A stretch of DNA of 64,000 nt from an uncultured Kiloniellaceae bacterium (GTDB lineage Bacteria; Pseudomonadota; Alphaproteobacteria; Kiloniellales; Kiloniellaceae): positions 1,054,001-1,118,000 of the forward strand of contig CANLSF010000002.1 in NCBI GenBank assembly GCA_947493695.1, read 5' to 3'. Positions 1 to 64,000 of the stretch are shown here, one piece after another; the stretch's first letter is position 1; the number at the start of each line of letters is the position of its first letter. Both the position numbers and the translations under genes were made by a program. Below the pieces are notes generated by a model. It was not told the origin of the DNA. It made no database searches and saw only the letters and a program-made list of their open reading frames with translations.

Positions 1-800
1 GCAAACCCCAGAAGCCCAAAGCCAAACATGGCAATGGTCGAGGGCTCCGGCACGTCAACTGCCGTCACCGTGATCCGGGCAAAGGGACCGAAATCAGGCT
101 GCAGAAAGTCGGCGGCGTCTCGGCTGAAAGGAATGTTCCCGGCCGGGCCAATGAACGCAGAGTCGAGGATATCGTCGCTCAGGCCTTCGTGCAGTCCGAT
201 CACGCCGTTTTCTGAGGTTCCCGTATCCGGAGCCGACTGATTCAGGAAAGCAACAGCGGAATTGTCGTTGTTGTCCTCTGTGCCCGCATCATACACATCA
301 CTGCGATCGAACGTCAGAGAGAAGGGCGAGATGAAGTTACCGTTCGAATCAAACAGCTCCACCGACTCGTCCAGGCCGATAAACGCGTCCTGCGAAGGGA
401 TCAGCATGGTCGCGAAAACAAAGTGCGTATTGATGTTGCCGTTGACATCAATTTCGAAGGAAACGCTCGACTGCGGGCCGATCGGGCCAATACCGGTCAG
501 GGCGACACCCTGGGAATCCGGGAAGTTGGCCACACGGTCATCACGAAGCTGCGTGAAAGTACCATCTTCGGCGAGCCGCTCGAAAACCGGGCTTGCCGCT
601 TCACCGACATTAAAGATGTCGAAGCCGGAGTTGTCGTGGAACGCGCCGTAAACCGGCGTGAAGAAGAATCCGCCGTTCTGCGCCAGATTTTCGAAGGTGA
701 CGAGAAGCCTTTTCGCCTCAACATCCTTCGCACCGCCGGACGCAAAAGCCGCGGTCCCCAGCGCGACCGCAAGCGCTGCGGTTTTGATACCTCTTAACAT
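1..800 (-). CDS. Spondin-like PEP-CTERM exported protein (3' end cut by window edge)
   Basis: The reading frame opens at an ATG at 800 and stays open to the left edge, so the last residues are missing. A signal peptide (MLRGIKTAALAVALGTAAFA) starts the protein. The region after it (LVTFENLAQNGGFFFTPVYG, then HDNSGFDIFNVGEAASP and FERLAEDG) matches the pattern I know from bacterial spondin_N-domain proteins. The visible C-terminus, VPEPSTIAMFGFGLLGFA, is a PEP-CTERM sorting signal: a PEP motif followed by a membrane segment, read by an exosortase. A Shine-Dalgarno-like GAGGGG lies about 10 bases upstream. The protein is probably exported and processed at the cell surface; its ligand is unknown. 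A second PEP-CTERM protein lies at 3410-4132. Confidence 0.82.
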   Translation of the reverse strand, partial: MLRGIKTAALAVALGTAAFASGGAKDVEAKRLLVTFENLAQNGGFFFTPVYGAFHDNSGFDIFNVGEAASPVFERLAEDGTFTQLRDDRVANFPDSQGVALTGIGPIGPQSSVSFEIDVNGNINTHFVFATMLIPSQDAFIGLDESVELFDSNGNFISPFSLTFDRSDVYDAGTEDNNDNSAVAFLNQSAPDTGTSENGVIGLHEGLSDDILDSAFIGPAGNIPFSRDAADFLQPDFGPFARITVTAVDVPEPSTIAMFGFGLLGF

Positions 801-960
801 GATAAAGTTGTCCCCTCATGAGCTCATTTTGATAGCACTCGGGGCGCAGTCTGCCTCTTTTCAAGACGAGGCATGTGTCACGATAGATAAAATTTTATTG
901 AACGGGAGTTGATAAGGCGTTGATGCATCACCAGCGGTCGTGGACCGCCTGTTTCAACAC

Positions 961-1389
961 TCACGAAAGTTGCTGATTCCCGATAAAACTCTCAACCAGA
1001 AGCCGGACCAGAGGATCGCAGGCTCCTGTGGCTGCGGCACCAGCCTGTTGCCGTCTCACGTCAACAAGTGAGTCCACACCGGACCGAATTTCCTGATTCA
1101 ATGGCGTATAGCCCATAGCCCAGCTGTCAAAGCTTCGCGCCGGGACCTCTCGTTCGGCAGCAATGAGAATGCCCTGATGCCGACCGTCCGTCTCGATCTT
1201 GGCGTAAAGCGCCTTAACGTCCGTTTCGGCCCCTTCCAAAATCTGAAAAAAGACCCCATCACCGTAGAGGAGAAGGCCGGTAACGCCCCTCTGGCTGTTC
1301 CCACGTCTTGAAGCATCAAGAATCGCACGCAGTTCGTCGTCGGTTTGTTCCCGGCATGCAGTGCTGTAGTACATCAATTGGTAGATCAT
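961..1389 (-). CDS. BLUF-domain blue-light sensor, short single-domain type
   Basis: A 142-residue protein that is almost entirely a BLUF (blue light using FAD) domain. Aligned by spacing to AppA, the residues of the photocycle hydrogen-bond network are all present: Tyr7, Asn31 and Gln49 (in FFQILEG), with Trp90 and Met92 in the SWAMGY motif. The family binds FAD and signals blue light by a hydrogen-bond rearrangement. No output domain is fused, so it must act through a partner or oligomer, as other short BLUF proteins do. The roughly 45 residues after the domain (QEIRSGVDSLVDVRRQQAG and on) could form the usual C-terminal capping helices. It stands alone, diverging from lepA, with no obvious partner gene next to it. 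Confidence 0.9.
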   Translation of the reverse strand: MIYQLMYYSTACREQTDDELRAILDASRRGNSQRGVTGLLLYGDGVFFQILEGAETDVKALYAKIETDGRHQGILIAAEREVPARSFDSWAMGYTPLNQEIRSGVDSLVDVRRQQAGAAATGACDPLVRLLVESFIGNQQLS

Positions 1390-1636
1390 AAGATCGCGGC
1401 CAAATTGGTATCTTTAGCGTGAAGATTAGATCGAAACACGGCGCTCCCAGCCTCATGACAGATCAATTCTTCACTAAACCAGCTTCTGAACCCTTTAGAT
1501 AGAGGGCTTTTCACTCTCTAGAGCGCTTCACACAACGCCGACCAGGCTCTTTTCCGATGCCTGCACGGCAGGAATCATCGTTCATGCCGCATCGCCTCTT
1601 GGCGTCCGGCTGCGCCGATGCTATAGCCAGCGGACC

Positions 1637-3439
1637 ATGACAGAGCTTAAAAACATACGTAACTTCGCGATCATCGCGCACATCGATCACGGTAAGTCGA
1701 CCCTGGCCGACCGCATGATTCAACACTGCGGTGCACTGGCTGACCGGGAGATGAAAGACCAGGTTCTCGACTCCATGGATCTGGAGCGCGAACGCGGGAT
1801 TACCATCAAGGCGCAGACGGTGCGCCTGACCTTCAAAGCGTCGGACGGCGAGACCTATGCCCTGAACCTGATCGACACCCCGGGACACGTGGATTTTGCC
1901 TACGAGGTCAGCCGCTCACTGGCCGCCTGCGAGGGATCGCTGCTCCTGGTCGACGCCAGTCAAGGGGTTGAAGCTCAGACCCTGGCCAACGTCTATCTAG
2001 CGATCGACAACGATCACGAAGTTCTTCCCGTGCTCAACAAGGTGGATCTGCCGGCGGCGGAACCTGAGCGCATCAAGGAGCAGATCGAAGAAGTCATCGG
2101 CATCGATGCGTCTGAGGCTCTGGAGATCTCGGCCAAGACCGGCAAAGGCGTCCCCGAGGTCCTGGAAGCCCTGGTCAAGCATGTCCCAGCGCCCGTGGGG
2201 GATGCGGAAGCACCGCTGAAGGCCCTGCTGGTCGACAGCTGGTATGATGCCTATCTCGGCGTGATTACCCTGGTCCGGGTCGTCGACGGCGTCCTGAAGC
2301 CCGGTCTGAAGGTCCGTATGATGGGGAGCGGCGCGACTCATACAATCGACAAGGTCGGCGCCTTCACGCCAAAAATGCAAAACCTGACCCAGTTGGGGCC
2401 AGGTGAGATCGGATTTATCACCGCGGGCATCAAGTCGGTCGCTGACACGAACGTGGGCGACACCCTGACTGAGGAACGCCGTCTCGCGGAAGCCCCTCTG
2501 CCCGGTTTCAAGCCCAGCGTTCCAGTTGTGTTCTGTGGCCTCTTTCCCATCGACGCCGCCGACTACGAGACCCTGCGTGACAGTCTGGCCAAGCTGGCGT
2601 TGAACGACGCCAGTTTCCAGTTTGAACCGGAATCCTCCGCAGCACTTGGGTTTGGCTTCCGCTGCGGGTTCCTGGGCCTGCTTCATCTGGAAATCGTGCA
2701 GGAGCGGCTGGAACGCGAGTTCAACCTTGATCTCATTACCACTGCCCCCAGCGTGGTCTACAAGATCAAGATGAACTCTGGTGAAGTGATCGACCTGCAC
2801 AATCCGGCCGACTTCCCGGATGTGGTCAAGATCAGCTCGATTGAGGAGCCCTGGATCAAAGCGACGATCCTGGTACCCGACGAGTTCCTCGGGTCCGTCC
2901 TGAAGCTTTGCGAAGACCGGCGCGGTGAGCAAATTGATCTGACCTACGCGGGCACACGGGCGATGGTGATCTACCGGCTACCGCTCAACGAAGTTGTTTT
3001 CGACTTCTACGACCGCCTGAAATCAGTGTCCCGCGGCTATGCCAGCTTCGACTATCACGTGGACGGATACGTCGAGAATGAGCTGGTGAAAGTGGCGATC
3101 CTGGTGAACGCAGAACCTGTTGATTCCCTCGCGATCATTGTGCACCGCAGTCAGGCGGAACCACGGGGCCGGATGCTCTGCGAGCGCCTGAAGGATCTCA
3201 TCCCCCGGCAGCTCTTCAAAATCGCGATCCAGGCGGCCATCGGCGGCAAAGTCGTTGCCCGTGAAACCATCTCAGCCCTGCGCAAGGACGTTACGGCGAA
3301 ATGCTACGGCGGCGACGTGTCTCGGAAACGCAAGCTTCTGGACAAACAGAAAGCCGGTAAGAAGCGCATGCGCCAGGTTGGCAACGTCGAGATCCCTCAG
3401 ACGGCGTTCCTAGCGGCCCTTAAGATGGGCGACGGCTGA
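1637..3439 (+). CDS. lepA: Elongation factor 4 (LepA), ribosome back-translocating GTPase
   Basis: A 600-residue protein of full family length. Translation-GTPase motifs appear in order: [12 protein letters not shown] (G1), RGITIKAQ (switch I), DTPGHVDF (G3) and NKVDLPAA (G4). The EF4-specific C-terminal domain ends in the lysine-rich stretch [25 protein letters not shown], here cited by its start at about residue 553. It acts on stalled or mistranslocated ribosomes. The ATG at 1637 begins the conserved [19 protein letters not shown], so the start is secure although the ribosome-binding site is weak. The last 30 bases overlap, convergently, the end of the next gene on the other strand. Confidence 0.98.
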
Positions 3440-4132
3440 GCCGGATCGCCGCGCAACACCTAAACTCGCCAGGCCAAGGGCGAAAAGAATAATCGCTCCA
3501 GGCTCGGAATTGTCATTTGCAACCGAGGCCTCCGCATCGGCCTGCGCAGCATGCAGGGCGGTGGTGTCGGTTTGTCCGCTGTAGTTCGCGTGAAGTGAGA
3601 TACGGCCGATCTGATGCTTGTCATCGACGACGCCGAAAAAGCCACACTTTCCGCCGCTGGTGATTCCTTTGGTTCCGATAAGCCGATCGGCCAAGTCGAA
3701 AAGATTAACGGTCAGTCCTTCGAGAGCAGCGTCCATCTGAAAAAGATCAAACCCGATCGCATTGACGCCGGGTGCAAAAAGAATGTTCAGATCGGCGAAG
3801 CAACTCTGAGGACCAATTGCCATACCCTCCAGGCCTTCAATTTTAAGCGCGGCAAGCCGGGCATCGAATACGGATGCGAAGGTAACTCTATCGTCAATTT
3901 CAGCAGGCCCTGCGCGCGCGCAGTCTCGCTGCTTCTGCCAGGGGCCAGACTCGATCATCCCGTCCAGCGCAACTTCATTCAAGCCTTCAGGCGCCTCGAA
4001 CGGCGCTGCAAATCGGTTAAACGCCGCCTTGTTGTCGAAGAACACCGGTCTGGCTGCCACCGGGGCTTTTTGGAGGTCGAGCCCCTTGACGATGACCGAC
4101 GCATAAGCGACAGGCACCCATTCATCCGGCAT
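3410..4132 (-). CDS. PEP-CTERM sorting-signal protein of unknown function
   Basis: A 240-residue protein. The C-terminus has the PEP-CTERM layout: SEPG at about residue 207, a hydrophobic helix [14 protein letters not shown], then an arginine-containing tail. The body has the pattern common in such proteins: an [11 protein letters not shown] start, [29 protein letters not shown], and [19 protein letters not shown] strong ribosome-binding site (GGAAGAG) lies seven bases before the ATG at 4132, and an in-frame TAA lies further upstream, so the start is well fixed. Oddly, no convincing signal peptide is visible at the N-terminus. Either export uses another signal or the 5' end is changed. It converges with lepA and overlaps it by 30 bases. 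Confidence 0.72.
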
Positions 4133-4288
4133 TTTGCTACTCTTCCTTAACTCTTAAGCGCCACGGCGAGACAACGGGAGTACTTCCGTTCGCATATGGT
4201 CATAATGGCCCTGTCGCCAGACGAGAAGCCGCACCGCCGCACAAGGAAATTGTAATTCTACAAGAAGGCAGGTTTTGAATAGCCGGAT

Positions 4289-4309
4289 AGCCCCGCGCGC
4301 AGGGGCTTT
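4289..4309. terminator. Short GC hairpin with T run in the 339-bp gap before fetA
   Basis: The stretch 4133-4471 carries no gene I can support. It holds one small hairpin, AGCCCC-N7-GGGGCT followed by TT, which could be a weak terminator or part of the fetAB leader. I see nothing else in the gap. Confidence 0.3.
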
Positions 4310-4471
4310 ACTCGGTTGACCGTCAGGGCTCGCAGTCTTTAGCCTGCTTATGAAATCCGGTCGTTCGTCGCCAATGCCGCCAAAACGGCCAGGCTCTGCT
4401 CTGTAGAGTCGAAGGAGGTATCATCTTCGTGATCGGTCCGGTCAGGAACGATCACGCTCCAGAAAGACAGT

Positions 4472-5149
4472 ATGCTCAGTGTCCACCGCCTTTCCCGCCC
4501 CAACCTCCTCGAAGCGAGTCTGACGCTCGCCAAGGGGGAATGTCTGGCAATTCGCGGTGCCTCAGGTTCCGGCAAAAGCCTCCTGTTAAGGGCAATTGCG
4601 GATTTGGACCCCAACGAAGGGGAAGTCGAACTCGACAATCTCTCCCGGGACGCTATTCCAGCGCCCGACTGGCGCCGACAGGTCTGTTACCTTCCTGCGG
4701 AGGCAGGATGGTGGGCCGATGATCTGGGCACGCACTTCGAGGATTGGGAGCGCGCCCTTCCCTTCTTTCAGCGTCTTGGGCTGGACGGCGCCCAAAAAGA
4801 CTGGCCAATCTCCCGCCTCTCGACCGGCGAGCGGCAAAGGCTGGCTCTCAGTCGGGCCTTGGCAATCAATCCGAAAATCCTGTTGCTCGACGAACCGACA
4901 TCCGGCCTGGATCAGGCCGCAGTCCTCGCCGTCGAAGACCTGATTGCGGAAAGCCGGAAAACCGGGACCGGTGTCATCTGGGTAACCCATGATCCTGTGC
5001 AGGCGGAGCGTGTCGCCAGCCGCTGGCTCTACCTGGAAAACGGCTGCCTGAGGGACGCATTCCCGCTTCCCGAAGACCCGCTTTCCGCGAAACAGGACTC
5101 AACCTCGCCGGAGGGTTCTGCTGATTCACCTGGTGAGAATCTGCGATGA
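4472..5149 (+). CDS. fetA: ABC transporter ATP-binding protein, FetA (YbbL) type
   Basis: A 225-residue ABC ATPase with Walker A GASGSGKS (about residues 29-36), signature LSTGERQRLALSRAL, Walker B ILLLDEPTSGLD and the H-loop WVTHD. Its partner is the UPF0014 permease directly downstream, whose ATG overlaps this stop codon (ATGA). That pairing defines the FetAB family, an iron exporter involved in oxidative-stress resistance in Escherichia coli. The assignment rests mainly on this permease partner. The C-terminal 30 residues are acidic and proline-rich and poorly conserved. Confidence 0.85.
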   Translation: MLSVHRLSRPNLLEASLTLAKGECLAIRGASGSGKSLLLRAIADLDPNEGEVELDNLSRDAIPAPDWRRQVCYLPAEAGWWADDLGTHFEDWERALPFFQRLGLDGAQKDWPISRLSTGERQRLALSRALAINPKILLLDEPTSGLDQAAVLAVEDLIAESRKTGTGVIWVTHDPVQAERVASRWLYLENGCLRDAFPLPEDPLSAKQDSTSPEGSADSPGENLR

Positions 5150-5952
5150 ATGCGATTGCTCTTTCCAACTGGGACCTCGCCCTCGCGGCCACCCTGATCC
5201 TGATAAACGGCGGTTTGTCGGTCATTCTATCTCTGGGACTTGAGCGGCAGCTTCTGATCGCGACGATCAGAATGATCGTGCAGCTGATTCTGGTTGGATT
5301 GGTCCTGACCACACTCTTTTCACTCGTATCGCCACTTTGGACCAGCTTGGCCGCCCTCGCCATGATCGCTTTTGCCGGTCGCGAGGTTACGGCGCGCCAG
5401 GAACGGCGGCTGGCGGGCGGATGGAGCTACGGCCTCGGGACGGGCTGTATGCTCTTTGCCGCAGGTCTTGTGACCGTCTTCGCACTGGCAACCCAAGTCG
5501 GTCCCGACCCCTGGTATCATCCGCGCTATGCGATCCCGCTGCTCGGGATGGTACTGGGCAACACCATGACCGGCGTGAGCCTGGGATTACACACCCTGAC
5601 GTCCACGCTGACCCGCGAGCGCGCCGCAGTCGAGGCGCGTCTGATGCTGGGCGCGAACCGCCATGAAGCCTTGCTGCCGGTAACGCGGACAGCCATGAAG
5701 GCCGCCATGATGCCAATCATCAATTCCATGGCAGCAACCGGTCTGGTGGCCTTGCCGGGTATGATGACAGGGCAGATCCTTGCAGGCGCGGACCCTGCCG
5801 AAGCCGTAAAGTATCAGCTGCTCGTCATGTTTCTGATTGCCGGCGGGACCTCGATTGGCGCAACGGGTGTGGTCATGGCCGGCGGCCGGCGCCTCACCGA
5901 TGCCCGCCATCGTCTGCGGTTGGATAGGTTGCAGGCAGGTAAAAACTTGTGA
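5146..5952 (+). CDS. fetB: FetB/UPF0014 family iron export permease
   Basis: A 268-residue integral membrane protein with about seven hydrophobic segments. The family's conserved core is visible: RQLLIATIRMIVQLILVG near residue 36, AIPLLGMVLGNTMTGVSLGL, and a C-terminal ALPGMMTGQILAGADP-like segment (here VALPGMMTGQILAGADP). It begins inside the fetA stop codon, so the two proteins are translationally coupled. The protein probably forms the membrane channel of an exporter for cytoplasmic iron. The substrate is inferred from the E. coli homologue. Confidence 0.88.
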   Translation: MNAIALSNWDLALAATLILINGGLSVILSLGLERQLLIATIRMIVQLILVGLVLTTLFSLVSPLWTSLAALAMIAFAGREVTARQERRLAGGWSYGLGTGCMLFAAGLVTVFALATQVGPDPWYHPRYAIPLLGMVLGNTMTGVSLGLHTLTSTLTRERAAVEARLMLGANRHEALLPVTRTAMKAAMMPIINSMAATGLVALPGMMTGQILAGADPAEAVKYQLLVMFLIAGGTSIGATGVVMAGGRRLTDARHRLRLDRLQAGKNL

Positions 5953-5988
5953 TCAGGTTTCGGGTCGCACTCCTCGCCCGCATTTTAC

Positions 5989-6336
5989 TCATCTGAATCG
6001 CCGCTTATGCCCCTGCCAGTCCCGGCACAGCAGAACAAGCAAAATGCCCGGAACCGCGAAAATCGCCACGCTCGGCCATTGCAGAGCCGGCGCGAGCACC
6101 GAATCCCAGATCTCCGGCGCCAAACGGCGCTCAACCCCGGCCTGCAACATATTCAGGCTGGCAGAGTGCAGCTTGAACCAGACCTCTCCCAGAGGCGCGA
6201 GACGAAAAGACTCTCCCGCCGCAATAGCAACCAGGTCGCGACCCAGTGCTATCAGAGCTATGGCAACCAGGAACCATCCAAAAAAACGACCGAAAACTCT
6301 CACTTCGCGCCTCAAAAATATCGTCTTATGCAGCAC
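5989..6336 (-). CDS. Small inner-membrane protein, unknown function
   Basis: A 115-residue protein with two membrane segments: residues about 17-36 (FFGWFLVAIALIALGRDLVA) and about 88-105 (WPSVAIFAVPGILLVLLC). A soluble loop of some 45 residues lies between them, and the tail is basic (RDWQGHKRRFR). The hydrophobicity and codon use look coding, and similar small two-helix proteins occur widely in alphaproteobacteria, but I cannot name a function. It converges on fetB with 36 bases between. Confidence 0.65.
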   Translation of the reverse strand: MLHKTIFLRREVRVFGRFFGWFLVAIALIALGRDLVAIAAGESFRLAPLGEVWFKLHSASLNMLQAGVERRLAPEIWDSVLAPALQWPSVAIFAVPGILLVLLCRDWQGHKRRFR

Positions 6337-6723
6337 CCGCCGGGCGACGCGAGCCAGCGTGGAATCACGCCCTAACCCTATGATTTGGAGACTGTTTTAC
6401 ATTTCGCCGTGAAAGATACATCGCGATCAGACTCCAAGTGAGCGAAGCATATCAGCTAAACGATGACTCTGCCAATTCACACAAACGTTCTGTCTAGAGT
6501 CTCTTAAAAAGTGAGCCGTCCTCCGACCTCAAACGACAGAAAACCTCATCCCGCTGCGATGAAATTCAGATTACCGGCAGCCGCCCAGAACTGCCCTGAC
6601 AGAAAGGCATTTTATTTTACCTGCTTTCGGGCATTGCATCTTAGGAACTGCTCGGCTAATTTCCCGCCGCGCATGATTTTGCGCAGCCGGTTCCTCGCGA
6701 ACGCACGGAAAACGGCAAAAGAC
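6337..6723. other. Intergenic region before tRNA-Ser
   Basis: No protein-coding gene is supportable here. The region must hold the promoter of the small membrane protein on the minus strand and that of tRNA-Ser on the plus strand. A poorly supported plus-strand frame runs into the tRNA gene and is not a gene. Confidence 0.6.
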
Positions 6724-6814
6724 GGAGGGGTGGCCGAGTGGCTGAAGGCGCACGCCTGGAAAGTGTGTATACGTTAATAGCGTATCGAGGGTTCGAATCC
6801 CTCTCCCTCCGCCA
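6724..6814 (+). tRNA. tRNA-Ser (anticodon GGA)
   Basis: A 91-nt class II tRNA. The acceptor stem GGAGGGG/TCCCTCC (6724-6730 with 6804-6810) has one G-T pair. The anticodon stem CACGC/GTGTG encloses the loop CTGGAAA, with anticodon GGA at 6758-6760. There is a long variable arm, a T-arm GAGGG-TTCGAAT-CCCTC, discriminator G and an encoded CCA at 6812-6814. It reads UCC/UCU serine codons. Confidence 0.98.
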
Positions 6815-6969
6815 TAATCCTATATGCACGATGCCACCCGCCAGACTAACCCTCCAGCAGCGAGTCTGAGCTCTATTCCAGCCACTGTCTTAAGTATTCG
6901 CCGCTGTTAACCATCCCATTACCTGCGAGTTATCCCATGTGCGCTGAAGACAGTGATTCCGCAGCGCCA

Positions 6970-7434
6970 TCACCGGGATTCAAGAAAAGGGCCTCGCGTT
7001 TTTTTAAAGGGCTTCGACGGTGTCAAAAAATCACGGGGCGCCAGAATAACATCGGCGAGCGTGTAGCTATCCAAAGTCGCGACAAATGCGTTTAGGGCCT
7101 CGTTCAACACCGCGGGCAAGCGGCATTTCCTGGTAATGACACACTGACAGTCCGTGGCAAAACACTCTGTCAGAGCAAAATCGGGCTCAGTGGCTCGCAC
7201 AACCTCCCCCAGGACGATGTCTTCAGCCTTCTTAGCTAAAGTGAAGCCGCCCGAGCGTCCGCGCACACCCCTTATAAAGCCGGTACGTGTAAGGACATTG
7301 ACGACCTTCATCAGATGGGCACGTGAGATATTGTAGGTCTTTGCCGTCTCTTCAATCGTAATGAGGCGGTCCCCTGCGCTAGCTGCATACATGAGCACCC
7401 GCAGGGCGTAGTCCGAAAATGTCGTCAGCCGCAT
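6970..7434 (-). CDS. Rrf2-family iron-sulfur regulator, NsrR-like
   Basis: A 154-residue Rrf2 protein. It has the N-terminal winged helix MRLTTFSDYALRVLMYAA, then ISRAHLMKVVNVLTRTGFIRGVRGRSGGFTLA. The three-cysteine cluster ligand region follows in TECFATDCQCVITRKCRL at about residues 88-105. The spacing of these cysteines resembles NsrR, the nitric-oxide-sensing [Fe-S] repressor; other Rrf2 subtypes such as RirA or IscR are less likely but not excluded. Two TTCGAA palindromes lie 30-43 bases upstream of its ATG and may be a self-regulatory site. No flavohaemoglobin or other classic NsrR target is in view. Confidence 0.8.
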   Translation of the reverse strand: MRLTTFSDYALRVLMYAASAGDRLITIEETAKTYNISRAHLMKVVNVLTRTGFIRGVRGRSGGFTLAKKAEDIVLGEVVRATEPDFALTECFATDCQCVITRKCRLPAVLNEALNAFVATLDSYTLADVILAPRDFLTPSKPFKKTRGPFLESR

Positions 7435-7463
7435 GCCTTTACCTCATCACACCAACGGTGCTT

Positions 7464-7477
7464 TTCGAATTTTCGAA
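7464..7477 (-). promoter_or_regulatory. Paired TTCGAA palindromes upstream of the Rrf2 gene
   Basis: Two TTCGAA sites at 7464-7469 and 7472-7477, about 30-43 bases upstream of the Rrf2-family start codon. Such a position fits an autoregulatory operator overlapping the promoter. No binding is demonstrated by sequence alone. The remaining 7478-7709 shows nothing else. Confidence 0.3.
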
Positions 7478-7709
7478 CTTTCGTCACCATTGGATCCTTT
7501 CGCTGAACAGTCGACAGCCCACTCCAGAGATCCTGATGATCCAAGGACAAGCGGAGCGCTTTCACCAAAATACTCCAGCCAATATTTAATGCATTGTATA
7601 TATATCTTAAAGCTTGTCCAACAGTCAGCGCTTAACAAGCGGACGCAAACGTGAAGACTGACCCGCTAACCTGTCCGGCCTAAGTGCCCACGAAACTTAT
7701 CCGGTGTCG

Positions 7710-10133
7710 CTACGCAACCGCCTCGAGGGTTTGCGCAGAGGCTGACGGCTCAACTGCCTCCCAGTTCAAATCACCGACGTAGCGCTGGGCCAACCGCCCC
7801 TCCTCATCCATGGCGAAGAGATGGAGCCAGCGATTATCGAACAAGGCCCGCACGCTCTCGTGGCGTTCAAGGATGCTGTTCATCGCTTCACGCGGCGCCT
7901 CGATACAGACGGACAGGCGCAGAGGATCGTGAACGTAGTGCTCGCCATCATGGACTGACTGCCAGGACAAGCCGGCCCGCATCTGACCGCCATTGCCTTC
8001 GAAAACGCCTACACCACCGACGACGTTATGCAGGAGTTTGTTGCCCGAACCGAATGTGTCCGGCGCGACGGTCGAACCGTAGTATTGCAAGCTGATCCAA
8101 CTCGCCACCACCACCGGTGCCGTCATAATGAGTTCCAGTACGGCGAAGCCATTCCCGCTGTCCTGCTTCCAGTCGTAGTCATGCAGAAAAGCCCGGCCCT
8201 CCAGATTGCGACCGCTGGTGCGTGTGCGCGGAGCGGCGATAAAGGCCTTGCAACCGGCCAGCGCCCATTCGGGGCGCACCTCGGCCCAATCACGGGCCCG
8301 TCCGGCAATATCGCCCTGGCCGGTCGCGCGCGGTAAGCGCAGCGCCCGCTCGCCACGTGTTAAACGACCCGCGGCGGCCAGCCATTGGCGCGCTTGCGTG
8401 AGGTCCTCAGCATGGGTCTTAGTGGCCATATCCTTGTCATAGAGAGTCACAGCATCGCTCGTCGTATCATGCAACGCACCAACAAAAAGTGTATCCCCTG
8501 GTACGTTGATCCCGCGCACTTCCAATCCCCGACGAACCTCGGCGTCGTTCAGGAGAGAAGCCAGCAACCGGGCATTGACCTCCCCCGAATAGCCCCCGCA
8601 GGCACCGCACTGCAACCCACTGGCATGCGGGTTGTTGACCACATTGGCGCCATGACCGGCAAGAAGAACGAGCCGTGCAAAACCGTTGGTCAGAGACATG
8701 GCCCGTAATATGCTTTCAGCGGCATCTGTGCGTGCCTCCAGACTGAGTTCGGGATCGAAGCGGGGCGCGAGGTCACTGACTGTCGCGGTCGTATTAAATC
8801 CGAGCGCGTCACGCAGCAGTTTGGCGATGTAGACCGGCCCCATGGCTTCGACGAAGGCGAAGGAGGAAACCGCAGCCAGCTTGAAACGTCCCCAGGCGCG
8901 CTTGGCGCGGGCTGAATAGCGCGCGGCCAGATCGCTCTTTTCCTGCTCGACGCCCCCGGAGCACGACGTGACAGTCGGATTCAGGAGGACCGGAAGACGA
9001 AGCTCGTCAACATCCGACGCAAAGCTCCGATGCTTGGCGAACACACCGAAGAAACCGGCAAAACCCAGTGTGCGAATGGAAGTATCGACCGCTTCCAGAG
9101 CACGTCGAAAGACTTCGGAACGCACGTCGATACAAAAAGCCATCTGCAGGGCAGGTCGCGCCTCACCTCTCGCAGCTGCGGGCGCGGCGAGGGTCTCGGC
9201 AAGTCCGCATTGGGCGGCGCGCTCGGCTGCCTCCTGAAGGATTTCATCGATGATCTCCGCATCACCTGCCGCAACGGGCGTCTCATGCGCTTTTTGCGCT
9301 CTGGCCCAGTCTTCCCCAATCGCAGCTTCATGCTGCGCGAACAGGGCTTCTTCCCAAAGCAATCGGATCGCCAGGAAATCGGTGATTGTGACATCCGTCT
9401 CCTCCGCCAATTCGGCGCGCCAAAGCTGGGTGCGCGCATACTGCGCCCAACCGCCCAACGAGAAGAGTAACTGATGAAAATAACTGTCAAGCGCAGTTGG
9501 GCTCAGGCCGAGCCGTTGAACCGCCCGGGCAATCGCCTCCAGTGGATTCTGAGGGGCTTCGGCGGCAAAGACGCCAAAGCCTCTTAAGCCCATGATTTCG
9601 GGGGTCAGGTCATGGCTCGCATGGGCAGTGTAGGCGGCCCACGCGCGCCGTCCGCGCGGCGCAGCCCAAAGCGCCTGCCCCTGATCAAAGTAACCCGCCG
9701 CCCAGTTGCCGAAGCAATTCGAGACCAGGCCCGGCCAATCTTCCTGCGAAGCTTTAGCGGCGAGGTCCGCTATTGTCGGCAGGGCTTCGCGGGCAGGTCG
9801 CACAGTTGCCGCCGCAGCTTTGAGCGCCGCAACATTCAGCGGTTTGCCGGGATGAGGGGACGCCGCGAGCGCCGCTGTTAGATCGGCATGGGAGATTTTC
9901 CCCGACGCGATGCGATCCTGATACCAGGTACGCGGCATCGTGACCGGCGTTCCACCAACACGTCCGAGCCGGGCACCGACATCAGCCAGTGTCTCCTCTG
10001 TCTGACCAAGAAAAGGATTGACCGCGACATAGGAGGCAAGCGGCCAGACCGGTGGAATCTGTCGGGCGGCTCTGTCCGCGACGGCGCTCAGTTCCGTAAG
10101 ATCGAGACGTCCGGTTTCAGGATTACTTTTCAT
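7710..10133 (-). CDS. dabA: DabA, zinc-dependent component of a DAB inorganic carbon transporter
   Basis: An 807-residue DUF2309/UPF0753 protein. The four zinc-site residues of the beta-carbonic-anhydrase-like centre are present with the right spacing: Cys334 and Asp336 in FCIDVRSE, His494 in LLAGHGAN and Cys509 in [12 protein letters not shown]. With DabB it forms an energy-coupled complex that takes up CO2 and traps it as bicarbonate, driven by a cation gradient. It lies 22 bases downstream of dabB in the same direction. The start is the ATG at 10133; a GTG at 10136 immediately precedes it. There is no Rubisco or carboxysome gene in the window, so it may serve anaplerotic carboxylation rather than autotrophy. 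Confidence 0.93.
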
Positions 10134-10155
10134 CACATTTATTCTTTCTCGAATA

Positions 10156-11715
10156 TCAATCGGAACGGCGCAGTGACCAGTTCCCGATCAGTCGATCAAA
10201 AATCGCATTGGCATAAAGCCCATTCGACAGATGCACCCGAAGTCCTGCCGCAGCCGGGTGATATGCCCAGAGGGGGAACGTGGCCTGCGCGATTGCCACC
10301 AGACCGAAACTGAATAGGGCAAGCACCAGCAGCGCCCATTCTAGGGGTCCTGGTGAAGGTGTTGCCGGCAGGGTTCCGGCGGTCAGCCACTCGGCCCCGA
10401 TCTGCAGCAGGAAATAGCTGACTGAAGCGGTAATCGCGTAAATCGCCGTACGCTGGGTCAGCACACGGGGCGCGGCGTCGGCAAGACCCTGCGCCAAAAG
10501 ATAGGCAACACCAAAGATCAGAATCGCCCCCAGTGCTATCGCCTGCGGTGATTTGCTGTCGAAACCGAACGCGAAGCCGATGACGACATAGATGGTGAGG
10601 GCCAATGCAAACGCTCGGGCAACCGCCCGGCTATCAGGGATGGCGATAGGCCCCGGCCTGCGAATAGCTGCCACCAGATCAACCGCCGTACCCGACGCCA
10701 GGAAGGCGTGCGCTTTGTAAAGCGAGTGCGCGACAATATGCAGAAGTGCCAGCGGGAAGAGCGCCAGGCCGCACTGCATGATCATGAAGCCCATCTGTGC
10801 AATGGTCGACCAGGCGAGCGAGGTCTTTACCGCTGGCTGCGCGAGCATCGCAAGACCACCAAAGAGCGCCGTAAAGCCGCCGATCATGACCAGGACCGCA
10901 AGCACGCCCGGCGAGAGCAGCATGACATCGGCAAATCGGATCAGAATGAAACCGCCAGCATTGATCACACCGGCATGTAGTAAGGCCGAAACCGGTGTCG
11001 GCGCTTCCATCACTTCCGTCAGCCAGCCGTGCATGGGAAACTGTGCAGACTTGAGAATCGCTGCCAGCGCAATCAATCCCGCCGCCCAGGGCGCAGCAGC
11101 AGGTACACTGCCCTCTCCCGCAGATGCCAGGATTGTCGCAATATCAAGGCTGCCGAAGCCAATCGCCAGCAGAACCGATGCGCCAATCAGCGCGACGTCG
11201 CCAATCCGCGCAACGATGTACTTCTTGCGGGCCGCACGGATCGCATTGCGCCTGTCATCGTAAAAGAGGATGAGGCGGTGCAGACAAAGGCTGGTCGCAA
11301 TCCAGGCGACGACCAGATGGACGAGATTACCCGCTTGAACCAGCAACAACACTACGGCGAGCGTCGTCACCATCCAGCCAAGAAACGCGCCCTGGCGCGC
11401 TTCGCCGTCCAGATAGGCGGCAGAATAGCGCACTACCACCCAACCCACGAAGGAGACGAGCACAAGCATCGTGACGCTTACAACATCAAGCCGCGTGGAG
11501 AGTCCCGCACCTGCAATCCCCAAAACCGGTCCGGTCCCGGCGCCTTGAAGCATAAGGACACCCGCGGAGAGGATCGCGACAGCAAGCGCAATCAGCGCAG
11601 CAGCTTCTGTGACTTTGGGCACGAAACGCGGGCGACGGCCTGGCCGCGTGAACGCGAAACCTGCTGCCAACAGCAGAATTGCGGGTGCGATCAAGGGGAT
11701 CAGGTCGTAAGGCAT
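10156..11715 (-). CDS. dabB: DabB, NuoL-like membrane subunit of the DAB carbon transporter
   Basis: A 519-residue polytopic membrane protein of the proton-conducting NADH-dehydrogenase subunit 5 (NuoL/MrpA) fold, with some 13-14 hydrophobic segments. Conserved antiporter-core residues are visible in [27 protein letters not shown] (about residue 212 on) and the lysine-containing [12 protein letters not shown] helix. Directly upstream of dabA, it supplies the ion path that energises DabA. I place the start at the ATG at 11715, which has an AGGAG about 10 bases upstream. An upstream GTG at 11751 would add 12 residues that look like leader sequence. Confidence 0.9.
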
Positions 11716-11764
11716 AGCCGGGTCGTCTCCTTGAGGCTTCAAAACGCCCACGCTTTTACGTTTC

Positions 11765-11780
11765 TTTCTGAATTAAGAAA
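11765..11780. promoter_or_regulatory. Inverted repeat in the dabBA/LysR divergent promoter
   Basis: TTTCT-N6-AGAAA (11765-11780) lies in the AT-rich gap between divergent dabB and the LysR gene. It contains the T-N11-A pattern typical of LysR binding sites. It is the natural candidate operator through which the neighbouring LysR protein controls dabBA and itself. Confidence 0.45.
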
Positions 11781-11822
11781 AATACATAGTTTTTGAGTTT
11801 ACGTTCTGTTTAAGTGAACAAT

Positions 11823-12698
11823 ATGACCGAGCTCAACTATCATCATCTGCGTTATTTCCAGACGGTTGCACACGAAGGTAACCTGACCCGGGCCGCGGCT
11901 CAGCTGAACGTATCCCAGTCGGCCGTATCGACACAGATACGTCAACTTGAGGAAAATCTTGGGCAGGCTCTCTTCGAGCGCCGTGGGCGGGCCCTGTACC
12001 TGACCGAGGTCGGGCGCATCGCGCTGGACCATGCCGACGCAATCTTCGCAACCGGGCGCGAACTGATCGCCACCCTCCAACAAAGCGGAGAACAACGGCA
12101 GCCGCTGCGCGTCGGCTCACTTGCGACGCTCTCGCGGAACTTTCAGCTGGCCTTCCTGCGTCCTGTGCTCGGGCGCCCCGATGTTGAAGTCATCCTGCGC
12201 TCGGGCAGCGCCGCGGAGCTTTTCAGCGCGCTGGCCGCACTGCATCTGGATCTTGTTCTGACGAACCAGCCGCCACCAGCCGATGCCCTGACTTCTTTTG
12301 TCGTGCAGCGTCTGGACGAACAGACCCTCAGCCTGATCGGCGTTCCCGAACTTTGCCCGCCGCACCTGCCGCTTTCAGAGCGCTTCACCCAATCGGCGCT
12401 CATTCTGCCGAGCGCCGCCAGCGGTTTGCGCATGGGCTTCGATGCCCTGATGGATCGCCTGGGCGTGACGCCGCAGATCATCGCAGAGGTCGACGACATG
12501 GCGATGATGCGTCTGCTTGCACGTGAAGGGATCGGGCTCGCGGTCCTGCCCCCCATTGTCGTGCGGGATGAGCTCGCAAGCGGTGCTCTGGTCGAAAGCG
12601 CACAACTGCCCAACCTGACGGAGGCCTTTTACGGTGTGACCGTAGAGCGCCGTTTCCCGAACCCCTTGCTGTCGGAACTGATGCAGGAAAAACCCTAG
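11823..12698 (+). CDS. LysR-family regulator divergent from dabBA (NhaR-like)
   Basis: A 291-residue LysR regulator. The helix-turn-helix is LTRAAAQLNVSQSAVSTQIRQLEENLG near residues 19-45, followed by a substrate-binding domain starting at about residue 90 (LRVGSLATLSRNFQLAFLRPVLG). Genes of this subtype commonly sit next to dabA/dabB, and here only a short AT-rich gap separates the divergent starts. Control of dabBA by CO2 or bicarbonate status is the simplest reading but is inferred. A GTG at 11814 could add three residues (MNN); I prefer the ATG. Confidence 0.85.
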   Translation: MTELNYHHLRYFQTVAHEGNLTRAAAQLNVSQSAVSTQIRQLEENLGQALFERRGRALYLTEVGRIALDHADAIFATGRELIATLQQSGEQRQPLRVGSLATLSRNFQLAFLRPVLGRPDVEVILRSGSAAELFSALAALHLDLVLTNQPPPADALTSFVVQRLDEQTLSLIGVPELCPPHLPLSERFTQSALILPSAASGLRMGFDALMDRLGVTPQIIAEVDDMAMMRLLAREGIGLAVLPPIVVRDELASGALVESAQLPNLTEAFYGVTVERRFPNPLLSELMQEKP

Positions 12699-12751
12699 CC
12701 ATTTGCGGAACAGGCTCTCCTGCACCAGCATAGAAAAAGGCTGCGTAAGCT

Positions 12752-13411
12752 TTAACCCTTCACTTCTCCGGCCCCACGCGTGTCCTGGTGGGTTTCCCCC
12801 GCACTATCCGCCTCCGAGCAGCCGCGTAACATGCGTTGCAGTGTTGGATCAGCATCATAAACGTGATGTTTCAGCGCCGCGCCGGCGTGCAGCGCGATCA
12901 GACCAATCAGCCCGTAACCGGCAAACTGATGCACCCCGGAGCCGAGTGACGCCAGCCAGCTCAGTTCCGCCTGCGCCGGGATCGTGAACCAGCCGAAGAC
13001 ATCGATGGCTCGCCCGTGAAAAAGCGACGCGACAATACCTGATACCGGCATGAGCAGGATGCCCGCCAGCAGTGCCCAATGGGCAAGCTTCGACGCGGTT
13101 TCCTGCCAGGCTGGCATAACTGAAAGGGATTTTGGAAAGCCCTGCAGGATTCGCCAGAATACGCGCCAAAGGCCGAAGCCGAAAACGAGAACGCCGATGG
13201 CCTTGTGCATACCGATCAAATCGCCTCGTTCTGCGCGCGGAAGTCCGGCGTATGCCAGATAAAGGCCGAAGCCCAGCATCCCGATCATTGCAAGCGCGAT
13301 CACCCAATGATTGATGCGGGATGTGAAGTCATATGACAAAACTTTTTGCATGGTTTGGATCTCATGGTTCGTTCTGTGGGAAATGATGATTGGCCGGTTT
13401 TTCCCGGTCAT
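12752..13411 (-). CDS. Cytochrome b561-family membrane protein
   Basis: A protein of up to 219 residues with four membrane helices: about 35-53, 65-86, 107-130 and 160-178. Histidines suited to bind two b haems sit in them (NHWVIALA, GMHKAIGVLVFG, LAHWALLAGI and the helix-4 GLIALHAGAALKHH). Proteins of this family move electrons from the quinol pool to periplasmic acceptors. The start at 13411 has a good GAGGCGGA ribosome-binding site. An internal ATG at 13351 (MQKVLSYDFTSRINHW) matches the usual family start, so either is possible. It diverges from the RND pump operon. Confidence 0.85.
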   Translation of the reverse strand: MTGKNRPIIISHRTNHEIQTMQKVLSYDFTSRINHWVIALAMIGMLGFGLYLAYAGLPRAERGDLIGMHKAIGVLVFGFGLWRVFWRILQGFPKSLSVMPAWQETASKLAHWALLAGILLMPVSGIVASLFHGRAIDVFGWFTIPAQAELSWLASLGSGVHQFAGYGLIGLIALHAGAALKHHVYDADPTLQRMLRGCSEADSAGETHQDTRGAGEVKG

Positions 13412-13581
13412 TCCGCCTCGGGATTTTCAACCCGTTCAGCGTCGCTTCGATCAAAAGACCGATCCCTCACACAACCGTCATTCTCTCTGTGGAATGCTTC
13501 TCGGTTCAGTTCTTACGACCGATAGATAAATGCTGTATCGCCGGAAAAACAGATCGCCCCGCAAGCAGTTTTGTCGCGGTT

Positions 13582-13616
13582 TGTCGCAAACAGGGGCGCT
13601 GTTACATTTTGCGACA
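13582..13616 (+). promoter_or_regulatory. Nested inverted repeat upstream of the RND operon
   Basis: TGTCGCAAA (13582-13590) and TTTGCGACA (13608-13616) form a perfect 9-bp inverted repeat with a 17-bp spacer. A smaller repeat, ACAG-N5-CTGT, is nested inside at 13590-13602. It lies some 230 bases before the efflux gene start, in the divergent region with cytochrome b561. The form suits a dimeric repressor such as a TetR or MarR protein, but no such gene is adjacent. Confidence 0.5.
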
Positions 13617-13642
13617 CTTTTTTGCCTGAGCCTGCCTGGAAA

Positions 13643-13656
13643 ACAGGGTAACCTGT
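13643..13656 (+). promoter_or_regulatory. ACAGG-N4-CCTGT palindrome upstream of the RND operon
   Basis: A 5-bp-arm palindrome, ACAGG-GTAA-CCTGT, lies 27 bases after the nested repeat and about 190 bases before the first efflux gene. It could be a second operator. The rest of 13657-13844 shows nothing I can name. Confidence 0.35.
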
Positions 13657-13844
13657 TGTAATGTTATCGAATTACTGATGGACAACGTCCGTTGGAATTC
13701 GGTTCAAACATGCCCGCTGTGAGTTGAAGCCTCTTCGCACTGCCGGTACGGACCCGGCATATCGTCGTTCTGAAGATCAAAACCTCCCGGAGATCTGACT
13801 TTGAAACTCTGCAATGCATCCGGCGGACACGCGCCGAGCGAGGG

Positions 13845-15008
13845 ATGATGGGAAATCTACGCCAAATTTTCTTAGTCGCCGTCTTCGCCTGTCTCGCGAT
13901 TGGCGGATACGCCTACTACCAAAAGGTCATCCTTGCTTCTGTAGATACGGCAGATCAGCCCGCACGCGGCGCGTCCAGGAGCATCGCCGTAGAAGTTTCA
14001 CCCGCCGAAACCCGCGAGCTGAGTATGATTCTTGAAGCGGTCGGAACCACACGCGCGCTGCGCTCTGTAGACATCGTTCCTCATGCCGAAGGACGGATTG
14101 TCGCGATAGACATCACAGCCGGCCGCGAGGTCGAGACCGGAACGGTGCTCGCCAGGCTGGATGATGAGATCGAGCAGGCAACACTGACCGAAGCTCAGGC
14201 CATGCTGGATGAAAAAACCGCAGCTCAGGCGCGAGCCGAAACACTTTTCAAAAGCAAAACCGTAAGCCGCGCAACCATCGATCTGGTTCGCTCCGAAACG
14301 GCAATCGCGCGGGCAACACAGGAGAGGGCAAAACGGCACCTTGATGATCGTGTGATCCGCGCACCTTTTACCGGTGTTTTGGGTATCAAATCGATGGACC
14401 TCGGCGCGCGGGTCGATACGGACTCTGTGTTGACCAGCCTCGACGACCTTTCAGTCGTGGAGATCGAATTCAGCCTGCCGGAAACCGTCTACGGACAGAT
14501 CAAGGAGGGCCAAATCGTCACCGCCACTGCTGCGGCCTTTCCCGGGCGGAGTTTCATCGGGAGCGTCGATGCCGTAGACAGCCGTATTGATCAGACATCA
14601 CGCGCCTTCACACTGCGCGCCCGGCTTCCGAACGATCAGCGGGAACTGCCGGCAGGTATGTTCATGCGCCTCAGCCTTGCTCTGGGAACGCGCGATGCAG
14701 TGATGGTGACGGAGGAGGCAATCCTGGTGCAGGGAGAGAACACCTTTCTGTTCGTCGTCGAGAACGGCAAAGCCGTGCAACGGCGCATCCTCGCCGGGAC
14801 ACGCCGGGAGGGTATGGTCGAAGTTCTTTCGGGGGTCACGGCTGAAGAACCCGTCATCTCGCGCGGCATTCAATCCCTGCGCGATGGTATAAACGTTGAA
14901 GTAATGCTCACGCCATCCCTGAACTCTGATGAGGGCAAACCTCCGCAGGCGGACGCCGCAAGAACGCCAGCAGATACACGTTCACCACTCCAGCAGCATC
15001 GCTCATGA
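13845..15008 (+). CDS. RND efflux periplasmic adaptor (membrane fusion protein)
   Basis: A 387-residue membrane fusion protein. It has one N-terminal hydrophobic segment (IFLVAVFACLAIGGYAYY), a lipoyl half-motif VEPRAEGRI-type stretch (here VDIVPHAEGRIVAIDITAGREVETG) and a short alpha-hairpin built from ATLTEAQAMLDEKTAAQARAE. A second lipoyl half follows (VIRAPFTGVLGIKSMDLGARV), then beta-barrel and membrane-proximal domains. It links the inner-membrane pump to an outer-membrane channel, which is not encoded here. The stop codon overlaps the pump's ATG. GAGCGAGGG just before ATGATG is the ribosome-binding site. Confidence 0.93.
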   Translation: MMGNLRQIFLVAVFACLAIGGYAYYQKVILASVDTADQPARGASRSIAVEVSPAETRELSMILEAVGTTRALRSVDIVPHAEGRIVAIDITAGREVETGTVLARLDDEIEQATLTEAQAMLDEKTAAQARAETLFKSKTVSRATIDLVRSETAIARATQERAKRHLDDRVIRAPFTGVLGIKSMDLGARVDTDSVLTSLDDLSVVEIEFSLPETVYGQIKEGQIVTATAAAFPGRSFIGSVDAVDSRIDQTSRAFTLRARLPNDQRELPAGMFMRLSLALGTRDAVMVTEEAILVQGENTFLFVVENGKAVQRRILAGTRREGMVEVLSGVTAEEPVISRGIQSLRDGINVEVMLTPSLNSDEGKPPQADAARTPADTRSPLQQHRS

Positions 15009-18000
15009 CGCTCTCTGACATCGCGATCCGACGCCCGGTCCTGGCCGCCGTCGCCAGCCTCCTTATCATCGTGTTTGGCATTGGCGCGCTGACACAATTG
15101 CCGATCCGCGAACTGCCTGACATCGACGCCGCTGTGGTTTCGGTGCGTACGGTCTACACCGGCGCCGCGCCGGAAATCGTCGATACGGACATCACCGAAG
15201 TGCTGGAAAGCTCCATGGCCGGCATCGCCGGTGTCAAAACCATCACCTCCCGGAGCCGCCGCGGCAGCAGCAGCATCACCGTCGAATTCGAAGTGGACCG
15301 CAACATCGACGAAGCGGCCAATGATGTACGCGACGCCGTGGCACAGGTTCGCGCCGATCTGCCTGATGATGTAGACGAGCCACAGGTCATCAAGAACGAC
15401 GCCGACGACGACCCGGTCATGCGCCTTGCAGTGGTCAACCCGAACATGACCGCAGCCGAAATCACCGATTACGTGGACCGCTACATCGTCGACCGGCTGG
15501 CAACAGTTCCGGGCGTTGCCAGCGTCGATCTTTATGGCGACCGCCCGATGGCAGTCAGGATCTGGCTTGACCGCCGCGCGATGGCCGCCCGTAATCTGAC
15601 GGTGGCCGATATTGAGACGGCGCTCGAGCGCGCCAACATCGAACTTCCCGCGGGCGAACTCGAAACCTCCTCCCGCCAGCTTACCGTGCGGCTTAACAGC
15701 CGCATTCCCACGGTTCAGGCCTTCGCAGACGTCGTCATCGAACGGGTGGCAGGTCATCCGATCCGCCTCGGCGATATGGCGCGGGTGGTGTCAGGTGTGT
15801 CCGATGACAGTACTATCGTGCGCAATAACGGAGTCACCGCTGTGGGCATCGCGGTGGTCCGGCAGAGTCAGTCCAACACTATTGCGATTTCAAACGGCAT
15901 ACGTGACGCCATCGCGACGATGGCGGACGGCCTGCCGACAGGCATGGCAATTGAGGTTGGATCAGACGATGCAATTTTTGTCGGCGCGTCGATCCGCGAA
16001 GTCGTGATAGCACTCGGCATCTCGCTAGCACTGGTGGTAGGTGTCATCATTGTATTCCTGCGCTCCTGGCGGGCGACGCTCATCCCCGCGATTACCATCC
16101 CCGTGGCACTCGTCGGCACGCTCGCCATGATCGGCGCCATGGGTTTCTCCATCAACGTGCTCACGCTGCTCGCACTGCTGCTCGCGATTGGTCTGGTGGT
16201 GGACGACGCCATTGTGGTTCTCGAAAATATCCAGAGGCGCCTTGATCAGGGCGAGAGTCTGTTAAAGGCAAGCGTGCTCGGATCACGTCAGGTCACCTTC
16301 GCGGTTATCGCCACGTCGCTTACCTTAATTGCCGTTTTTGTGCCGCTCTCTTTTCTGCAGGGACAGGTTGGACGTCTCTTTACGGAATTCGGGTTTGTCA
16401 TGGCCAGCGCCGTTCTGATCTCCACTTTCGTCGCATTGACCGCCTGCCCGGCCCTGGCTTCCAAGATCCTGCGCGGATCGAAAGCTTCCGTCGAACACCG
16501 CCACTCCCTGCCTCGGAACCAGGGCACGCCACAGCGTGAAGGATGGTTCCTGCGCCATTTCCGCACCAGCGTGAACTTTGCCATCGGCGCCCCGATCCTC
16601 GTAATCCTTCTGGCGCTTGGGATCGCGGGATCCGGGATCGCTGTTTATGAACAAATTCCGCAGGAACTCAGCCCCAGCGAGGACCGTGGCGTGGTCTTCG
16701 TACCCCTGTCGGCGCCGCAAGGAAGTACCGTTGGCTTCACCGACACGGCATCGCAGCAAGTCGAGAGGATCATTGAGCCGCTGCGAGATTCGGGTGATGT
16801 GGAGACTGTCTTTACCTACAGCGGGAGTTTCGGCAGCCAAAACCGTGCATTCGTCGTGCTGCGTCTGGCAGACTGGGCGGATCGCGACCTTTCCCACCGC
16901 GACGTCGTTGCTGCGATGAATCCGAAAATGCGCGAGATCACCGCCGCGAGAGGCCGCCCGATCACACCTGCGGGCCTTGGTCTGCGCGGCAGCAGAACCC
17001 CGCTGCGCATCGTGGTCAGCGGACCAGACTTTGAGAGTGTGAAAGCCTGGGCCAGTGACCTGCTCGCCGTCGCGCAGGACAATCCCAACCTCCAGAACAT
17101 GGAGATGGATTACGAAGAGAACCAGCCGCAGATCGATGTCTCTGTAGATCGTGACCGCGCCGACGATCTGGGCATCAACCTCGACACCATCGCCTCCACT
17201 CTGCAAACCCTTTTGGCCTCCAGCGAGGTGACCCAATTCGTGGACCGGGGTCGTGAATATCCCGTGCTTCTACAGGCCGAGGAGAATGACCGGGTCTCGC
17301 CATCCGATATCGATTTCATTTTCGTTCGCGCCGGTGACGGAACCTCTCTGGTCCCACTTAGTGCGCTGATCGATGTGGACACGGTCGCGGCAGCTGCAGA
17401 GCTGCGGCGCTACAACAGATTGCCCTCGATCCAGGTCGAGGGTTCGCTTGCCGAAGGCTATACCCTGGGTCAAGCCATCGCCTTCATGGAACAGGCGGCC
17501 GCAGAGACCCTCCCCACCGAAGCCCAAATCGGCCTAGCCGGTCAGTCGCTGCAATTCAGAGAAACCTCCAGCGGTGCCACAACCACTTTCATGCTTGCGC
17601 TGCTCATTGTGTTTCTGGTGCTTGCCGCCCAATTCGAGAGCTTTGTCCATCCACTCGTGATCATGCTGACGGTGCCGCTGGGTGTAGCCGGTGCTGTCTT
17701 CTCACTGGCATTGACCGGGATCACGCTGAACATCTACAGCCAGATCGGCATCATCCTGCTGGTCGGACTGATGGCAAAGAACGGCATTCTGATCGTGGAG
17801 TTTGCCAACCAGCTGCGTGATGAGGGGATGAGTGTGCGAGATGCAGCTGTGGAAGCCACAGTGCTGCGCCTAAGGGCCATTGTGATGACTTTGATTTCGA
17901 CAATTCTGGGCGCGGTGCCACTGGTGCTGGCCAGCGGCGCAGGCGCGGAGAGCCGGATGGCGATCGGCACGGTGATTGTTGGCGGGCTGATGCTTTCAGG

Positions 18001-18136
18001 TGTCCTGACCCTCTTCCTCACGCCGGTGCTATACGACCTGCTGGCCCGCTTTACCACTCCCCGCTCCCGCATCGAGAAAATGATTGAGACCGAATTGAGC
18101 GGTCTCAATCACCCTAAACCCATCGCTGCGGAATAA
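15005..18136 (+). CDS. RND-family (HAE1/AcrB-like) efflux permease
   Basis: A 1043-residue protein of full RND length: 12 membrane helices and two large periplasmic loops. The opening SDIAIRRPVLAAVASLLIIVFG and the proton-relay segment GLVVDDAIVVLENIQRRLDQG, with its Asp-Asp pair, are typical. The second half repeats the fold (GLMAKNGILIVEFANQLRDEG, with the conserved relay Lys). It expels drugs, solvents or other toxic compounds using the proton gradient; the substrate cannot be read from sequence. It is coupled to the adaptor by an ATGA overlap and converges on the VWA gene with six bases between. Confidence 0.95.
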   Translation: MTLSDIAIRRPVLAAVASLLIIVFGIGALTQLPIRELPDIDAAVVSVRTVYTGAAPEIVDTDITEVLESSMAGIAGVKTITSRSRRGSSSITVEFEVDRNIDEAANDVRDAVAQVRADLPDDVDEPQVIKNDADDDPVMRLAVVNPNMTAAEITDYVDRYIVDRLATVPGVASVDLYGDRPMAVRIWLDRRAMAARNLTVADIETALERANIELPAGELETSSRQLTVRLNSRIPTVQAFADVVIERVAGHPIRLGDMARVVSGVSDDSTIVRNNGVTAVGIAVVRQSQSNTIAISNGIRDAIATMADGLPTGMAIEVGSDDAIFVGASIREVVIALGISLALVVGVIIVFLRSWRATLIPAITIPVALVGTLAMIGAMGFSINVLTLLALLLAIGLVVDDAIVVLENIQRRLDQGESLLKASVLGSRQVTFAVIATSLTLIAVFVPLSFLQGQVGRLFTEFGFVMASAVLISTFVALTACPALASKILRGSKASVEHRHSLPRNQGTPQREGWFLRHFRTSVNFAIGAPILVILLALGIAGSGIAVYEQIPQELSPSEDRGVVFVPLSAPQGSTVGFTDTASQQVERIIEPLRDSGDVETVFTYSGSFGSQNRAFVVLRLADWADRDLSHRDVVAAMNPKMREITAARGRPITPAGLGLRGSRTPLRIVVSGPDFESVKAWASDLLAVAQDNPNLQNMEMDYEENQPQIDVSVDRDRADDLGINLDTIASTLQTLLASSEVTQFVDRGREYPVLLQAEENDRVSPSDIDFIFVRAGDGTSLVPLSALIDVDTVAAAAELRRYNRLPSIQVEGSLAEGYTLGQAIAFMEQAAAETLPTEAQIGLAGQSLQFRETSSGATTTFMLALLIVFLVLAAQFESFVHPLVIMLTVPLGVAGAVFSLALTGITLNIYSQIGIILLVGLMAKNGILIVEFANQLRDEGMSVRDAAVEATVLRLRAIVMTLISTILGAVPLVLASGAGAESRMAIGTVIVGGLMLSGVLTLFLTPVLYDLLARFTTPRSRIEKMIETELSGLNHPKPIAAE

Positions 18137-18142
18137 TCTCAG

Positions 18143-20251
18143 TTATTGTCTCTGAGGCGTGAGCGCTGCCGCGGATTTGGCCAGCCGCACCAGATTGATA
18201 AATTCAGCGCGATAGCCGAAGGGATCTTCACCCTTGGCGGACTGCGCCAGATCAATTACATGGTCGTATGAAAAGTCTCCCGTGTAACGCCCCCCGCGCA
18301 GGACCTGTCCAAAGCCGGCGACGGCCGCTGCAAAGCGTGTGGACTGCGGGGCTTGGCCGACAGATGTCACTTCAGATGCACGCGTGATGGCGGTTGACGT
18401 CAAGGTGCTGCTGTCACTGTCCGGCAGTTTGTAACGAATCTTCAGGAAGCCATATTCGTTATTTTTGTCCGGGCTGTTGTTTGTTGTCGTTGCAGGGCGC
18501 TCGGACTGGTAGCGCAGATCGTCTACCTGCTGTCCGGGCGAACCGGCAGGTGTGATTTCATAGAGTGCAGTCACAGTATGACCGGCACCTATGTCACCAG
18601 CATCAACCTTGTCATTGTTGAAGTCTTCCCGGTTCAGCATACGGGTTTCGTAACCGATCAGGCGGTATTCGCTCACCATGGCCGGATTGAACTCCAGTTG
18701 CAGCTTTACGTCCTTGGCAATGGTGAAGAGCGTGGAACCGGCTTCTTCGACCAGAACCTTGCGGGCCTCGCCGAGCGTATCGATGTAGGCAGCATTGCCG
18801 TTGCCGTTCTGCGCCAGGGTCTGCATCAGCTCATCATTGTAGTTGCCGTGACCGAATCCCAGTACGGAGAGAGTTACTCCGGTCTTTCGTTTGCGCTCGA
18901 CGAAGCTCTTCAGTTCCTCGGTATCGGAAATACCGACATTGAAGTCACCGTCCGTCGCCAGGATCACCCGATTGACTCCGCTCTCATCAAGCTGGCGTTC
19001 CGCGAGCTGATAGGCCTGACGGATGCCCTCCGCGCCCGCTGTCGATCCGCCTGCGCTCAGACGGTCGAGGGCGGCGAGGATCTTGTTTTTATCGGCAGCC
19101 TCTGTTGGCTCCAGAACCGTCCCGGCAGAACCTGCATAGGCAACGATCGCGACCGTGTCGTCGGGTTTGAGCGAAGACAGCAGCAGCTTGAAGGAATTGC
19201 GCAGCAGCGGAAGCTTGTCCGGCGCATTCATCGAACCCGAAGTATCGATCAGAAAGACCAGATTGGCCTTCGGCGCATCTGTCCTGGGCAGCTCATACCC
19301 CTTGATGCCGATCCGCAGCAGTTTGGTATCCACATTCCAGGGCGACGGCATGATCGAGATGTTCGCCTTGAAGGGTTCCGCACGGTCCTCGGGGACATCG
19401 TAGTTGTAATCAAAGTAGTTAATCAGCTCCTCAACACGGACCGCATCTTTTTGCGGCAAAACACTGCGGTTCAGCGCACCGCGCACAAAAGCATAGGATG
19501 CGGTATCGACGTCCACTGAGAAGGTGGAGACCGGTTCCTGCGTTACAATCTTGAGCGGATTAGGAACGATGTTCGAAAAACTATCGCGCCCCTGATCCTG
19601 GTAGTGAGGGACCACGAACTCATTGCTTTCTTGGCTCCGCTTGATCCTCGCCTGTTGAGGAGAAAAGGCAAGCCGCTGGCTCTCTTCGGACAAAATTGCC
19701 TGCCCGGCGGTACGACCGACCGCCGCCGCAGGAACACCACCTCTCGCCAAGGCCTCAATCTTAGGCTTCGACGCGGCCACTGACGGCTCTGGTTCGGGCG
19801 CTGGTGCAAGCTCTGGCCCTGTTGCCCGGGTCGCTGGTGGCGCTGCATTCGGTTGGGCCGCATCCGGCAGGGCCGCAAGTTCTTCCTTATCAGCAGGCAA
19901 GCGCGTCTCATCAATTTCGTACTTGGACGCTGCCGGGATCAAAACCTGTTCGATCTGATCCACATTCACGATCACAAAAGCCAGGGCGGCGAGGCTAACG
20001 CCGCCGGCCAGGGTGTATCGTAGATTCAAAGGGGCAAAATTCATCATCGGTTTCCTCTTGAGTGCGGTTAGCAAGTTCATGCTTCGCTCTCTAAGACGCG
20101 CACCGATGCCGGATCCTTGGCGGATTTCTGCATTTTCTTTTTGAAACTGCTCCATGGCCGCTTGCATGACCGCCTGCCGCGCGGCGTCATCGGGCCGGAG
20201 GGTTTCCTGACGCCGGAAGGCCTGTTTCATTCTTTCCAGTTCGTCGCTCAT
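18143..20251 (-). CDS. Membrane-anchored von Willebrand A (YfbK-type) protein
   Basis: A 702-residue protein. The first 75 residues are cytoplasmic and charged, then one membrane helix (about 78-97, YTLAGGVSLAALAFVIVNV), a Pro/Ala-rich linker (about 120-165), and a YfbK-like N-domain with FSVDVDTASYAFVRGALNR. The VWA domain carries a complete MIDAS motif (DTSGSMNAPDKL, about residue 338, with later Thr and Asp residues), followed by a C-terminal DUF3520-type domain. The gene overlaps the upstream ECF sigma gene by ATGA. That coupling and the short cytosolic N-terminus make it a candidate membrane regulator of the sigma factor, but no classic anti-sigma motif is clear. Confidence 0.88.
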   Translation of the reverse strand: MSDELERMKQAFRRQETLRPDDAARQAVMQAAMEQFQKENAEIRQGSGIGARLRERSMNLLTALKRKPMMNFAPLNLRYTLAGGVSLAALAFVIVNVDQIEQVLIPAASKYEIDETRLPADKEELAALPDAAQPNAAPPATRATGPELAPAPEPEPSVAASKPKIEALARGGVPAAAVGRTAGQAILSEESQRLAFSPQQARIKRSQESNEFVVPHYQDQGRDSFSNIVPNPLKIVTQEPVSTFSVDVDTASYAFVRGALNRSVLPQKDAVRVEELINYFDYNYDVPEDRAEPFKANISIMPSPWNVDTKLLRIGIKGYELPRTDAPKANLVFLIDTSGSMNAPDKLPLLRNSFKLLLSSLKPDDTVAIVAYAGSAGTVLEPTEAADKNKILAALDRLSAGGSTAGAEGIRQAYQLAERQLDESGVNRVILATDGDFNVGISDTEELKSFVERKRKTGVTLSVLGFGHGNYNDELMQTLAQNGNGNAAYIDTLGEARKVLVEEAGSTLFTIAKDVKLQLEFNPAMVSEYRLIGYETRMLNREDFNNDKVDAGDIGAGHTVTALYEITPAGSPGQQVDDLRYQSERPATTTNNSPDKNNEYGFLKIRYKLPDSDSSTLTSTAITRASEVTSVGQAPQSTRFAAAVAGFGQVLRGGRYTGDFSYDHVIDLAQSAKGEDPFGYRAEFINLVRLAKSAAALTPQRQ

Positions 20252-20787
20252 GCTTCCGCTTTCACCAGGGCTTTGAGTTCCTTGCGCAGTTCATGCATGC
20301 GCCAGGACACGGTTGATTCCTTGATCTCCAGAATATCGGCAGCCTCTGCGTGTGTAAGGCCCTCCGCCAGAACCAGCACCGCGGTCTCGCGCAAATCCCT
20401 CCCGACACGCTGCAGGGCGTCATAAAGCCAACTCAGCTCCTTCGCAGCCTCGGCCTCCGCACCTCGCGTCAGCTCAGAAACCTCTCCATAGGCGGCATGC
20501 AGTCGGCTGGTGGCGCTTTGCCGCCGATGATGGTCCTGCGCCGCGTTGACAACGATCCGGTAGAGCCAGGTGGTAAAGCGCGCCTCGCCCTTGAAGGAAC
20601 GTAGTTTGCCGGCAAGAGAGGTGCAGACGGCCTGGGCGATATCTTCGGCATCCTCGCGCATGCCGGTAAAGCGAAAGGCGATACGGTAAATACCGTCATA
20701 ATGCCGCTCCAGCAGCACCTTAAATGCCGCCGGATCGCCATTGCCCGCTTGCAAGGCCAGCTCGCTATCACTCGTGTTCATGCGCAT
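20248..20787 (-). CDS. ECF-type RNA polymerase sigma factor
   Basis: A 179-residue sigma-70-family factor. Region 2 is present (GDPAAFKVLLERHYDGIYRIAFRFTG, then REDAEDIAQAV and ARFTTWLYRIVVNAAQDHHRR). Region 4 follows (LRETAVLVLAEGLTHAEAADILEIKESTVSWRMHELRK). There are no regions 1 or 3, which defines the extracytoplasmic-function group. It is translated with the VWA membrane protein that follows (ATGA overlap), so the pair probably forms one signalling unit. The start is the ATG at 20787, with a second ATG two codons later; the ribosome-binding site is weak. The 229-bp region upstream shows no clear recognisable ECF promoter to me. Confidence 0.93.
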   Translation of the reverse strand: MRMNTSDSELALQAGNGDPAAFKVLLERHYDGIYRIAFRFTGMREDAEDIAQAVCTSLAGKLRSFKGEARFTTWLYRIVVNAAQDHHRRQSATSRLHAAYGEVSELTRGAEAEAAKELSWLYDALQRVGRDLRETAVLVLAEGLTHAEAADILEIKESTVSWRMHELRKELKALVKAEA

Positions 20788-21016
20788 ATTCAGTCATTAG
20801 ACGCAGGAAGACGGCAAATCCTTGGCAAAATTCTGAAAAAAAATGCGTATCGAAGAAAATAGACTCTTCTGCTGGAGCACAACCCCAGGAAATTCGCCGA
20901 AAAAAATTAATCAAGGCGCGATACAATTTTTGGACCAGGCACGACAAGCATATAAATTCAGTCCGCAAAAAGCCGTCTCAAATGCAATCAGTTGGATGCA
21001 TTTACGCACTTCCTGC

Positions 21017-21937
21017 TTAGAATTTTCCTGATCTCCGTCGTGTCTGCAGATCTTCTTCACCCCGTTCAGGATCAACGCACTCCGGAAGCGTAGGCTGAAA
21101 GACGGATGCAAAGCACTCCCGCAACCACTTGATGGCCGCCTGAACGCGCTGTGTCTCAACCGTATCATGACAAACATGAATATAAAGCACCCGCTCTATT
21201 GCAGGCTCGTCTGCGTTGATCCGAACGAGACCTTCATCTGATTCCGCCAGACACATCGGCAATAAGCCTTTCCCAACACCGGCACGAACAGCATTCAACA
21301 AGACGCCTGCATCGGTTGAAGAAAAGCGCGTAGGGCCCTCACGCCTCTTTAAACGTCGTTTGGCACGTTCGACCAGGAGAGACGCCGTCTTTCCGTCGCT
21401 TAAAGATACCCATCCGGGATCACGGCCTACTGAGTTGCGGGCGCAATAGAATGCGTACGGAACACTGCCGAGGGAAATTCGAAACGCGCCCTCCTGCGGC
21501 TCTTCGTCAAACCAGAGAGACAAGGATACATCTCCTTGCACCAGGTGCGCTGCGGGGCACGCGACCGTCTGCAGTTCGATCTGAGGATATGCATTGAGAA
21601 AAGCGGGAACGGCTACCTCGGCAAGGCGACTGACTATCCAGGTGTCGCCGGCCAGACGAACGGTCCCGGCGGGACTCTGTTCCGATTCGGTCACAGCGTC
21701 GACCAGTAGCTCGATCTTGTTTTGCACTTCGGCGACGTGGCCAATCGCAACCCGCCCCGCGTCGGTCAAAACGAACCCCGTTTTCGTTCGCACGAAAAGC
21801 ATGATGCCCAATTCGGCCTCAAGAGAAGAAAGTCGGCGACCAGCCGTGGAGGTATCCACACCAAGTTTTTTAGCCGCCCGCGTCAGCGACCCGGCCCGGC
21901 TGATCGCCAACGCCACTTTCAGATTGTTCCAATCCAT
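21017..21937 (-). CDS. LysR-family transcriptional regulator
   Basis: A 306-residue LysR regulator starting MDWNNLKVALAISRAGSLTRAAKKLGVDTSTAGRRLSSLEAELG, which holds the helix-turn-helix. The effector-binding domain is shorter in identifiable motifs. This subclass (opening with MDWN/MDWDNL) is usually found as a solitary regulator. The ATG at 21937 is preferred over one six codons upstream because the family begins there. The C-terminal tail after about residue 285 is polar and probably disordered. The target is unknown. The ornithine-cyclodeaminase-family gene on the same strand lies upstream, 130 bases away. Confidence 0.85.
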   Translation of the reverse strand: MDWNNLKVALAISRAGSLTRAAKKLGVDTSTAGRRLSSLEAELGIMLFVRTKTGFVLTDAGRVAIGHVAEVQNKIELLVDAVTESEQSPAGTVRLAGDTWIVSRLAEVAVPAFLNAYPQIELQTVACPAAHLVQGDVSLSLWFDEEPQEGAFRISLGSVPYAFYCARNSVGRDPGWVSLSDGKTASLLVERAKRRLKRREGPTRFSSTDAGVLLNAVRAGVGKGLLPMCLAESDEGLVRINADEPAIERVLYIHVCHDTVETQRVQAAIKWLRECFASVFQPTLPECVDPERGEEDLQTRRRSGKF

Positions 21938-22067
21938 TATCGATGCCTCTCGCACGCTTCAGGCTGATTAAAAGAGCTGTTTTTTTCCTTCTCATGGCCT
22001 GCCAAAGCGCCGAGAGAAGCATGGCGTCGGCCACTCGAAACACTGAACGTGACGCACATAGAACGGT

Positions 22068-23006
22068 CTAAAAAGTTACAGCTGCAGGAACGCCAGAAGC
22101 CAAGGCGTTGCGATAAACCAGTTCGGCAGCGACAAGGTCCTCCATGGCTATCCCCATTGCCTTGTAAACCGTGATTTCCTCAGCATTGGAGCGCATTGGC
22201 GCCCGACCGATGAGGGCATCGCCGAATTTGATTGCCGCGCGCCGATCGACTGCCTGTAGCTCCCCGCATCCCACCGGCGGTGGCTCGAACGCCGCGTCGT
22301 CTTCCACATAAAGCTTATGGTCACGTGCGAGCGCCACCGGCAATTCACCTTGGGGCGGCGCATATCCGACGGAAGTGACATGTGTTCCCGCTTGAACCCA
22401 ATCAGAAGCGATCACCGGTTCATAGGCATGGGTTGCGAGGCAAACAACGTCGGATCGCCGCACTGCAGTCTCTATATCTTCAACCGCCTGAACTCCGGCG
22501 TATCCTTGAGCCAACGATTGCGCATCATCAAAGTGCAAAGAGCCGACAAGAATCTCATCGAAGTCACGGGCCATTGGAAGAAGGCGAAGGTGCTCACGTC
22601 CCTGAACACCCGCGCCGATGACCGTGACGACCTTCGCATCTGACCGCGCGAGCTCGCGAACCGACAACACAGCGGCCGCAGCAGTCCGAATGCCGGTAAT
22701 GTAGGTACCGTCCATCACGCACATCGGCTTTCCCGTAGCCGAATCGTAAAGATTGATCATCGCCAGATGGTTCGGCAGGTTCTTACGGAGATTCTCCTCG
22801 AAGACACACACAGTCTTGACCATCATCTGCGCCCCTTCGCGCCAGGCCGGCATCGCAAGCATAAAACCTCGCTCAGGCACCTTGATTTCGGGACGTGCGG
22901 GCGCTTGGATTTCTCCCCACGCCATTGATCGGAAGCCGGAAGCCAAACCATCCAACAAAGCAGGCAGGCTGAGCCTCTGCATGACCTCGGTTTCACTGAG
23001 TGTCAT
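22068..23006 (-). CDS. Ornithine cyclodeaminase / mu-crystallin family dehydrogenase
   Basis: A 312-residue protein of the OCD/mu-crystallin fold. It has an N-terminal substrate domain with VKTVCVFEENLRKNLPNHLAMINLYD and GTYITGIRTAAAAVLS (substrate Arg and Lys), and a Rossmann NAD(P) site VTVIGAGVQGREHL. The family includes ornithine cyclodeaminase, alanine dehydrogenase and delta-1-pyrroline-2-carboxylate reductase; the sequence does not settle which reaction. A divergent LysR gene next door probably controls it. An ATG at 23069 would add 21 residues that do not look conserved, so I prefer 23006. Confidence 0.85.
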   Translation of the reverse strand: MTLSETEVMQRLSLPALLDGLASGFRSMAWGEIQAPARPEIKVPERGFMLAMPAWREGAQMMVKTVCVFEENLRKNLPNHLAMINLYDSATGKPMCVMDGTYITGIRTAAAAVLSVRELARSDAKVVTVIGAGVQGREHLRLLPMARDFDEILVGSLHFDDAQSLAQGYAGVQAVEDIETAVRRSDVVCLATHAYEPVIASDWVQAGTHVTSVGYAPPQGELPVALARDHKLYVEDDAAFEPPPVGCGELQAVDRRAAIKFGDALIGRAPMRSNAEEITVYKAMGIAMEDLVAAELVYRNALASGVPAAVTF

Positions 23007-23194
23007 AACTTTTAAGTCTCCCTTCACGATTTCGGCCGCGCGGAGAGGTGACGAATCAGATGCAAACATTGCTAGGAAATTCCTGTTTTCTTTATAATTT
23101 GCAGATTTTTATGGGCTTTGAAGGCTATGAAGAGACATAATGGTGTGATCCGCAAACAACTTTAATTCGCCAACTCATAACCTTTGGTAATGAT

Positions 23195-24076
23195 ATGCCA
23201 AACCGGCGCCTTCCGCCCTTCGCTGCTCTGCGAGCTTTTGAAGCCGTGGCGCGCACTCTCAGTTTTACAGGCGCCGCCCGGGAACTCGGCGTGACACAGG
23301 CCGCGGTAAGTCGGCAGGTTCGCGTTTTGGAACAGGAACTGGGCATTCGCCTCGTTGAGCGTCATGCCGCGCACAACACGCTCTCCCTCGCCGGGGAAAC
23401 GCTCTCTGCCGCCCTTCGTGACGGCATGGACAGAATGGAAGCAGGTGTTCGGGCCGTCTCGTCGCAACCTGGACAAAGAGTCCTGACAGTCAGTGTTGCC
23501 CCGTTCTTTTCAGCCAACTGGCTCACGCCCAGGATCATGCGTTTTATAGAGGCTAATCCGGAGATAGACCTAAGACTGCATCACTCTTACCAGCCACCGG
23601 ATTATCGTCGCGATCAAATCGACCTCGGCATCAATTGGGGTCACGGCAACTGGCCGGGCGTTGAAGCTGAAAAGGTGCTGGATGGATCTCTGACGCCAAT
23701 ATGCTCACCGGACTTCCTCAAAGACGATACAAAAACCTTGAAGCCGGATAGTCTTATCCAACAGCCTCTCTTCTACGAATTTCGTCAGAAAGACTGGACA
23801 GACTGGTTTCAGGCTGCCGGGATAACGCTATCCGAAGCGCCTGCCGCGACCAGAATCAACGACTCCAATGCGCTGCGACGCATCGCTTTGGAGGGGCACG
23901 GGATCACACTTTTCTTTCGCTCTCTGGCAGAGGACGATCTGAAGATCGGACGCGTGATCCAACCCTTCAATGTGAACATCGACACAGGCGATCATTATTT
24001 CCTGAATTTTCCCTCCGACCGGGAGCTATCCGCTGGTGGAAAACGCTTCCGAAGATGGCTGCGTTCAGAACTCTGA
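23195..24076 (+). CDS. LysR-family regulator, GcvA-like
   Basis: A 293-residue LysR regulator opening with RLPPFAALRAFEAVARTLSFTGAARELGVTQAAVSRQVRVLEQELG, the hallmark of the GcvA/AmpR-like branch. The binding domain begins with LTVSVAPFFSANWLTPRIMRF. It is transcribed away from the ornithine-cyclodeaminase-family gene across an AT-rich gap of 125-190 bases, depending on that gene's start. The standard reading is that it regulates that gene in response to an amino acid. It converges on the membrane gene at 24085 with eight bases between. Confidence 0.88.
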   Translation: MPNRRLPPFAALRAFEAVARTLSFTGAARELGVTQAAVSRQVRVLEQELGIRLVERHAAHNTLSLAGETLSAALRDGMDRMEAGVRAVSSQPGQRVLTVSVAPFFSANWLTPRIMRFIEANPEIDLRLHHSYQPPDYRRDQIDLGINWGHGNWPGVEAEKVLDGSLTPICSPDFLKDDTKTLKPDSLIQQPLFYEFRQKDWTDWFQAAGITLSEAPAATRINDSNALRRIALEGHGITLFFRSLAEDDLKIGRVIQPFNVNIDTGDHYFLNFPSDRELSAGGKRFRRWLRSEL

Positions 24077-24084
24077 AGCTGTCT

Positions 24085-24471
24085 TTACACGGAATAGAGA
24101 TTTACCAGCCAGATCATTACCAGCACGGTTCCGATTGAAAAAACCCAGGTTCCGCCAATGATGACCCACCGCCGATTGATACCCCGGCGCCGCGCAGATC
24201 TGTCGGCGAGCTGCGCAAGAGCGGCGAAGAGCCATTGAATAATCAGAAAGTTCCGGACTCGCGAATCACCGGCATCATAATTGCCGTCAGCAAGCAGCGA
24301 GGGTGGCGCCAGATGAAACCAGACGAAATAGGCAATTGCCAGCCCGACACCCCCCCAAATTAATAAAAAATAGCGGTTGTCGCTGAATGCGAGAGGTAAG
24401 AAATAAACCACCGCGACAGTCAGGACAAAAATGAGCAGAAGAAGTCCCAAAAGACTCGAAGTCGGTGCCAT
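24085..24471 (-). CDS. Small four-helix membrane protein at the end of the AAA cluster
   Basis: A 128-residue protein with membrane segments at about 6-26, 33-52, 72-90 and 103-125, and a basic loop (ADRSARRRGINRRW) between the last two. I do not recognise a family. It is the last gene in a run of seven minus-strand genes (31376 down to 24085), separated from the DUF1523 gene by 163 bases, so membership in that operon is probable but less certain than for the others. GAGAGAG lies about 12 bases before the ATG. Confidence 0.6.
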   Translation of the reverse strand: MAPTSSLLGLLLLIFVLTVAVVYFLPLAFSDNRYFLLIWGGVGLAIAYFVWFHLAPPSLLADGNYDAGDSRVRNFLIIQWLFAALAQLADRSARRRGINRRWVIIGGTWVFSIGTVLVMIWLVNLYSV

Positions 24472-24634
24472 CTCGTTTCGTCTCTCTCTTCAAGCTGACG
24501 CCGCTTCCGGCAACTGCGAAACGGTTATCAGTCCGCACCGGTTCGAAGCTTCGTCAAAGCGACTTTCAGATGAGTCGTATCCGATCGGAGAATCGTTCAA
24601 TCTTTTTGATCGGCACGTTCAGAATGAAGAGAGG

Positions 24635-25327
24635 CTAGCGGCGCGGATAACGCTTCTTATCCTTCGGTCGCCAGGTGTCCAGCCATCTTTGCCAGCACCC
24701 ATAAACTCCGGTTGCTTGTTGTTTGATCTCCTCCGCACTGCTCTCCGCCGCATCCCGGTAAGCCGCGGTTTCCTCCTCGAACTGATCGACCAGTGGATCG
24801 ACATGGCGTTCGCGCAAGCGGGCCAGGAAGGCTAAGACGATCCATATCAGCCCTCCCATCCCAATCAGAAAAACGATATTGAACCAGGGGATCGGCGTGT
24901 AATCAGGGCCGTCCACCTGCTCAATATCCACCGCGTTCGGGAACATGGAGAAAATCTGGATGCGCCAGCCGTAGTGAGTGACCACGACCCACTTGGGGTT
25001 TTCAGAATTCGAGGTCAGGTTCTGCGCCTTGGCCTGCACGTTGCCGCTGTCGAATTTGAAGTACCAGGGGAAGCCCCAGTCGGTTTCCTCGTTGCGGTAC
25101 ACTCTGGGTTTACCGTTTTCCCAGACCGCGTTGACGAAGCGTACGTCGCGGGTGTTACGGGCGGTGTTTCCATCGCCCTCCTCCACGAAGTCGCGGCTTA
25201 CCACGTCCATGCGCTTGACGTCGGTTCCCACGATCCGAACCACATCCTTCGAGGGCAGATAGAAGTTCAGAAAGACCGTTACCAACAGAACCAGCAGGGC
25301 CAGCAGTGCGTATTTCACCAGGCGCAT
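24635..25327 (-). CDS. DUF1523-family membrane protein of the AAA cluster
   Basis: A 230-residue DUF1523 protein. It has an N-terminal membrane helix (LVKYALLALLVLLVTVFLNFYLP), then a conserved periplasmic domain with DVVRIVGTDVKR, NTARNTRDVRFVNAV and ETDWGFPWYFKFDSGNVQAKAQ. A second membrane helix follows (about 148-168, PIPWFNIVFLIGMGGLIWIVLAF), and the cytoplasmic tail is charged and coiled-coil-like, ending in basic residues. The family has no known function. The ATG at 25327 follows AAGGATCC; a TTG lies two codons upstream. It starts 15 bases after the stop of the 89-residue gene. Confidence 0.8.
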   Translation of the reverse strand: MRLVKYALLALLVLLVTVFLNFYLPSKDVVRIVGTDVKRMDVVSRDFVEEGDGNTARNTRDVRFVNAVWENGKPRVYRNEETDWGFPWYFKFDSGNVQAKAQNLTSNSENPKWVVVTHYGWRIQIFSMFPNAVDIEQVDGPDYTPIPWFNIVFLIGMGGLIWIVLAFLARLRERHVDPLVDQFEEETAAYRDAAESSAEEIKQQATGVYGCWQRWLDTWRPKDKKRYPRR

Positions 25328-25342
25328 GTTCAAGGATCCTTC

Positions 25343-25612
25343 TCAGGTAAAGTCGGCAATGTAGATCAGCAGTACCGCGAGCCCGATCGGCAGGAGAAAA
25401 ATACCCAGCAGCAGCTTCTTGGTCAGCGAGCTCTCATACTTCGCCATCCCGCGCGCCACGTAACTCTCGCGATCATTGGCACGGACCTGGCCGCTGTCGA
25501 AGCGATCCTTGAGTTCGCGCTCCCGATTCCAGCGGAAATACTTCGATAACAGCAGGTAAATGACTGTCAGGATACCAAACAGAAAAACCAGTCTGATCAA
25601 TAAACCCAGCAT
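25343..25612 (-). CDS. Small two-helix membrane protein of the AAA cluster
   Basis: An 89-residue protein with a membrane helix at each end (about 3-22 and 68-86) around a charged cytosolic segment of some 40 residues. Its ATG overlaps the stop codon of the DUF6638 gene (TAATG), so it is translationally coupled to it. I know no function. Its topology, two helices with a charged loop, would suit an anchor for the soluble AAA machinery. Confidence 0.7.
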   Translation of the reverse strand: MLGLLIRLVFLFGILTVIYLLLSKYFRWNRERELKDRFDSGQVRANDRESYVARGMAKYESSLTKKLLLGIFLLPIGLAVLLIYIADFT

Positions 25613-27126
25613 TAACGCCTCCCTCCTGTCCTTGGCCCCCAGGGACCGGCATTCACATTCGATCGGACACGAGGCTTGGATCCCGACTGCGGGCGGGGGT
25701 TCTGCATGGGAATCGCTACGGGCTTGTCCGGTGTCTCCGGCAGTGTCCCTGACGACGGCACTGAGCCTCCCTCGCGGGCCCGAAGCACCGCATCCTCACT
25801 GGAGTCCTCTTCGAGATGCAGGTCTTCCTCGTCCGGCGGCACGACCGCGTCCATGCCCGGCTCGGGACCGTAAAGCGCGTCGCGCACGCCACGTTTGTCG
25901 ATCGCGTATTCCTTGGCCAGAAACTCGGCCACATAGGCGCGTTTGGCATCTCCCCATTCGCGGTAATGCAGATAAAAACGGTCCTTGTTGCAGATGAAGA
26001 GCTGGCGAACATCCAGGGGCGTGACATGGGCCAGCAAGTGGTTCACCAGATCCCGGTCGATATGCGATGCCGAGCGCAGGTGATAGAAGTACGCTGTCTC
26101 CTCAGGCTGCAGAGGCGGCCGCGCGCCCTCCTGATCGATTGCCCGCAGCGTGGCCGCGATCTGATGGAATTCTTCCGGCAAGGCATCAAGGTGCCGGTGC
26201 ACGGCAGAGCGCAGATCGTCCCGGGTCAGCTTATCGAGATCGCCGGACGTGCCATTCGACGCCAGATGATCAACAAGGATGAAATCCAGTCGCTGACGCA
26301 AGAGGGCGCGCTCGTCGAGACCACGGGCATCGAAGACATTCTCGACCAGCCGGTTATCCCGAAGGAACTCGGCAAGCGCCTTTGCGTCCTGGATCGATAT
26401 TGCGGTCATATCGGTCGTCGCCGGATCGAAGTCGGCATCGCAATAAATCAGCGCAGGCCTCCGCACGTCCCGAAAGACATAGAGACCACCGAGATGAGAC
26501 GTGAAGAAGTTACCCTTGCGGTAAGACGTCTCGGTCGGCGTGAGCGGATGGCGGGAGACATCACCGACCCGCTCGGCCAGAGCCACCATTTCCTCGACAA
26601 CATCCTCATCCCACCAGGCGCTGTCACTCTCCAGAAATTCCTTGGCCTGCAGGATCAGATTTTCCGCATCGGACACCAGCCCGCGCGGCGTGTTGGCTTC
26701 AACCCGGATACTCCGGATGGTCAGCAGGTCTGCCGGAGACTCGATCCGGTAAACCGAATTCACCAGTTCACCCATCACCGCATCGCGCGCCGTCAGAGCA
26801 AAAAGCACATCCCGGTTATCCTCGATAAACTGCTTGAGGATCGCCCGGCTGGTCGAGAATTTCGCGCCCACCAGCGGACAGGTCGACTGCGCCAGAGTGA
26901 GCAGGATAAATTGCCGATTACAGCCGTTCGGGTTGAGGTAGGTTTCGTCACCGAACTCATCGCCGATTTCCGGAGAGAAGCCCGAAAGATCAATGTGAAA
27001 GGACTCCAGCGCCGTACGGCGCCCGGTCAGCTTTTCCAGAGCGGCGTTGTAGCGCTTAACCTGGGTCGGCGAGGAAACCTCGACCAGGTTGCCATACATC
27101 AGCCCGCGCTCGATCAGCCTCAACAT
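25612..27126 (-). CDS. DUF6638-family protein of the AAA cluster
   Basis: A 504-residue soluble protein that I assign to the uncharacterised family DUF6638. It opens MLRLIERGLMYGNLVEVSSPTQVKRYNAALEKLTG. The main domain (about 40-420) is mixed alpha/beta with no membrane segment. The last 80 residues are low-complexity, acidic, then Pro/Ser/Gly/Arg-rich, and probably disordered. It starts four bases after the AAA ATPase stop codon and its own stop is shared with the next start, so stoichiometric production with the ATPase is likely. No catalytic motif is recognisable. Confidence 0.75.
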   Translation of the reverse strand: MLRLIERGLMYGNLVEVSSPTQVKRYNAALEKLTGRRTALESFHIDLSGFSPEIGDEFGDETYLNPNGCNRQFILLTLAQSTCPLVGAKFSTSRAILKQFIEDNRDVLFALTARDAVMGELVNSVYRIESPADLLTIRSIRVEANTPRGLVSDAENLILQAKEFLESDSAWWDEDVVEEMVALAERVGDVSRHPLTPTETSYRKGNFFTSHLGGLYVFRDVRRPALIYCDADFDPATTDMTAISIQDAKALAEFLRDNRLVENVFDARGLDERALLRQRLDFILVDHLASNGTSGDLDKLTRDDLRSAVHRHLDALPEEFHQIAATLRAIDQEGARPPLQPEETAYFYHLRSASHIDRDLVNHLLAHVTPLDVRQLFICNKDRFYLHYREWGDAKRAYVAEFLAKEYAIDKRGVRDALYGPEPGMDAVVPPDEEDLHLEEDSSEDAVLRAREGGSVPSSGTLPETPDKPVAIPMQNPRPQSGSKPRVRSNVNAGPWGPRTGGRR

Positions 27127-27130
27127 GAAG

Positions 27131-29086
27131 TCAGCCCTCCTTGCCCGCGAAGCGTTCGCGCGCAGCAGCCAGGTGGGTCATTTCCTTGACCTGGGCATCG
27201 ATCGCCGCCTCGTCTGAAGCATTGCCGTAGCGGAATTCGCTGTCCGCGTAGCGGTTGATCTCCTGAACCACCATCTCCGGCGTGATGGGGCGGGTCAGTT
27301 CGCGGATCATCGCCAGCTTGGTGTCGTAATCCTTTTGCAGGAAGAGCTCTGTATTCTCCATCCACTCATCAGGCAGCTCGAAATCCATGGCCCGGACCTT
27401 CACTGCGTCGGTGATGTTCTTGATCGCCCGGCCGGTGAAGCGCTCGTCGGCTTCCTGAATGGCCTTCAGATAGGCACCCATCTTTTCGATGGTGTCCAGC
27501 TCCCCGATGGCGTCGCGCGCCCGATCAAAGACCCTGGCCAGTTGCTCTTCCTGGGGACGGCTGTGCTGTTCATAGGACGCCGCAACGGCGGACTGTATCT
27601 CCTGCGCTGCGAAGAGATCGTGAGAGCCCACCGGGATATCGTGATTGGAGCCCAGCAGCAGATGCAGGATATCGATATAGTCTTCACGGGTCTGGGGACC
27701 ATCGACCAGGAACCGGGCGCCGGCGCGCTGCCGCAACGCGTCATCGACGTTTTCGGGGTAGTTGGAGAACATGCCGAAGGTGCAGTTGCCCCGCACCACG
27801 GTGTTGGCGCCGGCAAAACTCTCCATCAGGACCGCGGTCACTTCCTGCTGTCCCGCCGAGGACTGGCGGTCGCCGCGCTTGCCTGCAATCTGATCGATAT
27901 CGTCGATCGTTCCGAAACCAATCACATGCGGATCCAGAACCGCACGGATAAAGGCTTTGGCGTTCTGACCGGATTTCCCCTGATAGCTGTCGATGGAATC
28001 CGACGAGAGGTTTTCATAACGGAAGGGATAACCGGCATTCTGACAATAGTCGTTCAGCAAACCGGCGATCATCTGGATCAGCGTGGTCTTGCCGGTGCCC
28101 GGTTTGCCATCCCCCATGAAGGTGAAAATAAATCCGCCCAGTTCAGCGAAGGGATTGAGTCGCCGGTCGAAATCATAGGCCATCAGCATCTTGGCCAGCT
28201 TCAGCGACTGGTACTTGGCAATATGATTACCGACCACCTCATGAGGCTTCTTGAAGGTCATGGTCAGGGTGGTGGAACGGGCACGGGTTGCAGGTGTAAA
28301 GCCGTCGATCTGGAAATCATCCGCCTCAACCCGGAAGCTCGAACCCAGGAAAGCCTCCAGCCGCGCCGCCGACTGCGCACGAATGGAGACCTCTTCCATC
28401 AGGCGCTCCATAAAGGCTGTTACCGCCGGAATCAGGTCCGCTTCCGCTTTGGCCTTTTCGGCGACCACCTGATCCAGCTCCCAAAGTGCGCCCTTAACCG
28501 CCAACGCCGGATTGTCGGTCAGGATTTCCTTCAGATCCTCGACTTCAACCTCGTGATCACCGGCCTCGCCACTGTGCGCCGCCAGCAGGAACGCACTCAT
28601 ATTTGCGAAGACGTGCAACAGGATCAGCGAAGAGGCCGCCAGAAGTTCACCGAACTCCGCCTTCTTCCCCGCTTCAAGGCTGCCGTCCAGATTGCTGCGT
28701 TTCAGGGCACCAAGAGCTGTCTGCTCGTCATAGAGATCGCTCACGGCATGAGCAGTCGCAATCGCCCGGCGCAGGCTCGAAAGGACCGACGCCTGGGTTG
28801 CGCTGACCAGAGGATCGCCTTCATCCGCCGCTTCAATTCGGGCGATCAGGTCGACGCCTTCCTTGCGGACAGTCCGCCGTGATGCGAGGCCCGGTGTCGT
28901 TGAACGAAAGGCCCGGCGGGCGGGAATGCCGCCACGCGCGGACGCGTCACTGCTCGTGGCGGCTTCGGCGCGGGCCTTACCGATGCGCGGATGATGTTCG
29001 AAGCCTTCGAGCAGTTGAAAGGCCGGCTCGTAGTGGCTGCGAATATCCTGTTCGCGAATTTCCATCAGGTTTTTAGCGACCGACAT
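27131..29086 (-). CDS. AAA+ family ATPase, core of an uncharacterised operon
   Basis: A 651-residue protein. The first 310 residues are largely helical with no known domain. The ATPase module begins at about 315: Walker A GDGKPGTGKTT at 325-335, a Walker-B-like strand FGTIDDIDQIAG near 391-402, a sensor-1-like FGMFSNYPENVDDALRQRAGARF with possible arginine fingers, and a helical lid after about 500. It is a classic single-ring AAA+ layout with a long N-terminal substrate or partner domain. The Walker B lacks the usual four-hydrophobic-plus-DE form (it reads TIDDID). Tight spacing to both neighbours suggests they work as one complex. Confidence 0.85.
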   Translation of the reverse strand: MSVAKNLMEIREQDIRSHYEPAFQLLEGFEHHPRIGKARAEAATSSDASARGGIPARRAFRSTTPGLASRRTVRKEGVDLIARIEAADEGDPLVSATQASVLSSLRRAIATAHAVSDLYDEQTALGALKRSNLDGSLEAGKKAEFGELLAASSLILLHVFANMSAFLLAAHSGEAGDHEVEVEDLKEILTDNPALAVKGALWELDQVVAEKAKAEADLIPAVTAFMERLMEEVSIRAQSAARLEAFLGSSFRVEADDFQIDGFTPATRARSTTLTMTFKKPHEVVGNHIAKYQSLKLAKMLMAYDFDRRLNPFAELGGFIFTFMGDGKPGTGKTTLIQMIAGLLNDYCQNAGYPFRYENLSSDSIDSYQGKSGQNAKAFIRAVLDPHVIGFGTIDDIDQIAGKRGDRQSSAGQQEVTAVLMESFAGANTVVRGNCTFGMFSNYPENVDDALRQRAGARFLVDGPQTREDYIDILHLLLGSNHDIPVGSHDLFAAQEIQSAVAASYEQHSRPQEEQLARVFDRARDAIGELDTIEKMGAYLKAIQEADERFTGRAIKNITDAVKVRAMDFELPDEWMENTELFLQKDYDTKLAMIRELTRPITPEMVVQEINRYADSEFRYGNASDEAAIDAQVKEMTHLAAARERFAGKEG

Positions 29087-29104
29087 TTTTTCTCCTGTAT
29101 CTGT

Positions 29105-30247
29105 TCAAGCGCCGGTCATGACGCTGCCATCGGCCGCGACCACATACTTCCGCACATTCCGCAAACTGGAAAAATCCTTGTCGATCAGGACCTGGTAGGG
29201 CCGATGCGGCAGAATAATCGAACGTTCCAGATGCGTGACCCCGGCGTCATGCGATGCAGCGTCGTAGGGATCGAGGTGAAAAACCTCGGACTCGACCTTG
29301 CCGAAGATCCCCGATGATTTCTCTTCTGCTTTTTTGGAGAGCAAGGTCTCGACAGACCACGACATGGTCCAGTCAAGACCAGGTGCGCCCGAGGCCTCCG
29401 CAAGAATTTCGCGCAGCGGTCCCTTCTGACGCGTAAAGGCATGCGAGTACATTGGACCGATGTGGACCCGCCGCAGAAACTTCGGATGCAGGTCCGGAAA
29501 ATCCTTATCGAATCCCCGCGCGATGGTCAGCAGTTTCAGGTCCGAGAGCGACTGCGCCATCAAATGCTTCTGCGCCCTGGGCCAACGGATTTCATCGGTG
29601 GATAAAGCCTGATCGCTGCTGTCCTCCATCATCATCTGATAGAGCACAGGCAAATTCTGCGAGCTGTCATAGACTGCCCAATGAACGAAATACTGACGGC
29701 GTTTGTTGATGTCCTTGGGCTTGTTCTTGCCGAGCCAAACCAGCTGCGGCTGGTTCTGCGCCAGGAACAGATTCCGGTCACGCAACATCTCAAAATAGAC
29801 CCGTTGGCTCATGGCATATTGCAGCTCGCGCGGCTTTTCGCGCTTCTGCAGAATGTGCTTCACCATCTCCTGTTTCAGGATTTGCCGCTCTGGCAGGTTG
29901 CTCAGATGCTGGTCCACCTGGGACAGATCGTTCGCCATCTGCAGCAGCTCTCGAAACACGGGAAAGCCGGAATCGGTCCGGTCAATCTCCAGCGCCGACG
30001 AAACCGATCTGCCATGCGTTCCCGTCAACAGATACTTGGTCGAGAGAGCTTCGAAGCTGTTCGAGAGAGCGTTGAGATATCCTTCGATCGCATCAAGCTG
30101 CAACGCGCCGAAGCTTTCCCTTTCCTCAGGCCGGTCAAGCGCAGCAACCGCCCGCAGGTTTAAAACGATCCGCTCAAACTTGGCGAAATACCTGCGGCAG
30201 TCCGCATTGTCGCGTATCTCGGTGGTTTCCCGTTCTGAGTCTGTCAC
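29105..30247 (-). CDS. Unknown soluble protein of the AAA cluster
   Basis: A 380-residue predicted soluble protein from a GTG at 30247. An ATG at 30316 would extend it by 23 residues and overlap the preceding gene by 44 bases, and that extension looks unlike the rest. The GTG has GGGG 10 bases upstream. The N-terminal half is helical and charged (about 20-150); the second half contains a conserved-looking block ARGFDKDFPDLHPKFLRRV, then GPMYSHAFTRQ, and a C-terminal region ending in LIDKDFSSLRNVRKYVVAADG. I recognise no family. It sits between the coiled-coil gene and the AAA ATPase, 18 bases before the latter. Confidence 0.7.
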   Translation of the reverse strand: MTDSERETTEIRDNADCRRYFAKFERIVLNLRAVAALDRPEERESFGALQLDAIEGYLNALSNSFEALSTKYLLTGTHGRSVSSALEIDRTDSGFPVFRELLQMANDLSQVDQHLSNLPERQILKQEMVKHILQKREKPRELQYAMSQRVYFEMLRDRNLFLAQNQPQLVWLGKNKPKDINKRRQYFVHWAVYDSSQNLPVLYQMMMEDSSDQALSTDEIRWPRAQKHLMAQSLSDLKLLTIARGFDKDFPDLHPKFLRRVHIGPMYSHAFTRQKGPLREILAEASGAPGLDWTMSWSVETLLSKKAEEKSSGIFGKVESEVFHLDPYDAASHDAGVTHLERSIILPHRPYQVLIDKDFSSLRNVRKYVVAADGSVMTGA

Positions 30248-30272
30248 AGCGTTAGATCCCCGGTCTGCAGCC

Positions 30273-31376
30273 TCAGATGCTCTCCTCGCCGTAAAGATTC
30301 TTATCGTGCTTCTCAACGATCTTCGCGAAACGGCGCACGAAACGCTCGTCGGACTTCGCTTTTTCTTCCAGAACCTTCCGCGCGAAAACCATGTGATCTT
30401 CGTGGTTCTCCATCATCTCGGCCATGCGGTTCTGAGTCGCAGACCCGATAGCTGCCATCGCTGCCTGGGCCTTTTCGTCGGTCGCAACACCGATTTCGTT
30501 GATCCGGTGCGCAACGTCCTGCTGCTGTGCGGTTTTCAGCGATTTGGTCAATGCGTCATACAGCACAACCCGCTGTTTCGTATCGGTCTGCAGCTTGTTG
30601 ATCAGCACCATCTGGGTCGCAGCCTGATTCTGAAGGGAATCAACCCATGACTTACCCTTCTCGATGTAGCGCTCCAGCGTCTGCGACCGGGCCAGTTTGA
30701 CCTGCTCGCCCTGCACCAGTTCGTTATAGCGGGTGTTGAGTGCTGCGAGCTCGGTCTCCAGTGCGGTCCGGGCTGCGGCGTCCTGCTCCATGGAAATCCG
30801 GTTTTCCAGATCGATGATCTGTGGGTCCATAGCCAGAATCTCGGCCCGCTCGGCCTCCAGTTCCGCGACCACGGTTTCGCGATCGTTCAGAGTTTCGGAC
30901 AGGTTCGTATTCACCTGTTCCTTATGCATGTTCAAAACATCGAGTTGATCGCTCAGCATCTTGATAATGACATCGGACTTGGAGATCAGGTCCTGCAGCT
31001 TGTCGTCGATCGAGGAATTGCGGACGCGCTCCTCGCGCATGGAGTCCGACTTCGCGCTGGAGAAGAAACCAATGAAGGTCTCCATGCCCGAACGCTCGCG
31101 CATCTCGTCGAAGTCCTTGGAAAATCCGGCTGTCACCTCGTCCAGCCCCATAATTAAGTCTGCGATGTTCGCATTCATCGCTTCGTTGTGGGAATGAACA
31201 TCCTCCAGAGACGCATTCTCGATATCAATATCGATGTCCCCGCCCTCCTTCAGGCGCGATCTCGCGCCCTCAATCTGGTTCGACAGAGCAGCAACCTTTG
31301 CCTTGGCCTCACGGACCTCTGATTCAGCCGATTGAATTGCGGTGTCGAATTTTTGCATCGATGTAAAAACTCCCAT
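30273..31376 (-). CDS. Long coiled-coil protein, first gene of the AAA cluster
   Basis: A 367-residue protein that is almost wholly alpha-helical and coiled-coil by heptad pattern: residues about 5-45, 130-270 and 300-360. It has a less regular segment with MGLDEVTAGFSKDFDEMRERSGMETFIGFF at about 75-105. There is no signal peptide or membrane helix. The general form recalls TelA-like and PspA-like helical proteins, but I see no decisive motif, so this is only a structural comparison. As first gene of the operon it may be the main structural product or the substrate remodelled by the AAA ATPase. Confidence 0.75.
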   Translation of the reverse strand: MGVFTSMQKFDTAIQSAESEVREAKAKVAALSNQIEGARSRLKEGGDIDIDIENASLEDVHSHNEAMNANIADLIMGLDEVTAGFSKDFDEMRERSGMETFIGFFSSAKSDSMREERVRNSSIDDKLQDLISKSDVIIKMLSDQLDVLNMHKEQVNTNLSETLNDRETVVAELEAERAEILAMDPQIIDLENRISMEQDAAARTALETELAALNTRYNELVQGEQVKLARSQTLERYIEKGKSWVDSLQNQAATQMVLINKLQTDTKQRVVLYDALTKSLKTAQQQDVAHRINEIGVATDEKAQAAMAAIGSATQNRMAEMMENHEDHMVFARKVLEEKAKSDERFVRRFAKIVEKHDKNLYGEESI

Positions 31377-31752
31377 AGCGAGAAGGACCTGTTCGAGAAC
31401 AGCACTCTACATATTTGAGTATTCCGTTCTAGCGTTTAAAGATCAAACCAACCAGATGCGCGCGCGATAGACCCGAAAAACAGCAAAACAATGCCTGACA
31501 CAAAAATACCTTAGCCCTTGATTATGCAGGTAAATTTTTCGTTACCCACAATCCGAATAGAGTACTCATGGTTGCAGATTTTATTTCATCAGTTTCACAA
31601 CTTCATAATGTCAAACGACGTTCCAGCCCCAAATTTGCGCCGATAGATGGTTAACACGCGTTACCGTTGATGCCGCTTCTCGCCGACAGCGGAACGTCAG
31701 GCCTAGCTTGCGGTGAGTACAGTCTTTAGAACGCGTCCGCGGAACCCGGCAC
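31377..31752. other. Intergenic region upstream of the AAA cluster
   Basis: A 376-base AT-richer stretch with no supportable gene. It should hold the promoter of the minus-strand AAA cluster (near 31377-31450) and the 3' end region of the ChaN-like gene. I see no repeat or operator that stands out. Confidence 0.6.
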
Positions 31753-32664
31753 TCAGGATTTTCGGAAGGCCTCGCAGGGGTCTTTTTCGTCAACCCTGGC
31801 GGTAAACCAGACGTAATCGAACTGCTCCGGGTCGAAGGAGGGGTAGTCTTCGGGATCTACGACGTCCCGGGCAACCTCGACAACCGCAAGCGCGAAGCTC
31901 TCCCCACCCGATGGCAGGAGATGCCAGGGCACCCCGCGATCTTTGCGGACGTGCTGGGCACCGGCAATCAGAATCGCCCCCTGCTCGACGCCTTCAGTAC
32001 GCATGACTTTCGCAATCCAGGCATCGCGCAGGCGCTGAACATCGGCCATGGCAGGCAGGACCTTTTCGGGCAGCATGCCACAGTGAGAGAGCGCCAGAAG
32101 CTCGGTCAAACGGCGCTGTTGGTCATCATTGTATTCCCGCGACCAGCCGAGGGCGGCGGCGGTATCGGCATCGAGCGTACCGCCCTTCCCCAGTTTCCGC
32201 CTGACCTCAGGTGGCGCATCACCGGCCGCCATGACCATCTGATGTTTCAGTGCCTGTTCGGCAATCGGTTGATATTCCGGCCAACTCGGCCAGCCGCGCT
32301 CTTCCCACTGAATGGCTTTGCCCAAGCTCTCTACAGTCTCAGTGGTGGCGGCCTTCAGAGCTGCATCGTGCTCTGGTTCAGCCATTTCCCATACAAGCGC
32401 GGGACGGCGTCCGCGTTCTCCCATGGCAGCCACGACCTCTGCCTGAATCCGATGATGCTCTGCATTGTCGTGTTTTTCGCCAAGTAGCACCCAACGCGCA
32501 CCGGAGGCCGCCGCGTAGAGCTCGTCAGGACTTGCCTGACGCTTTTCACCGCTATGCCAGACCGTTCCCACAAGAGGATGTTCCTTGAGCAACGCCGCAG
32601 GTTCCGCAGCGAGAGGGGCCGACCATAGAGGCAGAAGGAGGCAGAAGGCGGACAGCTTTTTCAT
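31753..32664 (-). CDS. ChaN-family haem-binding-like exported protein
   Basis: A 303-residue ChaN (DUF399) protein. The signal peptide is MKKLSAFCLLLPLWSAPLAA, without a lipobox cysteine after the cleavage site, so a soluble periplasmic protein is expected. Conserved family elements are WVLLGEKHDNAEHHRIQ (about 58-74), ALVWEMAEPEHD, and GAILIAGAQHVRKDRGVPWHLL near 230. ChaN of Campylobacter binds haem; an enzymatic role has not been shown for most members. The gene is followed upstream by a DUF2798 and a GST gene on the same strand. Confidence 0.85.
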   Translation of the reverse strand: MKKLSAFCLLLPLWSAPLAAEPAALLKEHPLVGTVWHSGEKRQASPDELYAAASGARWVLLGEKHDNAEHHRIQAEVVAAMGERGRRPALVWEMAEPEHDAALKAATTETVESLGKAIQWEERGWPSWPEYQPIAEQALKHQMVMAAGDAPPEVRRKLGKGGTLDADTAAALGWSREYNDDQQRRLTELLALSHCGMLPEKVLPAMADVQRLRDAWIAKVMRTEGVEQGAILIAGAQHVRKDRGVPWHLLPSGGESFALAVVEVARDVVDPEDYPSFDPEQFDYVWFTARVDEKDPCEAFRKS

Positions 32665-32671
32665 GGAATTT

Positions 32672-32908
32672 TTAACCCGTTATCACAAGGCGATGCACGA
32701 TCCGCCTGACAACCGGCGCGACCACCAGGACAGCAGGGAAGGCAACGACCCAGGAAGAAAGCCAGTTTTCCATCCAGATACCAAGCAAGCCGGGTTCCAT
32801 CCCAACAGTCAGTACGCTGGCAATCAGGGTCACCAGACAGGACATAAAACCCGACAGCAGGAACCCAAAGACCAGAAACTCAAAGCGTTGCGGAATAAAG
32901 GGCTTCAT
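32672..32908 (-). CDS. DUF2798-family two-helix membrane protein
   Basis: A 78-residue protein with two membrane helices (about 10-34 and 45-70), starting MKPFIPQRFEFLVFGFLLSGFMSCLVT, the typical DUF2798 layout. The ATG at 32908 follows the GST stop by five bases. A TTG three codons upstream overlaps that stop. The close spacing places it in an operon with the GST and probably with the ChaN-like gene downstream. The family has no known function. Confidence 0.75.
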   Translation of the reverse strand: MKPFIPQRFEFLVFGFLLSGFMSCLVTLIASVLTVGMEPGLLGIWMENWLSSWVVAFPAVLVVAPVVRRIVHRLVITG

Positions 32909-32913
32909 GCTGT

Positions 32914-33840
32914 TCAAGCCCGCGTCACACGGTAGCCGACACGCGGGAAGTGAATCACGATCTTGCCGACTTCGGGCGCCTCATGCTCAATCGCAATACG
33001 GTCGCGCTCGACAAGACGTACAGGTCCCTCGACACCGGTTTCGCCACCGTCGACATCCGCGACGATGCTCACCCGGTCGCCCACCTGCAATTCAAGCGGA
33101 TCCAGTGGATCGATACCCTGCGGCGCAATTGTCTCAGCCGCTTTGGCAATTGCCAAAGCTTCTTCCCCGGTCATATCACTCGCAGAACCGTGGCCAAGCG
33201 CCGCGACACGTTTTTCCCAGGCTTCGAGGGCTGGAAACTGGCTGAGGAACTCGGGGCCCTTGGCCCAACGGCCCCGGATAAACCAGATGTGATAGTACGC
33301 GACGGCGTCCGGCAGACCGGGATGATCGCCCAGCATGAACTTGCGACCGCCACTCAAACGCTGATCCATCCAGCCGATCTGCGCCCGAACCTGCGAAAGC
33401 ACATGCCCAAGGTCGGCCTTGACCGCCTGTAAGTCTGCGTCCGGTCCCAGATAAAGGCGCCCCCGATCCTTGGCAAAGGCTTCCGGCAATTCATCGGCGG
33501 CCGCGCCCAAAACCAGCTTGACTGTGGTGTCGAACAAGACGCCATCGGTCCAGCGGCTTACGCCCCAGGCCATGCCATCCGCGCCACCGGGATAAAAGGT
33601 CGGGTCAGGAAAACGCTGTTCGAGCTCGCGCAAAATGCATTGGCTGTCGCAGTAGACATCAGCGCCGATCTGCATCACCGGCGCGCGCCGATAGCCCCCG
33701 GTCAGGGGCATCAGAAGCGGTTTGGGCGGAATCCGCGGCACCTCGACGGAACGCCAAGGCAGGTTCTTGATGCCAAAACCGACCCGGACCTTTTCCGAGA
33801 CCGGAGATTGCGGATAGGCATGAAAGATAATCTGATCCAA
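32914..33840 (-). CDS. Glutathione S-transferase-like protein with C-terminal extension
   Basis: A 308-residue protein. The N-terminal thioredoxin-like GST domain (about 1-80) opens IIFHAYPQSPVSEKVRVGFGIKNLPW and carries the glutathione-binding DSQCILRELE motif. A helical C-domain follows to about 235. The last 60-70 residues (LELQVGDRVSIVADVDGG to the end) look like a separate small beta-barrel. The N-terminal Ser/Cys catalytic position has SPVSEK, so a Ser-type enzyme is possible. The substrate is unknown. This longer architecture recurs in alphaproteobacteria as far as I recall. Confidence 0.8.
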   Translation of the reverse strand: MDQIIFHAYPQSPVSEKVRVGFGIKNLPWRSVEVPRIPPKPLLMPLTGGYRRAPVMQIGADVYCDSQCILRELEQRFPDPTFYPGGADGMAWGVSRWTDGVLFDTTVKLVLGAAADELPEAFAKDRGRLYLGPDADLQAVKADLGHVLSQVRAQIGWMDQRLSGGRKFMLGDHPGLPDAVAYYHIWFIRGRWAKGPEFLSQFPALEAWEKRVAALGHGSASDMTGEEALAIAKAAETIAPQGIDPLDPLELQVGDRVSIVADVDGGETGVEGPVRLVERDRIAIEHEAPEVGKIVIHFPRVGYRVTRA

Positions 33841-34029
33841 AGCTCGTTCCTCTTTGTTACGCGTTTAAGCCCTGTGCGGGTCGCAAGTCTCTTTTGCATT
33901 GGCGACAACAGCCGTTACAATGTCCGCACGACAAACCAGAAATTCAAGATTTGCAAGCACGGTGTCGCCTCAGGCATCAACATCTGGTGAGTTTATGCTT
34001 GCACAACGATCAGCTCCGACAGGGTAACC

Positions 34030-34377
34030 ATGCCTCCCAAGAAGAATCCGCTTAAACTCAACAAACTTCAACTGCGCACCCTGGCGTTGGCACAGATCCT
34101 GGCGCGTGATCCCGCGATGGCGCAGCAGATTGAGACAACCGGGGAAGCCGCGCTGCTGCAAGTGCCCCACGCCCATGGCAACCACCTGCACGTCGGCGAC
34201 TTCACGGTCTCCACGCGGGACGCCAGCGGCCTGACCAATCCGGCTGTCTGGTCAGCACTTGCCCGGAAAAAACTGATTCACACAGCAAACCCAATGGCGA
34301 TCGCGACCCTGACCCCTGAAGGCTTGGCTTACGATACGGGCCTGGGTCATCACTTTATGACACCTTCCGATCATTAG
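34030..34377 (+). CDS. Conserved small protein, unknown function
   Basis: A 115-residue basic, soluble protein: Lys-rich N-terminus (MPPKKNPLKLNKLQLRTLALAQILA), then a His-rich middle (PHAHGNHLHVGDF), then a C-terminal winged-helix-like stretch (PAVWSALARKKLIHTANPMAIATLTPEGLAYD). The histidine cluster could bind a metal. I do not recognise a family. Its stop codon TAG is the first three bases of a solo TAGGTTGAG end of the repeat element seen intact at 41571-41914, so its original C-terminus may have been altered. Confidence 0.65.
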   Translation: MPPKKNPLKLNKLQLRTLALAQILARDPAMAQQIETTGEAALLQVPHAHGNHLHVGDFTVSTRDASGLTNPAVWSALARKKLIHTANPMAIATLTPEGLAYDTGLGHHFMTPSDH

Positions 34378-34390
34378 GTTGAGAACTCAC
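34375..34390 (+). repeat. Solo end of the TAGGTTGAG inverted-repeat element
   Basis: TAGGTTGAGAACTCAC matches the outer end of the element at 41571-41914 (TAGGTTGAGGACTCAT) at 14 of 16 positions. No matching opposite end occurs before the next gene, so this is a remnant or a decayed copy. It supplies the TAG stop codon of the preceding gene, as the intact copy does for thiG. Confidence 0.5.
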
Positions 34391-34431
34391 GGATTTCTGA
34401 AGGGAAGTCCAGTTTCGTTTATGTTATTTGA

Positions 34432-34638
34432 ACCTTCGATGGAAAAAGCAGGCGCAGTTACGTCGGCTGGACCAACAACCTCGAAAAACACAACGCCGGG
34501 ACAGGCGCGAAATCGATACGCGGCCGTCAATGGACTCTGAATTATGCCGAGCGCTATAAAACCCGCGGCGAAGCCATGAACCGGGAATGGCACCTGAAAC
34601 GCGACCGGCCACTTCGCAAAACGCTCACCGGCGTCTGA
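34432..34638 (+). pseudogene. Truncated GIY-YIG endonuclease family gene
   Basis: Conceptual translation from 34450 gives RRSYVGWTNNLE, then KHNAGTGAKSIRGRQWTLN, YAERYKTRGEAMNREWHLK and RDRPLRKTLTG before a TGA at 34636. This is the second half of a UPF0213/YhbQ-type GIY-YIG domain. The first beta strand with the GIY and the start codon are missing, an in-frame TGA (34429-34431) precedes the remnant, and about four residues are deleted between NNLE and HNAG. The gene is dead. It lies just after the solo repeat end, which may mark the rearrangement that broke it. Confidence 0.75.
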
Positions 34639-34723
34639 CGTCTCAATGGTGATCGAAGCCTGGCTCGAACAGAGAAATTAGGAACACGCGTCTTTCCCTG
34701 AGACGTTCATAGAAGGAAAACAC

Positions 34724-35770
34724 ATGAGCTACCTTCCGGCCGAAAATCGCTACGACAACATGATCTACAATCGTTGCGGCAAGAGCGGGCTGCGCCTGCC
34801 CGCGATTTCCCTCGGCCTCTGGCATAACTTCGGCGACAACGCGCCGCGTGATAATGCACTGGAGATCTGCCGCACGGCATTCGATCTCGGCATCACCCAT
34901 TTCGATCTTGCCAACAACTACGGACCGCCTCCCGGTTCCGCGGAAGAGAACTTCGGCGACATGATGCGGGGCGATTTTGCCGGTTACCGCGACGAAATGA
35001 TCATCTCGACCAAAGCTGGCTATCTCATGTGGCCCGGCCCTTACGGCGAATGGGGCAGCCGCAAGTATGTTCTTGCCAGCCTGGACCAAAGCCTTATGCG
35101 TATGGGGCTCGACTACGTCGACATCTTCTATTCCCACCGTTTCGATCCCAACACGCCGCTGGAAGAAACCATGGGCGCTCTTGATACCGCCGTGCGTCAG
35201 GGCAAGGCGCTTTATGCCGGTATCTCCTCCTACAACGCCGAACGCACGCGCCAGGCCGCCAAGATCCTGCGCGACCTCGGCACCCCCTGCCTGATCCATC
35301 AGCCCAGCTATTCCATGATCAACCGTTGGATTGAGGAAGACGGACTGCTCGACGCTTTGGACGAGGAAGGCATCGGCTCGATTATCTTTTCGCCACTGGC
35401 GCAGGGCATGCTGAGCGACAAATATCTCAAGGGTGTTCCCGACGACAGTCGCGCCGCCAAGGGTGGGGCTCTACGGCCGGCCTTCCTTACAAAAGACAAC
35501 CTCACCCGGATCCGCGCTCTCGACAAAATCGCGAAAAAGCGCGGCCAGACCCTGGCACAGATGGCAATTGCCTGGGCCCTGCGTGGAGGCCGGGTGACAA
35601 CAGCGCTGATCGGCGCCAGCAAGCCTGAGCAGGTGACGAATTCTGTAGCCGCTCTCGACAACTTGGACTTCACGGCCAAGGAATTGAAAGAAATCGACCG
35701 CCACGCGATCGACGGCGGTGTCAATCTCTGGGCCGCTTCGGCTGAACGCCCCGGCCCCGCCCGGAAGTAA
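34724..35770 (+). CDS. Aldo/keto reductase, YghZ/Gpr type
   Basis: A 348-residue aldo/keto reductase. It has the catalytic tetrad regions: Asp and Tyr in FDLANNYGPPPGSAEE (about 60-75), Lys in IISTKAGY and His in DIFYSHRFDPNTP. The C-terminal NADPH-binding ALIGASKPEQV is also present. The MxYNRCGKSGLRLPAISLGLWHNFG start and overall length match E. coli YghZ, which reduces L-glyceraldehyde 3-phosphate and related aldehydes with NADPH. It is followed, 52 bases on, by a Gfo/Idh/MocA dehydrogenase and a LysE exporter, which suggests a small sugar or amino-compound module. Confidence 0.9.
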   Translation: MSYLPAENRYDNMIYNRCGKSGLRLPAISLGLWHNFGDNAPRDNALEICRTAFDLGITHFDLANNYGPPPGSAEENFGDMMRGDFAGYRDEMIISTKAGYLMWPGPYGEWGSRKYVLASLDQSLMRMGLDYVDIFYSHRFDPNTPLEETMGALDTAVRQGKALYAGISSYNAERTRQAAKILRDLGTPCLIHQPSYSMINRWIEEDGLLDALDEEGIGSIIFSPLAQGMLSDKYLKGVPDDSRAAKGGALRPAFLTKDNLTRIRALDKIAKKRGQTLAQMAIAWALRGGRVTTALIGASKPEQVTNSVAALDNLDFTAKELKEIDRHAIDGGVNLWAASAERPGPARK

Positions 35771-35822
35771 ACTCCACGCAGGCAAGTAGCGAATAAAAGC
35801 GTAGACAAGGTAAGGAAAGTAG

Positions 35823-36800
35823 ATGTCGTCCAAACACAAAGTCCCGCCAACTCACAAAATCGCTGTGATCGGTCTGGGAATCATGGGGCGGCGTCTGCTG
35901 GCCAACCTGCGCAATCACGTTGCCTTTGAGCCGGTGGCGCTCTGGGATCCCTCCAATGAAGCCTGCGACAAGGCTCGCGAAGAGGCCCCCGAGGTTCCCG
36001 TGATGGCTTCCGCCGAGGAAGCCATGGCCGCGGCAGACGCAGTCTATCTCGCTTGTCCACCAGTGCCGCGCAAGGACTACGCGCTCACCGCAGCGGCGGC
36101 GGGCAAGGGCGTCTTTCTCGAGAAACCTCTGGGCATCGATATCGAAGAAAGCCGCGATCTGGTTTTGCGTCTGGAGCAGGCAATGGTGCCCACCGCCGTC
36201 AACTTCACCCAGGCGGCCGGGCGCGCGCTCTCCGAGATACAGCGGGCCAAAAAAGCAGGCGAAATGGGTAAACTTGAAGGGGTCGACATCGTGGTCACCT
36301 ATCCTGCCTGGCCGCGCGCCTGGCAGGTCGACGCCGACTGGCTCCGTTTCCGGGCAGAAGGCGGTTTTACCCGCGAAGTCATCTCGCACTTTCTGTTCTT
36401 CAGCGAGCGAGTGATCGGTCCTACTAAACTGGTTGCCGCGCACCCGAGCTATCCGGCGGACGAGACGCTCTGTGAGACACAGGTTCTGGCGCGGCTCGAA
36501 AATGCCCAGGGTGTCCCAGTGACGATCCTGGGTTCGGTCGGCGGTGCACAGCCGGACCGTCAGGAGGTGACGATCAAGGGCGCAAACCGCAGCTATCGTG
36601 TTTCGGAGTTTTATCAGCTCTGGTCGTCTGAAGGCGAAGACTTCAAAGAAGTACTCCAACGCCCTGCCGATCCCCGTCGGGACAGTCTGCAGCGACAGCT
36701 CAACGAGCTGGACAACTGCCTGCAGCGCGAGCCGCATCTCTTGGCGACGCCCGCCGAGGCCCTGAGTGTTCAGGAGAAAATTGAGGCCATCCTGGCTTAA
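35823..36800 (+). CDS. Gfo/Idh/MocA-family oxidoreductase
   Basis: A 325-residue NAD(P)-dependent dehydrogenase. The Rossmann motif is KIAVIGLGIMGRRLLANL near residue 10, the EKPLGIDIEESR motif follows at about 100-112, and then comes the C-terminal alpha/beta substrate domain with the QPDRQEVTIKGANRSYRVSEF block. Family members oxidise or reduce sugars, inositols and related compounds; the substrate cannot be told. It lies between the aldo/keto reductase and a LysE exporter on the same strand. Confidence 0.85.
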   Translation: MSSKHKVPPTHKIAVIGLGIMGRRLLANLRNHVAFEPVALWDPSNEACDKAREEAPEVPVMASAEEAMAAADAVYLACPPVPRKDYALTAAAAGKGVFLEKPLGIDIEESRDLVLRLEQAMVPTAVNFTQAAGRALSEIQRAKKAGEMGKLEGVDIVVTYPAWPRAWQVDADWLRFRAEGGFTREVISHFLFFSERVIGPTKLVAAHPSYPADETLCETQVLARLENAQGVPVTILGSVGGAQPDRQEVTIKGANRSYRVSEFYQLWSSEGEDFKEVLQRPADPRRDSLQRQLNELDNCLQREPHLLATPAEALSVQEKIEAILA

Positions 36801-36830
36801 CGGCGCTCCCACTTTGCAAAGATCCAGCAA

Positions 36831-37457
36831 ATGATCGATCCGACCCAACTCCTCATCTTCATTCCCGCGGCCCTGGCGCTCAATATGACCCCCGGCAGCG
36901 ACATGCTCTTTTGTCTCGGGCAAGGCCTGAAATCGGGCCCGCGTGCGGGAATCGCGGCAAGTCTCGGCGTGGCCACCGGTTCCTTCATTCATTCGCTGCT
37001 CGCCGCCTTCGGGTTGGCGGCGTTGCTTGCAGCCTATCCCTTTGCCTTTGAGATCGTGCGTTGGGCGGGCGTGAGCTATCTGGTTTGGCTTGCCATCCAG
37101 GCCGTTCGCAGCCGCGACGTTGCTCTGTCGGCAACGCAGGTTGGATCGGGCAGTGTGTTTACCGCCTGGCGCGACGGAACCATCGTAAACCTCTTCAATC
37201 CCAAGGTGGCGATCTTCATACTCGCCTTCGTCCCACAGTTTGTTGACCCCTCGCGCGGCTCGACGATCATCCAGTTCCTGATCTTCGGCGCTATCCTGAA
37301 TATCGGGGGCACGCTGGTTAACGGCATCGTCGGCGCCTTCTCGGGCGGTATCGGACGCACGCTGGCATCGAGCGCGAAGCTGATGGCGGTCTATCGCTGG
37401 CTCACCTGCTGTATTTTTCTGGGACTGGCCGCGAAGCTTGCGCTTGATCGCCGTTAA
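36831..37457 (+). CDS. LysE/RhtB-family amino-acid exporter
   Basis: A 208-residue membrane protein of about six helices. It has the family signature near the N-terminus (LALNMTPGSDMLFCLGQGLKSGPRAGIAASLGVATGSFIH, the GP/PG-xD motif) and the middle NLFNPKVAIFILAFVPQFVDP. It exports small amino acids or derivatives such as homoserine, threonine or leucine; the substrate is unknown. It starts 30 bases after the dehydrogenase stop, so a shared transcript is likely. The TPP riboswitch begins about 60 bases after its end. Confidence 0.9.
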   Translation: MIDPTQLLIFIPAALALNMTPGSDMLFCLGQGLKSGPRAGIAASLGVATGSFIHSLLAAFGLAALLAAYPFAFEIVRWAGVSYLVWLAIQAVRSRDVALSATQVGSGSVFTAWRDGTIVNLFNPKVAIFILAFVPQFVDPSRGSTIIQFLIFGAILNIGGTLVNGIVGAFSGGIGRTLASSAKLMAVYRWLTCCIFLGLAAKLALDRR

Positions 37458-37518
37458 ATCGCTGCAGACACCGTACAAAAAACTGGAACTGCACGCGCCT
37501 GCGTGATATCGATTTAGT

Positions 37519-40591
<3,073 letters not shown>

Positions 40592-40595
<4 letters not shown>

Positions 40596-40789
40596 GGGTC
40601 ACGGTTAACGGTCAGCCGCATGAGACCGCGGCGGCCACGCTCGCCGAACTTCTGAGCGAACTGAACTATGATGGCGCGGTGGTTGCCACCGCGCTGAACG
40701 GCGAGTTCGCGCCCAAAGGCCAACGCCTGGAACTGGCGGTGACAGAGAACGACCAGATCGAAGTCATCGCCCCCATGAAGGGCGGATAA
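40592..40789 (+). CDS. thiS: Sulfur carrier protein ThiS
   Basis: A 65-residue ubiquitin-like protein ending in Gly-Gly, the residue pair that is adenylated and thiocarboxylated to donate sulfur to the thiazole. It opens [21 protein letters not shown]. Its ATG overlaps the thiO stop (ATGA), and thiG follows after four bases. Confidence 0.95.
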
Positions 40790-40793
40790 CCAC

Positions 40794-41573
40794 ATGAGCC
40801 TCGACCTTTACGGCACGACAGTGCAATCCCGCCTCCTGCTCGGCACTTCGCTCTATCCCTCGCCCGCAATCATGCTGGAGTCCCTGAAGGCTTCCGCCGC
40901 CGAGATCGCAACAGTTTCCCTGCGCAGGGAGTCGGGCACCGAGCGCGCCGGTCAGGCCTTCTGGTCTCTGATCAAGGATTCCGGCGTCCAGGTCCTGCCC
41001 AACACAGCCGGCTGCAAGACCGTCAAGGAAGCCGTCACCACCGCGCAGATGGCGCGCGAGCTTTTCGACACGCCCTGGGTCAAGCTGGAGGTAATCGGCG
41101 AAGACGACACCCTTCAGCCGGACGTATTCGGACTGGTCGAAGCCGCCCGTATCCTCTGTTTCGAAGGCTTCGAAGTCTTTCCCTACACCACGGAAGATCT
41201 CGTAGTCGCCGAGAAGCTGCTGGCCGCCGGTTGCGAAGTCCTGATGCCCTGGGGCGCGCCCATCGGCAGCGGACGCGGCCTGAATAATCTCTACGGCCTG
41301 CGCAGCCTGCGGGCTCATTTTCCCAAGGTGCCGCTGGTCATCGACGCGGGCATCGGTCTGCCGTCCCATGCCGCCCAGGCCATGGAGATGGGCTACGATG
41401 CCATCATGCTCAACACCGCCGTCGCCAAGGCCGGAGATCCGGTCGCCATGGCCAGGGCCTTTGCTGCAGCCACGGACGCAGGCCGCACGGCCTATGAAGC
41501 CGATCCCATGGAAACCCGCGACATGGCTGCCCCCTCGACCCCCGTCGCCGGCACGCCTTTTTGGAATAACTAG
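40794..41573 (+). CDS. thiG: Thiazole synthase ThiG
   Basis: A 259-residue TIM-barrel protein. It condenses deoxyxylulose phosphate, the glycine imine and ThiS thiocarboxylate into thiazole phosphate. The catalytic lysine is in [17 protein letters not shown] (about residue 97), and the phosphate loop in [30 protein letters not shown] and [11 protein letters not shown] is complete. The final codons read FWNN then TAG. That TAG belongs to the first bases of the inserted inverted-repeat element; before the insertion the stop would have been TAA, overlapping the thiE ATG. Confidence 0.96.
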
Positions 41574-41914
41574 GTTGAGGACTCATAATCTTTGATGGTC
41601 TTGATTGTATTTTGCCGGGTTTTAGGCAGGCGAGGTCTCGAAAGCGGGCCTATCGGCCCGGTAAGAGGCGTCAACGCACCTAAAACCCGGCAAAATACGA
41701 CCTGCCTGGAACGTGGTCCCCAGGCGATAAGATTATGAGTTCTGGGAACCGCGTTCCGGGAACCGCGTTCCGGGAACCGCGTTCCGGGAACCGCCGTGCC
41801 ATCGGTCCAATTCTGGCAGGGGCACGACGCTGCAGCATAGATCCGCTCTTAACTCCTTGCCAGAAAACATCATTTTATCGTCAAGATCATCAAAGAATGT
41901 GAGTCCTCAACCTA
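41571..41914. mobile_element. MITE-like 344-bp element between thiG and thiE
   Basis: Both ends carry TAGGTTGAGGACTC. The terminal inverted repeat extends to 34 bases with 31 identical (41571-41604 against 41881-41914). Inside lies a perfect 20-bp hairpin arm pair (41607-41626 with 41679-41698), a shorter inverted copy of the ACTCATAATCTT motif at 41729-41740 and a run of short palindromic repeats. There is no open frame for a transposase. If the outermost TA is a target duplication, the insertion site was the TA of a TAATG junction of thiG and thiE. This is the behaviour of non-autonomous IS630/Tc1-like elements, though the parent is not identified. Confidence 0.8.
41744..41795 (+). repeat. 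14-bp tandem repeat of a palindromic unit inside the element
   Basis: GGGAACCGCGTTCC is repeated three times head to tail (41744-41757, 41758-41771, 41772-41785), with a degenerate fourth start (GGGAACCGCC). Each unit contains the palindrome GGAAC-CGC-GTTCC, so the array can fold into several alternative small hairpins. Replication slippage could change its copy number. Confidence 0.85.
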
Positions 41915-42538
41915 ATGCTCGATCCCTTTTATCTCATCATCGACGATGTCAAATGGCTGCCGCGTTTTCTGCCCCTGGGCCTGAAGCTGGTCCAGCTGCG
42001 CATCAAGGACAAACCCGAAGACGAACTTCGCGCACAAATCGCAGAAGCCCAGACCGCCTGCGCCAAGGCAGGCTGCCAGCTGATCGTCAACGACTACTGG
42101 CAACTGGCCCTGGAATTGGGTTGCGACTATGTGCACCTGGGCCAGGAAGATCTGGACGATGCGGACGTCACGGCGATCCGCGAAGGCGGCATGCGTCTCG
42201 GGGTCAGCACCCATGACGACCAGGAACTCGACCGCGCCCTTGCGCTGACGCCGGATTATGTTGCACTCGGTCCCGTCTATCACACCATCCTGAAGGCCAT
42301 GCATTGGGCACCGCAAGGCGTGGAGAAGGTCACCGGCTGGAAAGAAAAGGTCGGTGACGTACCCCTGGTCGCCATCGGCGGACTGAACATCGAGCGCGCT
42401 CCCGGCGTTTTCGAAGCGGGCGCGGACTCCATATCGGTCGTGACCGACGTCCTGCTGGCCGAAAGCCCCGAGGCACGCCTGAGCGAATGGCTTGCACTGA
42501 CCGCCTCACGCCGCACCACCCAATCCCGGATCATTTGA
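41915..42538 (+). CDS. thiE: Thiamine-phosphate synthase ThiE
   Basis: A 207-residue TIM-barrel enzyme that joins hydroxymethylpyrimidine pyrophosphate to thiazole phosphate. It shows KLVQLRIKDKP (pyrophosphate-binding Arg/Lys), LIVNDYWQLALELGCDYVHLGQEDL, GVSTHDDQEL, GPVYHTILKAM and AIGGLNIE. The ATG directly abuts the right end of the 344-bp element (CCTA then ATG), so no normal ribosome-binding site stands before it. Only GAGTCCTC of the repeat lies in that position. Expression may therefore be lower than that of the upstream thi genes, or depend on read-through folding. Confidence 0.93.
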   Translation: MLDPFYLIIDDVKWLPRFLPLGLKLVQLRIKDKPEDELRAQIAEAQTACAKAGCQLIVNDYWQLALELGCDYVHLGQEDLDDADVTAIREGGMRLGVSTHDDQELDRALALTPDYVALGPVYHTILKAMHWAPQGVEKVTGWKEKVGDVPLVAIGGLNIERAPGVFEAGADSISVVTDVLLAESPEARLSEWLALTASRRTTQSRII

Positions 42539-42594
42539 CCTACGCAGGGTTTCTGCTGTAGTCCGGTCTAGGGCATGGTAGCGAGGGCGAAGGC

Positions 42595-43416
42595 GTGAAT
42601 CCAATATCGAAAGCAGATGAAAACGGCGAGGTTTCCCCTGAGGAAGCTGGCCCGGATCGTCGATTCGCCACCACGCTCGCCCGTGGCCTGAGCGTGCTGC
42701 GCGCCTTTCGCACCTCGGACGGCCCGCTGGGCAATCAGGAGCTCTCCGAGCGCACCGGTCTGCCCAAATCCACCGTCTCGCGCATGACCTACACGCTCTC
42801 CCAGCTTGGTTACCTCGATCATCTGCGTTCGATCGAGAAGTACCGCCTTGGTCCGGCGGCGCTCGCGCTGGGCAATGTTGCCCGCGTGAATCTGCCGTTC
42901 CTGGAGGTGGCCAACCCGATCATGCAGGAACTCGCCGACGAGACCGGGACCCTGGTTGCCTTCACCGTCCGCGATCAGCTCTCCATGCTCTACGCTCACT
43001 GTTGGCGGCCCCGCGCCGCAGCGACCATCTGGCTGGAGGTCGGTCGGAAAATTCCTCTGGATAAGACGGCATCGGGACTTTGCTTTCTGGCCTCAGCCTC
43101 AGAACGCGAATGCCGGGATCTCAGCAAGGAATTCGTCGCTTCAGGTGAACTGACCGCCGAAGCCTTCGACGGCATCGTGAAGACCGCCCGCCGGCAGCTC
43201 CTGTCACAGGGCTACACCACATCCATCGGTGGCTGGGTCGATACCATCAATGCGGTCGCGGTGCCATTTCGAAGTCACGAAGCCTCACAGGCCTTCGTAT
43301 TCAACTGTGGTGACCTGAGCGATAACCTCACGGAAAGCCGGATCACCGAAGAAGTCGGTCCGCTCCTGCGCCGCCGGGTCGGCGATCTCGAGTCCAGAAT
43401 GGGCCAGATCTCTTAA
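42595..43416 (+). CDS. IclR-family transcriptional regulator
   Basis: A 273-residue IclR regulator starting at a GTG with GAGGGCGAAGG upstream. The winged helix-turn-helix is ATTLARGLSVLRAFRTSDGPLGNQELSERTGLPKSTVSRMTYTLSQLGYL (about 27-76). The effector domain follows, with the ending NAVAVPFRS typical of the family. It precedes a beta-oxidation operon by 223 bases. Palindromes of TTCCG-N5-(C/T)GGAA type lie before that operon and before the CoA ligase/TRAP genes at 55.5 kb, making them its probable targets. Confidence 0.9.
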   Translation: MNPISKADENGEVSPEEAGPDRRFATTLARGLSVLRAFRTSDGPLGNQELSERTGLPKSTVSRMTYTLSQLGYLDHLRSIEKYRLGPAALALGNVARVNLPFLEVANPIMQELADETGTLVAFTVRDQLSMLYAHCWRPRAAATIWLEVGRKIPLDKTASGLCFLASASERECRDLSKEFVASGELTAEAFDGIVKTARRQLLSQGYTTSIGGWVDTINAVAVPFRSHEASQAFVFNCGDLSDNLTESRITEEVGPLLRRRVGDLESRMGQIS

Positions 43417-43473
43417 GCCTCCCCTCAAGCAACCAGAATCCTGAGCATTTTGTATAAGCAGGGTTAGTTTGAA

Positions 43474-43490
43474 ATTCCGACATGCGGAAT
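43474..43490 (+). promoter_or_regulatory. Candidate IclR operator before the beta-oxidation operon
   Basis: ATTCCG-ACATG-CGGAAT, a perfect palindrome 150 bases before the FadJ-like gene, with another TTGGAA half-site about 30 bases further on. The same TTCCG-N5-(C/T)GGAA form occurs at 55530-55544. The gap 43417-43639 holds no gene. Confidence 0.6.
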
Positions 43491-43639
43491 TGTATTTTAT
43501 ATGTTGGAATAACGAAGCGCGCCCGCTATCCTCTGGAAAATTCACCCCACGCGCCGCCGGAATGTAAAGACGGTCGAAGGCGCAGGGCGGTTGGTTTAAG
43601 CTAAGACGGCACAAACTAAAAAACAGCCGGGAGACTGTA

Positions 43640-45745
43640 ATGAGTGAGGTGGTTCGGCTCGAACGCCACGGTGATATCGCAGCCATTGTCGTGGATAATC
43701 CTCCGGTGAACGCACTGGGGCAGGCTGTTCGGCAGGGCCTGATGGAGCGGCTTGGCGAGGCTATCGGCAACGATGCGATCCGTGCGATCGTCATTCTGGG
43801 CGCGGATAAAACCTTCATTGCCGGCGCCGACATCCGCGAGTTCGGCAAGCCACCGCAAGCTCCCTCGCTCCCTGACGTGCTCAATGCCATGGACGCCAGT
43901 CCCAAGCCGATCATTGCCGCGCTGCATGGCACCGCGCTCGGCGGCGGGTTCGAAGTCGCGCTTGCCTGTCATTACCGGGTCGCGCTCGCGTCTGCGAAGG
44001 TCGGACTGCCCGAAGTCAAACTCGGGATTCTCCCAGGTGCCGGCGGAACGCAGCGCACACCGCGTCTTGTCGGCGCCGAAAAAGCTCTGGAGATCATCCT
44101 TTCAGGTGATTTTGTTCCGGCGGACAAAGCCCTCGTCCTGGGCCTGGTCGATGAAACCGCCAAGACTGCAACACCCCTGGAAGCCGGGCTCGCCTTCGCA
44201 CGCAAGGCCGTTGATGAGGCTTATCCCCTGCGTCGCGTGCGTGATCTGGAAGACAAGATCCTCGCCGACAGAGGAAAGTCTGACGTCTTCGACGCTGCCC
44301 GCGAAAAGCTCAAGAAGACCGCGCGCGGCCTCTTCTCGCCCCACAAAATCGTGGATGCGGTTCAGGCGGCGGTCGAACTGCCCTTTGACGATGGCATCAA
44401 ACGGGAACGCGAGCTCTTTCTGGAGTGCGTGGAGTCTCCCCAGCGTGCGGGCCTGATCCACGCCTTCTTCTCCGAACGCCAGGTGGGTAAGGTCCCGGGC
44501 TTGAAAGGCGCTGCGCGGCGGCCATTGGTTTCCGCCGGGGTTATCGGCGGTGGCACCATGGGTGCGGGCATTGCCGTTTCCATGCTGTTGTCCGGTCTGC
44601 AGGTCGTGATGATCGAGCGTGATGAAGAAAGCCTCGCGCGCGGCCGCACCACCGTCGACAAGATCCTCGACGCCTCGGTCAAACGCGGCAAGCTGACCTC
44701 CGACAGCAAGATCGCTGTCATGACGCAGAGCTTCTCCGGCTCGACCGATTACGCCGCTCTCTCCGATGTCGATATCGTCGTCGAAGCGGTGTTTGAAGAC
44801 ATGGAGGTCAAGAAGAAGGTCTTCGAAAGTCTCGATGCGGTTCTGAAACCCGGCGCGATCCTGGCCACCAACACCTCCTATCTCGACATCGACGCCCTGG
44901 CCGCTGGCACTTCACGCCCTTCTGATGTGATCGGCCTGCACTTCTTCTCTCCCGCGCATGTCATGAAACTGCTTGAGATCGTGGTCGGCAAGGAAACCGC
45001 CCCTGAAGTCGTTGCAACCGGCTTCAATCTGGCCAAGCGCCTGGGCAAGATCGGCGTGCGCGCCGGTGTCTGCGACGGCTTTATCGGCAACCGCATTCTG
45101 GCCACCTATCGCAAGCAGATCGACTACATGGTCGAGGATGGCGCCAGTCCCTACGAGGTCGACGACGCGATCCGCGCTTTCGGATTCCCTATGGGGCCTT
45201 TCCAGGTCAGCGATCTGGCCGGTGTCGACATAGGTTGGATGACCCGACGCCGTCTGGACGCCACCCGAGACCAGCGCGAACGTTACGTGGAAATCGCAGA
45301 CCGGCTCTATGAAGCAGGCCGGATGGGTCAGAAGTCGAGCGCGGGCTGGTACCTCTACAGCGAGGGGGATCGCCGCGGTGCGAAAGACCCTGTGGTTGAA
45401 AACATCGTCACGGAAGAACGTCGCAAGAAGGGCATTGAGGCTAAAGCCTTTACACCCGAACAGATCCAGCGCCGCTATCTGGCTGCCATGATCAACGAGG
45501 CCACTAAGGTCCTGGAAGAAGGTATCGCCCTGCGGCCCTTGGATATCGACGTCACACTGCTTTACGGCTACGGCTTTCCGCGCTGGCGCGGCGGCCCCAT
45601 GAAATACGCCGATATGGTTGGCCTCGATCAGATCCTGGCCGACATCCGCAGCTACGCCGAAGAAGACGCCTTTGCCTGGCAACCCGCCAAGCTGCTGGTC
45701 GACCTGGTGGAACGCGGCGAGAATTTCGAAAGCCTCAACAAATGA
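43640..45745 (+). CDS. Bifunctional enoyl-CoA hydratase / 3-hydroxyacyl-CoA dehydrogenase
   Basis: A 701-residue FadJ/FadB-like multifunctional protein. The N-terminal crotonase domain (about 1-190) has the oxyanion-hole strands ADKTFIAGADIREFG and HGTALGGGFEVALACHYRVA. The NAD-binding dehydrogenase domain begins at about 295 (SAGVIGGGTMGAGIAVSMLLSG), followed by the hydroxyacyl C-domain with GLHFFSPAHVMKLLEIV. It performs the hydration and dehydrogenation steps of beta-oxidation. It leads an operon of five more genes to 50624 and lies downstream of the IclR gene. Confidence 0.93.
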   Translation: MSEVVRLERHGDIAAIVVDNPPVNALGQAVRQGLMERLGEAIGNDAIRAIVILGADKTFIAGADIREFGKPPQAPSLPDVLNAMDASPKPIIAALHGTALGGGFEVALACHYRVALASAKVGLPEVKLGILPGAGGTQRTPRLVGAEKALEIILSGDFVPADKALVLGLVDETAKTATPLEAGLAFARKAVDEAYPLRRVRDLEDKILADRGKSDVFDAAREKLKKTARGLFSPHKIVDAVQAAVELPFDDGIKRERELFLECVESPQRAGLIHAFFSERQVGKVPGLKGAARRPLVSAGVIGGGTMGAGIAVSMLLSGLQVVMIERDEESLARGRTTVDKILDASVKRGKLTSDSKIAVMTQSFSGSTDYAALSDVDIVVEAVFEDMEVKKKVFESLDAVLKPGAILATNTSYLDIDALAAGTSRPSDVIGLHFFSPAHVMKLLEIVVGKETAPEVVATGFNLAKRLGKIGVRAGVCDGFIGNRILATYRKQIDYMVEDGASPYEVDDAIRAFGFPMGPFQVSDLAGVDIGWMTRRRLDATRDQRERYVEIADRLYEAGRMGQKSSAGWYLYSEGDRRGAKDPVVENIVTEERRKKGIEAKAFTPEQIQRRYLAAMINEATKVLEEGIALRPLDIDVTLLYGYGFPRWRGGPMKYADMVGLDQILADIRSYAEEDAFAWQPAKLLVDLVERGENFESLNK

Positions 45746-45758
45746 AGGGCGCAGCGTC

Positions 45759-46955
45759 ATGGACATGAACTTTACGCCTGAAGAGATCGCCTTTCGGGAC
45801 GAGGTGCGCGGCTTTCTCAAGGACAAGCTGCCGGAGTCCCTGGCGGCAAAGGTCAAGGGCGGCAAACGCCTGCTGAAGGCCGACTACGAGCTCTGGCACA
45901 AACGCCTGAACGAACGTGGTTGGCTCGCATGGCACTGGCCGGTCGAACAAGGGGGCACCGGCTGGACGCCGATTGAAAAACACATTTTCGAGGAAGAGTG
46001 CGTCGCCGCCGGTGCGCCGCGCGTGGTGCCCTTTGGCCTCAATATGCTGGGGCCTGTACTGATTAAATTCGGCAGTGACGAACAGCGTGCCCATTACCTG
46101 CCGCGCATCCTCAACGGCGATGACTGGTGGTGCCAGGGATACTCCGAACCCGGGTCCGGTTCCGATCTTGCCTCGCTCAAGACCAGGGCCGTTCGCGACG
46201 GCGATCATTACGTGGTGAATGGTCAGAAAACCTGGACCACCCTTGGGCATTTCGCCGACTGGATCTTCTGTCTGGTTCGCACCGACAGCGAGAGCAAGCC
46301 GCAGGCCGGGATTTCCTTTCTGCTGATCGACATGAAGACCCCCGGGATCACGGTACAACCGATTGTTACCCTGGATGGCGAGCACGAGGTCAACGAGGTC
46401 TTCTTCGAGGATGTCCGTGTTCCGGTCGGAAACCTCGTCGGCGAGGAGAACAAAGGCTGGACCTACGCCAAGTACCTGCTGACCTACGAGCGCACCGGCA
46501 TCGCTGGGGTTGCCTTCGCCAAGAGCGGTCTCGCCCATCTCAAGCAGGTCGCGTCCAAACAGATGAAAGGCCGCAAGCCGCTCGCCCAGGACCCGCTGTT
46601 CGCCTCTCGGATTGCCCAGGTCGAGATCGACCTTATGGCCATGGAAACCTTCAACCTGCGCATCGTCTCTGCGGCACAGCACGGCGGTGTGCCGGGTGTC
46701 GAGAGTTCCATGTTGAAGATCAAGGGCACTGAGATCCGTCAGGAGATCACCGACCTGCTGCGCCGGGCGCTCGGGCCTTATGCCGCGCCCTTCGTGCCCG
46801 AGGGGCTGGATGAAGGTTACAACGAACCGCCAATCGGACCTGACTATGCGAACCCGGTTGCTTCGCAGTACTTCAACATGCGCAAGGTTTCGATCTACGG
46901 CGGCTCGAATGAAATACAAAAGAACATCGTCGCGAAGATGATGCTGGGACTCTAA
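45759..46955 (+). CDS. Acyl-CoA dehydrogenase, large-subunit-like
   Basis: A 398-residue acyl-CoA dehydrogenase from the ATG at 45759 (AAGGG upstream); an earlier frame from 45618 lies inside the preceding gene and is not coding. The FAD/substrate motifs are WWCQGYSEPGSGSDLASLKTRA and the C-terminal YGGSNEIQKNIVAKMMLGL. It forms a pair with the next acyl-CoA dehydrogenase, four bases on, a common heterodimer arrangement for branched or cyclic acyl-CoAs (as for steroid or aromatic side chains). The exact substrate is unknown. Confidence 0.9.
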   Translation: MDMNFTPEEIAFRDEVRGFLKDKLPESLAAKVKGGKRLLKADYELWHKRLNERGWLAWHWPVEQGGTGWTPIEKHIFEEECVAAGAPRVVPFGLNMLGPVLIKFGSDEQRAHYLPRILNGDDWWCQGYSEPGSGSDLASLKTRAVRDGDHYVVNGQKTWTTLGHFADWIFCLVRTDSESKPQAGISFLLIDMKTPGITVQPIVTLDGEHEVNEVFFEDVRVPVGNLVGEENKGWTYAKYLLTYERTGIAGVAFAKSGLAHLKQVASKQMKGRKPLAQDPLFASRIAQVEIDLMAMETFNLRIVSAAQHGGVPGVESSMLKIKGTEIRQEITDLLRRALGPYAAPFVPEGLDEGYNEPPIGPDYANPVASQYFNMRKVSIYGGSNEIQKNIVAKMMLGL

Positions 46956-46959
46956 AACG

Positions 46960-48096
46960 ATGGATTTCAACCTTTCTGACGACCGCCGCATGCTTAAGGA
47001 AAGCCTCTCGCGCTTTCTGCAGGACCGCTACGGCTTCGAAACCCGCAACGAGATTGCCGGCTCCGAGCAGGGCTTCAGCCGGGAACTCTGGGCGCAGATG
47101 GCCGAGCTGGGCCTGATCGGCGCGATGCTGCCTGAAGAGGTTGGCGGTTTCGGTGGTGAAGGCTTCGACGTCATGACCGTGATGGAAGAACTTGGTCGGG
47201 CCATCGTTGTCGAACCGGTTCTGCCCACCGCCGTTCTCGGCGCGGGCATTCTGGCGGACGCAGGCTCGGACAGTCAGAAGGCCCTGCTGGAGAAAGTGAT
47301 TTCAGGAGACCTTTTGCTGGCCTTCGCGCACGGCGAACCGGAAAGCCGCTACAGCCTCTCCGAAGTGCGCTGCCGCGCCGCACAGGTCGATGACGGCTGG
47401 GTGCTGGACGGACAAAAAGCCGTCGTCCTGAACGGCGACACAGCGGACAAGTTAATCGTCTCGGCCCGCACGAGCGGCGGCGATGACGATGAAGCGGGCC
47501 TGACACTCTTTCTGATCGACGCGAACGCGCAGGGCGTCAGCAGACGCGGTTATGCCAACGTGGACGGCGGACGGGCGGCGGAGGTCACGCTGGAAGACGT
47601 CTCAGTCGCTCAGGAGGCAGTGATCGGTACGGTGGGTGAAGCCTTCCCGGTGATCGAGCACGCCATCGGGCGTGGCATCCTCGCTGTCTGCGCCGAGGCG
47701 TTGGGCGCCATGGATGCGGCAAAGGACATGACCCTGGAATTCCTGCAGACCCGGAAGCAGTTCGGCGTACCCTTAGGCAAATTCCAGGTCCTGCAGCACC
47801 GCATGGTCGAAATGTGTCTGGAGATCGAACAGGCCCGCTCGGCGACCATTCTCGCCGCCGGACGCATGAATGAAGACCGGAGGACACGGGAAGCCGCTCT
47901 CAGCGCTGCCAAAAACCTGGTCGGACGCTCAGCCCGCCTGGTGGCGGAAGAGTCCATACAGATGCATGGCGGCATTGGCATGACCTGGGAATACGCCCTG
48001 CCCCACTTCGCCAAACGCCTGACGATGATCGAGCATCTCTTCGGAGATGCGGATCATCACCTGGAGCGCTTCGCTACACTCTCTCAAGCCTCGTAG
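46960..48096 (+). CDS. Acyl-CoA dehydrogenase, second subunit
   Basis: A 378-residue acyl-CoA dehydrogenase-fold protein. The N-domain opens MDFNLSDDRRMLKESLSRFLQDRYGFE, and the C-domain includes EFLQTRKQFGVPLGKFQVLQHRMVEM and QMHGGIGMTWEYALPHFAKRL. Compared with the upstream partner, its central flavin-binding segment (AHGEPESRYSLSEVRCRA) lacks the usual GSD motif. So it may be the non-catalytic or substrate-shaping half of a heteromeric enzyme. It starts four bases after its partner. Confidence 0.9.
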   Translation: MDFNLSDDRRMLKESLSRFLQDRYGFETRNEIAGSEQGFSRELWAQMAELGLIGAMLPEEVGGFGGEGFDVMTVMEELGRAIVVEPVLPTAVLGAGILADAGSDSQKALLEKVISGDLLLAFAHGEPESRYSLSEVRCRAAQVDDGWVLDGQKAVVLNGDTADKLIVSARTSGGDDDEAGLTLFLIDANAQGVSRRGYANVDGGRAAEVTLEDVSVAQEAVIGTVGEAFPVIEHAIGRGILAVCAEALGAMDAAKDMTLEFLQTRKQFGVPLGKFQVLQHRMVEMCLEIEQARSATILAAGRMNEDRRTREAALSAAKNLVGRSARLVAEESIQMHGGIGMTWEYALPHFAKRLTMIEHLFGDADHHLERFATLSQAS

Positions 48097-48108
48097 AGCC
48101 AGACCTCC

Positions 48109-48540
48109 ATGACAGACGATGAGAAAAGTCACGGCCGCCGCGATGAAGATGGTGCGCTGATTTTCCAGAACGACACCGGCACTCAGGCATCCATGGGCTA
48201 TATGGCACGGGTCTATCCCGAGCACACCGATGTTCTACTCACCATTGGTCCGCAACACCGCAACCGGCGCGATGTGCTACATGGCGGCGTCATCGTCACC
48301 GTCTTGGATTCCGCCTGCGGTTATGCCTGCAGCCGACATGCCGCCGAGGATGCAGGTATTCCCTTCGTCACCATGTCCCTGACCACCAACTTTATCGCCC
48401 CCGTCGCCGAAGGTACGATCCGTGCAACCGGGCGCGTAACCGGTGGCGGTTACAAGACGCTTTTTTGTGAGGCGGAGGTCAGAAGCGAGGACGACCGCCT
48501 TATCGCCACGGCGACCGGCGTCTTCAAGCGCTCGAAATAG
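48109..48540 (+). CDS. PaaI-type hotdog-fold acyl-CoA thioesterase
   Basis: A 143-residue hotdog protein. The RDVLHGGVIVTVLDSACGYA segment carries the HGG motif of the 4HBT/PaaI family, followed by TMSLTTNFIAPVAEGTIRATGRVTGGGYKTLFCEAEV. It hydrolyses acyl-CoA esters and may rescue CoA from dead-end intermediates in the pathway around it. It sits 12 bases after the second dehydrogenase and 9 before the hydratase. Confidence 0.9.
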   Translation: MTDDEKSHGRRDEDGALIFQNDTGTQASMGYMARVYPEHTDVLLTIGPQHRNRRDVLHGGVIVTVLDSACGYACSRHAAEDAGIPFVTMSLTTNFIAPVAEGTIRATGRVTGGGYKTLFCEAEVRSEDDRLIATATGVFKRSK

Positions 48541-48549
48541 CGGGACAGT

Positions 48550-49353
48550 ATGATTGAAACCCAAAAAGAAGACAGCGTCCTCATTGTCATCAACAGCGAT
48601 CCGGGAACACGCAACGCCCTGACACCCGCGTTCTACTCGGGCTTTCGTGAAGTGCTGGAAGACGCGGGCGAAGATCCTTCCGTTGCGGCTATCGTCCTGA
48701 CCGGCGCGGGGAATTTCTTTTGTTCCGGCGGCAATCTGACCGTACTCAAAGAACGCACGACGATGAAGGAAAGCGAGCGGCGTCAGGGCATCGATAAGCT
48801 GCACAGCCTGATCGCCGCCATGCGCGCCTGCCCGAAACCCATTATTGCGGCTATCGAAGGCGGTGCCGCCGGAGCTGGCGTTTCCATGGCCATGGCCTGC
48901 GATATGATCGTCGCAGCCCGTGACGCCTATTTCTCCGTCGCCTACGTCAAAATCGGTCTTACGCCGGATGGCGGCGCGACCGCCTTTCTCTCCCGCAGCC
49001 TGCCACGCCAGTTGGTCAGCGAACTCTGCCTGACCGGAGACAGGATCGGGGTGCAGCGCCTCTACGACCTGGGCACCATCAACCGGATCGTGGATACGGG
49101 CAGCGCACGTGAGGCAGCACTGGAACTCGCGCAGCAGCTTGCAAAGGGTCCCGCAGGTGCCATGGCGCGCATCAAACGCCTCGTGGACAGTGGTGCGACC
49201 GCCACCCTGGACGACCAACTCGAACTGGAGGCAGAGTCCATGGCGGCTTCTTTCGGCACCGCGGAAGGTGCCGAGGGCATCGCCGCTTTTCTGGAAAAAC
49301 GTAAACCCCGCTTTCGTCCCACAGCGGACGACGAGGCTGGAGAGACCCACTGA
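48550..49353 (+). CDS. Enoyl-CoA hydratase/isomerase family protein
   Basis: A 267-residue crotonase-family enzyme. The oxyanion-hole regions GAGNFFCSGGNLTVLKE and AIEGGAAGAGVSMAMACDMIVAARDAYF are intact, as is YVKIGLTPDGGATAFLSRSL. It is a probable hydratase or isomerase in the same oxidation pathway. Its stop codon overlaps an ATG (TGATG, 49351-49355) that was probably the original start of the next gene. An inverted-repeat element now interrupts that reading frame. Confidence 0.9.
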   Translation: MIETQKEDSVLIVINSDPGTRNALTPAFYSGFREVLEDAGEDPSVAAIVLTGAGNFFCSGGNLTVLKERTTMKESERRQGIDKLHSLIAAMRACPKPIIAAIEGGAAGAGVSMAMACDMIVAARDAYFSVAYVKIGLTPDGGATAFLSRSLPRQLVSELCLTGDRIGVQRLYDLGTINRIVDTGSAREAALELAQQLAKGPAGAMARIKRLVDSGATATLDDQLELEAESMAASFGTAEGAEGIAAFLEKRKPRFRPTADDEAGETH

Positions 49354-49374
49354 TGCCCGATAGCAGCCTGCCCC

Positions 49375-49640
49375 TAATACCAAGGATCATTGATAATGAC
49401 TCATAGAGATTGCCTGCAGGGACCTTCGGGTAGGAGAAGAGGCGCGGGCGATGCGGAGCATCGGCAAGGCTTTTCGACGCCCTCCGAAGGTCCCTGCAGG
49501 CAACCAAAACAGCGTCTTTGCGCGACTTTCGGGTTGCGTCCCGCGCGACTTCCGATGCCCCGCATCGCTGCGCCCCACGCTCCTGTCCGAAAGGCGCGTA
49601 AAGACGTCTATATGAGTCATTATCAATGATCCTTGGTATA
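49375..49640. mobile_element. MITE-like element of about 262 bp at the start of the nitronate monooxygenase gene
   Basis: A perfect 29-bp terminal inverted repeat (49377-49405 with 49611-49639) starts ATACCAAGGATC and ends ATGACTCATA. Two internal hairpins follow: 19-bp perfect arms at 49411-49429 and 49484-49502, and 20-bp arms with two mismatches at 49513-49532 and 49587-49606. There is no transposase. TA at 49375-49376 and 49639-49640 would be the target duplication. Removing one TA plus the element (264 bases) joins the short frame from the ATG at 49353 in phase to the downstream enzyme. The ends differ from those of the 41571 element, but the plan is the same. Confidence 0.8.
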
Positions 49641-50624
49641 AGCTACAAAACCGCTGCGACCGAGCTTTTCGGCATCCGCCTGCCCATCGTCGCCGGTGGC
49701 CTGCAATGGCTTGCCAACGCCGACTATGTTTCGGCAGCGGGACGGGCCGGGATTATCGGCTTTATTACTGCCGCCAGCTTTCCGGACATTGCGACCCTGC
49801 GCGATGAGATCCGCAAGTGCCGGGACCTCTGCGACGGCGCGCCTTTCGGCGTCAACGTCTCCATGCTGCCAAAGCTGGTGCAGGGCGAGCGGACCAACGA
49901 GATTTTCGACTTGATTGTCGAAGAAGGCGTGCGCTTCGTCGAAACCTCAGGCCGCAATCCTGAACCTTATCTTCCGCCTCTCAAGGCCGCGGGCATCGTG
50001 GTGCTGCATAAGGTTCCCGCCGTGCGTTATGCCGCCAAGGCGCAATCCGTCGGCGTGGATGCGGTCTCTATCGTCGGGGCGGAATGCGGCGGGCATCCGG
50101 GACTGGATGTCATCGGCAGCTTCGTGCAAAGCGCCATGGCCGACGAGCAGATCGAGATTCCCTATCTGATCGGTGGCGGTGTCGGCACCGGTTCGCAGGT
50201 GATCGCAGCCCTCGCCATGGGTGCAGCAGGTGTTGTTATCGGGACCCGCTTTACCGTCGCCGAGGAAATCTGGGCGCATGACGGCTACAAACAGCGCCTG
50301 ATCGATGCGAACGAACGCGACACACAGATGATCATGCAGTCCGTGCGCAACACCGTGCGCGCCCTGCGCAACGAGACCACCGAGATCGTCGCGAAGATCG
50401 AGGCGGAACAGGAAGAGGTCACGATCCAGGATCTGATTCCCTACGTCTCCGGCAAGATCGGCAAGCAGGCCTATGAGACCGGCGACTGCACGCGGGGTCT
50501 TCTCTCGGTCGGACAGTCAGTGGTCTTTGCCGATGCCATCGAACCGCTGGCGGATATTGTCCGCCGCTTCGAGCAGGAGATGCTGAGGGCATCTTCGCGG
50601 CTGAACGCAATCTCCGCAGGTTAA
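49626..50624 (+). CDS. Nitronate monooxygenase / 2-nitropropane dioxygenase family FMN enzyme
   Basis: A 332-residue TIM-barrel flavoprotein. It has the N-terminal FGIRLPIVAGGLQWLANADYVSAAGRAG, the catalytic-His region VGAECGGHPGLDVIG and the FMN phosphate loop YLIGGGVGTGSQVIAALAMGAAGVVIGTRF. It probably oxidises nitronates or acts as an NAD(P)H-quinone or related reductase. The only usable in-frame start is the ATG at 49626, which lies inside the terminal repeat of the preceding element, so MILGI comes from the element. The likely ancestral start was the ATG at 49353, overlapping the hydratase stop. Confidence 0.88.
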   Translation: MILGISYKTAATELFGIRLPIVAGGLQWLANADYVSAAGRAGIIGFITAASFPDIATLRDEIRKCRDLCDGAPFGVNVSMLPKLVQGERTNEIFDLIVEEGVRFVETSGRNPEPYLPPLKAAGIVVLHKVPAVRYAAKAQSVGVDAVSIVGAECGGHPGLDVIGSFVQSAMADEQIEIPYLIGGGVGTGSQVIAALAMGAAGVVIGTRFTVAEEIWAHDGYKQRLIDANERDTQMIMQSVRNTVRALRNETTEIVAKIEAEQEEVTIQDLIPYVSGKIGKQAYETGDCTRGLLSVGQSVVFADAIEPLADIVRRFEQEMLRASSRLNAISAG

Positions 50625-50702
50625 ACTTCAGGACAAGACCTGCCGGAAATTGCCCCAAAGGCTCCACAGTTAGGCCTCAATTCCTGACGACACTCCCGCT
50701 CC

Positions 50703-51419
50703 ATGGGAATCAAACGACGCAGCTTTCTGGCTGGCGGATTGGGCCTCGCCGCGCTCTCGGGCTGGGCCTATCTGGAACGCAACAGCATCGGGCGCGCCGC
50801 GCCTCTGGTGCAGGCTGAACTGAAACAGGCTCTCTCCGGACCGCCGGAACGCTATGCGGCTTTGCCCGCACCCGAACCGGAGGCCTGGAACAGCCAGTTG
50901 GTCGACGCCGCCGAGACCCAGATCGGCAAGACCGTCAGCTATGACCCGGCCTATGTGCGGATTGCCTATCCCAGCGGCGACATTCCCCTGGAACGCGGCG
51001 TCTGCACCGATGTGATCATCCGCGCCTACCGCGACGCCTTCTCCCTGGATCTGCAGAGGGCCGTGCACGAAGATATGCGCCGCGACTTCACCGCCTATCC
51101 GAAGCTCTGGAATCTGAAAGGACCCGACCGGAACATCGACCACCGGCGCGTCCCCAATCTCGCAACCTATTTCACCCGCCAGGGCGCGGCTCTCCCGAAA
51201 TCGAAGAAGCCGGAAGATTATCTGCCCGGCGATATCGTGACCTATGTCTTCCCCAACAACCGCGTCCACATCGCTATCGTTAGCGCGCACGCCAGCCCGG
51301 ATGGCAAGCGGCCGCTGATCATCCACAACGCCGGTTTCGGTACGCGTCGCAATGACATGCTCTTCTCCAACCGCATCACCGGCCACTTTCGCTTCCCGCG
51401 CCCGCCGACCATAGGATGA
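50703..51419 (+). CDS. DUF1287-family exported protein with Tat-like signal
   Basis: A 238-residue protein. The N-terminus MGIKRRSFLAGGLGLAALSGWAYL has twin arginines before a hydrophobic stretch, as in Tat signals. The DUF1287 domain follows, with QIGKTVSYDPAYVRIAYPSGDIP, GVCTDVIIRAYRDA, DRNIDHRRVPNLATYF and PGDIVTYVFPNNRVHIAIVS. The Cys and His residues in these blocks fit an NlpC/P60-like fold. A cell-wall or amidase role is plausible but unproved. It precedes an RNase T2 gene by 68 bases. Confidence 0.8.
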   Translation: MGIKRRSFLAGGLGLAALSGWAYLERNSIGRAAPLVQAELKQALSGPPERYAALPAPEPEAWNSQLVDAAETQIGKTVSYDPAYVRIAYPSGDIPLERGVCTDVIIRAYRDAFSLDLQRAVHEDMRRDFTAYPKLWNLKGPDRNIDHRRVPNLATYFTRQGAALPKSKKPEDYLPGDIVTYVFPNNRVHIAIVSAHASPDGKRPLIIHNAGFGTRRNDMLFSNRITGHFRFPRPPTIG

Positions 51420-51487
51420 GTTCCACAGGTATCCGCGAAATGTGATATGGCTGTTGTGAATAACAGTCGCAAAGCACAGGAAGCCGG

Positions 51488-52510
51488 ATGAAGCGGATCA
51501 TTCTCCTCGCAAGTCTCGCCACAGCCCTCACCACTTTCAGCGACGGCGCGACCGCGTCGGTAAAGCTGGAAGGCTGGCTGATCGCTCAGGAAGCCTGTGT
51601 CGCTTCGCGGTCTCTGCGTGGTTCCAGCGGGGAAGAGCTGGAGCCGGGACGGGCGTATGTTCTGCGGGGTACGAATCGGGTCGACGATCCCAGCCACTAT
51701 CAGATCCGTCTCGGACAAGGCGGCAACAGTGACCGCTGGGTGAGGATTGAGTGCGGCGTTCATGTGGTCCGGGCCGATACGGACGCGCCCGAAACTGAGA
51801 TCGCAGTCCCCGGCGGCGAAAATGACGGGAACAGCGGCGGCAAGGTTTCAGGACCCAGAACGGACCTGCTGCTGGCTGTCTCCTGGCAACCCGCCTTCTG
51901 CGAATCCCGCCCACAGCAGAGAGAATGCAAAAGCCAACATCAGGACCGCTTCGATGCGTCGCATTTCACCCTCCACGGCCTCTGGCCGCAGCCGCGGGAG
52001 AATGTCTACTGCGATGTCAGCGATCGTATGAAACGCGACGACAAAGGCCGCCGCTGGGACTGGCTTCCGCTCCTGGACCTGGAAGCCTCGACGCGGAACG
52101 AGCTGAAAAAAGTTATGCCCGGAACCGCGTCCTTTCTGCATCGCCACGAATGGATAAAACACGGCACCTGCTATTCGGAAGATGCCGAAACCTACTACCG
52201 GGATTCGCTGCGCATGATGGAGGCGCTTAACTCTTCAGACGTACAGAAACTATTTGTGGCAAATGTCGGTCATAACGTTTCCGCAAAGGCCATTCGTGAG
52301 GCATTTAACAGCGCATTCGGTCCGGGCAGCGGTAAACGCGTTCAGGTCTCCTGCAGGAATGACGGCAATCGCCGGCTGATCACGGAACTGAGGATCTATC
52401 TGGGCGGCCCACTCGCCGAACCGACGAGCTTCGCCGATGCGCTTCGGGCCGGAGAAAAAACCGCGCCGGGCTGCAACGGCGGGGTCATCGATCCGGTCGG
52501 CGACCAGTAG
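51488..52510 (+). CDS. Secreted RNase T2-family ribonuclease with N-terminal extra domain
   Basis: A 340-residue protein with a signal peptide (MKRIILLASLATALTTFSDG). Residues about 26-95 form a small extra domain (LIAQEACVASRS, then LEPGRAYVLRGTN and RWVRIECG). The RNase T2 domain follows from about 124. Both catalytic sites are intact: CAS1 FTLHGLWPQ with His163, and CAS2 HEWIKHGTC with Glu221 and His225. It cleaves single-stranded RNA, probably in the periplasm or outside the cell, to recover phosphate or nucleosides. Confidence 0.93.
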   Translation: MKRIILLASLATALTTFSDGATASVKLEGWLIAQEACVASRSLRGSSGEELEPGRAYVLRGTNRVDDPSHYQIRLGQGGNSDRWVRIECGVHVVRADTDAPETEIAVPGGENDGNSGGKVSGPRTDLLLAVSWQPAFCESRPQQRECKSQHQDRFDASHFTLHGLWPQPRENVYCDVSDRMKRDDKGRRWDWLPLLDLEASTRNELKKVMPGTASFLHRHEWIKHGTCYSEDAETYYRDSLRMMEALNSSDVQKLFVANVGHNVSAKAIREAFNSAFGPGSGKRVQVSCRNDGNRRLITELRIYLGGPLAEPTSFADALRAGEKTAPGCNGGVIDPVGDQ

Positions 52511-52537
52511 CCAATCGGATCTCTAACCTACTGAAAC

Positions 52538-53740
52538 TCAGACTCGTTCTATCACCATCGCGATGCCCTGTCCTGCGCCGATGCACATGGACAGCAGGGC
52601 ATAACGTCCGCCCGTGCGCTCCAGCTGACGCAGGCCTGTCAGGACGATGCGCGCGCCCGACGCCCCCAGGGGATGACCCACGGCAATCGCGCCGCCATTG
52701 GGATTGAGACGCGGATCGTCGGCCTCAAGGCCCAGGATCTTGCAACAGCCCAACACCTGGGTAGCAAAAGCCTCATTGATCTCAATGACATCCATGTCCT
52801 TCATCTCAAGTCCCGCCCGCGCCAGGGCTTTCGGAATCGCATAGGCAGGACCGACGCCCATGATCCGCGGCGGCACGCCTGCAATCGCGCCGGATAGAAC
52901 CCGCCCGCGTGGCGCAATCCCTGCTTTCTCTCCAGCAGCTCGGGAACCGACGATCAGCGCGCCTGCGCCATCGTTGATGCCCGAGGCATTCGCCGCCGTG
53001 ACCACACCGTCTTGAAAAAGAGGTCGCATAGCCCCCATCTTCTCCAACGTTGCTTCCGGACGCGGATGCTCATCGGCGGTCACGCTCAAGGGCGGTTTCT
53101 TGCGGCCCTGCGGCACTTCGGTCGCACAGATTTCTTCATCGAAAAAGCCAGACGCCCGGGCCGCCTCGAACTTTTGCTGAGAGCCATAGGCGAAAGCATC
53201 CGAGGCTTCACGGCCGATCTGGTAATCCTTGTCGATATTGTCGGCGGTTTCCGGCATGGATTCGATCCCGAACTCGGCGGCAATCTTCTTGTTGGGGAAG
53301 CGGCTGCCGATCGCGCTGTCATACATCTCGAAAGTCCGCTGGTACGGCGCTTCCGACTTGCCCATCACCAGCGGCGCGCGGCTCATGCTCTCTGTACCAC
53401 CGGCAATGTAGAGGTCCGCTTCCTTAAGAGTAATCGAGCGCGCGACATCGAGCACCGCCGACATCCCGGAACCGCAAAGGCGATTGACGGTCAGGCCACC
53501 CGTTTCGACCGGCAGACCGGCGAGCAGTCCAGCAAAGCGCCCGACATTGCGGCTGTCCTCACCGGACTGGCAGACGCAGCCCACCACGACATCCTCATAA
53601 TCTTCCTTGGCGAAGGGCGCGCGTTCAACAACCTGCCGGATGACATGACCAAGCAGATCGTCCGGACGAACCGGCGCGAGCGCGCCGCCATGACGACCAA
53701 AGGGAGTACGCAAACCATCGTAGATATAAGCATCGAGCAT
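52538..53740 (-). CDS. Acetyl-CoA acyltransferase (thiolase)
   Basis: A 400-residue thiolase. The acylation cysteine is in NRLCGSGMSAVLDVAR (about residue 88), and the C-terminal catalytic His and Cys in GGAIAVGHPLGASGARI and SMCIGAGQGIAMV. It cleaves 3-ketoacyl-CoA in the last step of beta-oxidation (PcaF/FadA type). It is transcribed after the CoA ligase, 52 bases downstream, and completes the pathway encoded at 43.6-49.4 kb. Confidence 0.95.
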   Translation of the reverse strand: MLDAYIYDGLRTPFGRHGGALAPVRPDDLLGHVIRQVVERAPFAKEDYEDVVVGCVCQSGEDSRNVGRFAGLLAGLPVETGGLTVNRLCGSGMSAVLDVARSITLKEADLYIAGGTESMSRAPLVMGKSEAPYQRTFEMYDSAIGSRFPNKKIAAEFGIESMPETADNIDKDYQIGREASDAFAYGSQQKFEAARASGFFDEEICATEVPQGRKKPPLSVTADEHPRPEATLEKMGAMRPLFQDGVVTAANASGINDGAGALIVGSRAAGEKAGIAPRGRVLSGAIAGVPPRIMGVGPAYAIPKALARAGLEMKDMDVIEINEAFATQVLGCCKILGLEADDPRLNPNGGAIAVGHPLGASGARIVLTGLRQLERTGGRYALLSMCIGAGQGIAMVIERV

Positions 53741-53792
53741 TTTTAAAAATTCCAGGCTTTCTCAGAGGGTTGAGAGTAATTCAGATGTTAGG

Positions 53793-55322
53793 TCAGCTCG
53801 CCAGTTCCTCATCGGAACGAGCGAAAAATTCGAGGAGCTTGTGTTTCAGGATCTTACCGGTTCCGGCGGCGGGCAGTTTGTCCGTCAGAACCATGCGCGA
53901 CGGTACTTTATAGGGCGCGAGGCGATCCTTAACGTGCTGCTTGAGCGCGTCTTCAGTCACTCCTGCAGCCGCGCGGACCTCGACAAAGGCAATCACATCC
54001 TCGTTGCCGTCCTGCAGACGTTCCCCAACGACCGCAGACTGCACCACACCGGGGAAGGAGTTGAGCGCCGTCTCGACCTCAGGCGGATAAACGTTGAAGC
54101 CGGAACGGATGATCAGTTCCTTGCAGCGTCCCACGACATAGATCCAACCGCTGTCATCAAAACGCCCCAGATCACCGGTATGCAGATAGCCCTCTGCATC
54201 GAGCACCTGCGCGGTGGCATCAGGGTTCTTGTAGTAGCCCATCATGACGTTGGGGCCCTTGACCACAATCTCACCAACCCCATCATGCAGCTCGCTCTGA
54301 CCCGGAGGCGGCACCATGCGGACATCGAGTCCCGGCAAGGGCGGGCCACAGCTGTCGTCATTCCGCTCATACCCGGGGACAGTGGCGGAAATCCCAGGTG
54401 AGGTTTCCGTCATGCCGTAACCGTTATGCAACGTAAGACCAAAGAAGGTCTCGATCTTGCGTTTCCAGTCCACGTCCAGCGGCGCGCCACCTGCAGAAAG
54501 GTACCTGAGTTTCGGGGCCCTCGGTTCGGTGATGTTCTGATCGGCGCAGTATTTCAGGAGCTGCGCATACATCGCAGGCACCCCTTGCATGACCACAACG
54601 CCCTCCGCATAGGCCTCGAGCACATCAGCAGGCACAAAGCGCGCGACATAGCGGATCATTGCGCCGGAGTAGATCGATGCGAGAAAGGCAGATGCGAACG
54701 CAAAGACATGGGTCATGGGCAGAACGCAATAGAGGTATTCGCCTGCGCTCAGGCCACGAACGGTCGTCGAGGCCTCCGCCATGTAGAGCAGATTACGATG
54801 ACTCAGCATCACCCCCTTGGGATCGCCGGTCGTCCCTGTGGTGTAGAGCAGGGCAGCCACTTGATCTTCCGCCGCCTCGAAGACCGGTTCGGACGCGGTG
54901 TCGGGAAATTCCCGCAACATCACCTGCCCGAAGGCCGCCGATTCAGACTCTCGTGCCTCATAAACCTTTGCGTGCCGCGCGGCGCCCTCGGAAACTTTGT
55001 GAGTAAAGACCATGACGCGGGGTTGGCAATGCGCGACAATCCGACCAATCTCGTTATCGGTCATGCGCGCGTTCAACGGATTGACCCAGGCATCCAGACG
55101 GCTGCAGGCAAGGACTATGGCGGCGGAGGCAACTGAGTTCTCGGACACCAACGTGACCCGGTCTCCCGGACCTACCCCGGCAGACCGGAGCAGTTCGGTG
55201 GCATCCAAGACCGCCTGATTAAAGCCATTGTAAGTCAGGACACGGCCGTCGAAGTCGACGCAAGCCTGCTCTTCTGGCCTTTGCTCCAGCCATTGGTCCA
55301 ACGTCTCGTGGATCCGCTGCAT
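53793..55322 (-). CDS. Acyl-CoA ligase (AMP-forming)
   Basis: A 509-residue adenylate-forming ligase. It has the P-loop LLYTTGTTGDPKGVMLSH, the YGMTETSP motif, GYLHTGDLGRFDDSGWIYVVGRCKELIIRSGFNVYPPEVE and the C-terminal catalytic lysine in PAAGTGKILKHKL. It activates a carboxylic acid with ATP and CoA. The ATG at 55322 with AAGGTAAGGA upstream is the better start; one at 55418 adds a stretch unlike the family. It diverges from the TRAP transporter genes, with a palindromic operator between them, so it probably activates the acid that transporter imports. Confidence 0.93.
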   Translation of the reverse strand: MQRIHETLDQWLEQRPEEQACVDFDGRVLTYNGFNQAVLDATELLRSAGVGPGDRVTLVSENSVASAAIVLACSRLDAWVNPLNARMTDNEIGRIVAHCQPRVMVFTHKVSEGAARHAKVYEARESESAAFGQVMLREFPDTASEPVFEAAEDQVAALLYTTGTTGDPKGVMLSHRNLLYMAEASTTVRGLSAGEYLYCVLPMTHVFAFASAFLASIYSGAMIRYVARFVPADVLEAYAEGVVVMQGVPAMYAQLLKYCADQNITEPRAPKLRYLSAGGAPLDVDWKRKIETFFGLTLHNGYGMTETSPGISATVPGYERNDDSCGPPLPGLDVRMVPPPGQSELHDGVGEIVVKGPNVMMGYYKNPDATAQVLDAEGYLHTGDLGRFDDSGWIYVVGRCKELIIRSGFNVYPPEVETALNSFPGVVQSAVVGERLQDGNEDVIAFVEVRAAAGVTEDALKQHVKDRLAPYKVPSRMVLTDKLPAAGTGKILKHKLLEFFARSDEELAS

Positions 55323-55513
55323 TGCGTCCTTACCTTCCAAAAGCTTTGTCTTCTCAACGCCCGTATCCCGCATATGAGAAAACCGTGACGCTCGATTCCA
55401 GCGCGGATTATGCGCCAAGCAAGCAAATCATCACAGCCGGAACAGCACTTGCAGTACAGTGGTATGTTGATTGCCGATTGCCCCACAGAAAATCACGCGT
55501 TAGCATTGCGGTC

Positions 55514-55544
55514 AATATGCGGAAACATATTCCGCATATTGGAA
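55514..55544. promoter_or_regulatory. Candidate IclR operator between CoA ligase and TRAP genes
   Basis: A perfect 11-bp inverted repeat AATATGCGGAA-N5-TTCCGCATATT (55514-55540) continues into a further TGGAA, giving TTCCG-CATAT-TGGAA at 55530-55544. That second form matches the TTCCG-N5-CGGAA site at 43475-43489. It is placed about midway between the two divergent starts (roughly 190 bases to each). The rest of 55323-55739 holds no gene. Confidence 0.65.
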
Positions 55545-55739
55545 TTGAAAAGAAACGACCGCTGAGAACCGCAATTGCGCGATTCTCGGTCTGATCTTGC
55601 GAAAAAGACTGGAAATCGAGCGTTTTCTTTTGTGAAAAAATGAAACCTCGCTCACTCTCCAGTCAAATCGAGTGCAGCGCATTGAGCAACACGGTTCGTA
55701 GAAACCGGCATGCAGGAAATACACAGGCGGAGGAAAACA

Positions 55740-56822
55740 ATGAGTTTATGGATGAAATTTGCAGGCGCGACGGTTCTTACCGCGTTCGCCGGCGCAACAC
55801 TGGCGACGACGGCCGAGAGTGTAAAAGCTGAAACGGTCCTCACCTACGCCGAAGCTTCACCGAACCGCGGCGCACGCGCCAAGGCCCTCAACTGGTTTGC
55901 CGATGAGATCGCCAAGCGCTCCAACGGTGATCTGAAGATTGAATTTCAGTGGGGCGGCGCCTTATTCGACGCCAAGTCCTCACTTAAAGGTATCGGCAAT
56001 GGCGCAGCCGACCTTGGGTCGGTGATCGCAGCCTATGTGCCCAAGCAGATGCACGCGCTTTCCGTGGCGGATCTGCCACTCGGGAACCCGGATGGCTGGG
56101 TCGGTATGCGGGCGACTTACGACCTCGCTTCGACCAACGACGCGCTCAAAGCTTCGTTCGAAAAGCATAACGTCGGCTTTGTTGCAGCCTTCTCAACCTC
56201 TGCCGTACAGATCGCCTGCAAAGGCTCTGCGATCCGTTCAGTCGAGGACATCAAGGGCAAAAAGGTTCGTGGTATCGGCGCCTACGGCAAGGTCTTTAAG
56301 GACTTCGGCGCCAACATGGTGCGTATGAGCATCTACAAGGCCTATCAGGGTTTGGACACCGGCCTGATTGACTGCTCGCAGGGATACACCTACGCCTATC
56401 GCGCGCTCAAGCAGTACGAAGTCGCAGATACCCTGACCATCTTCGACTGGGGTCAGATCGGCGCCTTTGCGATCCTGGGCAACAAGGACAGTCTGGACGC
56501 TCTCTCAGATTCACAGCGGGCGGTCCTGCGTGAGGTTTCCAGCGAGTTCGCCGACCATTATGGCGCAGTGCTCGCAACGGCGAATACCGCCGCCGAAAAG
56601 GACTTCACTGACGGGATTGACGGCCGGAAGATGGAAATCATCCGTTTGGAAGCTTCCGAGCGCGCCAAACTGCTCGAGGCCAGCAAGAAGTATGTCACCG
56701 AGTGGGTCGAAAAAGCCAACGACGACGGCATGCCGGGTGAAGCCGTATTGTCAGAATACCGGGCGTTGATTGCTAAGTATAAGGCAGAGCGTGACGAAAA
56801 AGGTTATCCCTGGGCCCGATAA
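55740..56822 (+). CDS. TRAP transporter solute-binding protein DctP
   Basis: A 360-residue periplasmic receptor. The signal peptide is MKFAGATVLTAFAGATLATTAES. The mature protein has the DctP-family hallmarks ADEIAKRSNGDLKIEFQWGGALFDAKSSLKGIGNGAADLGSV and an alpha-helix hinge region with RGIGAYGKVFKDFGANMVRMS; the usual substrate-arginine segment lies near VRGIGAYGK. The ATG at 55740 has GGCGGAGGA upstream. It delivers an organic acid to the DctQM membrane parts encoded next. The acid is unknown, but the divergent CoA ligase suggests it is oxidised via CoA esters. Confidence 0.92.
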   Translation: MSLWMKFAGATVLTAFAGATLATTAESVKAETVLTYAEASPNRGARAKALNWFADEIAKRSNGDLKIEFQWGGALFDAKSSLKGIGNGAADLGSVIAAYVPKQMHALSVADLPLGNPDGWVGMRATYDLASTNDALKASFEKHNVGFVAAFSTSAVQIACKGSAIRSVEDIKGKKVRGIGAYGKVFKDFGANMVRMSIYKAYQGLDTGLIDCSQGYTYAYRALKQYEVADTLTIFDWGQIGAFAILGNKDSLDALSDSQRAVLREVSSEFADHYGAVLATANTAAEKDFTDGIDGRKMEIIRLEASERAKLLEASKKYVTEWVEKANDDGMPGEAVLSEYRALIAKYKAERDEKGYPWAR

Positions 56823-56870
56823 AGCAACGGACTCTGATTTCCTTTTTTCCTTCGCACAGGGGACACCGCG

Positions 56871-57374
56871 ATGCTTGGAACTATCGAACGCGCTCTTTCC
56901 AGCGTCGCGGCGCTCTGTGTGATCGGCCTTTGCGCCATAATCACCGGAACGGTTCTGTCGCGCGGCTTGCTGGGCTGGGGGATACCCGATGACGTGACGA
57001 TCGTCAGAGAGCTGATGATCGGTGCCATCATACTGCCGCTGGCCTACGTGACCAGCAACCGGAGCCATATTGCGGTCGAGGTGCTCTACGACCGCTTGGG
57101 CAAGCGCACACAGCTCTGTCTCATGGCGTTCGGAACCGTATTTGGGTTCCTCACCTTGTTGCCGCTGGTCTACGCGGCATGGAATGAGTTGCTCTACGCC
57201 GTAGAATCGGAGACCTACTTCTTCGGCGATCTTGAACTTCCTGAATGGCCCGGGAAGCTGGCATTCTTTGTCGGTTTGTTCTTTTTTATCATCAGACTCA
57301 GCCTCTTAATGGCAAGCGACCTGCGGGACGCCTGGAATGGCGGACGATCCGCCGGTAACGCAAAGGAAGTATAA
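56871..57374 (+). CDS. TRAP transporter small membrane subunit DctQ
   Basis: A 167-residue protein with four membrane helices (about 10-30, 43-63, 85-105 and 123-146) and the conserved NRSHIAVEVLYDRLGKR stretch between helices two and three, typical of DctQ. It pairs with DctM to form the membrane complex. It lies 48 bases after dctP and three before dctM. Confidence 0.9.
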   Translation: MLGTIERALSSVAALCVIGLCAIITGTVLSRGLLGWGIPDDVTIVRELMIGAIILPLAYVTSNRSHIAVEVLYDRLGKRTQLCLMAFGTVFGFLTLLPLVYAAWNELLYAVESETYFFGDLELPEWPGKLAFFVGLFFFIIRLSLLMASDLRDAWNGGRSAGNAKEV

Positions 57375-57377
57375 GGC

Positions 57378-58721
57378 GTGGATCCCATCGTTCTCGGCGC
57401 GGCGGGTTTTCTCGTCGTACTCATTCTCCTTGCCCTGCGCGTACCGATCGCTTTCGCGCTGGCCGGTATGGCGACTATCTGCACGCTGATCTTTTTCGCG
57501 ACCAAATCAGGCAATTTTGATCTGGTCCGCGCTTTCCGTCCAACAACAACGCTGCTGTTTTCCAATACCTTTGAGCTGATCCACTCCTATAACCTGAGCA
57601 TGGTCCCGCTCTTCATCGCACTGGGACATGTCGCCTACCGGGCAGGAATCACCACCGATATCTATCACGCCGCGCGAATCTGGCTTGCGCGCGTCCCCGG
57701 TGGAGTCGCGATGGCCTCGGTTATCGGCTGCGGCGGGTTTTCAGCTATTACAGGTTCGAGCGTCGCCTGCGCCTCGGCCATGGGACGGATCTGCGTACCC
57801 GAAATGCTGCGCTTCAAGTACGACCCGCGGCTGGCAACCTCCTCGGTCGCGGCTGGCGGTACCCTTGGTTCCCTTATTCCACCCAGCGTGCTCTTCATCA
57901 TCTACGGCATCTTCACCGAGACCTCGATCAACAAGCTCTTTCTGGCAGGGGTTATTCCAGGACTTCTATCGCTCGCAGGCTTTGTGCTGGTGATCTACAT
58001 CTGGGTCAAACGGGATCCGTCAGCCGGCCCCACCCCCGATATCTCCGAAACTTCAGGCGGGCAGCGTGGTGCCGCAGCTCTTAAGGCCTGGCCAGCCCTC
58101 CTCCTCTTTAGCATCGTAATCGGCGGCATCTACGGCGGTGTTTTCACCGCGACGGAAGCAGCGGCTATCAGTCTTTCCATCACGCTTCTGGTCAGCGTAT
58201 TGCAGCGGCGCCTTTCCTTTGCAGATTTCAAGTCCGCAATGTGGGACACTGTCACCCAGACTTCCGCGATCTTTTTCATTGCGGCAAGCGCCAAGATGTT
58301 TGTCGCTTTCATCGCCCTGACCGGCATCGCACCAACCCTGGTCTCATCAGTCGAGGCTGCAGAACTGGCTCCCTGGCTGGTGATGGCCGCCATCGTAGCG
58401 ATTTATCTGGCGATGGGCATGTTTCTGGACCCGCTTGGCATCATGGTTCTGACCCTGCCTTTCGTCGTGCCGCTGGTGGAGGGAATGGGGCTTGATCTGA
58501 TCTGGTTCGGCGTGGTCGTCGTCAAGCTGCTGGAAATCGGCCTGATCACGCCGCCGGTCGGGCTCAACGTCTTTGTCATCTCCAGCGTTGTCGGGACGCA
58601 GGTTTCATTGGAAAAGATTTTTGCCGGGATCCTGCGTTTTCTTGCAATGGACGTAATCGTGCTTGCCCTGCTGGTTGCCTTCCCAGTTCTCTCGCTTCTG
58701 CTGCCCAACAGCATGTGGTAA
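57378..58721 (+). CDS. TRAP transporter large membrane subunit DctM
   Basis: A 447-residue ion-coupled permease of about 12 helices. The family motifs are present: the N-terminal LRVPIAFALAGMATI, the GGFSAITGSSVACASAMGRICVPEMLRFKYDPRLATSSVAAGGTLGSLIPPSV block and FLDPLGIMVLTLPFVVPL. It begins at a GTG three bases after dctQ, following AAGGAAG. It imports the substrate using a sodium gradient. Confidence 0.93.
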   Translation: MDPIVLGAAGFLVVLILLALRVPIAFALAGMATICTLIFFATKSGNFDLVRAFRPTTTLLFSNTFELIHSYNLSMVPLFIALGHVAYRAGITTDIYHAARIWLARVPGGVAMASVIGCGGFSAITGSSVACASAMGRICVPEMLRFKYDPRLATSSVAAGGTLGSLIPPSVLFIIYGIFTETSINKLFLAGVIPGLLSLAGFVLVIYIWVKRDPSAGPTPDISETSGGQRGAAALKAWPALLLFSIVIGGIYGGVFTATEAAAISLSITLLVSVLQRRLSFADFKSAMWDTVTQTSAIFFIAASAKMFVAFIALTGIAPTLVSSVEAAELAPWLVMAAIVAIYLAMGMFLDPLGIMVLTLPFVVPLVEGMGLDLIWFGVVVVKLLEIGLITPPVGLNVFVISSVVGTQVSLEKIFAGILRFLAMDVIVLALLVAFPVLSLLLPNSMW

Positions 58722-58936
58722 TGACAAGCACTCTCACTTCGATTGCGTTTCACTCTCATCTATATACTTGATTTAACACTATATTTCTTGTCAACACGCG
58801 CCGTTAACTCTACTTTCAGCAAAAGTCGGTATGCGTCGCTAGAACTGCGAAATAAAAGACAAGAAATCGGTGTTCCGTATTAGGGCTACATGCTGAGGCG
58901 TGAGGTGAATACGGATCCCAAACGAGAGGTGGAGAG

Positions 58937-59416
58937 ATGAAAGGCGACAAGAAGGTCATCGCGTTCCTGAACGCGGTATTGAAGAACGAGCTGACGGCGA
59001 TCAATCAGTACTTTCTGCATTCACGGATGCTGAAGGATTGGGGTATTTCGAAACTCGCAAAGCACGAGTACGAAGAATCCATCGATGAAATGAAGCATGC
59101 CGATGAGCTGATTGAGCGCATCCTCTTCCTTGAGGGACTGCCCAATCTGCAGGAACTCGGCAAGCTGATGATCGGTGAGAACGTCAAAGAAATCCTCGAA
59201 TGCGATCTTAAACTTGAGCAGAATGCGTTACCTGAACTTCGCGAAGCCATCGCACATTGCGAGAGCGTCAGCGATTACGTATCGCGCGAGCTGTTCCGGA
59301 GCATTTTGAGCAGCGAAGAGGAACACGTGGACTTCCTCGAGACGCAATTCGATATGATCGAGCGGATGGGCCTCGAAAACTATATTCAGCTGCAGAGCAG
59401 CCCGGCCGAAGACTAA
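58937..59416 (+). CDS. bfr: Bacterioferritin
   Basis: A 159-residue iron-storage protein. The haem-binding Met52 and all ferroxidase ligands are present: Glu18, Glu51, His54, Glu94, Glu127 and His130. It assembles into a 24-subunit shell that oxidises and stores iron. AGGTGGAGAG before the ATG is the ribosome-binding site. The bacterioferritin-associated ferredoxin gene converges on it from the other side, beyond a hairpin. Confidence 0.97.
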
Positions 59417-59432
59417 CAGCAGTCTCGCTGTC

Positions 59433-59466
59433 GCGGCGTGGAACCATTCACCGGATTCCACGCCGC
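59433..59466. terminator. 11-bp hairpin between convergent bfr and bfd
   Basis: GCGGCGTGGAA-N12-TTCCACGCCGC forms a perfect 11-bp stem between the two convergent genes. There is no T run on either side, so it would be an atypical bidirectional terminator or an RNA-stability element. Confidence 0.55.
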
Positions 59467-59498
59467 CGCAACGACGAGACTAAGAATCTTTTTGAGCC

Positions 59499-59789
59499 TC
59501 AAGCTTTAGAAAATGAAATCCGGGATTTTGGCGCAGTCGGGGTCTGACTGCCCCCAGCCGGCAGGACTTCTGTGGCCGTGCGCTGTTCGCCGGTCAGCGG
59601 ATACGATGAGCACTCGGAGCTCTCGGCTTCATGAACATCATCAATGATATCCTGCGCCATCTCCAGGCACTGGCCGCAACGTGGACCGTTGCCCATAGCG
59701 AAGTAAGCACGCTTTGCGCAGCGTTCACCGCCGCGGGCGGCTTCGCTGATCTCTGAGTCCCGGTATCCGTTACAAAGGCAAACGTACAT
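59499..59789 (-). CDS. bfd: Bacterioferritin-associated ferredoxin Bfd
   Basis: A 96-residue protein. The [2Fe-2S] ligands are in MYVCLCNGYRD (Cys4, Cys6) and GPRCGQCLEMA (two Cys). Bfd donates electrons to bacterioferritin to release stored iron. The ATG at 59789, with GGAG eight bases upstream, is the family start. The 40-residue C-terminal tail beyond the binding domain is polar and probably disordered. A Fur-like site lies about 100 bases upstream, as expected for a gene induced by iron shortage. Confidence 0.92.
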   Translation of the reverse strand: MYVCLCNGYRDSEISEAARGGERCAKRAYFAMGNGPRCGQCLEMAQDIIDDVHEAESSECSSYPLTGEQRTATEVLPAGGSQTPTAPKSRISFSKA

Positions 59790-59885
59790 TCGTTTCTCCA
59801 CAAGCGGGGGAAGCCAGTAACCTGCTGGATAATATCCATCAGGCCCACTCCAATCCGCGTATGATCATAGAGTGATTGCGTTAAG

Positions 59886-59906
59886 AATGATTGTCAATTG
59901 CATAAT
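59886..59906 (-). promoter_or_regulatory. Fur-like box upstream of bfd
   Basis: AATGATTGTCAATTGCAT resembles the Fur hexamer pattern (repeats related to GATAAT) and sits about 100-115 bases before the bfd ATG. The match is partial. Confidence 0.4.
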
Positions 59907-60086
59907 TTGGTTAAAATTTCTCAGATCTATGCATCTGAGAAGGCTTCATACCGGCTCTGCGTGCCCCGTTCGTCGGTGAATTGACCCGCAACAGGAATGC
60001 GCTCAAGGACTTCGCGGCCCTACTCTCACCCGATAACATCCATAGCTCTCTGCGATTTTGTTACGGCTATACTGCAAAAATAATTT

Positions 60087-60105
60087 GATAATGATAATCA
60101 TTCTT
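60087..60105 (+). promoter_or_regulatory. Strong Fur box upstream of the Cys-rich orphan
   Basis: GATAATGATAATCATTCTT matches the classic 19-bp Fur box (GATAATGATAATCATTATC) at 17 of 19 positions. It lies about 150 bases before the TTG start of the gene at 60257. The gene is thus expected to be derepressed when iron is scarce. Confidence 0.8.
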
Positions 60106-60256
60106 AATATCATGATTGATACGCGCACGCCGAGATGGAAGATTTGGGCGGTTCACCCCCACTCCATTTCCTCGCGAGAGAAGAAGTCTGACAAACCCGC
60201 CTTGGCACACGGGCTTCCAGACCGCCACAGGGTCCAACCAACTCCAGGAGCAGAGA

Positions 60257-60781
60257 TTGTCTTTTCCGCAACCCGGCCAGAAAGACCTCCCCTGGCCCAC
60301 TTCCACGAGTGAACTCGACCCGGCGGAGCGCCTCGTCGTCCGGTCCTTTCGAAGATGGGTGCTCGGGTTGAAGCACAACACAGCGGATCACTGGGACTAT
60401 GTCTGGGAGGAGTTCGCCAGCCAGCTTGGCCCTCAGGATGGCCGTGACGCACTGTCGGGTTTTGCTGGTATGATCAAGGCCCTGCAATGCAATGCACGAA
60501 GGCGGATCTGCTATCATCAGCCCTGCTGTCCCTATCTGGGGGCGGATGAGGTCAGTATCGTGTGTTTTGTGGCCGCCTGTCAGAATGGCGAGTTGCGCTT
60601 AGCGCGTTCGCTCGCCGAATGGCTGATCAAATCAGAGGGTACGGAAGAAATTATCGAAGCCGGCAGGCGCCTTGCCGAAGGCATGCATCGCCATGGCCTG
60701 ACTTTTCCGGAGCGCTGCGGTGCTCCCTCGATACCTGCCGAAACCTACGACGTTCCGCAAAGCGCGACCATGCTGCACTAG
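60257..60781 (+). CDS. Fur-controlled cysteine-rich protein, unknown function
   Basis: A 174-residue protein from a TTG at 60257 with AGGAG six bases before it; a longer frame opens at another TTG (60116) but its first 47 residues look non-coding. The middle is helical (WVLGLKHNTADHWDYVWEEF). It is followed by a cysteine cluster, RICYHQPCCPYLGADEVSIVCFVAACQ, at about residues 98-124, suited to binding a metal or Fe-S cluster. I recognise no named family. It lies between bfd and the haem-uptake genes and its Fur box places it in the iron regulon. It converges on tam with a four-base overlap. Confidence 0.72.
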   Translation: MSFPQPGQKDLPWPTSTSELDPAERLVVRSFRRWVLGLKHNTADHWDYVWEEFASQLGPQDGRDALSGFAGMIKALQCNARRRICYHQPCCPYLGADEVSIVCFVAACQNGELRLARSLAEWLIKSEGTEEIIEAGRRLAEGMHRHGLTFPERCGAPSIPAETYDVPQSATMLH

Positions 60782-61548
60782 CGCGTGGCGACCATGAAGA
60801 TCCTGGGAAAACGCAACAACCGCTTCCCGTCTGCCCGCATAGGATAGGCGTCGGCCAATGCCGCTTCATAGCGTACCAGGAACTCTTCTTGTTCAGGTTC
60901 CGTCAGGCGCTCCAGAAATGGGCGGAGACCGGTACTCTTCACCCACTCGACGATAGCGCCTGGCCCCTCCATCACATGGCAATAGGTGGTCTTCCAGATG
61001 TCGACCGCGGCGCCTTCTGCGCTGAGCCAATCGTAATACTTCTCCATCGCCGGAATCTCTTCGCGCAAGGCGTCAACGCCTGCGAATTTCTCCCTCCAGG
61101 GTCCCTTTGCGGCAACGTCCCGCATCAAAGCATGGGACGGCTCATTCAGATTGTCGGGCATCTGGACGGCGAGACAACCGCCACTGGAAAGCCAGGAAAT
61201 CAGACGTGGGAAAAGCGCCTGATGTCCAGGTAACCACTGAAGAACTGCATTGGCGAAGATAAGGTCGAAGGCCTGATCCGGCGTCCAGGAAGTGATATCC
61301 GCCTCGAGAAATCTCGCCTGCGGCAGGCGTTGACGTGCTTTCGAGAGCATATCCGGCGAGCTGTCGAGCCCCAGGATCTCGGCATCGGGATAACGGCGCG
61401 CGAGCAGTTCCGTGCTGTTACCGGGTCCGCACCCGAGGTCTAGGATACGCTTTGGCGTTTCGTGAGATACACGGGCAAGCATTTCAATCGATGGCCGTGT
61501 CCGATCGCGCTCGAATGTCAGATACAAAGCTGCGTTCCAGTCGCCCAT
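60778..61548 (-). CDS. tam: Trans-aconitate 2-methyltransferase
   Basis: A 256-residue SAM-dependent methyltransferase. The SAM motif is RILDLGCGPGNSTELLARRYPDAEILGLDSSPDML (about 33-67). The start MGDWNAALYLTFERDRTRP and length match Tam, which methylates trans-aconitate formed from citrate-cycle cis-aconitate and so prevents aconitase inhibition. It is transcribed convergently with the Cys-rich orphan. Confidence 0.9.
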   Translation of the reverse strand: MGDWNAALYLTFERDRTRPSIEMLARVSHETPKRILDLGCGPGNSTELLARRYPDAEILGLDSSPDMLSKARQRLPQARFLEADITSWTPDQAFDLIFANAVLQWLPGHQALFPRLISWLSSGGCLAVQMPDNLNEPSHALMRDVAAKGPWREKFAGVDALREEIPAMEKYYDWLSAEGAAVDIWKTTYCHVMEGPGAIVEWVKSTGLRPFLERLTEPEQEEFLVRYEAALADAYPMRADGKRLLRFPRIFMVATR

Positions 61549-61613
61549 ATAGAGTCCCTCGTCTACGAAAACATGGAGGTCATCTCAGTAGCACAGCCCG
61601 TGGGGTCAAAACA

Positions 61614-62720
61614 TCATTGAAGATGAAATTCAACCGGCACGACGAGACTAAGCTTTGCTTGGCGCATGCCGTCTGGTATTGCAGGCAAGGGCTGGGCGCG
61701 CTCGATCATCCCCATCGCCTCCTTATCCAGACGCTTATGGCCGGAGCTTTTCTTGATCCTGGAGATCGTGACCATTCCATCGCGGCTCACCACAAAGCGG
61801 AGCAATACAACACCTTGTTCGTTTCTGAGTTTGGAACGACGTGGATAACGCTTGTGCTTTTCAAGCCAGGCCAAGACCTCGCGATAATAATCGCTATCGG
61901 CGCCAGGCGTGCCGCCCCCAGCCGAGTTGTCTCCCTGCCCAACTTCGCTGAGGCCGGACTCTCCCGAACGCCCACCCTGTCCAGCAATCTGATTTGTCGT
62001 TGGAGTCGTGGCATCACCATCCACAGCTTCGGCGCGGGCCGGCTTGAGCGCTGTTGCGGATTTACGGGCCTCCCTATGAACAGGCTCAGAGGGCTTGGCC
62101 GCGATCTTGGCTTTTGGCGGCGCTTTAGCCGATGGCGTCTTGATTTGCTCCGGTCGTCGCCTTGGAAGAGGCGGTGTCGCAACCTTGCTTGCCACGACGA
62201 CCTCATCAGTCGATTTGACTCTTGGCGTTTCTAACGGGGCAATTTCTGCATCGACAACATCGAACGTATCGACCTCAATGGCTTCGGATTCCGGCGTTTC
62301 AGTCTCAGCCTCTTCGACCTCCTCCCTATCCGTCGCTTCCGTAACCGTGGGTGTTTCCGGCTCGGGTTTCACAGAAAGCGTTTCTGTTAAAACCGGTTCG
62401 GCGGAAACTGTCTCGAGTGTTTCCGAAGCTTCAAGGGCCTCAGCCTCGGCGACAACCGTCTCCTGGACAGCTTCGAAGCTCTCATGCTCGGCCGCAGTTT
62501 CACCCCCGGCATCGCGACCTGCCGGTCCCAGTGAGACCGTGATCCCACCGTGACCGGAGTAGGCAACGCCCTGGGAGTTCTCACCTGGCATCATCAGGAC
62601 AACCGCGCCATGGATCGCCAGGGAAGTGAGGACGGCCAGACCGAAAGCAATAGAATAACGATCCGATACATCCGCACCGGCATCCGCATAGTTTGCACTA
62701 TTTCCAGTCATATGAGTCAT
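61614..62720 (-). CDS. tonB: TonB energy-transducing protein
   Basis: A 368-residue TonB. It has one N-terminal membrane anchor (about 24-46, YSIAFGLAVLTSLAIHGAVVLMM, with the conserved His), then a long Glu/Pro/Thr-rich periplasmic linker (about 80-255). The C-terminal TonB domain closes the protein (YPRRSKLRNEQGVVLLRFVVSRDG and KRLDKEAMGMIERAQPLPAIP). It couples the proton gradient to outer-membrane receptors. Its ATG overlaps the haem ATPase stop (ATGA), so it is produced as part of the haem-uptake operon and is probably dedicated to it. Confidence 0.92.
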   Translation of the reverse strand: MTHMTGNSANYADAGADVSDRYSIAFGLAVLTSLAIHGAVVLMMPGENSQGVAYSGHGGITVSLGPAGRDAGGETAAEHESFEAVQETVVAEAEALEASETLETVSAEPVLTETLSVKPEPETPTVTEATDREEVEEAETETPESEAIEVDTFDVVDAEIAPLETPRVKSTDEVVVASKVATPPLPRRRPEQIKTPSAKAPPKAKIAAKPSEPVHREARKSATALKPARAEAVDGDATTPTTNQIAGQGGRSGESGLSEVGQGDNSAGGGTPGADSDYYREVLAWLEKHKRYPRRSKLRNEQGVVLLRFVVSRDGMVTISRIKKSSGHKRLDKEAMGMIERAQPLPAIPDGMRQAKLSLVVPVEFHLQ

Positions 62721-63526
62721 GCAGCAATCACGTAAGGACAACCACGCTTCGGATGAACCAAGACGCTGACTGGGAGCTCAAAGACCTCTTCGATCAGTGT
62801 TTCGGTTAAGACTTCAACCGCTGTACCTTGCGCGATGATCCGGCCTTCTTTCAGCATCACGATCCGATCGGCGTACATTGCGGCTAGGTTGAGATCATGC
62901 AGGACCGCAACCACTCCGATGCCGCGTTCTGCCGCGCGCACAGCGGTTTGCAGCGTTGTATGCTGATGCGCCGGGTCGAGGCTCGATGTAGGTTCATCCA
63001 ACAGTAAAAAGCGGTCCCTGCTTTCGTTCGGGTTCGTTTCGTCCCTCCCTCCCGGACCACAGAACTCGATCTGGGTTAAAACACGCGCCAGATGGACCCG
63101 CTGACGCTCACCGCCGGAAAGCGTCGTGTAAAGACGGTCGGCCAAATGCAGGGTTTCGGTCTCGAGCAGCGCCAGCCGCGCAATCACAAGATCATTTTCC
63201 CGACTGCTGTAGCCTGCGTGCGGCGAACGGCCCAGGAGAACAACTTCAAGAACCCGGAACGGAAAGGTGAGCTCTGAATGCTGCGGCAGCACAGCCCGTT
63301 TGCGAGCCAGCTGCTCAGCTGACCAGCGACCCAAAGCCCGGCCATCGAGCTCCACAGCCCCCTGCCTGGACTGCAACGCTCCAGACATTGCAGCAAACAG
63401 CGTCGACTTGCCGGCACCATTCGGGCCAACGATAGAAACCACCTCGCCGGCGGAAATCGAAAGAGAGAGATCCTGCAAGATGGTCGTGCCCCCGAGCTCG
63501 ACCTCGATATTCTTTACATCAAGCAT
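62717..63526 (-). CDS. hmuV: Haem ABC transporter ATP-binding protein HmuV
   Basis: A 269-residue ABC ATPase. It has Walker A GPNGAGKST, the Q-loop in LPQHSELTFPF, signature LSGGERQRVHLARVL, Walker B FLLLDEPTSSLD and the switch VLHDLNLAAMYADRI. The HmuV layout (opening MLDVKNIEVELGG and ending HPKRGCPYVIAA) identifies haem import. It has a polar insertion of about 20 residues between the signature and Walker B, present in some HmuV proteins. The ATG at 63526 overlaps the stop of the permease; an earlier start at 63565 lies within it. Confidence 0.93.
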   Translation of the reverse strand: MLDVKNIEVELGGTTILQDLSLSISAGEVVSIVGPNGAGKSTLFAAMSGALQSRQGAVELDGRALGRWSAEQLARKRAVLPQHSELTFPFRVLEVVLLGRSPHAGYSSRENDLVIARLALLETETLHLADRLYTTLSGGERQRVHLARVLTQIEFCGPGGRDETNPNESRDRFLLLDEPTSSLDPAHQHTTLQTAVRAAERGIGVVAVLHDLNLAAMYADRIVMLKEGRIIAQGTAVEVLTETLIEEVFELPVSVLVHPKRGCPYVIAA

Positions 63527-64000
63527 CACCAAATTCCTCTGGCGCGCGCTCGCACAAGAAGCCAAAGAAAGAATGGGCCGCCGACACAGCTCGTGAGAAT
63601 CCCGATCGGAAGCTCTGCGGGCAAAACAAGCGTGCGCGCGGCCAGATCAGCGAACAGCATCAAACTCGCGCCCAACAGCATAGAGGCCGGCAAGAGTGTT
63701 TTGTGATCCGCGCCCATGGTCAGGCGCACCAAATGGGGAACAACCAAGCCTACGAAACCGATCACTCCGGTCACCGCGACCGATGCACCTGTCGCCAACG
63801 CAACCAGCAAAACAATCGAACGCTTGGTCCACTCGATCCGAAACCCCAGATGCTGTGCCTCGCGCTCTCCCAACAGCAACGCGTTGAGGTGTCGGGAAAA
63901 CAGCGCCAGGGCGACGCTGGCCCCCGCAATAAAAGGTGCAACTGAGAGTATCTTCGCCCAGGTCACGCCCCCCAGACTGCCGAGCATCCAGAAATTGAGA
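63526..64000 (-). CDS. hmuU: Haem ABC transporter permease HmuU (N-terminal part beyond the window)
   Basis: The frame is open to the right edge, so only the C-terminal half of about 158 residues is seen. It is a FecCD-family permease: LNALLLGEREAQHLGF, then the ATGASVAVTGVIGFVGLVVPHLVRLTMGADHKTLLP block with the ATPase-coupling GFVGLVVPH helix, and GPFFLWLLVRAR. It carries haem across the inner membrane together with HmuV. Its stop codon overlaps the hmuV start. Confidence 0.92.
   Translation of the reverse strand, partial: LNFWMLGSLGGVTWAKILSVAPFIAGASVALALFSRHLNALLLGEREAQHLGFRIEWTKRSIVLLVALATGASVAVTGVIGFVGLVVPHLVRLTMGADHKTLLPASMLLGASLMLFADLAARTLVLPAELPIGILTSCVGGPFFLWLLVRARARGIW

Follow-up and report, generated by a model that had tools for sequence, protein, structure and literature searches.

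Between thiG and thiE in the thiamine operon of an uncultured Kiloniellaceae bacterium lie 344 bp of inverted-repeat DNA, and the locus raises the question of what this DNA is, how it arrived there and what its arrival did to thiE. The original prediction, made on the 64,000-nucleotide stretch of DNA analysed here (the window), described a 344-bp element with 34-bp terminal repeats whose first three bases, TAG, form the stop codon of thiG and whose last base abuts the ATG of thiE. The coordinates and open reading frames agree with this description, and the features of the locus are as follows.

37516..37630, + strand: TPP riboswitch aptamer (RF00059), upstream of thiC
37598..39574, + strand: thiC, open reading frame as listed, true start possibly downstream; Pfam or NCBIfam support
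39528..40595, + strand: thiO, best match TIGR02352 at 240.2 bits, slightly under the cut-off of 250.8
40592..40789, + strand: thiS, Pfam or NCBIfam support
40794..41573, + strand: thiG, Pfam PF05690, stop codon completed by the element (TA + G)
41571-41914: MITE copy in the window, 344 bp between thiG and thiE
41571..41604, + strand: left terminal inverted repeat, beginning with the left TA of the target duplication, which with the next base forms the thiG stop TAG
41607..41698, + strand: internal hairpin, arms 41607-41626 and 41679-41698, complementary throughout
41739..41794, + strand: tandem array, four copies of the 14-bp unit GTTCYGGGAACCGC
41881..41914, - strand: right terminal inverted repeat, ending in the right TA copy, which immediately precedes the thiE ATG
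41915..42538, + strand: thiE, Pfam PF02581 and NCBIfam, start codon abutting the element

The terminal arms of the element, 34 nt each, are 91% complementary, and removal of 342 bases from the junction gives AACTAATGCTC (also given as AACTAATG), so the TAATG reconstruction proposed beforehand was reproduced. The region 41560-41930 has a computed folding energy of -191.2 kcal/mol versus a mean of -116.2 kcal/mol for shuffled sequences (z = -13.2); as none of the 100 shuffles was equally stable, the fold is not a product of chance. The element had no match above gathering score in Rfam, and a relaxed E-value brought up four matches, all well under their gathering scores. A promoter scan returned a single weak promoter-like site at the left end of the element (41561-41589), and a terminator scan returned none within it. 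Elsewhere in the window, positions 34375-34388 (+ strand) hold a lone match to the terminal sequence (TAGGTTGAGAACTC), for which no partner was matched at one mismatch; this may be a relic or a chance occurrence.

The explanation that we favour, with a probability of roughly 0.8, is that the 344 bp are a non-autonomous MITE of a family found in one genus only, putatively mobilised in trans, which was inserted in the species lineage at the TA of a thiG-thiE overlap, for which stop codons would be safe sites, and which would have decoupled thiE. It is founded on the repeat family, the empty sites, the single TA found at other loci, the YTAR context and the stop-codon excess described below.

A repeat family found in one genus and its target

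Among 61 genomes of the order, the family was found in four at E <= 1e-6, all of one genus (7, 18, 69 and 49 match rows in these genomes, one copy giving several rows). Besides the window copy, the own genome contains a diverged second copy (L090, C1:212624-212895) and a partial copy on C6. An exact 21-base pattern, scanned for in named genomes that may not include the own genome, occurred in 28 stretches, all of them in Denitrobaculum tricleocarpae R148 or one uncultured Kiloniellaceae bacterium. Sixty places were fetched from the match rows, which is a selection rather than every fragment; 14 were removed on manual inspection because they were truncated or had no clear end, and the remaining 46, with both ends and near full length, make up with the window copy a set of 47 copies of 271-402 bp (two in genome G000, four in G001, 22 in G002 and 19 in G003). 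As a short, non-coding, multi-copy sequence with inverted ends and a target duplication with empty sites, the family belongs to the MITE class. Among the literature matches listed, the excerpts consulted held no description of it.

The number of 14-bp units in the array varies among copies. L056 and L093 have two versus seven under a strict pattern; as they have common flanks on both sides, they look like one insertion in two species. A consensus structure was derived from 41 of the 47 copies (alignment A1, with L062, L066, L069, L077, L079 and L093 left out). In it, both partners have changed at 31 of 80 pairs and 96.6% of cells are paired, values that all 500 shuffles fell short of; in slid controls 36-47% of cells were paired and 7-13 pairs had changed on both sides, the structure being derived from the same alignment as was tested and the controls leaving relatedness in. 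The helix of the window's internal hairpin (41607..41698) has both-side changes at 13 of its 22 pairs across the 41 family copies. Arm exchange could be the source of part of this compensation.

Several other arrangements were seen. In L077 the inner hairpin has the opposite orientation to that in other copies, which is what recombination between its arms would produce. Two 60-bp stretches (G002:C5:151501-151560 and G003:C1:653320-653379, in L114 and L115) carry two terminal sequences back to back, and are either minimal family versions or decay products. L053, L060, L071, L078 and L079 (G002 and G003) are flanked by a second, commoner repeat, with pairs of ~62-bp matches ~7 bp apart and dozens of rows, which may be a further small mobile repeat of this genus.

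At the thiG-thiE junction itself, all three sibling genomes of the genus (L032, L033, L034) are empty and thiG runs directly into thiE. Since this is so, the element at this junction is, by sequence comparison, a lineage-specific insertion, in keeping with the claim that it would not be common to all relatives. The sibling junctions read AACTGATG or AGCTGATG, that is TGATG, a one-base stop-start overlap; the overlap which the element was held to have parted is thus present in the siblings, and the anticipated TAATG was right in its one-base overlap but not in its letters, from which the siblings differ by one base. If TA was the target, a change from TGA to TAA would have preceded the insertion in the window lineage. 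Junction sequences differ again in more distant members of the bacterial family. The terminal repeats of the window copy are diverged and its best full-length relatives are at most 84% identical, so the insertion is not very recent.

Over the whole family, TA stands at both ends of 35 of the 47 copies (CTAG 21, CTAA 8, TTAG 4, TTAA 1, GTAG 1), and in 34 of these 35 the context is YTAR; the other 12 copies are without TA at one or both ends. Of the ends that begin with TA, 41 of 42 on the left and all 38 on the right continue with G. When 16 joined sites were compared with the four genomes, 11 candidate empty sites for seven of the 16 could be read among the matches listed, and the junction was TA in eight of these sibling comparisons and TG or TC in three. 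Clean empty sites with a single TA were obtained for L075, L077, L081, L089 and L090 (seven comparisons), L090 showing TG in one of three siblings. At L057/L120 a TA is present, but the sibling has element-like sequence at the site and it was not counted as clean; L098, with no TA in two siblings, was set aside. The proposed TA target is therefore consistent with the MITE family as a whole, which carries the duplication at most copies and a single TA at empty sites.

Stop codons and the predicted consequences for thiE

Using a simple home-made codon-usage gene caller, we placed 19 of the 47 copies on a stop codon, 21 in intergenic DNA and seven within coding sequence. The null consisted of tetranucleotide-matched sites in 275 kb of element-excised DNA, cut into equal-sized pieces and drawn from the window and 28 copy-holding stretches of two siblings rather than from random genome. 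Among non-coding copies with TA at both ends, after removal of flank duplicates, 18 of 28 lie on stops versus 6.65 expected (P ~1e-5), a pattern that was noticed before it was tested and that could reflect survival bias or insertion preference. Without the window copy the same test gives 17 of 27 versus 6.51 (P = 2e-5), and the non-coding copies among all 47 give 19 of 40 versus 9.41 (P = 0.00055). Coding scores of the flanks show the same tendency: 22 of 29 inward-reading flanks with a score of at least 5, counted by eye, end in frame at the TA, where one third would be expected.

Of the 19 stop copies, 18 complete the stop codon with an end that reads TAG and one (L061) with an end that reads TAA, and the copies lie in both orientations relative to the gene (9 and 10). 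The second copy of the own genome, L090, is also on a stop, where a gene with a CoA-ligase domain ends; 13 nt beyond its right TA comes the ATG of a D-2-hydroxyacid dehydrogenase gene. Because the ends nearly always supply a G after the TA, insertion into TAA or TAG leaves a stop codon in place and both proteins unaltered, and we infer that stop codons are safe landing places for the element. Among the literature matches listed, no report of a stop-codon bias of a MITE or IS was found in the excerpts at hand; a related case in the portion of PMC2516522 consulted is that of an IS481-family IS, whose own stop lies within its CTAG target. A YTAR target combined with TAG-reading ends suggests a simple rule by which mobile DNA could build up on stops in compact genomes, and the rule can be applied to any genome with IS5-type elements.

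For thiE, the original prediction had held that the insertion uncoupled the gene and removed its natural ribosome-binding site. Loss of the overlap stands, and loss of a strong site does not: anti-Shine-Dalgarno pairing before thiE is weak both here and in the siblings, the best duplexes within 25 nt being -3.3, -3.3, -4.3 and -4.4 kcal/mol, of which the -4.3 duplex lies too far upstream to count and the -4.4 duplex is interrupted. As the siblings pair weakly too, what was lost is the overlap and not a strong ribosome-binding site, and this fits with overlap coupling having been the earlier main route of thiE translation. The foot of the element's hairpin now lies between the thiG stop and the thiE start. 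Since thiE has no second match in the own genome, a cell that synthesises its thiamine by this route must still produce ThiE.

These observations bear on whether the element is a neutral passenger, with the overlap lost but thiE still translated sufficiently and no regulatory meaning attached, a reading to which we give somewhat less than even odds. Both proteins are intact, thiE has been retained as the sole match of its genome, and its anti-Shine-Dalgarno duplex energy is no worse than that of the siblings. However, a weakly initiated gene that used to begin in a one-base overlap now starts 344 nt further downstream, beyond a very stable hairpin, for which general knowledge would lead one to expect a reduction.

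Our favoured explanation, insertion of a trans-mobilised MITE that decoupled thiE, predicts the following course. A transposase of IS427 type would act in trans on the element ends, and the element would enter the TA of the stop-start overlap, where its TAG-reading end would restore the thiG stop and leave ThiG and ThiE unchanged. The insertion would end the translation-coupling overlap and place a very stable hairpin between the two genes; thiE would then initiate independently at a weak site at the hairpin foot, and its output would be expected to be lowered or re-set, probably being lower or differently set than before. The locus offers a clean natural experiment on operon evolution, with thiG and thiE overlapping in three species and separated in a fourth while the proteins are unchanged.

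A selected role has also to be weighed, in which a domesticated element forms an RNA hairpin between the two cistrons and, as a processing site, stabiliser or attenuator, sets the dosage of thiE. The strong fold of the window element, the compensatory changes that maintain the hairpins at 31 of 80 pairs, beyond all 500 shuffles, and the position of L090 at a stop codon, followed 13 nt beyond its right TA by a co-directional start, would all suit such a role. But the structure belongs to the whole family rather than to thiG-thiE, stop copies occur about equally in both orientations, and the arm inversion in L077 means that part of the compensation may be recombination, so we consider domestication unlikely. 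Less probable still, in our judgement, is a reading in which the family is a self-spreading intercistronic module: the target rule and TAG-reading ends would make stops its true niche, the conserved hairpins would act on mRNA 3' ends and junctions, and at thiG-thiE the hairpin foot would bring stop and start next to each other, allowing some terminating ribosomes to reach the thiE AUG across 340 nt.

Candidate mobilisers and known systems

Since the genomes that carry the element also contain some IS427-type ISs with similar ends and a target of the same kind, a transposase of the IS5 family, IS427 type, is a moderately supported candidate for mobilising the element in trans. IS427-group elements follow a YTAR target rule; the family has a YTAR target and a 2-bp TA duplication in 34 of 35 TA/TA copies. 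Two loci encoding DUF4096 proteins, L221 (853 bp) and L223 (844 bp), are bounded by inverted ends that start with TAGG; beyond the TA, the tips of L223 match the element tip at 12 of 16 positions at both ends, and the tips of L221 match it at 9 and 10. In the window, 12 of 16 was reached by three of 2,758 TA-anchored tips, two of which are, by their score, the element's own ends. In the own genome, L220 contains an open transposase frame of 283 aa (PF13340 and PF01609, with 253 aa submitted to Pfam) flanked by the ends TAGGTCGCGTACTCATTA and TAGGACGTGGACTCATAA, and its tips match at 14 and 15 of 18 positions including the TA; the 1.3 kb between its ends counts against it. At L220 positions 780-820, element-like terminal sequences lie ~120 bp from this IS427-type element of the own genome.

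The transposase of L221 and L223 lies in more than one frame, which is either a feature of the group, transposases in multiple frames being known in IS427-group elements from the part of PMC3281130 consulted, or decay. No IS with ends identical to those of the element was found, and the other DUF4096 loci (L219, L222, L225/L227) had other ends or none that were found, so the mobiliser is a candidate only. The family itself is perhaps of the IS5/IS427 kind, with an unusual stop-codon excess.

A TA duplication and a palindromic element would also fit an IS630/Tc1-mariner transposase, as in the pneumococcal RUP repeats and IS630-Spn1 (PMC2229807, in excerpt), and DDE_3 proteins occur in three of the four genus genomes. 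None of the three DDE_3 loci has matching ends, though; two of the three matches are partial, one of them with an internal stop, and none is in G000. The ends of some IS427-type loci are a better match, and the table in the excerpt of PMC3281130 gives 2-bp repeats for most elements of the IS427 group. We therefore regard an IS630-type mobiliser as improbable.

An autonomous partner was also looked for as a pair of terminal repeats ~0.7-2.5 kb apart; ten stretches (L110-L119) were examined and none was accepted. Ten of their ORFs were compared with Pfam and comprised regulators, transporters, a DUF2306 membrane protein, a kinase, a GcvT-like protein, one unmatched ORF and a Y1 transposase in L110. 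The Y1 (IS200-like) transposase was rejected as mobiliser, six of the eight Y1 loci of the genus being without a terminal repeat, including L235 of G000 with the same ORF length. A lone terminal repeat at two of the eight Y1 loci, in similar surroundings, likewise falls short of a REP/RAYT arrangement. In those two cases a lone 33-34-bp terminal repeat lies upstream of a Y1 (RAYT-like) gene (L236, 1915 onward, and L232, 1410 downward; G002:C2 and G003:C10).

Comparison with known systems, based on excerpts of the papers cited, places the element nearest to several small mobile repeats. It resembles the IS427 group of the IS5 family, as described for Paracoccus ISs (PMC3281130), in its target duplication, which is mostly 2 bp there. 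The IS427-type elements of this genus, so placed from DUF4096 and size rather than from an IS database, are 844 and 853 bp long with ends TAGG-N-TC and ACTC or ACCC, and L220 encodes DUF4096 and DDE_Tnp_1. Unlike them, the element has no transposase and its tips are similar rather than identical; its 34-bp terminal repeats compare with inverted repeats of 13-21 bp in the excerpt of PMC3281130. MITEPsy1 of Pseudomonas syringae (PMC3189936) is likewise small and non-coding, with a CTAG or YTAA target and a suggested IS5-type parent, but is 100 nt long with a 4-nt duplication and 18-nt terminal repeats; its six copies lie in genes, intergenic DNA or transposons, and no stop-codon bias was found described in the excerpt. 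BrickBuilt of Porphyromonas gingivalis (PMC4596501) is a MITE with an internal minisatellite and IS5-family-like terminal repeats; its unit is 23 nt, its duplication is of variable length in few intact copies, and the excerpt contained no term for stop codons. QMITE2 of Coxiella burnetii (PMC5896051), for which RNase III processing has been suggested, is a stable-stem MITE at the 3' end of the enhC gene, but its in-frame insertion lengthens the protein in one strain, and it is a single case, with no family bias found in the excerpt. RUP differs in its link to IS630-Spn1 and its length of 107-155 bp, and the excerpt of PMC2229807 was not found to describe a tandem array in it; like the element, both RUP and Correia/NEMIS are palindromic MITEs, RUP lying at TA targets and the hairpins of NEMIS being proposed RNase III targets.
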